From positions 1 through 45,197 of the forward strand of contig JAIKXN010000234.1 of NCBI GenBank assembly GCA_024684055.1: 45,197 nucleotides of DNA. The letters run 5' to 3'. Under the pieces are notes generated by a model. That model worked only from the letters and a program-made list of their open reading frames with translations. It was not told the origin of the DNA and did not search any database. This DNA comes from Lachnospiraceae bacterium (GTDB lineage: Bacteria; Bacillota; Clostridia; Lachnospirales; Lachnospiraceae). The first letter of the stretch is position 1. Each line of letters opens with the position of its first letter. Positions 1 to 45,197 of this stretch are shown one piece after another. A program made the translations under genes and the position numbers.

Positions 1-477
1 AAGATAAAGTCCGGCTGTTGCAAGCGCAACACAAAACCAGATAAGTGCCTTGCTCTTCTTCCCGAAGAAAAGTCCCAGGACAGGTACGAGAATTATGTAT
101 AAAGCCGTAAGAAATCCTGCTTTTCCGACCGCTTTCGAATATAAGATCCCGAACTGCTGAAGCGAACTCGCCACGCAAAGAAGTATGCCGCAGCCGATCC
201 CGCCAAGAATCGTCACCTTAAGACTGAATCCGTTTTCTTTATTTTTTGAATCTTTATTTTCGTTTTTATCTGCTTCCGAAATGATTGCAGATTTTTTTAT
301 TTTTTTTGATAATCTGAAAACCACAAACGGAATCAGAACCAGGGAACCCACTATATATCTGGTAAAATTAAATGTAAATGGTCCCACGTAATCCATTCCG
401 ACACTCTGGGCAACAAATGCCGTTCCCCAGATAAATGCGGTAAGCATAAGCATTATAAATCCAAGCCACTTTTTCAT
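1..477 (-). CDS. EamA/DMT-family transporter, 5' part (runs off left edge)
   Basis: The frame is open from an ATG at 477 to base 1 (159 codons) with no stop, so only the N-terminal half is visible. The protein begins MKKWLGFIMLMLTAFIWGTA, a typical first membrane segment of the drug/metabolite transporter superfamily, followed by the family-like stretch FVAQSVGMDYVGPFTFNF and three further hydrophobic segments. A charged loop rich in Lys and Glu lies near residues 60-78. It starts 32 bases after holA ends on the same strand, so the two may be co-transcribed. EamA proteins export or import small metabolites across the cytoplasmic membrane; the substrate cannot be told from sequence. Confidence 0.85.
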   Translation of the reverse strand, partial: MKKWLGFIMLMLTAFIWGTAFVAQSVGMDYVGPFTFNFTRYIVGSLVLIPFVVFRLSKKIKKSAIISEADKNENKDSKNKENGFSLKVTILGGIGCGILLCVASSLQQFGILYSKAVGKAGFLTALYIILVPVLGLFFGKKSKALIWFCVALATAGLYL

Positions 478-509
478 CGTGCAAAAACTCCGATTTTCCG
501 GTATATATT

Positions 510-1559
510 TTATCTTCTGTCAGCATGACGGGAATATTTGACAATTATATACTCAGCCGCCATATTTCCGGTGATCGCGCCGGTTCTTAACTGCAAGGTA
601 AATTCGGCACAGTCATCCAGGCATTCCATGATTTCCCGCATGGAAAATTTCTGTGCCTGTCTTATATATTTTTTTACATAATAGGAACGAATATCCTTAA
701 CGGTATCTGCTATGGTATCCTCATCAAATCCCCTGTCACGCATATCCTTTACCTGAAAGAGAATCTTCATCTGTCTCTCTATAAGAACTATGATTCCGAC
801 TGCATTGACTTTAAGTTCAAGCAGATCCAGATATAAACGCATTGCAAGTTTGGTATCTCCATCAGACATCGCATCGATCATCTTGAAAACTTCCTCTTCC
901 GGTTCAACTGAAACAAGTGCAACTATATCTTCGGTTTTAATATCCTGATCATCGCCTTTGTATGCTATGATTTTGTCGAGTTCGTTAGTGATTCTCAGCA
1001 TATCAAGGCCTGCACGCATGATCAATGTATCAAGTGCCGCTCTCGATATTCTTTTTCCGTTTGCCTTGATGGTATTGATTATCCAGCTCTCGACAACATC
1101 TTTGGTCTGCGTCGTGATAAAACAGGTGATTCCTTTTTCTTTTACCGCATTGAAAGGTCCTTTTTTATCCTTTATGTCTTCCTCGACAAAAATGATATAT
1201 GTCGTTTCGGGAAGGTTGTTTATGCAGAGAATCAGATCTTCATTCTCTTTCGAAAATGCTTTTGTATGCTCAACCAGTATAACTCTCTTTTCCGCCATAA
1301 ACGGGTAACTGGATGCAATCGAAACAAGGGCGTCCATATCAATCGGATTCCCTCTGAACAAAGAGAAATTCATGTCCTGCTTCAGTTCATCAAGCGATGC
1401 TGTTCCCATTAAAGCTTTAAGCAGTCTGTTTCTGAACATCTTTACAACCTGCTGCTCAGGTCCGTAAAGAAGGTAAACATTTTTCAGTTCCCCTTTTTCT
1501 ATATGCTCTTTTAATTTTATTTGTTCTTCATTGATGTTTTTTTCAAATTTGTTTTTCAT
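510..1559 (-). CDS. holA: DNA polymerase III subunit delta
   Basis: This 349-residue protein matches the delta subunit of the clamp loader, which opens the beta sliding clamp during replication. It has the usual length, the N-terminal stretch KNVYLLYGPEQ followed by VDALVSIASSYPFMAEKRVI-like clamp-opening sequence, and a C-terminal collar region rich in helices (LELKVNAVGIIVLIERQMK). Delta is an AAA+ relative without a working Walker A motif, and none is visible here. No other ATG lies near the N-terminus, so the start at 1559 is forced. No Shine-Dalgarno sequence precedes it; a TATAAT lies only about nine bases upstream. It is a housekeeping gene followed closely by the transporter at the left edge. 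Confidence 0.95.
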   Translation of the reverse strand: MKNKFEKNINEEQIKLKEHIEKGELKNVYLLYGPEQQVVKMFRNRLLKALMGTASLDELKQDMNFSLFRGNPIDMDALVSIASSYPFMAEKRVILVEHTKAFSKENEDLILCINNLPETTYIIFVEEDIKDKKGPFNAVKEKGITCFITTQTKDVVESWIINTIKANGKRISRAALDTLIMRAGLDMLRITNELDKIIAYKGDDQDIKTEDIVALVSVEPEEEVFKMIDAMSDGDTKLAMRLYLDLLELKVNAVGIIVLIERQMKILFQVKDMRDRGFDEDTIADTVKDIRSYYVKKYIRQAQKFSMREIMECLDDCAEFTLQLRTGAITGNMAAEYIIVKYSRHADRR

Positions 1560-1567
1560 ACTGAAAT

Positions 1568-1573
1568 ATTATA
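1568..1573 (-). promoter_or_regulatory. Putative -10 element of holA, abutting the start codon
   Basis: On the minus strand a perfect TATAAT ends nine bases before the holA ATG. Transcription starting about seven bases downstream would begin almost at the start codon. No convincing -35 was found. No ribosome binding site lies between, which fits a leaderless or near-leaderless message. Confidence 0.45.
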
Positions 1574-1600
1574 ACCCATTTTCGTTTAAAAAACATGAGC

Positions 1601-1640
1601 AAAATAAAATATGCAGATTGGGGAGATCTGCATATTTTAC
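1601..1640 (-). terminator. Terminator of the sugar transporter operon
   Basis: Perfect 13-base arms (1606-1618 and 1626-1638) flank a seven-base loop, TGGGGAG on the plus strand. On the minus strand the stem is followed by TTTTATTTT. It lies just after the last permease gene and before holA, as expected for an intrinsic terminator closing the ytf-type operon. The A/T-rich base of the stem could also let it work from the other side. Confidence 0.8.
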
Positions 1641-1675
1641 AATCCATGATTTTTATGTGGGGGTAGAAAAAGCTT

Positions 1676-2704
1676 TCAGGCTTTTTTCTTCTTTGATCTG
1701 CGGCTTAATACTACGCTCTGTAAGAGAATGAAGAAGCAAAGCATTCCGCCTGTTGTGATACTCTGCCACCAGGGATCGTTAAGTCCGCTGGAAACAACTA
1801 TCTTTTTAATCGTGGTAAGTGTGATCGTACCGAAGAATGTTCCGAATACGTTACCTACACCGCCTGTAAGAAGGGTACCGCCGATGATCGATGAAGCGAT
1901 TGCGTTCATTTCCATTCCGGCAGCGTTTGTTGCATTTCCGGCTCCGGTATGCATCATAAATACAAATCCGGATATACCGCTGAGCAAACCGCTTAATATA
2001 TAGCTTATGAATCTTGTCATTTTGACATTGATTCCGAGCATAAGTGCACTTGTCTGGTTTCCGCCGATCGCGTAAAATCCGCGGCCGAGGCGGTGGAATT
2101 TAAGTAAGAGGAAAATTAATACCAGACAGACAAGTGCAACAACTACTCCAAGTTCAATTCTCGCAGGTACGAGATTTCCGTTTTTGGCTGTATAGCCAAG
2201 CCAGGGAATAACTATTTTTATGTCTCTGAATTTTGAAAATGCTTCGTGTTCGACTTTCTGAGGGTTAACCGAAAGGATGGTTGTCATGCCTCTTGCGAAG
2301 AACATTCCTGCGAGTGTTACGATGAAAGGCTGGATTTCAAGGTAACTGATCAGGAATCCCTGAATCACACCGAATGCAATTCCGATTCCAAGCGCAAGAG
2401 CAACTGCAACAAAAATGTTTCCGCCCTTGTTAAGGTAAAGAATGCAGCTCATTACTACAAGTGATGTTACGGCACCAACGCTGATATCAATTCCGCCGGT
2501 GATCATGACTATCGTCAGACCGCAGGATACTATGATAAGACTCGCGTTGTCATTTAACATGTCGAATACCTGCTGTGCGTGTAAAAATCCGCCTTTAAGC
2601 AAAAGCATCGCCAGCAAATACATTACTACGAAAATACAGATTGTAATTGTCATCAGAAGCTGTGTATCGGTAAGCGGCTCCCTGCGAAATTTTTTCTTTT
2701 CCAT
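1676..2704 (-). CDS. yjfF: Sugar ABC transporter permease, YjfF type
   Basis: This is a 342-residue polytopic protein of the branched-chain/ribose permease family (BPD_transp_2), resembling YjfF of the Escherichia coli galactofuranose importer. Visible signs are about ten hydrophobic segments, the family stretch VSCGLTIVMITGGIDISVGA near residues 55-80, and FIVTLAGMFFARGMTTIL near 125-145. The C-terminus is a short basic tail (RRSKKKKA). It starts one base after the other permease gene ends and is the last gene of the operon, followed by a strong terminator. Two different permeases in one system imply a heterodimeric channel, as in YtfT/YjfF. The substrate, probably a furanose sugar, is inferred from homology only. 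Confidence 0.88.
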   Translation of the reverse strand: MEKKKFRREPLTDTQLLMTITICIFVVMYLLAMLLLKGGFLHAQQVFDMLNDNASLIIVSCGLTIVMITGGIDISVGAVTSLVVMSCILYLNKGGNIFVAVALALGIGIAFGVIQGFLISYLEIQPFIVTLAGMFFARGMTTILSVNPQKVEHEAFSKFRDIKIVIPWLGYTAKNGNLVPARIELGVVVALVCLVLIFLLLKFHRLGRGFYAIGGNQTSALMLGINVKMTRFISYILSGLLSGISGFVFMMHTGAGNATNAAGMEMNAIASSIIGGTLLTGGVGNVFGTFFGTITLTTIKKIVVSSGLNDPWWQSITTGGMLCFFILLQSVVLSRRSKKKKA

Positions 2705-2705
2705 A

Positions 2706-3782
2706 CTATTCCGCTCCTTTCGCTACTGCAGGTTTTCTGTTCTTTATATTATTCATCAGTTTTGAAAACTTAGCCTTGATAACCGGTGAACCTATAACAA
2801 CAAGAAGAATGATTACTACAGCTTTATATGCTTTTACGTCTGTTGATGAAACTTTCATTGCGTAAAGTGTTATGGTAAGCATCTGAATAACGTATGCACC
2901 GATAATACTTCCGCTGATCTTAAACTTGCCGCCGCCAAGGTTGTTACCGCCGATGGCAACTGCAAGGATTGTATCCATTTCAACATCCAGAAGGAGTGTT
3001 TCGTGGTTGATAAGTCCGAGACGGCTTACGCCGATCGTTCCTGCAATCGCTACACATACGCCAAGGATAATGAATGATAAAAGCTTGATAAATGTTGAGT
3101 TAATTCCGTTAAGTCTTGCTGCGCTTCCGTTGATACCTACCGACTGTGTAAAAAGTTCAAGTGAAGTAAAATGGAATACCAGTTTGAAAACTATTGCAAC
3201 AAGCACAACTATAAGTATCGGAGTCGGAATGGGGATACCAGGTATGAAACTTCCGATTGCATTTATGATCGGGCTGTCAACCGTAGGTGTTGCACCGCCG
3301 TTAATCCAGTAAGCAATTGAACGTCCGCAGGTATAAAGGATCAGCGTCGCGATCATCGGCTGAATCTTAAATACCGAAACGAGAGTTCCGTTGAACGATC
3401 CGAAGATCATTGCTACCACACAGGCGAAAAGAAATGCTGCGATAACGGTAACACCGTTAATGTTGGGTGAAGATTTAAGTATCTTTACAAAAGCACTTCC
3501 CGCAATAGCTGCTGCCGCACCGACACTGATATCCTGTCCGCCGCAGGCTGCAGTTACAAGCGTCATACCCATTGCAAGAATCGCAAGTTCGCTCGCACCG
3601 TTAATGATACTTATTAGGTTTCCGGAAAGAACCAGATTACCTTCATTGTTGTGACTTAATGCAATACTGAAGAAAGCCGGGTCTCTGATGAGGTTAAAGA
3701 TCACCAGAAGGCAGATAGCTATGATGGGAATCGTAAGCTGGCCAAGTCCGCCTTTAAAGATTTTTTTGAAATTATCCTTCAT
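2706..3782 (-). CDS. ytfT: Sugar ABC transporter permease, YtfT type
   Basis: This 358-residue membrane protein is the partner permease of the same transporter and belongs to the BPD_transp_2 family. It carries the family stretch LAILAMGMTLVTAACGGQDI near residues 65-85 and IQPMIATLILYTCGRSIAYW near 135-160. The glycine-rich segment AVAIGGNNLGGGKFKISGS near 270-290 is typical of the coupling loop region. Its start codon overlaps the last eleven bases of the upstream ATPase gene, so translation is probably coupled. The C-terminus is hydrophilic and basic. Its place between the ATPase gene and the second permease matches the E. coli ytfQRT-yjfF order. Confidence 0.88.
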   Translation of the reverse strand: MKDNFKKIFKGGLGQLTIPIIAICLLVIFNLIRDPAFFSIALSHNNEGNLVLSGNLISIINGASELAILAMGMTLVTAACGGQDISVGAAAAIAGSAFVKILKSSPNINGVTVIAAFLFACVVAMIFGSFNGTLVSVFKIQPMIATLILYTCGRSIAYWINGGATPTVDSPIINAIGSFIPGIPIPTPILIVVLVAIVFKLVFHFTSLELFTQSVGINGSAARLNGINSTFIKLLSFIILGVCVAIAGTIGVSRLGLINHETLLLDVEMDTILAVAIGGNNLGGGKFKISGSIIGAYVIQMLTITLYAMKVSSTDVKAYKAVVIILLVVIGSPVIKAKFSKLMNNIKNRKPAVAKGAE

Positions 3783-5289
3783 TTTTAGACTCTCCTCCCG
3801 CTATGGTTTTCATAACCTGTGCCTGATTAAGATCTTTTCCTTTAAGCTCGCCTACAATGTGTCTGTCTCTCATTACGATAAGACGGGAACATGTACGAAG
3901 CATTTCTTCAACTTCGGAAGAAATAAATGTTACGCTCACACCGTCTTCCGCAAGTTTAAGGACAAGTTTCTGAATTTCAAGTTTTGTTCCGACGTCGATA
4001 CCTCTTGTCGGTTCATCCAGAATAAGATAATCCGGATGTGTCAGAAGCCATCTTGCAAGAATAACCTTCTGCTGGTTACCGCCGCTCAAAGAACCGATTG
4101 GTGTTTCGCGGCTTGCTGTTTTGATATTTAAAACTTTGATATATTCATCAGCAAATGCTTCCGCTTCGCTTCTGCTTATCGGTTTAAAGAAGCCCTTCAT
4201 AACCTGCAGTGCGAGAATGATATTCTCTCTTACGCTTAAGTCTGCTATGATACCGTCTCTCTTTCTGTCTTCTGCAAGATATCCGATACCATGCTTCATG
4301 GCGTCGATGGGTTTCGTGATTTTTACATCTTCCCCTTTTATTTTAACGGTACCGCCGTTAACCTTGTCGGCACCGAATATAGCCCTTACACTTTCGCTAC
4401 GTCCCGAGCCGAGCAAACCTGTAAATCCGTTAACTTCGCCTTTGTGAATTTCAAAATCAAAGGGAAGCGCGTCGCTGCTCGAAAGAGACTTGGCTTCATA
4501 AAATACTTCACTTTCAGCTGTCTGTTTTTCCTCGAATTCTCCGAGAGAACTGAGTTCATCCAGCTCCTTACCGATCATCTTGGCTACGAGTTCCACCTGA
4601 GGAAGTTCTTCCGTCAGGTATTCTCCTACAAGTTCACCGTTTCTTAAGACCGTTATACGATCGCATACCTCATAAACCTGTTCGAGGAAATGAGTTACAA
4701 ATATAATTCCTACACCCTGACTCTTCAGATCTCTCATGAGACTGAAAAGCATGTTAACTTCGTTATCATCAAGAGATGATGTCGGTTCATCAAGAATAAG
4801 AACCTTACATTTCATATCCACCGCACGTGCAATCGCAACCATCTGCTGAACTGCCAGCGAACAGCTTCCGAGCTGCTGTGTGCTTCTTGCCGGTATTCCG
4901 AGATCGTTAAGAATTTTTTCCGCACGTTTTTCATAGTATCTGTGACGTACAATAAAACTTTCTTCTCTTCCGATAAACATATTCTCGGCAACGGTAAGGT
5001 TGGGACAGAGCGTGATTTCCTGATAAACGGTACTTATACCTATGTTCTGTGCATCCTGCGGTGAGCGGATGTTTGCACTGTTGCCGCTTATGATTATCTC
5101 TCCGTCATCCATCTGATAAACACCCGTAAGGATTTTGATCAGTGTGGATTTACCTGCGCCGTTTTCTCCCATAAGAGCATGAATCTCACCTTTTCTTAAA
5201 GTAAAATCCACGTTGCTTAATGCCTTAACCCCGGGGAAAAGCTTATTTATATTTCTCATTTTAAGCAAGCAATTTTCCTGCATAGCCAA
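3772..5289 (-). CDS. ytfR: Sugar ABC transporter ATP-binding protein, YtfR type
   Basis: This 505-residue protein is the double ATPase of a carbohydrate importer (CUT2 class). The first nucleotide-binding half has Walker A GENGAGKST near residue 42 and Walker B VLILDEPTSSLD; the second half has the signature LSGGNQQK and Walker B YLILDEPTRGID. The N-terminal stretch NKLFPGVKALSNVDFTLRKG is close to YtfR/RbsA/MglA. The CUT2 class has a degenerate Walker A in the second half, which fits GLLGSGRSE here. A GGAGG-type site sits just before the ATG. The gene is separated from the binding-protein gene by about 200 bases that contain a strong hairpin. Confidence 0.93.
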   Translation of the reverse strand: MAMQENCLLKMRNINKLFPGVKALSNVDFTLRKGEIHALMGENGAGKSTLIKILTGVYQMDDGEIIISGNSANIRSPQDAQNIGISTVYQEITLCPNLTVAENMFIGREESFIVRHRYYEKRAEKILNDLGIPARSTQQLGSCSLAVQQMVAIARAVDMKCKVLILDEPTSSLDDNEVNMLFSLMRDLKSQGVGIIFVTHFLEQVYEVCDRITVLRNGELVGEYLTEELPQVELVAKMIGKELDELSSLGEFEEKQTAESEVFYEAKSLSSSDALPFDFEIHKGEVNGFTGLLGSGRSESVRAIFGADKVNGGTVKIKGEDVKITKPIDAMKHGIGYLAEDRKRDGIIADLSVRENIILALQVMKGFFKPISRSEAEAFADEYIKVLNIKTASRETPIGSLSGGNQQKVILARWLLTHPDYLILDEPTRGIDVGTKLEIQKLVLKLAEDGVSVTFISSEVEEMLRTCSRLIVMRDRHIVGELKGKDLNQAQVMKTIAGGESKNEG

Positions 5290-5428
5290 TCCTCCTTATA
5301 CAATTTCACCGGATAAAAATATTCGGTGTCTTTGCATATTTTTGCACTAGAGTTTTCCGTACATTCCGACCGGGTTTGATGTAGTCTCCCCCGGCTTTCG
5401 TGTATAACCTTTTTACTAAGTGCTTCAT

Positions 5429-5472
5429 TAAAAAGCGCAGCCCGGGCTGATTCTCTTACAGCCCGGCTGCGC
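5429..5472 (-). terminator. Intra-operon hairpin between binding protein and ATPase genes
   Basis: A GC-rich inverted repeat with arms of about 14 bases (5435-5449 and 5459-5472; one extra base in one arm) is followed on the minus strand by TTTTTAA. It lies directly after the binding-protein gene and about 150 bases before the ATPase gene. This is the usual shape of a leaky terminator or mRNA-stabilising stem that gives more binding protein than membrane parts. Confidence 0.8.
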
Positions 5473-5491
5473 CGTTCGGTCAGTTAATTAA

Positions 5492-6553
5492 TTATTCACC
5501 TAAACCGTAAGTTTCAATATCTGCATCTGTAAGAGTTTTTGCGTCGAAACCTTTTTCTTCATTGATGATCTTCTTTGAAGAAGCTGTTGTCTTGCCCTGG
5601 ATAAGATCGCTGATGATCTGTGCCTGGAAAGGTGAGCACTGTCCGTCATAGTTCCATGCGCCAGCCTTTAACTCTCTTAAAGCCCACTTGTTGCAGTCAA
5701 AGCCCATTACGATAACTTTGCCGTCTACACCATGAGTGATACCTGCTTCGTCAAGTGCTGCTACAGCGCCTTTAGCCATACCGTCGTTCTCTGCGTAGAT
5801 TACGTTGAAATCTTCTTTGCTGTTAATAACTGATTCAACGATCTTCTTAGCTTCTGCTTCATCCCATGTAGCTGTCTGCTGAACAACCTTTTTCATCTTG
5901 CCTGATTCGAACTGAGCATCAAGAGCACCTGTACGTCCGATCTGAGCATCTGAACCCATAGCACCCTGGATATGGATTACATTGTACTCGTCAAGGTTCT
6001 GGTCAAGTAACCACTGAACTGCTGTTTCGCCTTCTTTGCTCATGTCTGAAACAACTGCTGCTTCATAAAGACTTTCATCAACATCGATCATACGGTCGAA
6101 GAGATAAACCTTAATGCCTGCTTCCTGAGCTTTCTTAAGAACATCGTCCCATCCTGTTGTCTCTGCTGCAGAGATAAGAAGATAGTCAACGCCTTCTGTG
6201 ATGAATCCCTGAGCTGCCTGAAGCTGCTCGTCGTTCTTTAAGCTGTAAGCTGTCTTTAATTCGTAACCGTTATCTGCAGAGAAAACTGCTTCCATGTCTT
6301 TTACGTTAGCTTCACGATAGCCTGATTCTGAAGGGGGGTTGTTAACAACTCCGACTTTGATTGTTCCGCTTGCAGGTGTTTCTACTGCAGGAGCCTCGTC
6401 TACTGTAGTCTCAGCTACTGTTTCGGGTTCGGTGCTTGCAGGAGCGGGTGTAGAAGTTGTTGTTGTAGTACCGCCTGATGAACACGCGCTAAATAACATT
6501 GTCATCATAAGTGATCCGGCCAAAAACATTGATCCTAATTTTTTCTTAATCAT
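5492..6553 (-). CDS. Sugar ABC transporter substrate-binding lipoprotein
   Basis: This 353-residue protein is the binding component of the adjacent importer. Residues 1-25 form a lipoprotein signal with lipobox FSAC at about residues 21-24, followed by a long Thr/Pro/Glu-rich linker to about residue 65. The rest is a type I periplasmic-binding domain (Peripla_BP_4): IKVGVVNNPPSESGYREANV, then DYLLISAAETTGWDDVLKKA, VYLFDRMID and VIYAENDGMAKGAVAALDEA. It lacks the exact GFSQxGSES motif of E. coli YtfQ, so the ligand may differ. GGAGG lies eight bases before the ATG. It is first in the transporter operon, behind its own likely promoter, and ends shortly before a strong hairpin. Confidence 0.9.
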   Translation of the reverse strand: MIKKKLGSMFLAGSLMMTMLFSACSSGGTTTTTSTPAPASTEPETVAETTVDEAPAVETPASGTIKVGVVNNPPSESGYREANVKDMEAVFSADNGYELKTAYSLKNDEQLQAAQGFITEGVDYLLISAAETTGWDDVLKKAQEAGIKVYLFDRMIDVDESLYEAAVVSDMSKEGETAVQWLLDQNLDEYNVIHIQGAMGSDAQIGRTGALDAQFESGKMKKVVQQTATWDEAEAKKIVESVINSKEDFNVIYAENDGMAKGAVAALDEAGITHGVDGKVIVMGFDCNKWALRELKAGAWNYDGQCSPFQAQIISDLIQGKTTASSKKIINEEKGFDAKTLTDADIETYGLGE

Positions 6554-6590
6554 GTTAATTATCCTCCTTTTTCGTCTGTGCGACTGTTTG

Positions 6591-6618
6591 ATTGTATGTT
6601 ATCGCAACACTCTTCCAA
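6591..6618 (-). promoter_or_regulatory. Likely promoter of the sugar transporter operon
   Basis: On the minus strand TTGGAA (6613-6618) and TACAAT (6591-6596) are separated by 16 bases. They lie about 40 bases before the start of the binding-protein gene and downstream of the terminator of the sensor operon. This fits a separate transcription unit that the AraC-type regulator could switch on. Confidence 0.45.
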
Positions 6619-6657
6619 GGTAAATCGAGGTTGATTTTGATTTGGTTGAAAATAATA

Positions 6658-6690
6658 TTAAAAAAAAACCGTTCTTTTACGAACGGTTAA
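6658..6690 (-). terminator. Terminator of the sensor/regulator operon
   Basis: The minus strand shows AACCGTTC, a short loop and GAACGGTT, followed by a run of T. It begins nine bases after the stop codon of the response regulator gene, a typical intrinsic terminator. Confidence 0.88.
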
Positions 6691-6698
6691 TTTTCATT

Positions 6699-7955
6699 CT
6701 ATTCAGGTTGATTATGATACCGCGTGCGGTATTCCGAGGGAGTAATTCCCGTATTTTTCTTAAAGATATAACTGAAGTAATGAGAATCGTTATATCCTGT
6801 TTCCAGTGCGATCTGAGAACTCTTTATATTGGTTGTGCGAAGAAGTTCTTTTGCCTTGTTGATTCTTAAATGAATAAGGTACTCGGTAAATGTCATGCCG
6901 CTGTGCTGCGAAAAGACTGTCGAAAAACGGCTCTTGCTCATGTTCACTGCCTTCGCCACATCCGAAAGCATAAGGTTCGGATTCGAGTAATTCTGCGACA
7001 TATAAAGCTTCGCATCATTTATTATTGAAGGTACCTGTGAATCATCCGTTACATCACCCATTTCCCTGACGCCGAGAATGATGGCCTGTTTGTCTTCTTT
7101 TTCCACAAGCAGATGACGTATGTGTCTTGCGGTTTTAAAGCTCTGCAGAATGCATTCCGGGTTATCCACGATTTCTCCGATACCAACACGGATTCCGCTG
7201 CATTCGGCTCTTTCGAGTTCCCTGACCAGAGACGTTGCAAAAGCGTATGCTCTTTCTTCGGTATCTTCTGATGTATCTCCGAGAACAAGAAGTCTGGTTC
7301 CGGTTCTGCTCGCCGATGCATGTACTATTCCGTCGCTTCCTTCTGCAAGCTGTACTGCTGCCTCCTGGCCCGTACCGGTAGGTGAAAAAGCCGCATCAAC
7401 AACACAGTAAAAAGGTGCGGGAACAGGGCATCCCATCGAGGCCAACTGCTTAAGAACGTTGTGTGAATCCTCAACTGCGGTATCGTCCGTAAAAAGCGAA
7501 CCGATAAGTTTTTCCTTTAAGAACTTGCCGTTATCCTCCATTCTTGCACGAAGACTTGCAGCATGTTCTAGAGTTTTTCTTTCATCTTTTAACTGAAGAC
7601 TGACCTTATCAAGCGCTTCTCTGAGATCTGTGGAATTAATGGGTTTTAAAAGATATTCTCTGACACCTAACTGAATACACTGACGCGCATATTCGAATTC
7701 GTCATAACCGCTTAAAACGATTATTCCGATCCACGGCATCTGACCGCGAAGGATTCGGCAGAGTTCAAGCCCGTCCATAAAGGGCATTTTGATATCGGTA
7801 ATAACTATATCGGGATTGGTATCCCGGATAATCGGAAGCGCCATCTCTCCGTCGGGTGCTTCGCCCACAAGAGTGTAAGGCGTATCATCCCAGGGAAATG
7901 ATTCTCTGATTCCTTCTCTTATTACAATTTCATCATCAACCAGAAATACTTTCAT
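6699..7955 (-). CDS. Response regulator, YesN type with AraC DNA-binding domain
   Basis: This protein of about 418 residues is the output part of a two-component system. Residues 1-120 are a receiver domain with acidic pair DDE (7-9), phospho-acceptor Asp54 in VITDIKMPFMDG, and Lys in YLLKPI near 104. A middle domain without a named match follows. The last 100 residues are an AraC-family double helix-turn-helix (LSDVAKAVNMSKSRFSTVFS, then SSQIALETGYNDSHYFSYIFKK). The ATG at 7955 is preferred over an upstream TTG because GAGGAG sits about ten bases before it. It overlaps the end of the kinase gene by 20 bases. The nearest downstream target is the sugar transporter operon. Confidence 0.93.
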   Translation of the reverse strand: MKVFLVDDEIVIREGIRESFPWDDTPYTLVGEAPDGEMALPIIRDTNPDIVITDIKMPFMDGLELCRILRGQMPWIGIIVLSGYDEFEYARQCIQLGVREYLLKPINSTDLREALDKVSLQLKDERKTLEHAASLRARMEDNGKFLKEKLIGSLFTDDTAVEDSHNVLKQLASMGCPVPAPFYCVVDAAFSPTGTGQEAAVQLAEGSDGIVHASASRTGTRLLVLGDTSEDTEERAYAFATSLVRELERAECSGIRVGIGEIVDNPECILQSFKTARHIRHLLVEKEDKQAIILGVREMGDVTDDSQVPSIINDAKLYMSQNYSNPNLMLSDVAKAVNMSKSRFSTVFSQHSGMTFTEYLIHLRINKAKELLRTTNIKSSQIALETGYNDSHYFSYIFKKNTGITPSEYRTRYHNQPE

Positions 7956-9405
7956 TCTCAAATATCTCCTCTTTTGTTCTGCAGGGTACCTTAAAGCTTA
8001 CGGTCGTACCGTCTGCATTGCTTTCTATTTTTAATCCGTCCGAAACATTGTAATAAAGACGGATACGCATATTGACGTTGACCAATCCGAAACCGCCGCC
8101 ACCGCCCTCACTGACCGAAGGCTGGCCTATCTTCATTCTTTCATTAAGTTCACGAAGCTGTTCGCTGCTCATTCCGCAGCCGGTATCCTTTACCGAAAAT
8201 GACAGAAAACCGTCTTCCATTTTGGCGGATACTTTTATCGTACCGCCGCCTCTTTTTATCTTTATTCCGTGATAAAGAGCGTTTTCGATAAGGGGCTGAA
8301 GAAGAAGTTTTAAAATATAATACTCGCCTATTTCGTTGGGAATGTCGATCTCATATTTCATGATATCCCTGTATCTTGTCTGCTGAATAGTGAGATATCC
8401 TTCGATATGTTTCTTTTCCTGACTGATGGGAATCCAGTCAGCACCGGACGAAAGGCTGATTCTGAAAAAGTCGCTCAGTGCACTCGTTAACTGAATAACC
8501 TCATCCTTCTCTCCGGCTTCTGCTTTCCAGACAATGGCATCAAGTGTATTATAAAGGAAATGCGGATTGATCTGCGCCTGAAGAGTTCTGAGTTCCGCCT
8601 TTCTTAAATTCCTTGCGTCAAGCTCACTCTTTTTCATCATGGCTTCGAGGTGATCCGCCATGGTATTTACCTGCTTGGTAAGGTTTCTTAATTCCGTAAC
8701 ATCCGTATCATTTAATCTCGCATCAAGCGTTCCTTCAGCAAGAAGTTCCGCAACGTTCTCAAGTCTTTCAATCGGCTGCCTGATAAAAGCTGCCGTAGTC
8801 TTAACAGTCCTGTTTCTGAACCACAAAGACATAATAACGATCAGCACTTCCATTACGGCGGTAACGATGATAACGATACCGAGACTTACGCTCATTCTTG
8901 CCGTCGAATTGATTTCCTGAGCGATATAATCGTTTAACATGCTGTCAACAAGTGCGGCAACGTCTCTGACTTCGACAAGTACGGCTTCATTTTCGACTAC
9001 GGGAACTTCGTTGTATATATTATCCCTTATGCGGTCCACGTAGTTTTTAAGTGTTTCCATGGTTCGACCGGCAACCATCAAAGATAACTGATTTTCCTTC
9101 CCCGTTCTCTCCGTGATTGTTTCGATTGTCTCGTCTACTTCCTGAATCTTTACGTATATGTTGCTTTCGGGAAAAGTATCCCTGCCGCTGATAATATTCC
9201 ATGCAGCTTCCGGAATTTCAACCGCAACGACTGTTTTCAGATTGGTGATCGTTTCCATTCTCTGAATCGAGCTGTGGTATTTCCATGCATAAAAAAGCAT
9301 CAAAACCAGACTTATAATGATGGGGATAACGAGCATCAGCACAATTCTGTGGCTTAGATCGTTTATTTTTCCGAGAATGCTTTTTTCTTTTTTGATTCTT
9401 TCCAT
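7936..9405 (-). CDS. Sensor histidine kinase, YesM/LytS type
   Basis: This 489-residue membrane kinase has a membrane segment near residues 20-42, an extracellular sensor region to about 165, a second membrane segment near 170-195, and a HAMP-like linker. The His_kinase (PF06580) motif QINPHFLYNTLDAIVWK lies near residue 280, with the histidine in NPHF as the likely phosphorylated residue. The C-terminal ATPase domain shows LLLQPLIENALYHG (N box) and VKDTGCGMS plus a glycine-rich GGGGGFGLVNVNMR. It starts ten bases after the lipoprotein gene ends and overlaps the regulator gene, so the three form one operon. It probably reads ligand occupancy of that lipoprotein. Confidence 0.94.
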   Translation of the reverse strand: MERIKKEKSILGKINDLSHRIVLMLVIPIIISLVLMLFYAWKYHSSIQRMETITNLKTVVAVEIPEAAWNIISGRDTFPESNIYVKIQEVDETIETITERTGKENQLSLMVAGRTMETLKNYVDRIRDNIYNEVPVVENEAVLVEVRDVAALVDSMLNDYIAQEINSTARMSVSLGIVIIVTAVMEVLIVIMSLWFRNRTVKTTAAFIRQPIERLENVAELLAEGTLDARLNDTDVTELRNLTKQVNTMADHLEAMMKKSELDARNLRKAELRTLQAQINPHFLYNTLDAIVWKAEAGEKDEVIQLTSALSDFFRISLSSGADWIPISQEKKHIEGYLTIQQTRYRDIMKYEIDIPNEIGEYYILKLLLQPLIENALYHGIKIKRGGGTIKVSAKMEDGFLSFSVKDTGCGMSSEQLRELNERMKIGQPSVSEGGGGGFGLVNVNMRIRLYYNVSDGLKIESNADGTTVSFKVPCRTKEEIFENESISG

Positions 9406-9415
9406 TCGACTGTCC

Positions 9416-10444
9416 TCAATAGCCTCTCGGTTCTATTTTTGAAGTATCCTGTTCATCGCTGAACACTACTTCCATCGGATGAATAACCGGTTCAACTTTT
9501 TCTCCTGCTTTGAGTTTGATCGCCGTCTCCATAACTTCTTTTCCGAGTTTCGGAGTGCATTCAACCACGCAGTTTATCTTTCCTTCTTTTAAAACATCAA
9601 TGGCTTCCTGACCACCGTCAATGGATATGATTATAACATCCCTTCCCGGTACGTATCCCGCTTTTTCTATCTCGGGAAGTGCACCGAGGGTCATTTCGTC
9701 ATTGTGACTGTATACAACATCTATTTCATCTCCGTAGGTTTCCATGAGATATCTCATGCATTCTGCGCCGCGGCTTTTAAGGAAGTCGCCGTCAATACTT
9801 TCGAGTATGTGCATTCTTTCATCTTTGGCGATGGTATCGGCAAATCCCGCCTGACGCTGTCTCATGGGAGTGGAATTTTCGGTTCCGGTAATCTCTACGA
9901 TATTTACTTCCGTAAGTCCGATACGGTCCGCTTTTCTGATCAGATATTCAGCAGCCATTACACCTTCTTCGTAAAAGTCTGCACCGATAAGACAGGTAGT
10001 AAGACCTTCCGTTTCCGTACTTATGTCTCTGTCGACAAGAATAACGGGAATTCCGGCGTCCTTTGCTTCCATAAGAACATTGTCCCAGCCGTCTTCAACT
10101 ATAGGGGAAAAGGCAATAACATCAACTTTATATGCTATAAAACGTCTTATTGCATCAATCTGGTTTTCCTGTTTCTGATTTGCGTTTTCAAACATCAGAT
10201 TCACACCGTAATTCTCAGCCTGCTGCTCGATATCGGTGGTATTTCCGATTCGCCATGCGCTCTCGGAACCGATCTGACTGAACCCGAGAAGAATATCGGT
10301 ATCCTCTTTCTTATCGCCGGAATTAACGCAGCCCGCAATAAAAAAAGCCGCCAGTAATATGCTGAGGAAACCTGAAATTTTTCTTATTCTGTTTGATGTT
10401 CTTTTGCCGGTATCGGAATGATTTTTCCAGAGAAAATTTTTCAT
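9416..10444 (-). CDS. YtfQ-like sugar-binding lipoprotein linked to the sensor kinase
   Basis: This is a Peripla_BP_4 protein of about 342 residues. It keeps the motifs of E. coli YtfQ: GFSQIGSESAWR, then KQENQIDAIRRFIAYKVD, and DGWDNVLMEAKDAGIPVI followed by LVDRDI. The N-terminus is basic, then hydrophobic, ending in lipobox FIAGC, so it is probably anchored outside the membrane. No permease or ATPase gene follows; the next genes are the kinase and response regulator. Its likely job is to present the sugar to the kinase. ATG 10444 is preferred to ATG 10462 because the predicted promoter leaves almost no leader before 10462 and a G-rich stretch precedes 10444; this choice is uncertain. Confidence 0.87.
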   Translation of the reverse strand: MKNFLWKNHSDTGKRTSNRIRKISGFLSILLAAFFIAGCVNSGDKKEDTDILLGFSQIGSESAWRIGNTTDIEQQAENYGVNLMFENANQKQENQIDAIRRFIAYKVDVIAFSPIVEDGWDNVLMEAKDAGIPVILVDRDISTETEGLTTCLIGADFYEEGVMAAEYLIRKADRIGLTEVNIVEITGTENSTPMRQRQAGFADTIAKDERMHILESIDGDFLKSRGAECMRYLMETYGDEIDVVYSHNDEMTLGALPEIEKAGYVPGRDVIIISIDGGQEAIDVLKEGKINCVVECTPKLGKEVMETAIKLKAGEKVEPVIHPMEVVFSDEQDTSKIEPRGY

Positions 10445-10471
10445 AAATAACCACGCCCCCATGTTGTTAAT

Positions 10472-10500
10472 ATTATTGCAATATTTAAATAAAAATTCAA
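10472..10500 (-). promoter_or_regulatory. Likely promoter of the lipoprotein-kinase-regulator operon
   Basis: The minus strand has TTGAAT (10495-10500), a 17-base spacer and AATAAT (10472-10477). Transcription would start about 20 bases before the ATG at 10444. Confidence 0.45.
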
Positions 10501-10523
10501 GTCGAAGAAAAAACTGAAGAAAA

Positions 10524-10580
10524 ATGGATGATAAACAGTTAGGAATTCTTGAAAATATAGCTGAACAACTTACAAAATAA
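10524..10580 (+). other. 18-codon open frame directly before a hairpin, plus strand
   Basis: An ATG opens an 18-codon frame (MDDKQLGILENIAEQLTK) ending in TAA one base before the terminator hairpin at 10582. It reads like a natural helical protein end but has no clear ribosome binding site. It could be a small peptide gene, the tail of a lost gene, or chance. Confidence 0.25.
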
Positions 10581-10581
10581 C

Positions 10582-10612
10582 AAAAAGGTAATCCGTAAAG
10601 GATTACCTTTTT
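10582..10612 (-). terminator. Terminator after the XRE-PurM gene, probably bidirectional
   Basis: AAAAAGGTAATCC and GGATTACCTTTTT form a near-perfect stem around a loop of about four bases. Because A and T runs flank both sides, it can end transcription in both directions. It lies about 30 bases after the XRE-PurM stop codon. Confidence 0.85.
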
Positions 10613-10639
10613 AATTACTAAAACTCAGTAAATATATTT

Positions 10640-11890
10640 CTATAACCAATTAAGTCTCTTCTCAAACTCAACCTTGTTTTCGCCTTTTTCCATAACTCCG
10701 ATTTCATAGCAGTCATAAAACTTACCGATGTGTTTCATGACTTCTTTCTTGTCTTTCTGCGAAGTAACAACTATGAATCCGACACCGCAGTTGAATGTGC
10801 GAAGCATTTCTTTGTCGCTGACGTTTCCGGTGTTACGGATGTATTTGAAAATGTTCAAAAGTTTAATTTTAGAAAGATCGATTTTAGCACTTAATCCGTC
10901 GGGAATAACTCTGCAAAGATTACCTTCTATACCGCCGCCCGTGATGTGTGCCATTCCGTGAAGCACTTCTTTTTTAAACAAATCTTTGATGGATTTATAG
11001 TAAGGCGTGTGCGGCTTCATTATCTGCTCTATAAATGTAATTCCATCGATTTTATCAAGTTTGATCTGCGGATTTTTATCCATAAGAAGTCTGACAAGCG
11101 AGTAGCCGTTTGTATGAAGGCCATTGGATGCTATGGCGAGAACCGCATCGCCTTCTTCTATTGCTGAACCGTCAATTACCTTTTCTCTTTCAACAATACC
11201 TGCAATGCTTGAAGTAAGAACGTAAACACCGGAATCAACTACGAGAGGCTGGATTGAAGTTTCGCCTCCGACAAGCGAACATTCGTTTTCTCTGCATGCA
11301 TCAGACACGCCTTTTACAAGGGTTTTAATCGTATCTTTTTCAGCGTTTCCGCAAACGATTGTATCGAGAACCGCAAGAGGTTTTGCACCCATAACAACCA
11401 CGTCATTTACAAGATGATTAATCATGTCATGGCAGATGGATTCGGTATATCCGTATTCGATTGCAAGCTTCTGTTTAGAGCCGGGTTCTTCGGATTTAAG
11501 AGCAAGAACAGGATTCTCAATTTCAGGAAATTTAATATCATATAAAGAAGCAAACGGTCCGAGTCCGTTTAAAACTCTTTTGTCTTTGGTTTCAAGACTT
11601 TTGGCCATTTCTTTTTTGATAGTATCGGTATATGCAATATCTATTCCGGCCTTGCTGTATGATAAACCGTCAGCTTCCTTCTCACTGCCTTCGAGAATCT
11701 CATCAACCGTTACATCAAGAACAGTGGCCAGATCTTTGATGATTTCGATGTTAGGAAATGTTGTTCCGTTTTCCCATTTCGAAATGGCCTGAAAAGACAC
11801 ATTCAGTTTCTCTGCAAACTGCTGCTGAGTCAAACCCATGCCCTTGCGCTTTTCCCTTATGAACTTTCCGACTTTAATACTGTCAAGCAT
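10640..11890 (-). CDS. XRE helix-turn-helix / PurM-like (AIR synthase family) fusion protein
   Basis: This 416-residue protein joins two domains. Residues 5-65 are a Cro/C1-type helix-turn-helix (LTQQQFAEKLNVSFQAISKW). Residues 77-416 are a full-length PurM-like domain: SYSKAGIDI, VNDVVVMGAKPL (161-172), SLVGGETSIQP, GLHTNGYSLVR (257-267), AHITGGGIEGN (314-324) and RTFNCGVGFIV. PurM makes aminoimidazole ribotide in purine synthesis. The usual DGVGTK motif reads EEPGSK (134-139), and GGETAEMPG is also changed, so catalysis may be weakened or lost. A regulator that senses a purine-like ligand or ATP is one reading; an active PurM with an added DNA-binding domain is another. CGGAGG precedes the ATG. 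No purine genes are nearby. Confidence 0.88.
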   Translation of the reverse strand: MLDSIKVGKFIREKRKGMGLTQQQFAEKLNVSFQAISKWENGTTFPNIEIIKDLATVLDVTVDEILEGSEKEADGLSYSKAGIDIAYTDTIKKEMAKSLETKDKRVLNGLGPFASLYDIKFPEIENPVLALKSEEPGSKQKLAIEYGYTESICHDMINHLVNDVVVMGAKPLAVLDTIVCGNAEKDTIKTLVKGVSDACRENECSLVGGETSIQPLVVDSGVYVLTSSIAGIVEREKVIDGSAIEEGDAVLAIASNGLHTNGYSLVRLLMDKNPQIKLDKIDGITFIEQIMKPHTPYYKSIKDLFKKEVLHGMAHITGGGIEGNLCRVIPDGLSAKIDLSKIKLLNIFKYIRNTGNVSDKEMLRTFNCGVGFIVVTSQKDKKEVMKHIGKFYDCYEIGVMEKGENKVEFEKRLNWL

Positions 11891-11970
11891 TTTGAAAACC
11901 TCCGATATATTTTTGACGAAGTGTTTTTCAGTTGTATTTTTCCTGCCGCTTTGTTTCCTTCGTTGTCTTC

Positions 11971-12000
11971 ATATTAGCAAGAGTTTTCGTCTTCAAACAA
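11971..12000 (-). promoter_or_regulatory. Likely extended -10 promoter of the XRE-PurM gene
   Basis: On the minus strand TTGTTT (11995-12000) and TAATAT (11971-11976) are 18 bases apart. TGC directly before TAATAT gives an extended -10. The predicted leader is about 75 bases. Confidence 0.45.
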
Positions 12001-12029
12001 TAACTCTCTCGGTGAATATGAAGCAGGAA

Positions 12030-12046
12030 TTCAACCTGTGGTTGAA
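12030..12046. promoter_or_regulatory. Perfect palindrome upstream of the XRE-PurM promoter
   Basis: TTCAACC and GGTTGAA flank the three bases TGT. The site lies about 30 bases upstream of the predicted -35 of the XRE-PurM gene, where an operator or activator site could sit. On the plus strand a partly overlapping CAACCT/AGGTTG stem is followed by six T, so a weak plus-strand terminator is the alternative reading. Confidence 0.4.
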
Positions 12047-12116
12047 GGTTGTTTTTTAATTTTCAATAAAATATATGAAACTTTTACCGCGTTTTTTCTA
12101 ATAGTCAGGCTTCGTT

Positions 12117-12335
12117 TTAAATAAAGAGATGAACAATTACCACTATCACTCCAACAGCAAAAACCGCGATTCCACAGTTTCTGAATACTACAAAGCGCGT
12201 GTAAACTTTATGATAAAATTCATTCGGCGCATCATTTGTCGAGCGGTGCATCATGTAATTTAATCCGCTTAGTGCGAACATAATCACTGCTGCCAGAATC
12301 AAAACAACGCCCAAAATCAAAAGAATAGTTCTCAT
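12117..12335 (-). CDS. Small two-segment membrane protein, unknown function
   Basis: I do not recognise a named family. The 72-residue protein has a hydrophobic segment at residues 2-28 (LLILGVVLILAAVIMFAL), a polar middle with MHRSTNDAPNEFYHKVYTRF, and a second hydrophobic segment from about residue 52 to the end. Both ends could be outside or inside. It stands alone between the XRE-PurM gene and a small unknown gene, with a weak AGG-type ribosome binding site before the ATG. Nothing in the neighbourhood suggests a role. Confidence 0.6.
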   Translation of the reverse strand: MRTILLILGVVLILAAVIMFALSGLNYMMHRSTNDAPNEFYHKVYTRFVVFRNCGIAVFAVGVIVVIVHLFI

Positions 12336-12528
12336 TTTTCAACCTGTATTTTAACTGTTTTACCAGTTGCTTGTATCTTCTTGTTGTTTGTTTCTTCCGG
12401 TTATTTATTCCGTCAGTTAACTTGTAGGATTAAACAATCTATTAAATTATAATGTATTATAGTTTTCATTTCTACAATATAATCATGCCTTACTTATTCC
12501 ATATTAATATTAATATAAATCAACCGTT

Positions 12529-12807
12529 TTAATATCCAAGTTTTTCTTTCAAACTAATAATCATTTTGCGTAAATCCTTAGTGTTTAACACGTGCCTTCC
12601 GGTTTCAAATGTCCATATAAGAGAATCTCCCTGATATATTCCATTTTCTTCATATTTTCTTATTTTTGAAAAAGCAAGTAATGCATTTTGTTTGTTTTTG
12701 AAGTTATTTTTTCGTGTCACAAACATATAAAAGCAAACAAATTCCGAATTTGCGCTTATTTGTTTGCTTTTTTCCCATTTATCTTTACGAAATAGAGTTT
12801 TAATCAA
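12529..12807 (-). CDS. Small hypothetical protein downstream of comEC
   Basis: This is an unrecognised 92-residue basic protein. The only upstream start is a TTG that overlaps the last eight bases of comEC, so it would be read by coupling to comEC; the first in-frame ATG lies only near residue 28. It is rich in Lys, Asn and Phe (RKNNFKNKQNALLAFSKIR) and ends KDLRKMIISLKEKLGY. There is no signal peptide or membrane segment. Base composition is more A/T-rich than neighbouring genes, which may indicate recent acquisition or low expression. The next 190 bases to the small membrane protein gene hold only A/T-rich sequence without a clear signal. Confidence 0.5.
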   Translation of the reverse strand: MIKTLFRKDKWEKSKQISANSEFVCFYMFVTRKNNFKNKQNALLAFSKIRKYEENGIYQGDSLIWTFETGRHVLNTKDLRKMIISLKEKLGY

Positions 12808-15346
12808 GTTTAATTCTTATTGCCCCGCTCTGATCTGTTCGCATTATACAAGTTGATATATCTTCAAGATTCTCAATTGTCTCCTCATGGGGATGTCCGT
12901 ATCGGTTTTCAAATCCACAGGAAATTACTGACATGTAAGGATTCACTCGCCTTAAGAATTCCATATTGTTTGTATTCTTGCAGGAACCGTGATGAGCAGC
13001 CTGTAAAATATCTATTCTGTCTATATTGTTTTCATCAAAAAATTCAATTACTTTTTCTTCCGCATGAATATCAGCATCTCCCATAAATAGAATTCTGAAC
13101 CCTTCTGCTTCCAAAAGAACAACCTGCGAGGCCGCATTGGAATCTGAAGAATCAAAATCACTTTCAGGAAATAAAACAGTGAATTTCAAATCTTTATCAG
13201 ATGTATAGAATTCATTTCCTATTTGTGTATGGATAACTTCCATTTCTGCTTTGGATGCTTCTTCTGTAATTGAATTAAATTTATCTTTCAACGCATATGG
13301 GACGATTATCTGAGTTTTATTTTTTAAATTTTTATTAGAATCATCCTCTCTTTTATGTGGATTATTCTTCGCATTGAAATATGATAATTTGTTTTCAGTT
13401 TTTATTTCATTCGCTTCTATAAATTCTTTTATACCGCTTGTGTGGTCCGCATCGTCATGTGATATAAACCATGCATTAGGACAATCGATAGCATAATAAT
13501 TCATATATGGTTCTATCACATATTCGTAAATGTTTTTCTCACTTGTCGAACCTCCATCATAGAAATATACCTGTCCGTTAAATTGGACACATGCACAAAG
13601 TCCCTGACCGACATCAAGGAATTCTATGCGGTTGTCCCGCTTATAAAACGTTAAAGTTATTACGTTAATAACAAGTAATGAATATCCGATTGCAAGCGAA
13701 CTATTTTTCTTTTTCCTGATATTTCTTTTCATTGATGAGGCGTTGTAAAAAGGATGATGTCTCTGATAATTGTTCAGTTTCTTATACTCTCGCCATGAAT
13801 TCAGTTTTATCTTCCAGATCAAAACGCATATCAGAATAAGAATTACTTCATAAATAATGCACCTCACCATGTTCCTATGACCGGTTATCACAATCGCTTT
13901 GGGAAGGCTTAATTCAAGTTTCATAAGCCATTCATAAACTCTTAACATCAGCTGAATTAAAAGAGCAAACACGTTAATAATTCCAAGTCCGAAAGTTTCT
14001 ATTATTATCTCAAAGAAAAGACAGCAAAGTCCCAGTCCAAGCAATGCCGTCATGCCGGCAACAAGAAGGATATTCAGAATCGAGGAATAAATCGGAATCT
14101 TATAATATGTATTCATAAGAACGGGAAGTATCATAAGACTTACAGATACACTCATACCGACAGAAGCAGCAATCTTGCTCTGATTCTTCCCAACGGTTTT
14201 GAAAATCGGTACGACAATTGCAATTGAGATGATTGCAAGATAAGACAATAAAAAACCTGTCTCGAGCATAGCACGAGGTTTGAAAATAAGCGTAATGAGT
14301 GCAGCAAAAGCTGCTGCCGTCAGGGTATCGTATGATTTACCAAGCATTTTTCCGATCATTAAAATCGTAAACATGATTATTGCCCTGAGAGCTGAAGAAG
14401 TAAAACCGATTATATAACCATAGGCAAAAAGGAAAACAATCGTAATTATATAATCGGCATTGAGCTTAATCGGTGTCTTTTTCAGAACAAATAACAGCAG
14501 AGAAGCAAACATAGTGATGTGAAGGCCGCTAATTGCGAGCAGGTGGCTCGCTCCCGCATCTTTATACAAATCCTTCACTTCACTGTCTATACCCGTCTTA
14601 TCAGCGATTAAAACCGCTTTCATGATGCCTGCGTCTTTTTCGCCGAGTGCATTATCAAGATATGCCGAAACCTTTTGGCGTATTTCATAAGTTATTTCAG
14701 CTATGTTAATCCTTCCGCCTGAAACAGATAAAATTTCACATTTGTTCATGGAATATATATAGCCCTTTGAAATGTAGTATTTTCTGGCATCAAATTCTCC
14801 CGGATTGTGAGCATTTTCAAATACAGAAAGTTTGCCTTTTACTCTGATTTTAGAACCGATAGAAAGTGTGGACTTATTTTCTTTATCAGAATCAATTAAG
14901 ACATCAAAAATCGAATTTTTATCGAAATAACATATACATCCGGCATTCTTCAAAATGAAATAACGGTCTCTTATTTCATCATCAGTGATTATATTCTTCA
15001 AAGTCTGATTTTCATACAAACCTTTATCCGAATTTCTATTTATACCGGAATTTGTACCTTTATCCGAATTTGTATCTTTATCTTTGTTGGAATCCTCATC
15101 AGTTTCTGTATCCCAAATCTGTATTTCCTTCAGATACACATACACCTTATCGTTTTTGTATTCGATATTCTTGACATATCCCGATATTTCACATTCTTTC
15201 GCAGACATTCTCGGTATATCCATGTTTTGAACGTAAATGTTCATAAAGAGCATGACGGAACCGGTAAGAACGAGAGCAAACCACATAAGCGGTCTTTTGA
15301 ATTTAATTAAGGCAAACATACGGTTTGATTTTGTCAAAGGTTGCAT
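12800..15346 (-). CDS. comEC: ComEC/Rec2 DNA uptake channel protein
   Basis: This 848-residue protein matches the competence channel that moves single-stranded DNA across the membrane. The N-terminal part has two hydrophobic segments and a DUF4131-like beta region (to about 215). The Competence domain spans about 225-490 with LLAISGLHITMFASLLLF and SALRAIIMFTILMIGKMLGK. A metallo-beta-lactamase-like domain fills about 580-848: DVGQGLCACV, metal motif HDDADH near 630, LFMGDAD and AAHHGS. The residues needed for metal binding appear intact. A low-complexity Asp/Asn/Lys/Ser stretch near residues 80-110 interrupts the N-terminal domain. Its start overlaps the end of comEA by 44 bases, the usual comEA-comEC order. 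Confidence 0.94.
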   Translation of the reverse strand: MQPLTKSNRMFALIKFKRPLMWFALVLTGSVMLFMNIYVQNMDIPRMSAKECEISGYVKNIEYKNDKVYVYLKEIQIWDTETDEDSNKDKDTNSDKGTNSGINRNSDKGLYENQTLKNIITDDEIRDRYFILKNAGCICYFDKNSIFDVLIDSDKENKSTLSIGSKIRVKGKLSVFENAHNPGEFDARKYYISKGYIYSMNKCEILSVSGGRINIAEITYEIRQKVSAYLDNALGEKDAGIMKAVLIADKTGIDSEVKDLYKDAGASHLLAISGLHITMFASLLLFVLKKTPIKLNADYIITIVFLFAYGYIIGFTSSALRAIIMFTILMIGKMLGKSYDTLTAAAFAALITLIFKPRAMLETGFLLSYLAIISIAIVVPIFKTVGKNQSKIAASVGMSVSVSLMILPVLMNTYYKIPIYSSILNILLVAGMTALLGLGLCCLFFEIIIETFGLGIINVFALLIQLMLRVYEWLMKLELSLPKAIVITGHRNMVRCIIYEVILILICVLIWKIKLNSWREYKKLNNYQRHHPFYNASSMKRNIRKKKNSSLAIGYSLLVINVITLTFYKRDNRIEFLDVGQGLCACVQFNGQVYFYDGGSTSEKNIYEYVIEPYMNYYAIDCPNAWFISHDDADHTSGIKEFIEANEIKTENKLSYFNAKNNPHKREDDSNKNLKNKTQIIVPYALKDKFNSITEEASKAEMEVIHTQIGNEFYTSDKDLKFTVLFPESDFDSSDSNAASQVVLLEAEGFRILFMGDADIHAEEKVIEFFDENNIDRIDILQAAHHGSCKNTNNMEFLRRVNPYMSVISCGFENRYGHPHEETIENLEDISTCIMRTDQSGAIRIKLD
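15021..15092. repeat. Imperfect 18-base repeats inside comEC
   Basis: Units like CCGAATTTGTATCTTTAT recur about every 18 bases, with CCTTTATCCGAATTT present at 15021 and again at 15057. They encode the repetitive NKDKDTNSDKGTNSG-type stretch near residues 85-110 of ComEC. The period is a multiple of three, so copy changes would keep the reading frame. Confidence 0.6.
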
Positions 15347-15929
15347 TCTTGATACCGCTTATTTCTTTAAGTTCTTCGATATCGCTAAAGCCGCCTTTGC
15401 TTTCCCTGTATTCGATGATTGCTTTTGCTCTCGATTCTCCGATCCCGGGAATCGTGCAGAGTTCTTCGATGGATGCTTTGTTGAGGTCTATAAGTTTGTT
15501 CTCACCGAAATTCAGATTTTCGCCGATATAGGGAATCCTTACCTGCATTCCGTCTTTTGCTTCTACTGCAATATTGACCGCATCCATATCTGCTTCTTCG
15601 TCATATCCGCCCGCCTTATCAAGTATTTCAAATAATCTGTCTCCTTCGCAAAACTCATAGATCCCGGGATTTTGGACTGCACCGCAGATATGGACATAAC
15701 CAGCTCTTTGTCTTTTTTCTTCTCCTTCTTTCTCCTTATCTGTTTCGATCCCTAAATTTTCGGCATCAGAAAAAGATACTCCTTCGTCAGGGGCATTTTG
15801 TGTTTCGCTGTATTCAGTTGTATTTTGCTGATTGTTTTCCGAGAACTCGGATAGAGTAAGTCCGTCTTTGGCGCATGCGCTCAAAGACAGACTCAGTATC
15901 GTAATTAAAACGACATTTTTTATTTTCAT
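15303..15929 (-). CDS. comEA: ComEA-type DNA receptor lipoprotein (SLBB plus helix-hairpin-helix)
   Basis: This 208-residue protein is the DNA-binding receptor that works with ComEC. Residues 1-19 are a signal with lipobox LSAC, so it seems to be anchored by lipid instead of a membrane helix. An acidic, polar linker runs to about residue 75. An SLBB domain follows (VHICGAVQNPGIYEFCEG to MQVRIPYIGE), then two helix-hairpin-helix motifs: IDLNKASIEELCTIPGIGES, then DIEELKEISGIKNATFDKIK near the end. The length is usual for the family. It is the first gene of the comEA-comEC unit; the preceding 220 bases hold tandem repeats and no clear terminator. Confidence 0.93.
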   Translation of the reverse strand: MKIKNVVLITILSLSLSACAKDGLTLSEFSENNQQNTTEYSETQNAPDEGVSFSDAENLGIETDKEKEGEEKRQRAGYVHICGAVQNPGIYEFCEGDRLFEILDKAGGYDEEADMDAVNIAVEAKDGMQVRIPYIGENLNFGENKLIDLNKASIEELCTIPGIGESRAKAIIEYRESKGGFSDIEELKEISGIKNATFDKIKPYVCLN

Positions 15930-15967
15930 AAGTCAAACCCTTCTACCCTCGAGCCGACTTATTCTGC

Positions 15968-16206
15968 TTATAAAATATCAAATTTGAAAGACAATATCTT
16001 CGGTAATGTTTCGATGAATTTGTCTTTACAATAATTCAGTTTTAAAAGACATGATCTTCGATAATATCACGATATATCCGTCTTTGCGATAATTCAGTTT
16101 TGAAAGACATGATCTTCGATAATATCACGATAGATCCGTCTCTGCATTAAATCAGTTCTGGAAGACGTAATCCTCATTTACAACAGGTGATTCGATAAAT
16201 TCGTCT
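15968..16206. repeat. Tandem duplication of a gene's 3' end, about 58-base period
   Basis: Three copies at 15968-16025, 16026-16083 and 16084-16141 follow the source copy at 16142-16206, which is the last part and stop codon of the solute-binding protein gene. On the minus strand each copy contains a version of the coding end EDYVFQN-stop: EDHVFQN-stop, EDHVF-stop and EDIVFQI-stop. The middle two are nearly identical; the farthest is most diverged. The source copy is about seven bases longer. The repeats lie between this gene and comEA. Confidence 0.85.
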
Positions 16207-17588
16207 TCAACATATATACCGTGTATCTGTTTTTTAACCTGACCGGACAGCTGTCTTAAAAGACGATTTGCATCTTCGCCGTCCCATGCCTTTGTGTATA
16301 CCATTTCAGTAAGAACCCAGTAATTGGAGGTCTCAACTATTTTAGGTAACGATACACTGTTTTCGTATGTCCTTAATGCATCCTCCATCTGAGGATACTG
16401 AAATTCGTTCTGATAATTGCAGGGAAGTTTTCCTGTTCTTGTATAAAGGTTCCCGGAATAATCAACCGTCAGGAATTTTGCAAAGTTTTCCGCTTCCTGA
16501 GTGTGCTCGGAAAGTTCGTTTACCGATACAAGTTTTGTAACCGACAAGCCTTTTGATTTTAACGTATCGTTAAGCATTCCGATGCTTGCAATTCCGTATT
16601 CATATGTGAAAGGATTATCTTCCGATTTTCTTGCTGCTTCGAGATTTCCGATAACATCCGTATCGGCTACCATGAATAAAGTCTTTCCTTCCTTGAATTC
16701 ATTGAGAACATCTTCATATGAGAATTCATCAATTTCCATCGAGAAGAACTGCTTGAAATCCTGAAATACACTGAGGCAGTAAATACTGTTCTCATTGTAG
16801 ATGTCGATTTCATCGCGGTTATCGCCTTTTTCACCGCCGACATTCATATATGCGCCGGCAAACCAGTATTCATACAGAACATCGGTAACACACCATTTAA
16901 AGAATGATTCCGTGCCTTCGGGAAGGTTGTATTTAAGAGCAAATTCGATAATACCCACAATCGATGTGGGAAGTATTTCATCCGCCGTTACTTCCACGAA
17001 TTCGGTATTCTCGGTGTTTTCTTCGCTGGCCGATCCTTCACCGTAACTGCCTTCGCTTTTTCCACCATCTTCATTGTACTTGGCTGCAACTTCTTCAAGC
17101 AGTGTTCTGTTATACAAAAACAGCGAACACTCATATAAAAGAGGATATCCGAGTTTGAAATTCGAATAACTGATTGCATCCAAAGATACTTCGGGAAAAT
17201 ATGAGGAATTTAAAACTCTGTGTGAATCTTCCAATTCATGGCAAAGTCCCGAAAGATAAGCTTTTTCCAGGGACTCGTTGCCTAAAATGTATAAATCGGG
17301 TCCGTATCCGTCATCAATCGTTGCCTTCTGGATCGCTTCAAGGAACTCAAGTCCGGACACTCTGGTGGAAACCACCTTTACTCCTGTCTTTTCTTCATAT
17401 ACAACGGCTGCATTTCTTACATACTCGTCGAGATATTCATCTGTATACCATATCGAAAGAACCGTCTGATTCTCTTTTTTGTTTTCATTTTCAATAAGAG
17501 AATGTCCGGGATATAAATCTCCGAGCAAAGCGGCAATCGTCATGGCGAGAACAGCCAGTATAGAAAAGAACTTTCTTCTAATATGCAT
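16152..17588 (-). CDS. Orphan extracellular solute-binding protein, family 1
   Basis: This protein of about 478 residues resembles family 1 (MalE-like) binding proteins: after an N-terminal hydrophobic segment come VLSIWYTDEYLDEYVRNAA, YEEKTGVKVVSTRV and GYGPDLYILGNESLEKA. The signal lacks an obvious lipobox Cys, so it may be membrane-anchored or released. An acidic insert rich in Ser, Glu and Asn lies near residues 175-200. No permease or ATPase gene is adjacent, so its transporter is elsewhere or it has another role. The ATG at 17588 overlaps the end of argD and has AGAGG about nine bases upstream; an in-frame TTG at 17594 is less likely. Its 3' end has been duplicated downstream. Confidence 0.8.
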   Translation of the reverse strand: MHIRRKFFSILAVLAMTIAALLGDLYPGHSLIENENKKENQTVLSIWYTDEYLDEYVRNAAVVYEEKTGVKVVSTRVSGLEFLEAIQKATIDDGYGPDLYILGNESLEKAYLSGLCHELEDSHRVLNSSYFPEVSLDAISYSNFKLGYPLLYECSLFLYNRTLLEEVAAKYNEDGGKSEGSYGEGSASEENTENTEFVEVTADEILPTSIVGIIEFALKYNLPEGTESFFKWCVTDVLYEYWFAGAYMNVGGEKGDNRDEIDIYNENSIYCLSVFQDFKQFFSMEIDEFSYEDVLNEFKEGKTLFMVADTDVIGNLEAARKSEDNPFTYEYGIASIGMLNDTLKSKGLSVTKLVSVNELSEHTQEAENFAKFLTVDYSGNLYTRTGKLPCNYQNEFQYPQMEDALRTYENSVSLPKIVETSNYWVLTEMVYTKAWDGEDANRLLRQLSGQVKKQIHGIYVEDEFIESPVVNEDYVFQN

Positions 17589-18768
17589 TGTCAATTGCCT
17601 CTTTCAAAATCACAATCATTTTATCTACATCATCTTTTGTGATAATAAGGGGAGGAAGGAATCTTATGATATTTGTTCCTGCATTTATAAGTACAAGTCC
17701 TTTATCCAGAGCTTTGTTGATTATATTTGCAACGGGAGCATCGAATTCGAGTCCCTGCATAAGTCCCATGCCTCTGTGGTCCTTGATCTGAGGATATGAG
17801 TTCTTAACCTCCTCAAGTTTTTCAAAAAGATATGCTCCGACTTCTTTTGCATTTTCGCAAATGTTAAGCTTTTCGTATAATTTGAATACTGCGGTACATG
17901 CAGCGCCGCCGAGAGGATTACCGCCGTATGTGGTGCCGTGATCTCCGGCAACAAGCGAATTGTCGGCAACTTCTTTTGTCATAAGGAAAGCACCCATCGG
18001 AATACCGCATCCGAGAGCTTTAGCCGTAGTTAAAACATCGGGGCGAATGCCGTATTTCTGCCAGCAGTACATATATCCCGTACGTCCCATGCCGCACTGA
18101 ATCTCATCGAGAATAAGGAGTGCGCCTGTCTTGTCGCAGATCTCGCGAAGTCCCTTAAGGAATTCTTCTGTTGCGGGATAAATGCCGCCTTCACCCTGAA
18201 GAGTTTCGCAGATGATGGCACATGTTTTGTCTGTTAAAAGTGCTTTCACGCTTTCAAGATCGTTCATGTTTGCAAATTTGATATTGCCGATCATCGGTCC
18301 GAAAGGAGCACGATATTTTTCCGTACCAGTTACGGATAACGCACCGAATGTTCTTCCATGGAAGGAATGCTGCATTGCGATGATCTCGTGATCAGTTCTT
18401 CCGTCTTTGTTATACGCATATTTTCTTGCAACTTTCAAAGCACCTTCAACAGCTTCGGCACCTGAGTTTGTGAAGAAAACCTTGTCCATTCCCGAAGCCT
18501 TTGTAACTGCTTTTGCAGCCTCGATTGCCGGAACGTTGTAGTAATAATTCGATGTATGTAAAATCTTGTCTACCTGCTCTTTAACGGCATCATTGAACTC
18601 TTTGTTGTTATATCCGAGTGCAAATACACCGATACCCGATACGAAATCGAGGTATTCTTTTCCGTTTATATCATAAAGATTTACACCGTCACCGTGATCG
18701 AATACTATCTGATAACGATTGTACGTATGTAAAATATACTTTTCAGCTTCATCTATATAATTCTGCAT
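17578..18768 (-). CDS. argD: Acetylornithine aminotransferase
   Basis: This 396-residue class III PLP-dependent aminotransferase converts N-acetylglutamate semialdehyde to N-acetylornithine in arginine synthesis. Visible signs are FTNSGAEAVEGALKVARKYA near residues 95-115, HSFHGRTFGALSVTG, the Asp of LILDEIQCGMGRTG near 220, and the likely PLP lysine in TTAKALGCGIPMGA near 250. Length is standard. It starts 32 bases after argB ends, with AGAGG before its ATG, and overlaps the start of the solute-binding protein gene by eleven bases. It thus belongs to the argB promoter unit. Confidence 0.95.
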   Translation of the reverse strand: MQNYIDEAEKYILHTYNRYQIVFDHGDGVNLYDINGKEYLDFVSGIGVFALGYNNKEFNDAVKEQVDKILHTSNYYYNVPAIEAAKAVTKASGMDKVFFTNSGAEAVEGALKVARKYAYNKDGRTDHEIIAMQHSFHGRTFGALSVTGTEKYRAPFGPMIGNIKFANMNDLESVKALLTDKTCAIICETLQGEGGIYPATEEFLKGLREICDKTGALLILDEIQCGMGRTGYMYCWQKYGIRPDVLTTAKALGCGIPMGAFLMTKEVADNSLVAGDHGTTYGGNPLGGAACTAVFKLYEKLNICENAKEVGAYLFEKLEEVKNSYPQIKDHRGMGLMQGLEFDAPVANIINKALDKGLVLINAGTNIIRFLPPLIITKDDVDKMIVILKEAIDNAY

Positions 18769-18800
18769 ATTTTTTCCTCTGTCCTTAAACCGTAAAACTT

Positions 18801-19685
18801 TTAGTCCTCGTCATTGTCAGGCATTATCATCGTGCCGATACCATTCTTGGTGAAGATTTCCAAAAGAAGGCAATGAGGAATTCTTCCGTCAAGAATATGC
18901 ACTCTGTTAACTCCCGCTTCCATTGCATTTGTGCAGTTGGTAAGTTTGGGAAGCATACCGCCGCCGAGTGTGCCTGATGCAATAAGTGCCTTTGCGTCCG
19001 TAACACTGATCTTTGAAATGAATGAAGATTTGTCGTTAATGTCTCTGTAAAGTCCTTCGATATCCGTAAGAAATGCAAGTTTCTCAGCACCTACGGCCTT
19101 TGCGATTTCGCATGCCGCATCATCTGCGTTGATATTGTAAGTGTTAAATTCCGAGTCAAGTCCGATGGGTGCAACAATTGGAAGAAAATCGTCATTAATG
19201 AGATCGTAAAGGATCTTTGCGTTAACTTCCTTGATGTCTCCTACGAAACCGATATCTTTTCCGTCCGAATATTTCTTGTCAACTCTTAAAAGTCCGCCGT
19301 CTTTTCCGGAAATTCCGACAGCCTTTACACCGAGTTCCTGAACCATGGCAACGAGCGATTTGTTAACCTTGTTAAGAACCATCTCGGCAATTTCCATTGT
19401 TTCGGCATCCGTAACTCTGAGTCCGTTTACGAATTCGGGAGTTTTGCCGACCTTGTCAACCCAGCGGCTGATTTCCTTGCCTCCGCCGTGAACGATGATA
19501 GGCTTGAACCCTACGAGTTTTAAAAGAACAACGTCCTCGATAACCTTCTTCTGAAGTTCGATGTTTGTCATGGCTGAACCGCCGTATTTAACAACGATTA
19601 TCTTTCTGTTGTACTTCTGTATATAGGGAAGTGCCTCTACCAGCACGCTCGCTTTTTCTAGAAACTGTTCCATGTCTTTTTCCAT
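18801..19685 (-). CDS. argB: Acetylglutamate kinase
   Basis: This 294-residue amino acid kinase phosphorylates N-acetylglutamate in arginine synthesis. It shows VVKYGGSAM near residue 30, VHGGGKEIS near 65 (glycine-rich phosphate-binding loops), [20 protein letters not shown] near 180-200, and [11 protein letters not shown] near 240. Length and motifs are typical of ArgB, including an N-terminal helix of the kind seen in arginine-sensitive hexameric forms, so feedback inhibition by arginine is possible but not shown. A strong GGAGG lies before the ATG. It is first in a unit with argD, driven by a promoter about 80 bases upstream. Confidence 0.96.
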
Positions 19686-19763
19686 TACAAAACCTCCGGA
19701 ATCTAAACGAAAATGTATATTTTTTTGAATTTTATATTAAATATAAGAAATCAAAGTCTCTTT

Positions 19764-19792
19764 ATTGTACAACATCTCCCGCCTTAATTCAA
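19764..19792 (-). promoter_or_regulatory. Likely promoter of argB-argD
   Basis: The minus strand has TTGAAT (19787-19792), an exact 17-base spacer and TACAAT (19764-19769), close to the sigma-A consensus. The leader to argB would be about 70 bases and A/T-rich. A GGAAGCGCTTTG stretch resembling a catabolite (cre) site lies just upstream of the -35. Confidence 0.6.
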
Positions 19793-19924
19793 CCAAAACA
19801 AAGCGCTTCCGCCCAAAAATCCCTGTTTGTGTCCGTAAAATTATGCCTGGTGATGAAATCCTCTTACTCGCGCGAATCGCACCGGCGCAGGTTGGAAAAT
19901 CCCCTTTAGTGACGCTTTGAATAA

Positions 19925-19955
19925 AAAAACCGGGCTCCTTCTTCGGGAACCCGGC
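19925..19955 (-). terminator. Terminator of argJ
   Basis: GCCGGGTTCCC and GGAGCCCGG form a stem with a short loop, followed on the minus strand by seven T. It begins about 17 bases after the argJ stop codon, so argJ and argB-argD are separate units. Confidence 0.88.
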
Positions 19956-19971
19956 AGACACTCTTTATTTT

Positions 19972-21204
19972 TTATGAACGGTAATCCGCATTGATCTTTA
20001 CATAATCGTAAGTGAGATCGCATCCCCACGCGGTTGCCTCAGCATCGCCGTCGTGCATGTCCACGTAAACGATAACTTCCTCTTCCTTCATGATCTTTGT
20101 AGCGAATTCCTCGTCAAATTCAAGGGGAACGCCCATTTTAAATACCTGAAGTTTTCCTGCTTTGCTCTCAAAGAAAAGTTCAACCTTTGTCTGATCGAAT
20201 GAAACACCCGAATATCCCATTGCACAGAGGAATCTTCCGAAGTTTGCATCGCAGCCGTAAATAGCAGCTTTAGAAAGGTTTGAGCTTATAATCGAGCGTG
20301 ATAAAATTTTTGCTTCTTCTTTTGACTTTGCATTTACCACATGAGCCGTGAAAAGCTTTGTGGCGCCTTCTCCGTCTGAAGCCATTCTTCTTGCAAGATA
20401 TTCGCAAACGATGAACAGAGCTTTCTTGAATGTTTCGTATGCTTCATTTTTTGATGTAATCTTTTCGTTGCCCGAAAGACCGTTTGCCATGAGAATGAAT
20501 GTATCGTTTGTAGATGTATCTCCGTCTACGGAAATCATGTTGAATGTATCTGCGATCACTTCACTTACTGCTTCCTGCATAAGTGATTTTTCGATTGCGA
20601 TGTCGGAAGTTAAAAGAGCGATCATTGTGCACATGTTCGGATGGATCATTCCGGAGCCCTTGCTCATGCCGCCGATGGTAACGGTCTTTCCGTTTAATAC
20701 AAACTGAACCGCATACTCTTTGTTTACGGTATCCGTAGTCATGATTGCTATACTTGCGTTGGTGCCGTTTTCAAGCGAAGAATCAAGCTTTCCGCACATA
20801 TCGTTTACGCCTTTAACGAGTCTGTCTACCGGAAGCTGCATTCCGATAACGCCGGTAGAGCCGACTGCGATCGAATCGACGGGAACGTTTAATTTTTCGC
20901 TCATGGCTTTGGCAGTTGCTTCACATGCATCAAAGCCTTCCTGTCCGGTACACGCATTTGCAATACCTGTATTAATCACCATTCCGTGCATAGGTTTGTC
21001 GGATTTAACAATATTCATATCCCACTGAACACAGGCTGCCTTAACAACATTGCTTGTAAATGTTCCGGCACTTGTACAGGGTGTCTCGGAAAATACCATT
21101 GCCATGTCTTTTCTGTTAGCATATTTAACGCCTGCTTCCGTGTATGCTGCTTTAAATCCCGCTGCTGCGGTAACACCGCCTTTTATGATCTTTATATCTG
21201 ACAT
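19972..21204 (-). CDS. argJ: Bifunctional ornithine acetyltransferase / N-acetylglutamate synthase
   Basis: This 410-residue ArgJ recycles the acetyl group from N-acetylornithine to glutamate. The precursor cuts itself before a threonine in the motif KGSGMIHPNMATM; here it reads KGSGMIHPNMCTM near residue 180-193, with the key Thr kept and Ala changed to Cys. Other signs are GVTAAAGFKAAYTEAG at the start and DGDTSTNDT near 245. AAGGAG precedes the ATG. It follows a YpeA-like acetyltransferase gene on the same strand, with a possible 17-codon leader frame between them, and ends at a strong terminator. Whether it has both activities or only the acetyl transfer cannot be read from sequence. Confidence 0.96.
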   Translation of the reverse strand: MSDIKIIKGGVTAAAGFKAAYTEAGVKYANRKDMAMVFSETPCTSAGTFTSNVVKAACVQWDMNIVKSDKPMHGMVINTGIANACTGQEGFDACEATAKAMSEKLNVPVDSIAVGSTGVIGMQLPVDRLVKGVNDMCGKLDSSLENGTNASIAIMTTDTVNKEYAVQFVLNGKTVTIGGMSKGSGMIHPNMCTMIALLTSDIAIEKSLMQEAVSEVIADTFNMISVDGDTSTNDTFILMANGLSGNEKITSKNEAYETFKKALFIVCEYLARRMASDGEGATKLFTAHVVNAKSKEEAKILSRSIISSNLSKAAIYGCDANFGRFLCAMGYSGVSFDQTKVELFFESKAGKLQVFKMGVPLEFDEEFATKIMKEEEVIVYVDMHDGDAEATAWGCDLTYDYVKINADYRS

Positions 21205-21244
21205 TTTTATCTCCTTATGTTGAAAACAACTTTTCTTAATCTCT

Positions 21245-21298
21245 TTATGCTGCGCTTTTTACGATGGGTGACGGTTCTGATTTTCTTCTTTGAGTCAT
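21245..21298 (-). other. Possible 17-codon leader peptide before argJ
   Basis: A short frame, MTQRRKSEPSPIVKSAA, lies between the acetyltransferase gene and argJ and ends 40 bases before the argJ start. It has two adjacent AGA arginine codons at positions 4-5 and a GGGAAATTTC stretch before its ATG. It sits within a long-looped inverted repeat (GTGACGG/CCGTCAC). An arginine-sensing leader is possible but unproven. Confidence 0.25.
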
Positions 21299-21327
21299 GA
21301 AATTTCCCGTCACATCAGCGAGTTTAT

Positions 21328-21783
21328 TTATTGGTTAAAAGCAGTAATATTTGCTTCGTTTAAAGTGAAGTCGTAGTAGTTTAAATCTTCTCTTCTTGTC
21401 CAGCCTACCTGCTTCCAGAAAGCATTTCCGATATCGTTGGTCGTGAAAGCGATAAGGCTGACTTTATTGATGCCCTCTTCTTTGAGTTTTTCCATGCATC
21501 GGACTACCATCGACTTTCCTATACCGTGCATTCTGACATCCTCGCGAACACATACATGGTACAGACATCCTCTTCGTCCGTCATGGCCGCAGAGAATCGC
21601 ACCTACGATTTCTCCGTCCAAAACACAAACAGTTGAAAATCCGGGATTTCTTACAAGAAATTTCTCAACTCCTTCATAAGAGTCATCAATACTTCTTATG
21701 GCAAATCCTTTAATGGACATCCAGAGTTTCTTGACTCCCTCGTAATCTTCAATTTTCATTTCCCTTACAATGCGTTCGCTCAT
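21328..21783 (-). CDS. GNAT-family N-acetyltransferase, YpeA-like
   Basis: This 151-residue protein is a GCN5-related acetyltransferase. The acetyl-CoA binding region is VREDVRMHGIGKSMVVRCME near residues 80-100, preceded by GEIVGAILCGHDGRRGCLYH, which resembles E. coli YpeA. The end, NAFWKQVGWTRREDLNYYDF, matches the family's last strand. It is first in a unit with argJ, behind a good promoter. That pairing suggests a link to acetylated amino acids, perhaps N-acetylglutamate supply, but GNAT substrates cannot be assigned this way. A GAGG-type site precedes the ATG. Confidence 0.85.
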   Translation of the reverse strand: MSERIVREMKIEDYEGVKKLWMSIKGFAIRSIDDSYEGVEKFLVRNPGFSTVCVLDGEIVGAILCGHDGRRGCLYHVCVREDVRMHGIGKSMVVRCMEKLKEEGINKVSLIAFTTNDIGNAFWKQVGWTRREDLNYYDFTLNEANITAFNQ

Positions 21784-21847
21784 AAAAAATTTCCTCGATA
21801 AACAAAAGGCCGTAAACGCCTAAAAAACAACTTGTTAGAATCGCATT

Positions 21848-21876
21848 ATTGTAGCACAAAAGCCATTAACGGTCAA
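21848..21876 (-). promoter_or_regulatory. Likely promoter of the acetyltransferase-argJ unit
   Basis: The minus strand has TTGACC (21871-21876), a 17-base spacer and TACAAT (21848-21853), a near-consensus sigma-A promoter. A small AGGC/GCCT stem lies in the leader before the acetyltransferase gene. Confidence 0.65.
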
Positions 21877-21883
21877 ACCCGTA

Positions 21884-23005
21884 TTAAAGCGTATTCAGAT
21901 AATTCATGAAATTGTTCTTATTCTCAAGAGCGCTTGTAGTGGGACGACCGAGATCGTCTCTTGCTCCTATCGAGCATTTAACCTCAATAAGCGAAAGTGC
22001 ATTTCTCTCTTTGGCTTTTTTCAATTCCTCATCGAGACTTTCGAAGTCCTCGCAGCTTACAGCATATACGTAACCGCATGCTTTCGCTATGCTTACGACA
22101 TCAATTTTTGAAGCAACCGTAGGCATTCCGCCGACCGTTTCATGTGCGCCGTTATTGATAACCACATGCACAAGATTTGAGGGTTTGTTTGCACCTATTA
22201 CCGCCATTGAACCCATATGCATAAGGAGTGCGCCGTCCCCGTCTATGCACCAGATTCTGCTTTCAGGCTTGTTAAGCGCCACACCGAGCGCAATCGAAGA
22301 ACTGTGTCCCATCGAACCCACGGTAAGAAAATCATATTTATGGGGCTGAGCATTCTCTTCCCTGATCTCAAAGAGTTCTCTTGAAGCTTTTCCGGTGGTC
22401 GAAACGATTGGATCTTCTCCCGAAACTTTTGTAATATGTCTTATGATCTCTTCCCGGATCATTGTGTTTTCATTTTTATAGACAGTCTTTCCGTCATACG
22501 CGAGGGCACCTTTTCTTATTACAAAAGCAACGTCCTTTCCCGATTCGAGTGTGCCCTTAAACCTTTCCATTGCCTCGGATACTTCTTCATCGGTTGTTTC
22601 TTTTCCGATAATGAAAGACTCTATGCCCATATCTTCAAGAAGTTTTACCGTAACTTCTCCCTGATAAATATGCTGAGGTTCATCATGAATTCCGGGTTCG
22701 CCTCTCCATCCGACTATAAAAACGCAGGGAATAGCATAAACCTTGTCATTGAGTAAAGAAGCAACGGGATTGATGATATTTCCCTCGCCGGAATTCTGCA
22801 TATAAACAACCGGAACCATGCCCGTCGCAAGATGGTATCCTGCTGCCAGCGCGGTACAGTTTCCTTCGTTTGCCGCAATGATATGGTGCTTTGCGTCTAT
22901 ACCGAATTTATTAATCAGAAAATTGCAGAGAGCTTTTAACTGACTGTCGGGAACGCCCGTATAAAAATCCGAACCTATTATTTCATATAATTTTTCTGCC
23001 TGCAT
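21884..23005 (-). CDS. aepY: Phosphonopyruvate decarboxylase
   Basis: This 373-residue thiamine diphosphate enzyme converts phosphonopyruvate to phosphonoacetaldehyde, pulling the unfavourable PEP mutase reaction forward. The N-terminal half has DFYTGVPDSQLKALCNFLIN and ANEGNCTALAAGYHLATG with the catalytic-type Glu. The C-terminal half has the cofactor motif GDGALLMHMGSMAVIG to NNGAHETVGG. Length matches known Ppd proteins, which are shorter than other decarboxylases of the superfamily. It follows the PEP mutase gene after 119 A/T-rich bases and is the last gene of the phosphonate group. Confidence 0.95.
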   Translation of the reverse strand: MQAEKLYEIIGSDFYTGVPDSQLKALCNFLINKFGIDAKHHIIAANEGNCTALAAGYHLATGMVPVVYMQNSGEGNIINPVASLLNDKVYAIPCVFIVGWRGEPGIHDEPQHIYQGEVTVKLLEDMGIESFIIGKETTDEEVSEAMERFKGTLESGKDVAFVIRKGALAYDGKTVYKNENTMIREEIIRHITKVSGEDPIVSTTGKASRELFEIREENAQPHKYDFLTVGSMGHSSSIALGVALNKPESRIWCIDGDGALLMHMGSMAVIGANKPSNLVHVVINNGAHETVGGMPTVASKIDVVSIAKACGYVYAVSCEDFESLDEELKKAKERNALSLIEVKCSIGARDDLGRPTTSALENKNNFMNYLNTL

Positions 23006-23124
23006 TTTTTACCTGCTTTTTCTTTTTTTGTATTTATCAAAAAAATCACTTTTTGATCATATAAAAAATATCTTAAAGAATTATTTCGATAGATGTATTT
23101 CTTTTTCCGAATGGGTATAAATAA

Positions 23125-24420
23125 TTAAATTTCGTCAATCAAAGTAATGATGTCTTTGATCGGCAAAAGCCTGTCATCAACTTCCTTGGCTCTGTGATAT
23201 TTAAGAATATCCTCTGCCGTCTTCTGCATTGCGGGGAACGCAGCCCTGGTAAGCTGATTGGCGTATATTACAATCTTTACGCCGTGTGCCGCGAGTTCTT
23301 CTTCTGTAATCGAATTAAAGGAACTGGGAACGACAACTATGGGCGTTGTCTTATCGGTTTCCCTGAATTTATCGCAGAATTCCAGAATTTCATCGGGATC
23401 TTTTTTTCTAGAGTGAATCATGATTCCGTCGGCTCCGGCTTCAACGAAAGCCTTCGCACGTTCTAAAGCATCATCCATACCTTTTTCGAGGATCAGACTT
23501 TCAATTCTGGCAATGATCATAAAATCATCCGTAAGCTGTGCTCTTTTGCCTTCTCTGATTTTCTCGGAAAATTCTTCTATCGATGCCTGTGTCTGTTCGA
23601 CCTCGGTTCCGAAAAGGCTGTTCTTTTTCAGTCCCTTTTTATCTTCTATGATAACTGCGGAAACACCCATTCTTTCAAGGCTTCGTACCGTATATACAAA
23701 GTGTTCCGTGAGTCCGCCGGTGTCTCCGTCAAAGATGATCGGCTTCGTGGTTACTTCCATGATATCGTCAATTGTACGGAATCTGCTTGTCATGTCAACG
23801 AGTTCAATATCGGGTTTTCCTTTTGCTGTCGAATCGCAAAGCGATGATAACCACATTGCATCGAACTGATCGAGATGTCCGTCTTTTTCCACAACCGTCT
23901 TTTCTACAATAAGTCCGGTAAGTCCGGAATGTGCTTCCATTGTTTTTACTATCGAGGTCATCTCAATAAGACTGCGAAGACGTTTTCTTCTGTACTCGGG
24001 CATACCGAGTTTTTCTTTTAACTGAAGGTCGATTTTTCTGACCTCTTCATTGTATGTATAGGGAACATCGATAAGCTTTCCGCCGTATTCCGAAAGAAGT
24101 TTTTCAACGTGATCCCTAATGACTCTTTCAGGTCCCGACGTCCAGTTATCGCCGTGAATCACATAGTCAGGATGAATTAGATTAATCACATCCGTGTAAA
24201 GCATATCGTTTTGAAGTATTACGTCTTTGACGCCATCTATGCTTTTATATAATTTCATCCTTTCTTCCTGATCTACGGTAGGAAATTTGTTGTATCTGAT
24301 AAGTGCTTTATCCGACAGACATCCCACTGTAACCTCGCCGAGTCCGGCGGCTTCCTTTATGATATTAAGATGTCCTTCATGAATTACATCGGTGCAAAAA
24401 CAGGTATATACCTTTGCCAT
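23125..24420 (-). CDS. aepX: Phosphoenolpyruvate mutase with N-terminal nucleotidyltransferase domain
   Basis: This 431-residue fusion has two parts. Residues 1-130 are a cytidylyltransferase-like fold with the HxGH motif as HEGH (14-17) and a later HGDNWTSGPE. Residues 150-425 are PEP mutase, which makes the C-P bond: DGDTGG (231-236) and the diagnostic EDKKGLKKNS (259-268), where EDKxGxxxxxS-type sequence separates mutase from isocitrate lyase relatives. The mutase half appears complete. The N-terminal domain might activate a phosphonate or polyol with a nucleotide, yet another cytidylyltransferase of a different fold is in the same gene group. AAGGAG precedes the ATG. Confidence 0.95.
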   Translation of the reverse strand: MAKVYTCFCTDVIHEGHLNIIKEAAGLGEVTVGCLSDKALIRYNKFPTVDQEERMKLYKSIDGVKDVILQNDMLYTDVINLIHPDYVIHGDNWTSGPERVIRDHVEKLLSEYGGKLIDVPYTYNEEVRKIDLQLKEKLGMPEYRRKRLRSLIEMTSIVKTMEAHSGLTGLIVEKTVVEKDGHLDQFDAMWLSSLCDSTAKGKPDIELVDMTSRFRTIDDIMEVTTKPIIFDGDTGGLTEHFVYTVRSLERMGVSAVIIEDKKGLKKNSLFGTEVEQTQASIEEFSEKIREGKRAQLTDDFMIIARIESLILEKGMDDALERAKAFVEAGADGIMIHSRKKDPDEILEFCDKFRETDKTTPIVVVPSSFNSITEEELAAHGVKIVIYANQLTRAAFPAMQKTAEDILKYHRAKEVDDRLLPIKDIITLIDEI

Positions 24421-24444
24421 CTGCCTTCTCCTTTTCGGTCTGAA

Positions 24445-25578
24445 TTAAGCGTTGTATTTAACGGGCACACAAACTCCGGTAACTTCCAGTGCTTCCCTGA
24501 ATACTTTAAAGAAATCCTTTATATCTCCTTCGTCAATAGCACCCAGGGCACAGAGTCTGAAAGTATTCGTGGTGCTGATTTTTCCGGGGTAAATCGTAAA
24601 ACCCCTTTCGTAGCAGTAATCATGAACTTTCTCGAAACTCCAGTTTTCGTCATCAGGGTAAACAGCCGAAGATACAAGTCCGGCCCTGAGTTCGGGTTTA
24701 ATAACCTGTCTGAATCCGAGCTCTTCGAGGCCGTCGTTAATGGCATTAAATACTCTTGTATGTCTTGCCCATTTGGCTTCTTCGCCTTCTTCCCAGTATT
24801 CCTTCAACGCCTGAATCGTTGAGTAAATTGTCTGAACAGGAGGGGTAAAATGCATCTCTCCCGTTTTCTCAAAATATTCATACTGAAGATACAGATTGCA
24901 GTAATAACTTCTCTTCGGATACTTTGCACTCTCTTCGATTATTTTCTTATTTCCGACTACAAATGAAAGACCTGTAAAAGCCATGAGACCTTTTTGTGCA
25001 CTTGCCATACAGAAATCAATATTGTCTTTTTCGATATCGATTGGTCTCATCGCATAGGTACTCGTGGTATCAACAGTAAATACGGCATTGTACTTATGTG
25101 CAAGAGCTCCGATTTCCCTGATCGGATTAAGGATTCCGGTGCCTGTTTCATTGTGCGTGGTATGAACAAGTGCAATATCCGGATTTTCAATAAGCGTCTT
25201 TTCTACCTTCTCAAGATCGGGTATCTCGTCCACGGGAAATTTAAGATTAATGAAGGGCAGACTGTAATACTCGCATATTTCAGCTGCTCTCATGCTGTAT
25301 GCACCGTTGTTTACAATGAGTACTTTCTTTCCTTCCGGTAAAAGAGAGTTGATGCATACATCGATATTTATCGTTCCGGATCCGCAGAAAAGAACGGATG
25401 TATATTTATTCAAATCGCCGTGAACGATCTTCACAAGGTCTTCTCTTAATGTTTTCATAAGACCTGCGAATTCTTTTTCTCTCGGGCAGATATCGGGAAC
25501 CACCTGAGCGTATTTAACCGTATCAGTGGTTGTCGAAGGTCCCGGATTAAGTAAAATATTTCTTTTTATGCTTTCCAT
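24445..25578 (-). CDS. phnW: 2-aminoethylphosphonate transaminase
   Basis: This PLP-dependent class V aminotransferase of about 377 residues interconverts phosphonoacetaldehyde and 2-aminoethylphosphonate (AEP). It begins NILLNPGPSTTTDTVKYAQV, as is usual for PhnW, has FCGSGTINIDVCINSLLPEG near residue 70, and the PLP lysine in ASAQKGLMAFTGLSF near 185. Next to PEP mutase and the decarboxylase, it should work in the biosynthetic direction (AepZ role). The ATG at 25578 is chosen because AAAGG lies a few bases upstream; an in-frame TTG at 25626 would overlap the upstream gene. It is preceded by the cytidylyltransferase gene with a 25-base gap. Confidence 0.94.
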   Translation of the reverse strand: MESIKRNILLNPGPSTTTDTVKYAQVVPDICPREKEFAGLMKTLREDLVKIVHGDLNKYTSVLFCGSGTINIDVCINSLLPEGKKVLIVNNGAYSMRAAEICEYYSLPFINLKFPVDEIPDLEKVEKTLIENPDIALVHTTHNETGTGILNPIREIGALAHKYNAVFTVDTTSTYAMRPIDIEKDNIDFCMASAQKGLMAFTGLSFVVGNKKIIEESAKYPKRSYYCNLYLQYEYFEKTGEMHFTPPVQTIYSTIQALKEYWEEGEEAKWARHTRVFNAINDGLEELGFRQVIKPELRAGLVSSAVYPDDENWSFEKVHDYCYERGFTIYPGKISTTNTFRLCALGAIDEGDIKDFFKVFREALEVTGVCVPVKYNA

Positions 25579-25603
25579 TTCATGCCTTTCTTTATATGTC
25601 CGC

Positions 25604-26494
25604 TTAAACATCATATGATTTATCAATAGCCTTTAATTCACTGAAGGTGTCGATTTCAACTATATCCTCATCCCTGCATTCGCATACTTCCACTTTGTAA
25701 TTGTTCTTTTTATATACAAGCGGAACTTGCTCCCAGTATCTTTCCTTGCCTCCGGGGGATTCGAATACATCGGCAATGTCCTTCTTGAGTTTCCTGCCGT
25801 CTTCCCTGCTCCAGTATGATATTCCGACCATCTGCCAGCAGTCCGTACCTCCGACCTTTTCTTCGGTGATTATTCCATCCTTAACGCTGAAGCACCAGTC
25901 ATCGGTTCTTTCTTTCTTTATGGCAAGGAAATCCGAGGTGTAATGATACTTTGTTATAATAGACGGGTTGGAAATAAGAAGATCTGCCTCGAATACATAC
26001 GCATTGGATAAAAGGTTCTTTGCTACAAGCGCCGAGCCTATATTGTTGGCTTCATTATATCCCGGATTTTCAAGAAACTTTATCATTGGATACTTATACA
26101 AAAGCTGATCGAATTCCTCAGCAAGATATCCTCTTACGACATAGATTTCTTCTATGCCCGCCTGAATACAGGCATCTATCAGCCTGTCAATAATTCTTGT
26201 CCCGAAAACTCTGACCAGGGGTTTGGGTGTGTTAAGTGTTATAGGAACCAGTCTTGAACCGAATCCCGCAGCGATAAATACTGCTCTTTTAACGCTGTAT
26301 GGTTCCAGTGCGGTAAGTCCTTTTTGGGTAATTTTTCCGTCTTTAATGAACTTATTGTCTATAAGTTCGTTTACAACCTTGTTAACCATACCGAGCGAAT
26401 ATCCCGATTTTTCTTTTAAATCTCTCTGAGTCATAGACTCGTCCGATACAGCATATATGCTTAATAAATCAAACTGTTTTCTCGTTAAATCCAT
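25604..26494 (-). CDS. Winged-helix / nucleotidyltransferase fusion, probable AEP cytidylyltransferase (PntC/LicC-like)
   Basis: This protein of about 296 residues has an N-terminal winged helix-turn-helix (residues 1-65; MTQRDLKEKSGYSLGMVNKV). A LicC-like sugar-nucleotide-type transferase domain follows: FIAAGFGSRLVPI near 75-86, NTPKPLVRVFG, and FEADLLIS with the metal-binding Asp. The LicC/PntC group forms CDP-choline or CMP-AEP. Because the next genes make AEP and no choline genes are seen, CMP-AEP is the likely product. ATG 26494 is preferred over GTG 26506, which overlaps the GGAG ribosome site. It heads the phosphonate operon behind a long inverted repeat, so the helix-turn-helix may control its own operon. 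Confidence 0.88.
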   Translation of the reverse strand: MDLTRKQFDLLSIYAVSDESMTQRDLKEKSGYSLGMVNKVVNELIDNKFIKDGKITQKGLTALEPYSVKRAVFIAAGFGSRLVPITLNTPKPLVRVFGTRIIDRLIDACIQAGIEEIYVVRGYLAEEFDQLLYKYPMIKFLENPGYNEANNIGSALVAKNLLSNAYVFEADLLISNPSIITKYHYTSDFLAIKKERTDDWCFSVKDGIITEEKVGGTDCWQMVGISYWSREDGRKLKKDIADVFESPGGKERYWEQVPLVYKKNNYKVEVCECRDEDIVEIDTFSELKAIDKSYDV

Positions 26495-26511
26495 TTTGTT
26501 CTCCACTCATT

Positions 26512-26560
26512 TTCAAAATGCCGGTTGTTCATTTTTTTAGACCTGCAACCGATTTTTGAA
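26512..26560. promoter_or_regulatory. Long inverted repeat before the phosphonate operon
   Basis: TTCAAAAT, two unpaired bases and CGGTTG (26513-26527) mirror CAACCG and ATTTTTGAA (26546-26560) across an 18-base centre. The repeat ends about 18 bases before the start codon at 26494. It could be an operator for the winged-helix domain of the first gene or a hairpin in the leader RNA. Confidence 0.55.
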
Positions 26561-26603
26561 CATTCCAAGTTTAACACTTTTTCTCTTCAGAGGCAAGCAT
26601 TCA

Positions 26604-26648
26604 AAAAACTCCGAAACAGTTTCCAATCTTTAACTGCTCGGAGTTTTT
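26604..26648 (-). terminator. Terminator after the receiver gene
   Basis: AAAAACTCCGA and TCGGAG are separated by about 23 bases that hold an inner pair CAGTT/AACTG, making a long bulged stem. On the minus strand it ends in TTTTTT. It follows the receiver gene stop by only a few bases. Confidence 0.75.
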
Positions 26649-26652
26649 ATCA

Positions 26653-27117
26653 TTAGTAAAACTTTTCCAGAAGACTTTTAAAGAAACCTTTCTTTTCGGT
26701 ATATTCCGTCGTTTCTTCCTCTTCTTCATCTTCAGGCATGTTTTTTCGTATTTCTATTGCCTTTCCCACAAGTTCCGAAAGCTTGGCAACTATAATTGGT
26801 TTTTCTATGAAAAGAAGTTCACCGAATTCTTCTTTATTGGTCACTTCGTTTTCATTTCTCATAAGGCACACGGGAACGTTAACGCTTTTTTCCCGAAGAC
26901 TTTTTATAATGTCCAGGCTCTGCCCGACAGGGCCTTTCATATCTATCATAAAAAAATCATATTGTTTAAGCGGCGCATTTAACATGGTTTCCGTCGCGCC
27001 GTAGGAGTCTATATACAAATTACCGGTAGTCTGTATTCTTCTGTCGGACTCTCTGTCAAGAAGCCTTTCCAGATGCTTTCTGTCCGCAATATTATCATCC
27101 AATACCGCTATATGCAT
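26653..27117 (-). CDS. Stand-alone receiver-like protein
   Basis: This 154-residue protein looks like a response regulator receiver domain with no DNA-binding part. Signs are the acidic pair LDDN near residue 7, the likely phospho-acceptor Asp in FFMIDMKG near 57, and Lys in FIEKPI near 107. The last 30 residues are an acidic run (EDEEEEETTEYTE) followed by a short basic/aromatic end, FFKSLLEKFY, which could be an amphipathic tail. The region DKxGPVGQ replaces the usual PxMDG. GGGAGG precedes the ATG. It lies 21 bases after a DUF4190-like membrane protein gene; partners are not obvious. Confidence 0.8.
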   Translation of the reverse strand: MHIAVLDDNIADRKHLERLLDRESDRRIQTTGNLYIDSYGATETMLNAPLKQYDFFMIDMKGPVGQSLDIIKSLREKSVNVPVCLMRNENEVTNKEEFGELLFIEKPIIVAKLSELVGKAIEIRKNMPEDEEEEETTEYTEKKGFFKSLLEKFY

Positions 27118-27138
27118 GTCACCCTCCCCAATATAATT

Positions 27139-28164
27139 TTAATAAGTACCTGCATATTTCATGTGATTTAACAAACTCTCCAGATCGCTCAGATAACTGT
27201 CAAAATTATCATCATTCCACTGATCCTGATCGAGTCTGTAAATCAGAATAACCATGTCATTCGAGTTTTCATTGAATGCAACAAGGTAAAGTTCATACGG
27301 ATTCCATGCGCCCTGTTCGTCGGTATAATAACCTATCTGATCGGCTGCTCCGTATGCCCATTCGCTGTTGTACTGATAAAGTTCATCTGAATAGAAACTG
27401 AAATCATTATCATAAAAACCGTTTTTGGAAAGATAAGCATCAAAAGCTTTTTCGCGGCTGGTTCCGAAATCAGTATAATCGTATACGTAAGCAGGGAATT
27501 CATATTCTACGCCGTTTTTCGAGAATACCTGATAATCGCTTTCACCGTATTCATATGAATAACCGTATTTGGTCAAATCCTCGAATGCCGTTGTTCCGAG
27601 AACAAAATCATAAACACCGCTGCTTCCCGAATTTATGCTGTTAATCAGATCGTTATATTCCGGACTTGAAGTCAGGTCGTTAAGCAGATCGTTATATTCC
27701 GGATTTGAAGTCAGGTCGTTAAGCAGATCCGAATAATCCGAATCAGAGTTGTATCCGTTAATAAAATTATTGTAATCTTCACTGTTAATAATGCTCTCGT
27801 AATCAAATCCGCCGTCTTCAAGATTATTGATTACATTGATAAGCTGCTGTGTATCTCCGGAATTGATTGCCTGCATGGTTTCGTTAAACAAATAGCCAAT
27901 TAAAGCAAAGGACATTCCTATCGAGAAAAGAATAATTGCTGCAACAATCGAAACGATAAAACCAACGATCAAACCTATGATGGAAGTAACAAGTCCTGCG
28001 ATAGCTCTTCCCTTCGGCTGTTTCCTTTTTGCAAGACATATGATTGAAAAGATTAATGCGATAACGCAGGGAATAAATCCCAGATTAAAAATAAAACTTG
28101 TTACCAGACCGATAATACCGAGTACCATTCCGGCAGTACAAAGACCAGATTTGTTTTCTTCCAT
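27139..28164 (-). CDS. DUF4190-like membrane protein with internal repeats
   Basis: The first 100 residues of this 341-residue protein resemble DUF4190: MVLGIIGLVTSFIFNLGFIP, then a second block with GRAIAGLVTSIIGLIVGFIV, giving about three membrane segments. A long extracellular or cytosolic part rich in Asp, Asn, Ser and Tyr follows, with nearly exact 13-residue repeats (SDLLNDLTSNPEY, NDLLNDLTSSPEY) near 140-175. The C-terminal part has many Tyr and Asp (DYTDFGTSREKAFDAYL) and ends in a small folded-looking domain. Function unknown. GGAGG precedes the ATG, and the receiver gene follows after 21 bases, so they may be co-transcribed. Confidence 0.75.
   Translation of the reverse strand: MEENKSGLCTAGMVLGIIGLVTSFIFNLGFIPCVIALIFSIICLAKRKQPKGRAIAGLVTSIIGLIVGFIVSIVAAIILFSIGMSFALIGYLFNETMQAINSGDTQQLINVINNLEDGGFDYESIINSEDYNNFINGYNSDSDYSDLLNDLTSNPEYNDLLNDLTSSPEYNDLINSINSGSSGVYDFVLGTTAFEDLTKYGYSYEYGESDYQVFSKNGVEYEFPAYVYDYTDFGTSREKAFDAYLSKNGFYDNDFSFYSDELYQYNSEWAYGAADQIGYYTDEQGAWNPYELYLVAFNENSNDMVILIYRLDQDQWNDDNFDSYLSDLESLLNHMKYAGTY
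27646..27729. repeat. 39-base tandem repeat within the DUF4190-like gene
   Basis: Two nearly identical 39-base units (27646-27684 and 27685-27723; one base differs in the part compared) and the first bases of a third encode the 13-residue repeats. The near identity in DNA points to recent copying. Confidence 0.85.
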
Positions 28165-28230
28165 AAAGAATCCTCCGTTTTCTGTAATTCTAAAGTTTTA
28201 CCCTTTCGAAATTTACCCCATTTATCCCCA

Positions 28231-28527
28231 TTATATAAAAAACAGATTCAGCGGCGCAAAAAGTAATACCAGCGTCAGGACAATCTGTATAAATAAAATA
28301 ACCGGCATACCTATTACAAAACTAAGATGTTTGGTCTTATGTCTGAATATATACATACCGGCTATCGAGCCAATGCTTCCGCCTATAACAGCGACCAGAA
28401 ACAGCGTAGCCTCAGGGATACGCCATTTCCGCCGCTTTGCTTTTATTTTGTCAACGCCCATTATTATCAATCCGACAAGATTCACAATAGCCAAATATAC
28501 TAAGATTATAATCCAGATATCTTTCAC
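28231..28527 (-). CDS. DUF1294 family small membrane protein
   Basis: This 98-residue protein matches DUF1294: an N-terminal membrane segment (IIILVYLAIVNLVGLIIMGV), the family motif DKIKAKRRKWRIPEATLFLV, a glycine-rich GGSIGSIAGMYIFRHKTKH, and a C-terminal membrane segment. Its role is unknown. The start is a GTG with GGGAG upstream. It lies between argG and the DUF4190-like gene, all on the minus strand, with gaps of 60-70 bases. Confidence 0.85.
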   Translation of the reverse strand: MKDIWIIILVYLAIVNLVGLIIMGVDKIKAKRRKWRIPEATLFLVAVIGGSIGSIAGMYIFRHKTKHLSFVIGMPVILFIQIVLTLVLLFAPLNLFFI

Positions 28528-28590
28528 TTCTTTGCTCCCGGTTTTTTCTAATAATGGTGTTACGGTTTTGAATCTTTTAGGATTCGCTTT

Positions 28591-29808
28591 TTACTTTTTC
28601 TCTCTTGCCTGAGCCTTCATTGCACGAACCTTTGTTGAAAGTCCGAAAAGATTGATGAAGCCTTCAGCATCATGATGGTCGTAAAGATCGCCTGTTGTAA
28701 ATGAAGCGATGTCTTCATCATACAGTGAATAAGGTGATGTGGTCCCGGCTTTGATGATGTTGCCCTTGTAGAGTTTCATCTTAACTTCGCCTGTAACCTG
28801 CTCCTGTGTCTTCTCAAGGAATGCCTGAGCAGCTTCTCTTAAAGGTGAGAACCACTTTCCTTCGTATACAATCTGTGCAAACTTGTTGCCCATCTCCTGT
28901 TTTTCACGATATACATCACGGTCGAGGATTAATTCTTCAAGCTGCTGATGTGCTTCGTAAAGAATTGTTCCGCCGGGTGTTTCATATACACCACGTGACT
29001 TCATGCCTACTACACGGTTTTCAACGATATCGATAATTCCGATGCCGTGCTTTCCGCCAAGCTTGTTAAGATCGCGGATAATATCGGATACTTTCTTTTT
29101 CTCGCCGTTGATTGCAACGGGAATACCTTTTTCAAACGAAAGTGAAACATATTCGCCTTCATCGGGAGCCTTCTCAGGTCTTACGCCGAGCACAAGAAGG
29201 TGATCGTAGTTAGGCTCATTTGCGGGATCTTCGAGTTCAAGGCCTTCATGAGAAATGTGCCATAAGTTTCTGTCTCTTGAATATGAGTTGTCTGCCGAGA
29301 AAGGAAGATTGATGCCGTGCTGATGGCAGTACTCGATCTCTGACTCTCTTGAATCAAGTGTCCACTTGTCATTTCTCCATGCAGCGATGATCTTAAGATC
29401 GGGAGCAAGAGCCTTGATACCGAGTTCAAATCTGATCTGATCGTTACCCTTACCTGTAGCACCGTGGCAGATTGCCGTAGCGCCTTCTTTTCTTGCTATC
29501 TCAACAAGTTTCTTTGCGATAACGGGACGAGCCATTGATGTACCTAAAAGATACTTGTTTTCATAAACTGCATGTGCCCATACGCAGGGAACAATGTATT
29601 CATCACAGAATTCATCTGTTACGTCTTCGATGTAAAGCTTTGTAGCTCCTGAAAGTTTTGCTCTCTCTTCAAGTCCGTCGAGTTCGTTGCCCTGACCGCA
29701 GTCGATACAGCAGCAAATTACTTCGTAATCAAAATTTTCCTTAAGCCAGGGAATGATAGCTGTAGTATCAAGTCCGCCGGAGTAAGCCAATATAACTTTT
29801 TCTTTCAT
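28591..29808 (-). CDS. argG: Argininosuccinate synthase
   Basis: This 405-residue enzyme joins citrulline and aspartate using ATP in arginine synthesis. The ATP-binding motif is LAYSGGLDTTAIIPWL at residues 8-23; further typical parts are GATGKGNDQIRFELG near 120 and SADNSYSRDRNLWHISHEG near 170. Length is standard. GGAGG lies before the ATG. It is separated from argJ/argB/argD by the phosphonate group, and the next gene, argH, is not adjacent. A TATAAT is close to the ribosome site, but no clear -35 was seen, so its promoter is unresolved. Confidence 0.97.
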   Translation of the reverse strand: MKEKVILAYSGGLDTTAIIPWLKENFDYEVICCCIDCGQGNELDGLEERAKLSGATKLYIEDVTDEFCDEYIVPCVWAHAVYENKYLLGTSMARPVIAKKLVEIARKEGATAICHGATGKGNDQIRFELGIKALAPDLKIIAAWRNDKWTLDSRESEIEYCHQHGINLPFSADNSYSRDRNLWHISHEGLELEDPANEPNYDHLLVLGVRPEKAPDEGEYVSLSFEKGIPVAINGEKKKVSDIIRDLNKLGGKHGIGIIDIVENRVVGMKSRGVYETPGGTILYEAHQQLEELILDRDVYREKQEMGNKFAQIVYEGKWFSPLREAAQAFLEKTQEQVTGEVKMKLYKGNIIKAGTTSPYSLYDEDIASFTTGDLYDHHDAEGFINLFGLSTKVRAMKAQAREKK

Positions 29809-29874
29809 TTTAAAAAAGCCTCCTTATTATAAAACCCTTTAGGGTAAATTGTACTTCTTTTAATCTTTCGGCCA

Positions 29875-31404
29875 TTAAGCTCTGCCGTAGATTTCAGCAG
29901 TTTTCTTTAAATACTCTGCCGCTTCTTTTCTTTCATCACCGTAAAGATATGCGGGCAAAAGTCTCCACTTCCAGTTATGTCCGAGAGTGGAAGGAGTATT
30001 TATTCTCGCTTCGCTTCCGAAACCGTAAACATCCTGTATCGGGATAATACATGTGTCGGCAACGCTGCTTTCCGCAAGTCTGATCATATCTCTGTTAAGA
30101 TTTCTTGCATTCTTTATGCAAAGATACTCTTTAAGATTATTCTTGTCAACGCGTTTTAACGATTTATACCATCCTTTTACGGTATCATTGTCATGAGTTC
30201 CGGTATATACAACGCAGTTTTTATCGTAATTATGAGGAAGATAATCGTTATCTTCTCCCGAATCAAATGCGAATTCAAGAACTTTCATCCCGGGATATCC
30301 GGTCTTTTTAACGAGTTTCAAAACCGTGGGTGTAAGAAATCCCAGATCCTCGGCAATGATCTTCGGATTGTTGAGTTCCCTGTTCACTGCCTTGAAGAGA
30401 TCGTGTCCCGGCCCCGGTTCCCAGTGTCCGTACTCGGCGGTAATGTCACCGAACGGAATAAAATAGTATTCATCAAATGCTCTGAAATGGTCGATTCTGA
30501 CCACATCGTAAAGTTCGGAACATTTTGCAAGTCTCTTTATCCACCAGGAGAAATTGTTATTCTTATGGTACTCCCAGTCATACAAAGGATTGCCCCAAAG
30601 CTGTCCCGTAGCTGAAAAATAATCGGGCGGGCATCCTGCAACTCCTCTCGGTCTCGATTCCTTATCAAATATGAAAAGCTCGGGATTCGACCATGTGTCG
30701 GCCGAATCTGCTGCCACATAAATGGGAATGTCTCCTATTATTTCAATTCCTTTTTCATTTGCATAGGCTTTAAGTTTCAACCACTGCTTCATAAAATAAT
30801 ACTGAAGGAACTTATAAAAGCCAATATCAAAAGCAAGGTCTTTTGCTGCCTTATCCATTGCTTTCTTCTGTCTTAAACGAAGCGCCGGTTCCCAGTCATA
30901 AAACGATGTTCCGTGGTTATAATCCTTTATCGCCATGTAAAGGGAATAATCATCAAGCCAGTAAGCCTCGTCAATAATGAACTTTGCATATTCCTTGTCC
31001 GACGCAATGTTGCTTCTGGTATATGCTCTCTTTAAAAGAGAAAATCTTGCATGGTAATGAGCTTCGTAATCGACGTATCCGTTCTTTTCGTCATCCGATG
31101 CATTCTGATACCATTTATCGGATTCGTAATATTCCTCATATGCTTCACGACATTCTTCTTCGGAAAGAAGTTCTTCGTCTATGAATTCCTGCAGATCAAT
31201 ATAGTAAGGATTTCCCGCAAATGTGGAAAAAGACTGGTACGGCGAATCACCGTATCCCGTCGGTCCGAGCGGCAGGATCTGCCAGTATTTCTGTTTTGAC
31301 TCGACGAGAAAGTCAACAAAATCATAAGCCTCTTTTGAGAAGCATCCGATTCCGTATTTGTTTGGGAGGCTGAAAACAGCCATTAGAATTCCGCTTTTTC
31401 TCAT
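29875..31404 (-). CDS. malQ: 4-alpha-glucanotransferase (amylomaltase)
   Basis: This 509-residue glycoside hydrolase family 77 enzyme moves maltodextrin segments between glucans. Signs are SLPNKYGIGCFSKEAYDFVD at the start, WQILPLGPTGYGDSPYQSFS near residue 40-60, the nucleophile region YDVVRIDHFRAFDEYY near 290, and the acid/base region IIAEDLGFLTP near 340. GTHDNDT near 395 holds the third acidic residue. It starts four bases after glycogen phosphorylase ends, without a clear ribosome site, so translation is probably coupled. Together the pair breaks down internal glycogen or imported maltodextrins. Confidence 0.96.
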   Translation of the reverse strand: MRKSGILMAVFSLPNKYGIGCFSKEAYDFVDFLVESKQKYWQILPLGPTGYGDSPYQSFSTFAGNPYYIDLQEFIDEELLSEEECREAYEEYYESDKWYQNASDDEKNGYVDYEAHYHARFSLLKRAYTRSNIASDKEYAKFIIDEAYWLDDYSLYMAIKDYNHGTSFYDWEPALRLRQKKAMDKAAKDLAFDIGFYKFLQYYFMKQWLKLKAYANEKGIEIIGDIPIYVAADSADTWSNPELFIFDKESRPRGVAGCPPDYFSATGQLWGNPLYDWEYHKNNNFSWWIKRLAKCSELYDVVRIDHFRAFDEYYFIPFGDITAEYGHWEPGPGHDLFKAVNRELNNPKIIAEDLGFLTPTVLKLVKKTGYPGMKVLEFAFDSGEDNDYLPHNYDKNCVVYTGTHDNDTVKGWYKSLKRVDKNNLKEYLCIKNARNLNRDMIRLAESSVADTCIIPIQDVYGFGSEARINTPSTLGHNWKWRLLPAYLYGDERKEAAEYLKKTAEIYGRA

Positions 31405-31408
31405 ATAT

Positions 31409-33751
31409 TTATACTATCGATACTTTAATATCTTTCTTCGGGTAGAGTTTCCAGATGTCACGGTTATATTCTTCGATCGTTCTGTCCGATGAGAAGAAAC
31501 CTGCCTTGGCAATGTTAACGAGCATCATCTTCTGCCACTTGTTTCTGTCTTCGTAATCTTCAAGCATCCTGTCTTTGACTTCAATGTATTCTTCAAGATC
31601 GATAAGAGTCATGAACCAGTCTTTGTTAAGAAGTTCCTTATAGAGTCTCTCAAGGTTCTCTTTATGTCCGACCCTGAGTGCTTCTTTTGAAATGATAAAG
31701 TCCACTGCCTCTTTTATGATGTCCGATTTATCGTACAGGTCTTTGGATACATAATCCGCTTTTTCGTAATGTCTGATCACTTCATCGCTTGAAACACCGA
31801 ATTTATAAATGTTTTCTTCTCCGACAAGTTCGGCGATCTCAACATTTGCACCGTCCGCGGTTCCGAGTGTAACGGCACCGTTTAACATAAACTTCATGTT
31901 ACCGGTTCCCGAAGCTTCCTTGCTCGCAAGTGAAATCTGTTCTGAGATATCGCATGAAGGAATCAGTTTTTCTGCATAACTTACATTGTAATTCTCAAGC
32001 ATGACAACCTTGATGTATTTGTTTACATCGGGATCGTTATTGATGATCTCCTGAAGCACGAGGATAAGATGAATGATATCCTGAGCTATAACATAAGCGG
32101 GAGCAGCTTTTGCACCGAAGATAAATGTAATCGGTCTTATAGGCTTCTTTCCTGCCTTGATCTCAAGATACTTGTGAATGATGTAAAGTGCATTCATCTG
32201 CTGTCTCTTGTATTCGTGAAGTCTCTTTGCCTGAATGTCGAAGATCGAATCGGGATCAATTTCAACTCCCTCTTTTTCCTTAACATATTCGGCAAAATTA
32301 ACCTTCTTCAGATGCTTGATATCTTCAAGTTCTTTTAACGTATTTTCATCATCCCTGAACTCGAGAAGTTTTTCAAGTTCATTGGCATTTTTCTTGTATC
32401 CGGTTCCAATCTTTTCATCAAGGAAAGAAGTCAGTTCGCGGTTACATGAAAGCAGCCATCTTCTGAATGTGATACCATTGGTCTTGTTGTTGAACTTCTC
32501 GGGATAGATCTTATAGAACGCGTTAAGTTCAGTATTCTTTAAAATATCCGTATGAATGGCGGCAACACCGTTTATTGAAAATCCGTAGTGAATACAGATG
32601 TGAGCCATGTGAACTCTCTTATCCTTGTCGATGATCTGTACCTTGGGATCTTTGTATTTTTCACGTACTCTCTTGTCGAGTTCCTTAATGATGGGGACAA
32701 GTGCGGGCACAACTTTTTCAAGATATTCAAGCGGCCATTTCTCGAGTGCTTCCGCAAGTATGGTGTGGTTTGTATAAGCACAGGTTTTTGAAACGATCTC
32801 GATTGCTTCATCTATTCCGATGGCCTTCTCGCTTGTCATTATTCTGATAAGTTCGGGAATAATGAGAGTGGGATGCGTATCGTTTATCTGAATGACACAG
32901 AAATCATACATGTGTCTTAAATCATATTTTCTTTCTCTCAACTCATGAAGAATGAACTGTGCGGCATTTGAAACCATAAAATACTGCTGATATATTCTGA
33001 GCAGGTTTCCTGCCTCATCGGAATCATCCGGATAAAGGAAAAGAGTAAGATTCTTTTCGATCGCCTCTTTGTCAAAAGTGATTCCTTTCTCGACAAGTTT
33101 CTCATCAACCGTTTCGAGATCGAAAAGATGAAGTTTGTTGATTCCGTTTTCGTAGCCGATGATATCGATGTCATAGAGTCTCGACTTAACAGAGCAGTCC
33201 TTAAAGTCAACCTTAAATGATGTATCGGTTTTTCTAAGCCAGCCGGTTTCTTCTATCCATTCGTTCTTCTCTGCGCACTGAAGATTGTCACGGAATTCCT
33301 GTTTGAAAAGTCCGTAGTGATAATTAAGTCCGATACCTGCACCGGGAAGTCCGAGTGTCGCGATCGAATCCATGAAACATGCTGCGAGTCTTCCGAGTCC
33401 GCCGTTTCCGAGCGAAGGTTCGGGTTCAACTTCTTCGATAAGCGAAATGTCTTTTCCGTTCTTTTTTAAGACCTCACTCATTTTGTCATAAATTCCGAGA
33501 TTGATGAGGTTATTCGTAAGAAGTCTTCCGATAAGAAATTCCGCTGAGATATAAAAGATTTTTTTCTCGCCGTTTATTCTGTCGGTAACATTTGTAAGAT
33601 CCTTCGTAAAAAGAAGGATCACATAATAAGTTTCTTTATCTGTACAGTCTTTAAAAGATTTGTTAAAAATTTTATTGGATATATAATCCAGCCCCTCTTC
33701 CATGTTGGCTTCGAGTAACTGTTTCTGAATCATTTCCGCCTGTAATGACAT
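31409..33751 (-). CDS. glgP: Glycogen/maltodextrin phosphorylase
   Basis: This 780-residue GT35 enzyme releases glucose 1-phosphate from alpha-1,4-glucans. It has [19 protein letters not shown] near residue 45-65, [19 protein letters not shown] near 105-125, and the PLP region [20 protein letters not shown] near 635-655, where the lysine holds the cofactor. The length is slightly shorter than E. coli MalP, as is common in Clostridia. AAGG precedes the ATG. It is the first of a two-gene unit with malQ, 53 bases downstream of an unknown membrane-anchored gene. Confidence 0.96.
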
Positions 33752-33804
33752 ATCAATTACCTTCTTTCACACATATTCCATTTAATATTACAACAGAAAT
33801 CCCC

Positions 33805-34290
33805 TTAATTCAATTGAATTTCTCTGCATTCTTTCCATATATTTTTTCTGTCTATCATCACCGTATAATCATTCTTTCCGCGAAAGTATGAATTGATGAA
33901 TAATAAAACGTTTTCATATGTCTTAAAAGTTTCGTTTTCGTTCGCGGCCGCTTCAAGAATTTTTTCCACGTCCCCGTCGTACGTGTAATCTTTTTTCACA
34001 ACGCAGACCGCACAGTATTCTTTGCCATCATACTGCAGTTTTGCAATAAGATGATCTTCGACATATGTAATTTCAGATATTGTATAACCTTTTCGCGCAA
34101 GTATGACGGCGACATATTTGTTAAAAAAGTATGCGGAATTTCCCTCATCGATCGTATAAAGAAAATCCGACTTTTTCCTCGTCAAAAAAGAATATGTCAT
34201 ACCCAGTGCGGCGGCAATAATTATTCCCGCCATCAGGAAATTAAGCAGTACGCCGATCGCTCCCGCGAAAATCAAGCCGATGTCTTCCAT
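33805..34290 (-). CDS. Membrane-anchored hypothetical protein
   Basis: I do not recognise this 161-residue protein. Residues 5-37 form a long hydrophobic segment (IFAGAIGVLLNFLMAGIIII-like), followed by a basic TRKKSD stop-transfer stretch and a soluble domain of about 115 residues. That domain has alternating hydrophobic strands (YTISEITYVEDHLIAKLQYD, YCAVCVVKKDYTYDGDV) and two Cys. A nuclease-like or sensor fold is possible, but no catalytic motif is clear. It lies 53 bases upstream of glgP on the same strand and could share its transcript. A TATAAT with a weak TTTCAA is found upstream. Confidence 0.65.
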   Translation of the reverse strand: MEDIGLIFAGAIGVLLNFLMAGIIIAAALGMTYSFLTRKKSDFLYTIDEGNSAYFFNKYVAVILARKGYTISEITYVEDHLIAKLQYDGKEYCAVCVVKKDYTYDGDVEKILEAAANENETFKTYENVLLFINSYFRGKNDYTVMIDRKNIWKECREIQLN

Positions 34291-34336
34291 ATTTTTTCTT
34301 CTCTTTATCCTTTTATCAGAAGCTTTACAATCAGTA

Positions 34337-34365
34337 ATTATACACTTAAATCTCTGCGTTTGAAA
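34337..34365 (-). promoter_or_regulatory. Possible promoter of the minus-strand hypothetical gene
   Basis: TATAAT (34337-34342) lies 17 bases from TTTCAA (34360-34365) on the minus strand, about 45 bases before the start at 34290. The -35 is weak. Confidence 0.4.
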
Positions 34366-34445
34366 GTTTAATTAAGCATGGAAAGCACCGTACCTTCTCC
34401 CTTGTAAAAAAGGCGTTTTTATGTTATTTTTTTAAGTGGTTGGAC

Positions 34446-34474
34446 TTGATTTTTTACGACTCAGATTGTATTTA
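34446..34474 (+). promoter_or_regulatory. Possible promoter of the plus-strand GtrII-like gene
   Basis: TTGATT (34446-34451), 17 bases, then TATTTA (34469-34474) on the plus strand. A small CGATG/CATCG stem lies in the leader at 34480-34497. Together with the minus-strand promoter, this makes a divergent control region. Confidence 0.35.
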
Positions 34475-34528
34475 TTCTTCGATGTTTAAAGGCATCGTCA
34501 AAAACACTTTTTGGAGATTAACGCGTTT

Positions 34529-36061
34529 ATGCCGACGACAAAGGGAAAAAAATTCCTGACCGTATCACTGTACACTCTTATCATCTGGGTTATTGCTCAC
34601 GGATACAGGTTTGCAAATAACCTTCATACCTGCGACAGCCTTCTGGAAGTTTTTCAGGATGATATAGCTTTTCAGCGTTCACTCGGAAGATTCATGCACC
34701 CTTTTGTGATGATCTTTCGGGGATGCATTACCAACCCCTGGCTTATCGGCATCATATCTTTTGCCTTCATGGCTTTATCTGTTTATTTCATCTCGGAAAT
34801 CTTTAATATAGAAAACAGCATTCTGCTTGTCATCCTTGCGGGAATAATGGTCTGCAACAATACCATGACCTCTTCGGTTGCAGGTTTTCTTCCCTGGATG
34901 GATGTCTATATGGCCGCACTCTTCTTAGCGATCATCGCCGTATGGTTTTATCAAAAAGACAAACTCGTATTTTATATCCTCGGAAGTTTGTGCATGGTTT
35001 TCTGCATGGGATTTTATCAGGCATACATAGACGTTGCCATCGCCCTTTTTGTTTACGTTGTAATCAGAGACCTCTGCTTTGAAAAAAAATTAAAAGAAAC
35101 TCTGTTAAAAGCAGTTAAAATTCTCGGCGGACTTGCCGCATCCGGAATCGTATATTATGTCTCTTACAAACTTGTCTGCAAACTTCATCACGTAAATGTA
35201 ACTTCTTCATACCACTGCTTAACGGAAATCGGCAATTACGCAGATACTTCGTTCGGCAGCGTTTTCCTTGATACCTATAGGCAGTTCTTTGCTTTCCTTT
35301 TCCATCAGGAAACATTTGTATCCACAATTCTTATGGGCAAAAAAGTAAGCACGGCATGGGAAATCCTCCTTAATATCTGCCTTGCGATTTCACTTTTGGT
35401 TTTCTTCGTAATACTCGGAATAAGAAACAAAAAGAACAAAACAAAGATTGCAGGCATACTTCTTCAGATCCTCTGCATTCTGATCCTTCCGCTTGCACTT
35501 AACTTTGTATGCTTCATGTCCAAGGGCGTTGAACACGAACTTATGATTTATTCGTTTTATCTCGTATACATTTTTGCTCTTTGCGAAATTAACGAAATCC
35601 TTCCTCAGATTAAAAACAAAAAATATCCGATTTATATTCTGGCAGTTCCGTTTATTCTTTTTATCTTAAACGGAATCGTTTACAGCAATCAGGTGTATTT
35701 TAAGATCGATATGGAAGACAGAGCCGCAATATCAATTGCGACAAGAATCATAGATGACATCGAAGATACGGAAGGTTATGAGATCGGAGTTACGCCCGTC
35801 AGATTCTACGGCTCGCTCGATCATTCCGATTACATGGAACCCGTCATGTATCTTAAGGACCTTGAGGTAAACGGAAACTGGAACACTCCTTTCACTTACG
35901 AGATTTCGCTTCCTTTCTATCTTCAGGTATATATGAACGTAAAGATTAACGTTAATTACGATGAAATACCCGCCGAGGCACTTCGCGACATGCCGACTTA
36001 TCCGAATAAAGGCTCCATCGCATACATCGGCGATACGTTAGTGGTGAAAATATCTGAATAA
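34529..36061 (+). CDS. GtrII-like membrane glycosyltransferase
   Basis: This polytopic protein of about 510 residues has some ten to twelve hydrophobic segments and resembles the Glucos_trans_II (GtrII) family, which transfers sugar from lipid-linked donors outside the membrane. Early acidic residues in the first outer loop (HTCDSLLEVFQDDIAFQRSL near 30-50) fit a GT-C active site, and GRFMHPF and SSVAGFLPWMDVYMAALFLA are family-like. The last 110 residues form a soluble domain. ATG 34529 is chosen because GGAG lies about 12 bases upstream; an in-frame TTG at 34511 would overlap that site. It is one of only two plus-strand genes and divergent from the unknown gene to its left. Confidence 0.8.
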   Translation: MPTTKGKKFLTVSLYTLIIWVIAHGYRFANNLHTCDSLLEVFQDDIAFQRSLGRFMHPFVMIFRGCITNPWLIGIISFAFMALSVYFISEIFNIENSILLVILAGIMVCNNTMTSSVAGFLPWMDVYMAALFLAIIAVWFYQKDKLVFYILGSLCMVFCMGFYQAYIDVAIALFVYVVIRDLCFEKKLKETLLKAVKILGGLAASGIVYYVSYKLVCKLHHVNVTSSYHCLTEIGNYADTSFGSVFLDTYRQFFAFLFHQETFVSTILMGKKVSTAWEILLNICLAISLLVFFVILGIRNKKNKTKIAGILLQILCILILPLALNFVCFMSKGVEHELMIYSFYLVYIFALCEINEILPQIKNKKYPIYILAVPFILFILNGIVYSNQVYFKIDMEDRAAISIATRIIDDIEDTEGYEIGVTPVRFYGSLDHSDYMEPVMYLKDLEVNGNWNTPFTYEISLPFYLQVYMNVKINVNYDEIPAEALRDMPTYPNKGSIAYIGDTLVVKISE

Positions 36062-36161
36062 AGACTCAGTTTTGAATCGACTGACACTGATGGATAAATT
36101 TACTGAATAAAAAGCCATTTTGGTACAATCACCGGTGGCAATTATATTTCTGATGAAGAAA

Positions 36162-36190
36162 TTAAATTGATAAATTTGAATTGCTATACT
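36162..36190 (+). promoter_or_regulatory. Possible extended -10 promoter before the DUF6020-like gene
   Basis: TTAAAT (36162-36167), 17 bases, then TGC directly followed by TATACT (36185-36190). It ends 23 bases before the start at 36214. Confidence 0.4.
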
Positions 36191-36213
36191 TTTTATGCAA
36201 AGGAAAACGAAAA

Positions 36214-38013
36214 ATGCTGACTGCAGTTATATTATCAATATGCGCATTTGTTTCAATGTGGGCTGTAACGCTCACATATGATTTGTCGGTAAGAAGCCCT
36301 CTTACGGTTCTTTTGTTTGCGGCATGCGAACTTCTTTTCTTTTATGCTCAAAAAACAGACAGCAAAAAGTCCAAATGGTGTGCACCGATCTTCGCATTCT
36401 TTTTCACTTCATCAACAGTTCTCGTTAAATTCGGAAACGTATCTGCAGAATTCGAAAACTCACTGTTTAAACTTACCGCTTTTCTGATAATGGCATCCGG
36501 CTGGTTTGTATTCTTTTTCTTCCTTCTTCGCGCCATCGAAAAAGTGCTTTTATCTTTCAAAGAAAGCATTCTTTTCAGCGACAGTTCAAAGCTTCCTTCA
36601 TGGGCATTATTCCTTATATCTTTCGCTTTTTGTGTTGTCTCATATATCCCATGGTTTCTTTACAGTTTCCCGGGTATCATGGATCCCGATTCAATAACTC
36701 AGATGAGTCAGGTTTTGGGCATAACGCCCTACTCAAATCATCACCCCGTTGCACACACGCTTCTGATTTCACTTTTCTGTCGCATCGGCGGATTATTCAG
36801 CTCGGACATAAACGTTCGCGTCGGATTCTATACATTCTTCCAGCTTGTATTTTTCGCGCTCTGCGCTTCGTATGTAATCTATACGCTTCATAGATTTCTG
36901 AAGCTGAAAACAGTATTCTGTTTCGTCATTCTGGCGTTTTATTCGCTCGCTTCTTTCATCGACGTTCATGCAATACTCATTTGCAAAGACACGATTTTTG
37001 CAGGCTTCTGCATGCTTTTTACATGTGAACTGTTAAGACTGGTTTATGAAAAACCATTAGGAATGTTTTCCAATAAAAAAAGTATTTGTAAAAAATCTTC
37101 CAAAAACAATTCCAATGCCGGAGAAGTATTTGCTGTTATACGATTCATTCTGCTCGGAACTGCCTTCTGCCTTTTCCGTTCAAACGGCTGGTATGCGTTT
37201 ATCATGTTCTCGATGCTTTTCCTTCTCATTTTTATAAAGGATTGGAAAAAAGTACTTATAAGACTCATCCCGGTATTTGCACTTGTTTTGATCATTAAAG
37301 GACCGGTAATGAATCATTTCGAAATAAGGCAGCCGGATATCGCTGAATCCCTTCACGTACCCGAACAGCAGATCGCTGCAGTCATTGCAAACGACAGATA
37401 CTTAAGTGAGGAAGAAACCGCTCTTCTTTATGATGTCTGCGATATCTCTTACGCAAAAGAATTCTATGTTCCGTGGTTCGCCGACAATATAAAGGAACTT
37501 GTCCGTGCGGGACATCCCGAAGTAATAAGCGAACACAAATTTACTTATCTTTTCCTCTGGGCAAAAATAGGATTAAGATACCCTCTTGATTATATCAACG
37601 CCTGGGTCGGACTTACTGAAAACGTCATATTCCCCGAAGGTGATTATGATGTTGCCATTATCGAAGGCGTCACTGACAATTCGCTTGGTATAAGCCAAAG
37701 TTCGATCATCGGCGGGCATGCTCTTTTGAAACTTCGCGAGATACTTATTAAGTTTGGAAGTTTCATTCCGCTTTACGGTTTTCTCTGGAGCATGGGTTCG
37801 TATACATGGATTTTCTTAATGTCTCTTTTCGTTATTTTAGCGCAAAAAAAAGATAACAAACGAATTGTTATCCTTTTACCTGCAATAACTGTTATTCTCA
37901 CTCTCCTGCTTGCGATTCCTTCGGCAAAAATGTTTCGTTACGCGTTTTCATATGCTGCTCTTTTACCTTTCGTATTTTGCGCTTTCAAAGCTATTCCGAA
38001 GGAGACAGGCTAA
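36214..38013 (+). CDS. Multi-membrane protein, DUF6020-like (probable glycan enzyme)
   Basis: This protein of about 599 residues has a dozen or more membrane segments and resembles DUF6020 proteins. The stretch YSFPGIMDPDSITQMSQVLG near residue 150-170, followed by YSNHHPVAHTLLISL, looks like the acidic first outer loop of GT-C-type enzymes that use lipid-linked sugars. A larger outer domain lies near 380-480 (VPEQQIAAVIANDRYLSEEE). The assignment to DUF6020 is from memory of such motifs and is tentative. ATG 36214 has AAAGGAA about nine bases upstream; the in-frame TTG at 36181 is rejected. Its 3' end overlaps by 23 bases the end of the gene on the opposite strand. Confidence 0.75.
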   Translation: MLTAVILSICAFVSMWAVTLTYDLSVRSPLTVLLFAACELLFFYAQKTDSKKSKWCAPIFAFFFTSSTVLVKFGNVSAEFENSLFKLTAFLIMASGWFVFFFFLLRAIEKVLLSFKESILFSDSSKLPSWALFLISFAFCVVSYIPWFLYSFPGIMDPDSITQMSQVLGITPYSNHHPVAHTLLISLFCRIGGLFSSDINVRVGFYTFFQLVFFALCASYVIYTLHRFLKLKTVFCFVILAFYSLASFIDVHAILICKDTIFAGFCMLFTCELLRLVYEKPLGMFSNKKSICKKSSKNNSNAGEVFAVIRFILLGTAFCLFRSNGWYAFIMFSMLFLLIFIKDWKKVLIRLIPVFALVLIIKGPVMNHFEIRQPDIAESLHVPEQQIAAVIANDRYLSEEETALLYDVCDISYAKEFYVPWFADNIKELVRAGHPEVISEHKFTYLFLWAKIGLRYPLDYINAWVGLTENVIFPEGDYDVAIIEGVTDNSLGISQSSIIGGHALLKLREILIKFGSFIPLYGFLWSMGSYTWIFLMSLFVILAQKKDNKRIVILLPAITVILTLLLAIPSAKMFRYAFSYAALLPFVFCAFKAIPKETG

Positions 38014-39508
38014 CACTGTTTTTTCCGAAATATCTCGCGTATGCTTCATTTACCCAGTCTGTATTATCCGTACTCAAATCCACAAAAAACAAAAGATAGG
38101 GCTTTCTTGAATACGGTTCAAAAACGGGATCCGTAACCGATTCGTCATTAAAAACTTTCAGTCTTTCTTCCCATTCTTCAAAATAGAATTCTGCTTCATT
38201 TTCTTTCAACGAATAATATGCCGAAACGCTTGTCGATGTCCTGCCGTAATACTTATACACGGTGAATGCCATAAGAAGAGATGCGGCAAACGCAACCGTA
38301 AGTTTGATAACTCCGAGAACCTGCGGATGAATTTTCTTTAATGCTTCTTTTAATTTCCTGTTTTTCGTATAATCAACTTTTCTTCTTACCCATCCCACAT
38401 AGTACCAGACGTTAAGCGGAATCAGAAGATACATTGCGAATCTGTACATGTTCTGAACTCGGTACATTCCAATGATCTTAAGCGCATAAAGATTCGGTGT
38501 GAACATTGATGCAAAAACGCAGAACGAAATGATCGTAAAAAGAATCGGAAGTCTGAACGAAATTCTGCTTTTCTTTGTCATCAAAAAGAAATGTGGAATA
38601 AGAAAAACATTCAGAAGTATAACCGGAAGATTAACCCAGGTTTTGATATATTTAAATGCTTCAACAAACGAATTAAGAACTGCATGGAATGCTGTATCTC
38701 CGCTGCCTGCCGCCGACTGTCTTGCTGCCGCGCCCGGACTGAATACGCTAAGTGCAAGACAAAGCGCATACCATACAAAAAGCGCAACCATAAACCTGTC
38801 TTTGGGATTTCTCGTAACTATCGAAACGATCATTAAAACCGCTATGATACAAAACATCGGAAGTCCCGTTACGTAGTTTGAACCTGCTACTGCAAAAGCA
38901 AGCATGAAACATATTATTGCAGGAATGGTTTTCTTTTCATCATTCTCTGCCAGAACGTAAACGATCAGCGCTGATAAAATTACGCTAAGCGCAAAAGGAA
39001 GCGTATATAGAATTACGCTTATCATCCAGAAAAAAGCTTCCATTCCGGATATCGGAATGAGGATCCAGAGCATGACGATCGGAAGGATTGCGATCACCGC
39101 TTTCGTAAAATGTGCGCCCTGGACTTTATGAAAAACAAACCATGCAAAAAGGAGTCCGCTTGCGATCATTGATAATATTCCGATAAACGCGGTAATAAAA
39201 TATGCGCTTTCCCCAAAGAAAGAAAGTATAACGAAATAGAGCCAGTCAGCAAAGTATAATCCCTGCCATGTTTTCCATGTCTCTATACTCTGTCTGACTT
39301 CAAATATGAGATTTTTTATTACCGAATGAGAACTCTTCCATTCTCCGCCCACCTGATACATATAACTGAAATCATCTGCACTCATAAACGAATACTTTGA
39401 TATCATAAAAAGCGGTACGCAAATAATTGCAAGCGCAATTACCAGGCCTGCAATTATCAGTAAGTCCCATATTAAATCTGTTTTACTCTGTCTATCATTC
39501 TCAGGCAA
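37991..39508 (-). CDS. Multi-membrane protein, DUF6056-like
   Basis: This 505-residue protein has about eleven membrane segments and resembles DUF6056 proteins of surface-glycan loci. After the first segment comes SKYSFMSADDFSYMYQVGGE (residues 36-55) with an acidic pair in the place where GT-C enzymes hold theirs, then TWKTWQGLYFADWLYF. Another patch is SPGAAARQSAAGSGDTAFHA near 255-275. The last 80 residues are soluble, with YYGRTSTSVSAYYSLKENEA. The TTG start at 39508 is supported by GAGG eight bases upstream. Function is inferred only from architecture and neighbours. Confidence 0.72.
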   Translation of the reverse strand: MPENDRQSKTDLIWDLLIIAGLVIALAIICVPLFMISKYSFMSADDFSYMYQVGGEWKSSHSVIKNLIFEVRQSIETWKTWQGLYFADWLYFVILSFFGESAYFITAFIGILSMIASGLLFAWFVFHKVQGAHFTKAVIAILPIVMLWILIPISGMEAFFWMISVILYTLPFALSVILSALIVYVLAENDEKKTIPAIICFMLAFAVAGSNYVTGLPMFCIIAVLMIVSIVTRNPKDRFMVALFVWYALCLALSVFSPGAAARQSAAGSGDTAFHAVLNSFVEAFKYIKTWVNLPVILLNVFLIPHFFLMTKKSRISFRLPILFTIISFCVFASMFTPNLYALKIIGMYRVQNMYRFAMYLLIPLNVWYYVGWVRRKVDYTKNRKLKEALKKIHPQVLGVIKLTVAFAASLLMAFTVYKYYGRTSTSVSAYYSLKENEAEFYFEEWEERLKVFNDESVTDPVFEPYSRKPYLLFFVDLSTDNTDWVNEAYARYFGKNSVSLSPSE

Positions 39509-39557
39509 TTTATTATCCTCAATTTATTGCTTAACTGTATTTTTTGTTATTTTTTTC

Positions 39558-39624
39558 GTTTGCTTTTATCTTCTGTTTTTCAGTTTGCTTTTATCTTCTG
39601 TTTTCAATTTGCTTTTACGTTTGT
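39558..39624. repeat. 25-base tandem repeat in an A/T-rich spacer
   Basis: GTTTGCTTTTATCTTCTG begins at 39558 and again at 39583 (period 25); a shorter third match starts near 39608. It lies just downstream of the ligase gene, in the same A-rich (minus strand) composition as that gene's Lys-rich end, and before the DUF6056-like gene. Confidence 0.75.
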
Positions 39625-39670
39625 TTTACTGTTAGTTTTTATTGTTTTCTTCAAATATATCTCTTGTTTT

Positions 39671-41554
39671 TTATCGTTTGTTTTTCCTGTTTGTTTTCTT
39701 TTTTCCTTTTTTACCTTTTTGGGCGGATGCGTTGTTTTTTTCGGACGTTTTGATTTTTCCATCCGCGATCTTCTTTCCGTTATTGGTTTGTTTTACCGAT
39801 TTTTCTTCCAATACTTTTTTGTACATAAGCGGAAGCAGCGTGATGAAAAGAAGCGAGAACAGCATCTTTCCGGGAAGTGCTATATTTTCGGTAATGCTTA
39901 TCATTAAAATTCCGACCTGGCATACGCATGCGAAAGTGAAATACCAGGGCGTTTCTCTTTTCTTTTTAACAGCAAACACAAACGGATAAACGCAGGCAAA
40001 AAGCGATATTCCGAAAAGAATAATACCTGCCGGAATTCCGAAACAGTAAGCCGTCTGTAAGTATGAATTGTGTGCATGCGGAACATCGAACCAGGGCAGA
40101 ATATACGCGAAAGGATATTCTTCCTTATGACCGAAAATATTCAGGTTTCTGAAGTAATAACCGAAAATATATTTTCTGATCCCAAAGATTTTTTCGATGC
40201 CTTTATACTCTTCAAACGTATATGCGGGATGGTCCTTATCCGAACCAGGCAAAACACCGTCGGGATAACTGATCACTCTTCCGTCCTTTTCGTTTATTTC
40301 AGGCTTTTCTTCTTCATTGGAAGATATGTCATTTAAAGAATCCGGCGAAGCATTTCTTTCCTCGAGAAGCACTTCTTCTTTTTTTACATCAGTATTTCTC
40401 GAATCAACATTTTCAGGGTCGAATCTTCCGACAAGAGTATCAAAAAATTCACCCATTTCGACATATTTTTCCGAATTCCAGGGATCGAAGGAATGCACAA
40501 AATCCTCGCTGTATTCGGTTATCCAGATCGGATGATGTCTTAATGCCGGAATATATCTGACACATGCGAACACGATCGGAAAACTGATCACAAAAACAAG
40601 AAACATCAATACACCGTTAATCAAAAATCCTTTAACAAATTTGTATCGAAGTATTATCATCTCACTCATTATGAAATAAAGAACCGTCGTCACAACAAAG
40701 GCAAGAAGAACGCTTCTGCTCATTGTAAGAAGTGCGAATGACCACATTGCAGCGGCGAAAAGAAAATGAATCACACCGATCCATTTGGGCTTCCCTTTTT
40801 TTCTGAGATACGAATACTTCGAAAGCCATCCGAGATAAACCGCATAATAAAACATACCGTTTACATTTGAATTGGTGTATGCTCCGACATATCTTGTCTG
40901 ATCGTAAGGCCTGTGAAGAAACGCAAACGACTGAATTAAAAAGAATGAAATAATGAGGGCATCCGATAGCGAAAGAAAGAATAATTCATCATCTTTTTTC
41001 GATTCAAAAGAAAGGTAGAAACTTATAAATACCACGCCAAGATAAATCGGCCATATGGCTTCGCTTACTGAAACGGCACAAAGAATAAAGAACGCGAGGC
41101 AGACATAAAACAACGCGTTAAGATTCGACAGTCTTTTAATGATATCTTTTTTAATGAATCCGTACACAATCCTTATCAGAACGAGTCCGTAAAGAAGTGC
41201 TTCGATAACAAGCGCAGCGAAAGCCATTCTGTGCGTTGCGCTGTAGTAAAACTTAACGATTAAAACCAGTGAAACCGGCGTACCCAAAAGCAGCCAGATT
41301 CCGTAAGGGATTTTCATAAATGATTTGATCCCGAATCGCATTACTATAACGGGAAAAAGGCAGAATCCGACACAGTTTACCGCAAGATTCCACCAGTCAC
41401 CGTTGCCTGCTGCCCTGGTAAATGCAACCGCGCATAAAAGAAGCATGCATAATGTATAAATTATTCTTTTGTAATCGATTGAAATTTTCTTTTTGCTTTT
41501 CATTTGCCCTGTTGTATTTTGTCTATCGTAATCTGTATAAAGTAACTTCTTCAT
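39671..41554 (-). CDS. O-antigen ligase family protein (Wzy/WaaL-like)
   Basis: This 627-residue protein has about twelve membrane segments and the Wzy_C-type motif PHAHNSYLQTAYCFGIPAG near residues 492-510, with the conserved His and Asn. RSVLLAFVVTTVLYF near 285 is also family-like. Such enzymes join or polymerise lipid-linked glycans outside the membrane. Two oddities: a charged, probably disordered insert near residues 385-430 rich in Glu, Asp, Asn and Ser, and a C-terminal tail of about 40 residues rich in Lys (KKGKKKTNRKNKR). Its start overlaps the preceding gene by 32 bases; an internal ATG at about codon 18 is possible. No clear ribosome site was seen. Confidence 0.85.
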   Translation of the reverse strand: MKKLLYTDYDRQNTTGQMKSKKKISIDYKRIIYTLCMLLLCAVAFTRAAGNGDWWNLAVNCVGFCLFPVIVMRFGIKSFMKIPYGIWLLLGTPVSLVLIVKFYYSATHRMAFAALVIEALLYGLVLIRIVYGFIKKDIIKRLSNLNALFYVCLAFFILCAVSVSEAIWPIYLGVVFISFYLSFESKKDDELFFLSLSDALIISFFLIQSFAFLHRPYDQTRYVGAYTNSNVNGMFYYAVYLGWLSKYSYLRKKGKPKWIGVIHFLFAAAMWSFALLTMSRSVLLAFVVTTVLYFIMSEMIILRYKFVKGFLINGVLMFLVFVISFPIVFACVRYIPALRHHPIWITEYSEDFVHSFDPWNSEKYVEMGEFFDTLVGRFDPENVDSRNTDVKKEEVLLEERNASPDSLNDISSNEEEKPEINEKDGRVISYPDGVLPGSDKDHPAYTFEEYKGIEKIFGIRKYIFGYYFRNLNIFGHKEEYPFAYILPWFDVPHAHNSYLQTAYCFGIPAGIILFGISLFACVYPFVFAVKKKRETPWYFTFACVCQVGILMISITENIALPGKMLFSLLFITLLPLMYKKVLEEKSVKQTNNGKKIADGKIKTSEKNNASAQKGKKGKKKTNRKNKR

Positions 41555-43256
41555 CCGAATAAAGAAGTTCGTATTTTTCTTTTAACAGCCCGTCAATCTC
41601 ACCATCCGTGAGAGTCGCTATATATTTTGACTTAAGCGAGTCAAGATTATCTTTCACATATTCGGCGTTACAGCAGCTTATTCCGCATCCTTTCGGAAGC
41701 GCATACAGTCTCTGCCATTTCATAAACTCAACTTTACCGTCTTTTTTATCATAAAGATTCCAGATAACCACATTATCGAATCCAAGTTTTTTTCCGACAC
41801 TTATATCTTCACTGAAAGCGCTTTCCCACTCAATGGTTTTTGAAGTAACCGCTTCGTCGGCAAAAGGCACCTGATAATCATATGCCGAATTGGCTTTTAT
41901 CATAAAGAAATATACGAAACAAAGCACAATAACAATATTCTTTATGTATGTTTTGTTGTTAAGCAGTGCAAGAACAAATACCCCCGCGGCAATGAATGTC
42001 AAAAGGTGTTTGCTTCCTTCCGTAAGTTTATACATTAAAAGAAGTGCCGCAAGCATTCCGAACATTGCAAATACGTAATGTGCTTCAAGCACAAATATCG
42101 CATACTGCTTTTTTTCTTTACGTGTCTTATTCATATCGGTAAATGCTTTTGGAGAAGTTTCACCGTTACCGTTGACATATAAAACGGTCTGCGGAGTTCC
42201 GATTATTTTTTCAGAATTTGTTTCTTCGTCTGCCTCTTTGCAGGCTGCTTTATTTCCCGAATCTTTTTTCTTTGATCTCTCAATTATTTTCACAAGGTCG
42301 ATAACAAACTGTACCGCAAAGACAACCATCATAACGCTGAATGTCACAAAGAATGCGCCCGATGCCAGACCGTCTGTAATGCCCTGCTTGGAATGCGAAA
42401 TAAAGCCTTTGCTCATCTCAAATATTCTGTAGCAGAGGTTAACAAATCCCTGTCTCGGTCCGTAGTCAATAAAATCCGTCAGCCAGTTCATTGAAAAAAG
42501 CGGAGTAAAATATTCGGCTCCGAAATATTTTTTGATCACTGCATAAAGTCCGAGCGTGACTATAAAAGAAACTGCAGTAATAATTCCGCCGAGCACCTTC
42601 CTTTTTCTTATGAGAATATAAGCGGGAAGAAACATAAACAAAAGAAGATACGGCCTCATCAAAGTCATAACGGAGGCCATCACAAAAAGTATTACGATCT
42701 TCGCTGTTTTCTCATTTATAAGACAGTCATACGCGATCGCGGTAAACAGGATTACCATCGAAAAACAGATAATTTCGGGCATACCGGAGAGCATGTATCT
42801 GTCGAAAGGAACAAAGAAAATCATTCCCGCACCGAGAAGTACCATCTGCCTGTAACTGATCTTTGTGATCAGGACGAAAGCACAGGTTACAAGACACATA
42901 AGCACGATATTACAGATAACCGGTGACATAAAACTCCAGCCGAATATAAGTCCCCATATAACCCATGGGAACACAAGTACCGGACTCCACGCGGCAAAGC
43001 TCATCAGCTCGGCATGACTTTCGTTAAATCCGAAATATCCCCTCGGAAAGCCGAATTTAACCATACCCTCAACCTGCTTGAAATAGAAAAGTTCATCATT
43101 CCACTCGCCCGCCGGAAGAAAAACATCACCGATCGTTTTGCCCTGAATCGCACAGTAGACAACGCAAAGAATCAAAGGAAAAAGCAGAGCTGCCATTCCT
43201 TTGATAATCATTTCAGTTCTTTTATTCTCTTTTAAAAAACTGTCTTCTTTTTTCAT
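41523..43256 (-). CDS. Multi-membrane protein, probable GT-C type glycosyltransferase
   Basis: This 577-residue protein has about twelve membrane segments. The first outer loop has AGEWNDELFYFKQVEGMVKF (residues 45-65) with acidic residues placed as in GT-C glycosyltransferases. A hydrophilic loop of about 60 residues rich in Lys, Glu and Asn interrupts the protein near 330-390. The last 120 residues are soluble and include SCCNAEYVKDNLDSLKSKYI. It has no exact family I can name. It lies between the ligase-like gene (overlap of 32 bases) and another polytopic gene 56 bases upstream, so the group is likely one transcript. Confidence 0.75.
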   Translation of the reverse strand: MKKEDSFLKENKRTEMIIKGMAALLFPLILCVVYCAIQGKTIGDVFLPAGEWNDELFYFKQVEGMVKFGFPRGYFGFNESHAELMSFAAWSPVLVFPWVIWGLIFGWSFMSPVICNIVLMCLVTCAFVLITKISYRQMVLLGAGMIFFVPFDRYMLSGMPEIICFSMVILFTAIAYDCLINEKTAKIVILFVMASVMTLMRPYLLLFMFLPAYILIRKRKVLGGIITAVSFIVTLGLYAVIKKYFGAEYFTPLFSMNWLTDFIDYGPRQGFVNLCYRIFEMSKGFISHSKQGITDGLASGAFFVTFSVMMVVFAVQFVIDLVKIIERSKKKDSGNKAACKEADEETNSEKIIGTPQTVLYVNGNGETSPKAFTDMNKTRKEKKQYAIFVLEAHYVFAMFGMLAALLLMYKLTEGSKHLLTFIAAGVFVLALLNNKTYIKNIVIVLCFVYFFMIKANSAYDYQVPFADEAVTSKTIEWESAFSEDISVGKKLGFDNVVIWNLYDKKDGKVEFMKWQRLYALPKGCGISCCNAEYVKDNLDSLKSKYIATLTDGEIDGLLKEKYELLYSDEEVTLYRLR

Positions 43257-43312
43257 TTCTTAAAGTTTATTCCGGTGTTTTGAGTAATCAGAATTCAATC
43301 TGCAGGTTTTAT

Positions 43313-44566
43313 TCAGTAATACGATCCGCCCATAAAAATCTTAAGGAAATACGGTATTCCGCATGCCAGATGCGCAAGGAAAGCCAGCGTTTCAACTGCT
43401 GCAAAAGGCATTCTTTTCTTATTTGTCCAGTCTTCAATCGTTATAACGAGACTTTCAAAGAAAGCAAAGAATATTCCGTACATATATGACCACGAGAAAT
43501 TAAAATCCACGGCTCTGCTGCCTTTTTCGTAGCAGAAGAACGCCATGCAGAAGCTTATAACATAAAAGAGCCATGTAAATCTGAATCTGTAGTCGCTCTT
43601 AAATCTTTTTAAATTCAAAAACATTACCGCAAGCGGAAACATGATCGCAAATACAACCGAAGTTACGATGTTGTCGGTATATAAAAGCCAGATTTTTCCA
43701 AGGCAGAAACCCACGCCTCCGACTTCACCTTCCGATGGTACAAATACACCCTTAAACTGATATAAAAGATCGAGTATGGTCGGTACAAAAAGAAGTCCGA
43801 AAAAAAGCGACTGTTTAACGGTTTTAAATTTGTTTTTCACGAATCTTGCTATAATAACAACAAGCGCGGCGGCACCGAGAACAAGCGTAAAGCTTGGCTT
43901 CGTCATGGTAGAAACAAGAAAAGCAACCGAAAAGATTATGTAGTCTCTTAACTTTCCTTTGTAATCATTCTCGTATTCAGCCATAAGTTTAAGGAAGAAC
44001 ACGAAAGATATGATTGCAAACGGGCGCGCAGCCATGTATGTTGCATTTTGAAAAGGGTTAGCGGTAAAAACACCGACATATCTGAACTTGGTACCCAGAT
44101 AAAAAGGTGGAGTAAGCATCGATACGAAAAAAAGCGAAACCGAAAACAAACTTGACAGGAGGTAAATCAAAAACTTCCCGCCTTCTTTCAGTTTGTCGGT
44201 TTCATCTTTTAAAAACATATCAAACGAAAGCTTCGTAAATATGATTGCCAGCGTATTCAAAAAGCAGGTTGCAAGAGCCACACTCGCTTCGGGTGATAGA
44301 AAAAAATTAAATAATGCCGACAGTTTGAAGAATACCGGATATGGGAAACTGTATCCGCTGTCAAGTCCCTGCATTTCCTGCATGTATGCAAACATATCCG
44401 AATGAAAACGGTCAACCTGAAAATCCGTCTCATGATAGATAACGCCGTTTACTGCCTGATTGTAAAACAAAATAAAAGTAACAACAGCGACTGCTGCCGT
44501 CATTAAAGCAAAAATACAATAATCTGCTATTTTCTTTTTGTCAGGTGTTTTCTTCCTTATTTCCAT
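43313..44566 (-). CDS. Multi-membrane protein, probable GT-C type enzyme
   Basis: This 417-residue protein has about ten membrane segments. After the first one comes HETDFQVDRFHSDMFAYMQE (residues 40-60), a loop with several acidic residues as in enzymes that use polyprenyl-phosphate sugars, then GYSFPYPVFFKLSALFNFF. A second recognisable patch is FTANPFQNATYMAARPFAII near 165-185. It is the first of four minus-strand glycan-type genes. The next 166 bases to trmD hold only a small GAGC/GCTC stem and A/T-rich sequence, with no strong terminator. The specific sugar and acceptor are unknown. Confidence 0.75.
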   Translation of the reverse strand: MEIRKKTPDKKKIADYCIFALMTAAVAVVTFILFYNQAVNGVIYHETDFQVDRFHSDMFAYMQEMQGLDSGYSFPYPVFFKLSALFNFFLSPEASVALATCFLNTLAIIFTKLSFDMFLKDETDKLKEGGKFLIYLLSSLFSVSLFFVSMLTPPFYLGTKFRYVGVFTANPFQNATYMAARPFAIISFVFFLKLMAEYENDYKGKLRDYIIFSVAFLVSTMTKPSFTLVLGAAALVVIIARFVKNKFKTVKQSLFFGLLFVPTILDLLYQFKGVFVPSEGEVGGVGFCLGKIWLLYTDNIVTSVVFAIMFPLAVMFLNLKRFKSDYRFRFTWLFYVISFCMAFFCYEKGSRAVDFNFSWSYMYGIFFAFFESLVITIEDWTNKKRMPFAAVETLAFLAHLACGIPYFLKIFMGGSYY

Positions 44567-44732
44567 ACGTATTCATCCATAACGGACATTTTCTTATCCC
44601 GGCTCTTTATTTTTCAGGATTATTATTTGTTTTACACTTGAATAGTTATTTGGTTTACAAAACTTGTGGTGAGCATTTCGCTCATCTAGCAGTTTACCCC
44701 ATTTCCTCCACAGGTATTTTGCCCGTTTAGTA

Positions 44733-45197
44733 TTACTCATTTTCTTTTGCAAGCAATTCTCTCATTTTAAGGAGTTCTTCAGCTTCGCTTCTGTCTTTTC
44801 TGAATTTTCGGGGATTGTCTTCCTTAAATTTCTCCAGTTCGTTTTTTACCTTTTCGTAAAGATCCGGCCTTTTTTCTCTTGTTCGATCCAGAGCCTGCGC
44901 GGTTCTCCATTTTTCTATTTCTTTGTGATTGCCGCTTAAAAGAACTGACGGAACGGATTTGCCTTTCCATTCCTCAGGCCTTGTATACTGGGGATATTCG
45001 AGAAGGCCGTCCGAAAAACTTTCATCCTCTGCTGAATCTTCGCTTCCGAGTACTCCCGGAATCAGTCTGGAAATACAGTCGATCATAACCATGGCCGGAA
45101 GTTCTCCGCCGGTTAAAACGAAATCTCCGAGCGAAACTTCATCCGTTACTATTTCCTCAATAACACGCTCATCTATGCCTTCATAATGTCCGCAAAG
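44733..45197 (-). CDS. trmD: tRNA (guanine-37-N1)-methyltransferase, 3' part (runs off right edge)
   Basis: The frame is open from the right edge to the stop at 44733, giving the last 154 residues. The visible part starts [13 protein letters not shown] and continues [20 protein letters not shown], the diagnostic knot and active-site region of TrmD, then [20 protein letters not shown]. The end is a helical C-terminal domain ([20 protein letters not shown] and Arg/Lys/Glu-rich helices). TrmD methylates G37 of tRNAs to prevent frameshifting. Upstream genes (rimM and others) would lie beyond the window. Confidence 0.96.

Follow-up and report, generated by a model that had tools for sequence, protein, structure and literature searches.

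Proteins that fuse a helix-turn-helix (HTH) domain to an enzyme are a known kind. NadR joins a Cro/C1-type HTH to enzyme domains of cofactor and nucleotide metabolism (NMN adenylyltransferase), and Bacillus PurR, which controls many pur genes, is built from a winged helix and a PRTase-like enzyme fold. Regulators of the Cro/C1 type usually bind a palindromic site together with a second site over the promoter. Bacillus PurR is described as a transcription factor that senses a signal of the purine pathway (PMC8789054). AIR synthase (PurM), an enzyme that acts in de novo purine synthesis, is reported to occur in all variants of the pathway and to be active as a dimer (PMC5919458). Its active-site residues are given as D65, D94, and H190 in one source (PMC3261824) and as D94, H247, T249, and R259 in another (PMC5919458). 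In the titles and abstract starts of the open-licence literature, we found neither an HTH-PurM fusion nor a PurM branch with EEPGSK in place of DGVGTK; both the PurM-type HTH-enzyme fusion and the EEPGSK branch appear to be new.

The fusion described here, XRE-PurM, is encoded in a stretch of 45,197 nucleotides from a Lachnospiraceae bacterium (contig JAIKXN010000234.1; "the window") at positions 10640 to 11890 on the minus strand, stop included, and has 416 amino acids and an ATG start. A first-pass annotation had marked an open reading frame at 10640 to 11890 and gave no strand; the frame stands, the gene lies on the minus strand, and the plus-strand frame over the interval contains 9 stops. 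The description in that annotation of an HTH directly before a complete AIR-synthase-like domain is borne out within one protein. Pfam HTH_3 (Cro/C1-type) covers residues 11 to 65 (11696 to 11860, minus strand; E 9e-17; 61.3 bits against a gathering score of 23), and residues 77 to 402 (10685 to 11662, minus strand) form a PurM-like domain with both halves complete, scoring 275.3 bits with NCBIfam TIGR00878 (purM; equivalog cut-off, 236.35); Pfam places AIRS at 151 to 232 and AIRS_C at 245 to 405. All PurM motifs quoted in that annotation are present. Modelled with AlphaFold2 from an alignment of the family alone, the protein reached pLDDT 81 and pTM 0.70, with weak regions at residues 73 to 88, 101 to 118, and 209 to 222; adding three viral relatives together with canonical PurMs from viruses raised the values to 90.5 and 0.81. 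The top PDB matches of the model were the PurM structures 5VK4 and 1CLI (TM 0.90 to 0.93 by target). Downstream of the gene lies a terminator-like hairpin of 14 pairs with a T run (10581 to 10613, minus strand), and no purine gene was recognised beside it, as had been noted before.

We tentatively read XRE-PurM as a neofunctionalised AIR-synthase paralogue that would act as a ligand-sensing autoregulator beside the housekeeping PurM, a reading drawn from sequence comparison that we hold to have close to an even chance. If it is true, the PurM fold would serve as the ligand sensor of a regulator.

Elsewhere in the window, a 2-aminoethylphosphonate synthesis cluster (21884 to 26506, minus strand) encodes phosphonopyruvate decarboxylase, PEP mutase, and AEP aminotransferase. 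Its PEP mutase has an extra N-terminal part of ∼145 aa that looks like a cytidylyltransferase, and the cluster also holds a 300-aa protein that resembles an HTH plus a nucleotidyltransferase and has no NCBIfam match. At 1676 to 10462 (minus strand) lies a sugar ABC transporter with a binding protein like YtfQ, below the cut-off of that model. It is accompanied by another binding lipoprotein, unlike the first, and by a two-component pair made up of a histidine kinase and an AraC-type response regulator (names mostly by reading). The additional lipoprotein may serve this pair as its sensor.

A second PurM branch and its active site

In XRE-PurM, EEPGSK (residues 134 to 139; 11474 to 11491, minus strand) stands in the place of DGVGTK, with E134 at the position of D65 in E. 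coli PurM. When homologues with both domains were collected and compared at this position, as had been suggested, the change proved to be fixed: E134 and E135 are found in 81/81 fused sequences and P136 in 80/81. The reported alteration of GGETAEMPG was likewise confirmed. The window protein reads GGETSIQP (residues 208 to 215; 11246 to 11269, minus strand) for GGETAEMP, so that I213 occupies the position of E144. A second change confined to the fused branch is S79 (11654 to 11656, minus strand), where E. coli PurM has K10. Residue 213 is invariably I in the 81 fused proteins, and residue 79 is S in 79 of them and G in 2.

A PurM branch with EEPGSK for DGVGTK exists outside canonical PurM, and it includes members that have no HTH. 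Three of these HTH-less relatives lie in IMG/VR viral contigs of 195, 104, and 83 kb, the only ones among the best 80 of 591 viral loci with the DNA pattern used for EEPGSK; five more came from genome searches (G178, G152, G684, G521, and G562). In a phylum sample of 398 genomes, scores fell into two sets, at least 467 bits (the window's own genome, G521, G562, and G684) or at most 316. A tree of 57 rows (18 of the 81 fused proteins, 8 HTH-less, and 31 canonical) gave 100/100 support to the split between the EEPGSK type (26) and canonical PurM (31) and placed the 18 fused rows in one 100/100 clade inside the EEPGSK clade, with a bootstrap that is not fully settled and a warning of long branches that meet. 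Given this single fused clade, the gain of the HTH seems to have occurred once. Canonical and EEPGSK rows have 49 positions in common, and 22 positions distinguish the EEPGSK branch. Sixteen of the 22 are fixed differently in the two groups (among them D65E, G66E, V67P, T69S, A89N, M90H, C91L, and A143S), and 6 are fixed in the EEPGSK branch only. The change of DGVGTK had been put forward as the mark of a regulator; it is present but not specific, because the whole branch has it, including HTH-less proteins that seem to stand in for PurM.

An AIRS-domain search (PF00586) found no canonical PurM in G178, G152, G684, G521, or G562, which are 73 to 96% complete and come from three families rather than five independent lineages. 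The other AIRS-domain proteins of these genomes are HypE-, SelD-, or PurL-like, the PurL identity of two G684 proteins being taken from Pfam domains and sequence reading. One gene row of G684 contains an hpt-like gene, purE, a gene for a 545-aa PurL-like protein, purF, purN, and purH, with no purM. Where canonical PurM is missing, the HTH-less members may thus be working AIR synthases. The EEPGSK lineage has lost an aspartate that is kept elsewhere, occurs in large viral contigs, and may replace the standard enzyme. The four HTH-less proteins that were tested all score above the NCBIfam purM equivalog cut-off. Since that model scores them and the fused protein alike as purM, a second type is hidden under the name, and automatic annotation with the equivalog model conceals it.

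Several of these loci have features of their own. The 545-aa PurL-like protein of G684 (locus L321, 1465 to 3099), between purE and purF, has one recognisable AIRS and one AIRS_C domain; a further, long PurL-like frame is found elsewhere in G684, on a different contig. In G152 (L292, 1384 to 4479), the HTH-less EEPGSK PurM gene is followed on the same strand by genes for an RpiB-like isomerase and a purine nucleoside phosphorylase, and the PurM copy carries a repetitive insert of roughly 70 to 80 aa. Of the three viral loci (L183, 4120 to 7014; L184; and L185), the one on the 195-kb contig has its EEPGSK PurM gene close behind a glutamine-dependent NAD synthase gene, another has a macro-domain protein 3 kb away, and another an adjoining calcineurin-like phosphoesterase.

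The first-pass annotation would have taken XRE-PurM for the housekeeping enzyme with an added domain if, besides normal activity, the genome held no other purM. A search of the genome found a canonical PurM of 341 aa, with DGCGTK and GGETAEHPG, whose gene (G000:C235) clusters with purE, purN, and purD (neighbours named by sequence reading). Among 35 of the 80 orthologue host genomes, picked across the identity range and searched with TIGR00878, 34 have a second PurM or a divergent PurM-like protein. This is a canonical PurM above 420 bits in 25 and, in 9, a divergent protein below the family cut-off in a frame of 392 to 428 aa (108 to 113 bits as a whole in four; two pieces of 51 to 65 bits in five). 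Two of these nine were aligned, and both keep DGAGTK, GGETAD, and D65. In G095 (locus L092) alone was no PurM other than XRE-PurM found; either the assembly is incomplete, or the fused protein has to take the part of PurM in this host. With the window's own genome included, XRE-PurM is accompanied by a further PurM or PurM-like protein in 35/36 genomes, and G095 is the exception to XRE-PurM not being the only PurM of its genome. The strongest sign of a different job for the fused form is the contrast between the genomes with HTH-less members, in which no canonical PurM was found, and the fused hosts, which nearly all have another PurM or PurM-like protein; the two sets were searched with different models (PF00586 for the former, TIGR00878 for the latter).

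Of the published set, D94, H190, H247, T249, and R259 are kept in XRE-PurM and only D65 differs, being E in 81/81 fused proteins, so the full set is not present. At 55 positions that canonical and HTH-less PurMs have in common, the fused branch departs at two. K10 is found in 28/31 canonical, 7/8 HTH-less, and 0/18 fused proteins, and it is not universal in PurM either (the G684 HTH-less protein has E); for E144, the counts are 31/31, 8/8, and 0/18. Conversely, at none of 60 positions common to canonical and fused proteins do at least 7/8 HTH-less proteins agree on another residue, in a comparison where the HTH-less set (8) is small and more diverse and the two tests are not fully alike. With the active-site residues mostly kept and K10 and E144 replaced, the pocket seems to be under selection, though for a somewhat different job. 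D65E and E144I may nevertheless be compatible with catalysis.

These results have to be weighed against the main alternative, itself unlikely, in which XRE-PurM would be an active second AIR synthase with its own repressor, the HTH holding the gene off until FGAM builds up and substrate fills the active site. Such an enzyme would fit the retention of every published active-site residue but D65, the score above the equivalog cut-off, the five genomes in which HTH-less relatives occur and no canonical PurM was found (one of them with purE, purF, purN, and purH but no purM), and G095, where XRE-PurM is the only PurM found; an operator found at its own gene alone (see below) would also be more natural for an enzyme than for a protein that regulates other genes. 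It is harder to reconcile with the replacement of K10 and E144, which canonical and HTH-less PurMs both keep, and with a fused form that nearly always sits beside another PurM.

We consider it improbable that XRE-PurM is instead a self-controlled, ATP-dependent enzyme on a different substrate, for example one closing imidazole-ring-opened purine nucleotides; this closure is the same chemical step as that of AIR synthase, and the substrate is guessed. The 22 distinguishing positions around a kept catalytic core would accord with a new substrate, as would the HTH-less genes that have RpiB and purine nucleoside phosphorylase as neighbours in G152 and NAD synthase in the 195-kb viral contig. However, the neighbours vary among genomes, and the occurrence of the HTH-less form without canonical PurM in five genomes points to AIR synthesis itself.

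A conserved palindrome upstream of the gene

The first-pass annotation had singled out the stretch from 11890 to 12060, which does contain a conserved palindrome. This 17-bp element, TTCAACCACAGGTTGAA, lies at 12030 to 12046 (minus strand) and is proposed as an operator, O1. GTTATTG at 11998 to 12004 (minus strand), with the TC that lies 11 bp before it in other loci, is a possible second operator, O2. By sequence reading, a −35-like hexamer, TTGTTT (12000 to 11995, minus strand), starts with the TTG of GTTATTG, and a −10-like TAATAT (11971 to 11976, minus strand) lies 18 bp after the hexamer; this promoter was not among the matches of a simple promoter scan. In 75 aligned promoters, the palindrome (TTCAAC-N5-GTTGAA) ends 25 bp before GTTATTG, with one spacing in 71 and one base off in 4. 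The copies comprise 29 exact ones, 30 with one, 12 with two, and 4 with three mismatches. TC occurs 11 bp before GTTATTG in 75/75, and TATNAT 21 bp after it in most. The 6/81 promoters outside the alignment lack GTTATTG (L049, L075, L080, and L091) or are too short (L063 and L092). Scored with the palindrome matrix, 76/77 upstream stretches exceed the 99th percentile of 312 random ones, a partly circular result because most of these promoters went into the matrix. L063 passes yet sits under the highest random score; L091, with 400 bp of upstream sequence present, lacks the palindrome and fails.

Changes in the palindrome arms were left-only in 57 cases, right-only in 9, and on both sides in none, and this lack of paired changes points to a site bound by protein, not to an RNA stem. 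A riboswitch or other RNA stem was rejected on the same grounds and because 11880 to 12110 has no Rfam match up to E 1. A plus-strand terminator suggested by a simple scan (12030 to 12051) is disfavoured by the one-sided arm changes and the fixed promoter spacing. We infer that the palindrome is the binding site of XRE-PurM itself, and self-regulation of the gene is likely on the strength of this conservation.

Away from the gene, the palindrome is no commoner than the control. In 29 genomes picked across the identity range, own genome included, the exact palindrome occurs at 20 sites, 16 before XRE-PurM and 4 elsewhere; the reversed control gave 4. With at most one mismatch, 8 genomes contain 55 non-self sites versus 46 control sites. 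Three of the four exact non-self palindromes were viewed (one where a converging gene ends, in G068, and two within genes, in G091 and G061), along with a one-mismatch site of the own genome inside a gene and a matrix match in L065 near a contig end; none of the five precedes a recognisable purine gene. At 26 canonical purM loci (up to 1.5 kb on each side), matrix scores are at background (mean best, 6.4 versus 6.6; maximum, 11.8 versus 14.8 in 49 stretches of 4 kb), and an operator there was rejected. Operators at purine genes, as in a PurR-like regulator, were thus not found with the exact or one-mismatch palindrome or in the flanks of canonical purM.

We regard as improbable the notion that XRE-PurM controls purine genes elsewhere in the genome by way of sites that bind less strongly than its own operator. 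The notion draws on analogy with Bacillus PurR, where a former enzyme fold serves as purine-signal sensor, and on the 55 versus 46 sites of the eight genomes. Against it stand the background scores at the 26 canonical purM loci, the equal numbers of exact palindromes away from the gene and in the control (4 and 4), and the absence of a recognisable purine gene behind any of the five viewed sites.

Under the autoregulator reading, the conserved promoter architecture suggests that a dimeric PurM domain would set two HTHs on palindrome O1. A weaker site 30 to 31 bp (about three turns) away, covering the −35 hexamer, might be contacted as well, and in this way XRE-PurM would repress its own gene. 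The old active site might take up ATP and an intermediate of the pathway, FGAM for example, and the dimer so altered would then release or strengthen repression. The earlier proposal of a regulator that uses a PurM fold as sensor gains from the operator-like palindrome and from the loss of two conserved residues in the fused branch only. It loses its wider part, since the only candidate target found is the gene's own promoter and regulation of other genes was not seen. A pure regulator with no target found but itself would be odd. Since the sole operator found is its own, XRE-PurM must do something beyond setting its own level, whether catalysis, regulation through weak sites, another reaction, or the binding of a metabolite or partner.

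Spread and descent of the fused family

We kept 80 orthologues (the best 80 of 175 relatives), 72 to 88% identical to the window protein. All matches begin at query residue 1, and 79 reach residues 412 to 416 (L071 only 393). By record title, the best 80 comprise 42 Lachnospiraceae, 9 Oscillospiraceae, 5 Clostridiaceae, 1 each of Eubacteriaceae, Erysipelotrichaceae, and Muribaculaceae, and 21 without a family; one host is a named isolate, Beduini massiliensis. The possibility of two separate proteins, raised in the first-pass annotation, does not hold, and the fusion is not an accident of assembly, because the 80 orthologues, from other assemblies, carry both parts in one frame. An artefact (a chimeric contig, a contaminant, or two genes wrongly joined) is therefore very improbable, and for the fusion itself is refuted by these 80 assemblies including the isolate, even though the fusion occurs in none of 60 relatives and the own assembly has 264 contigs and 3.5% contamination. 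The adjoining comEC has its nearest matches in the window's own genus (all of the five best among 41 genomes, at 42 to 56% identity), which also led us to reject a contaminant contig.

The fusion was absent from 60 relatives of the window genome, 30 of them in the same genus, and among 391 genomes of the class a full-length match was found in the own genome alone. Because of this absence, the gene was probably acquired, or else lost in most relatives, in either case long ago. Third-codon-position identity to five orthologues is only 0.365 to 0.505 at 84 to 88% protein identity, so any transfer is old, and a recent one is not supported. Cargo of a mobile element was rejected as well, annotated phages and plasmids giving only matches below 60% identity. 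No conserved neighbour or operon partner was found over 81 loci. In 25 hosts, identity to the counterparts in the window's genome is 74 to 86% for the fused protein and 60 to 81% for canonical PurM. The two identities correlate across 300 host pairs (Spearman, 0.49), which suggests that part of the descent is vertical. Mean identity over these pairs is 81% for the fused protein versus 76% for canonical PurM, indicating stronger constraint on the former. This constraint would suit a working enzyme as well as an autoregulator; G095, with XRE-PurM and no other PurM found, also counts against an autoregulator.

Comparison with known systems

A wider account, possible though doubtful, is that an undescribed second AIR synthase lineage ("PurM2," of the EEPGSK type), present in bacteria as well as large phages and taking the place of canonical PurM in part of the genomes, may on a single occasion have yielded a transcription factor that senses a purine intermediate through a PurM active site changed at two residues. 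Enzyme, alternative enzyme, and proposed fused autoregulator make up a natural series that lets the change of role be followed one residue at a time (K10, D65, and E144).

XRE-PurM shares with canonical PurM (TIGR00878; E. coli 1CLI and N. gonorrhoeae 5VK4) the fold, the full domain, a score above the equivalog cut-off, and residues D94, H190, H247, T249, R259, E141, and K70. Unlike canonical PurM, it has E-E-P-G-S-K for D65-G66-V67-G-T69-K, replaces K10 and E144, carries an N-terminal HTH, lies outside a pur cluster, and coexists with another PurM. The divergent PurM of the Bacteroidota type (3MDO and 3KIZ) is likewise non-canonical, and nine XRE-PurM hosts have a look-alike of 392 to 428 aa; it differs in having no HTH, in the DGAGTK and GGETAD kept by the two aligned, and in a Foldseek TM of ∼0.70 by target.

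The parallel with Bacillus PurR is one of concept, an enzyme fold put to new use in sensing a purine signal, with sensing by XRE-PurM being proposed; XRE-PurM differs in combining HTH_3 with PurM and in that only its own operator was found. NadR has another enzyme fold, another pathway, and other targets. Among Cro/C1 (XRE, HTH_3) regulators, SinR and the 434 repressor share the HTH_3 domain, with weak sequence matches to their structures, whereas the C-terminal part of XRE-PurM is a complete PurM-type enzyme domain.
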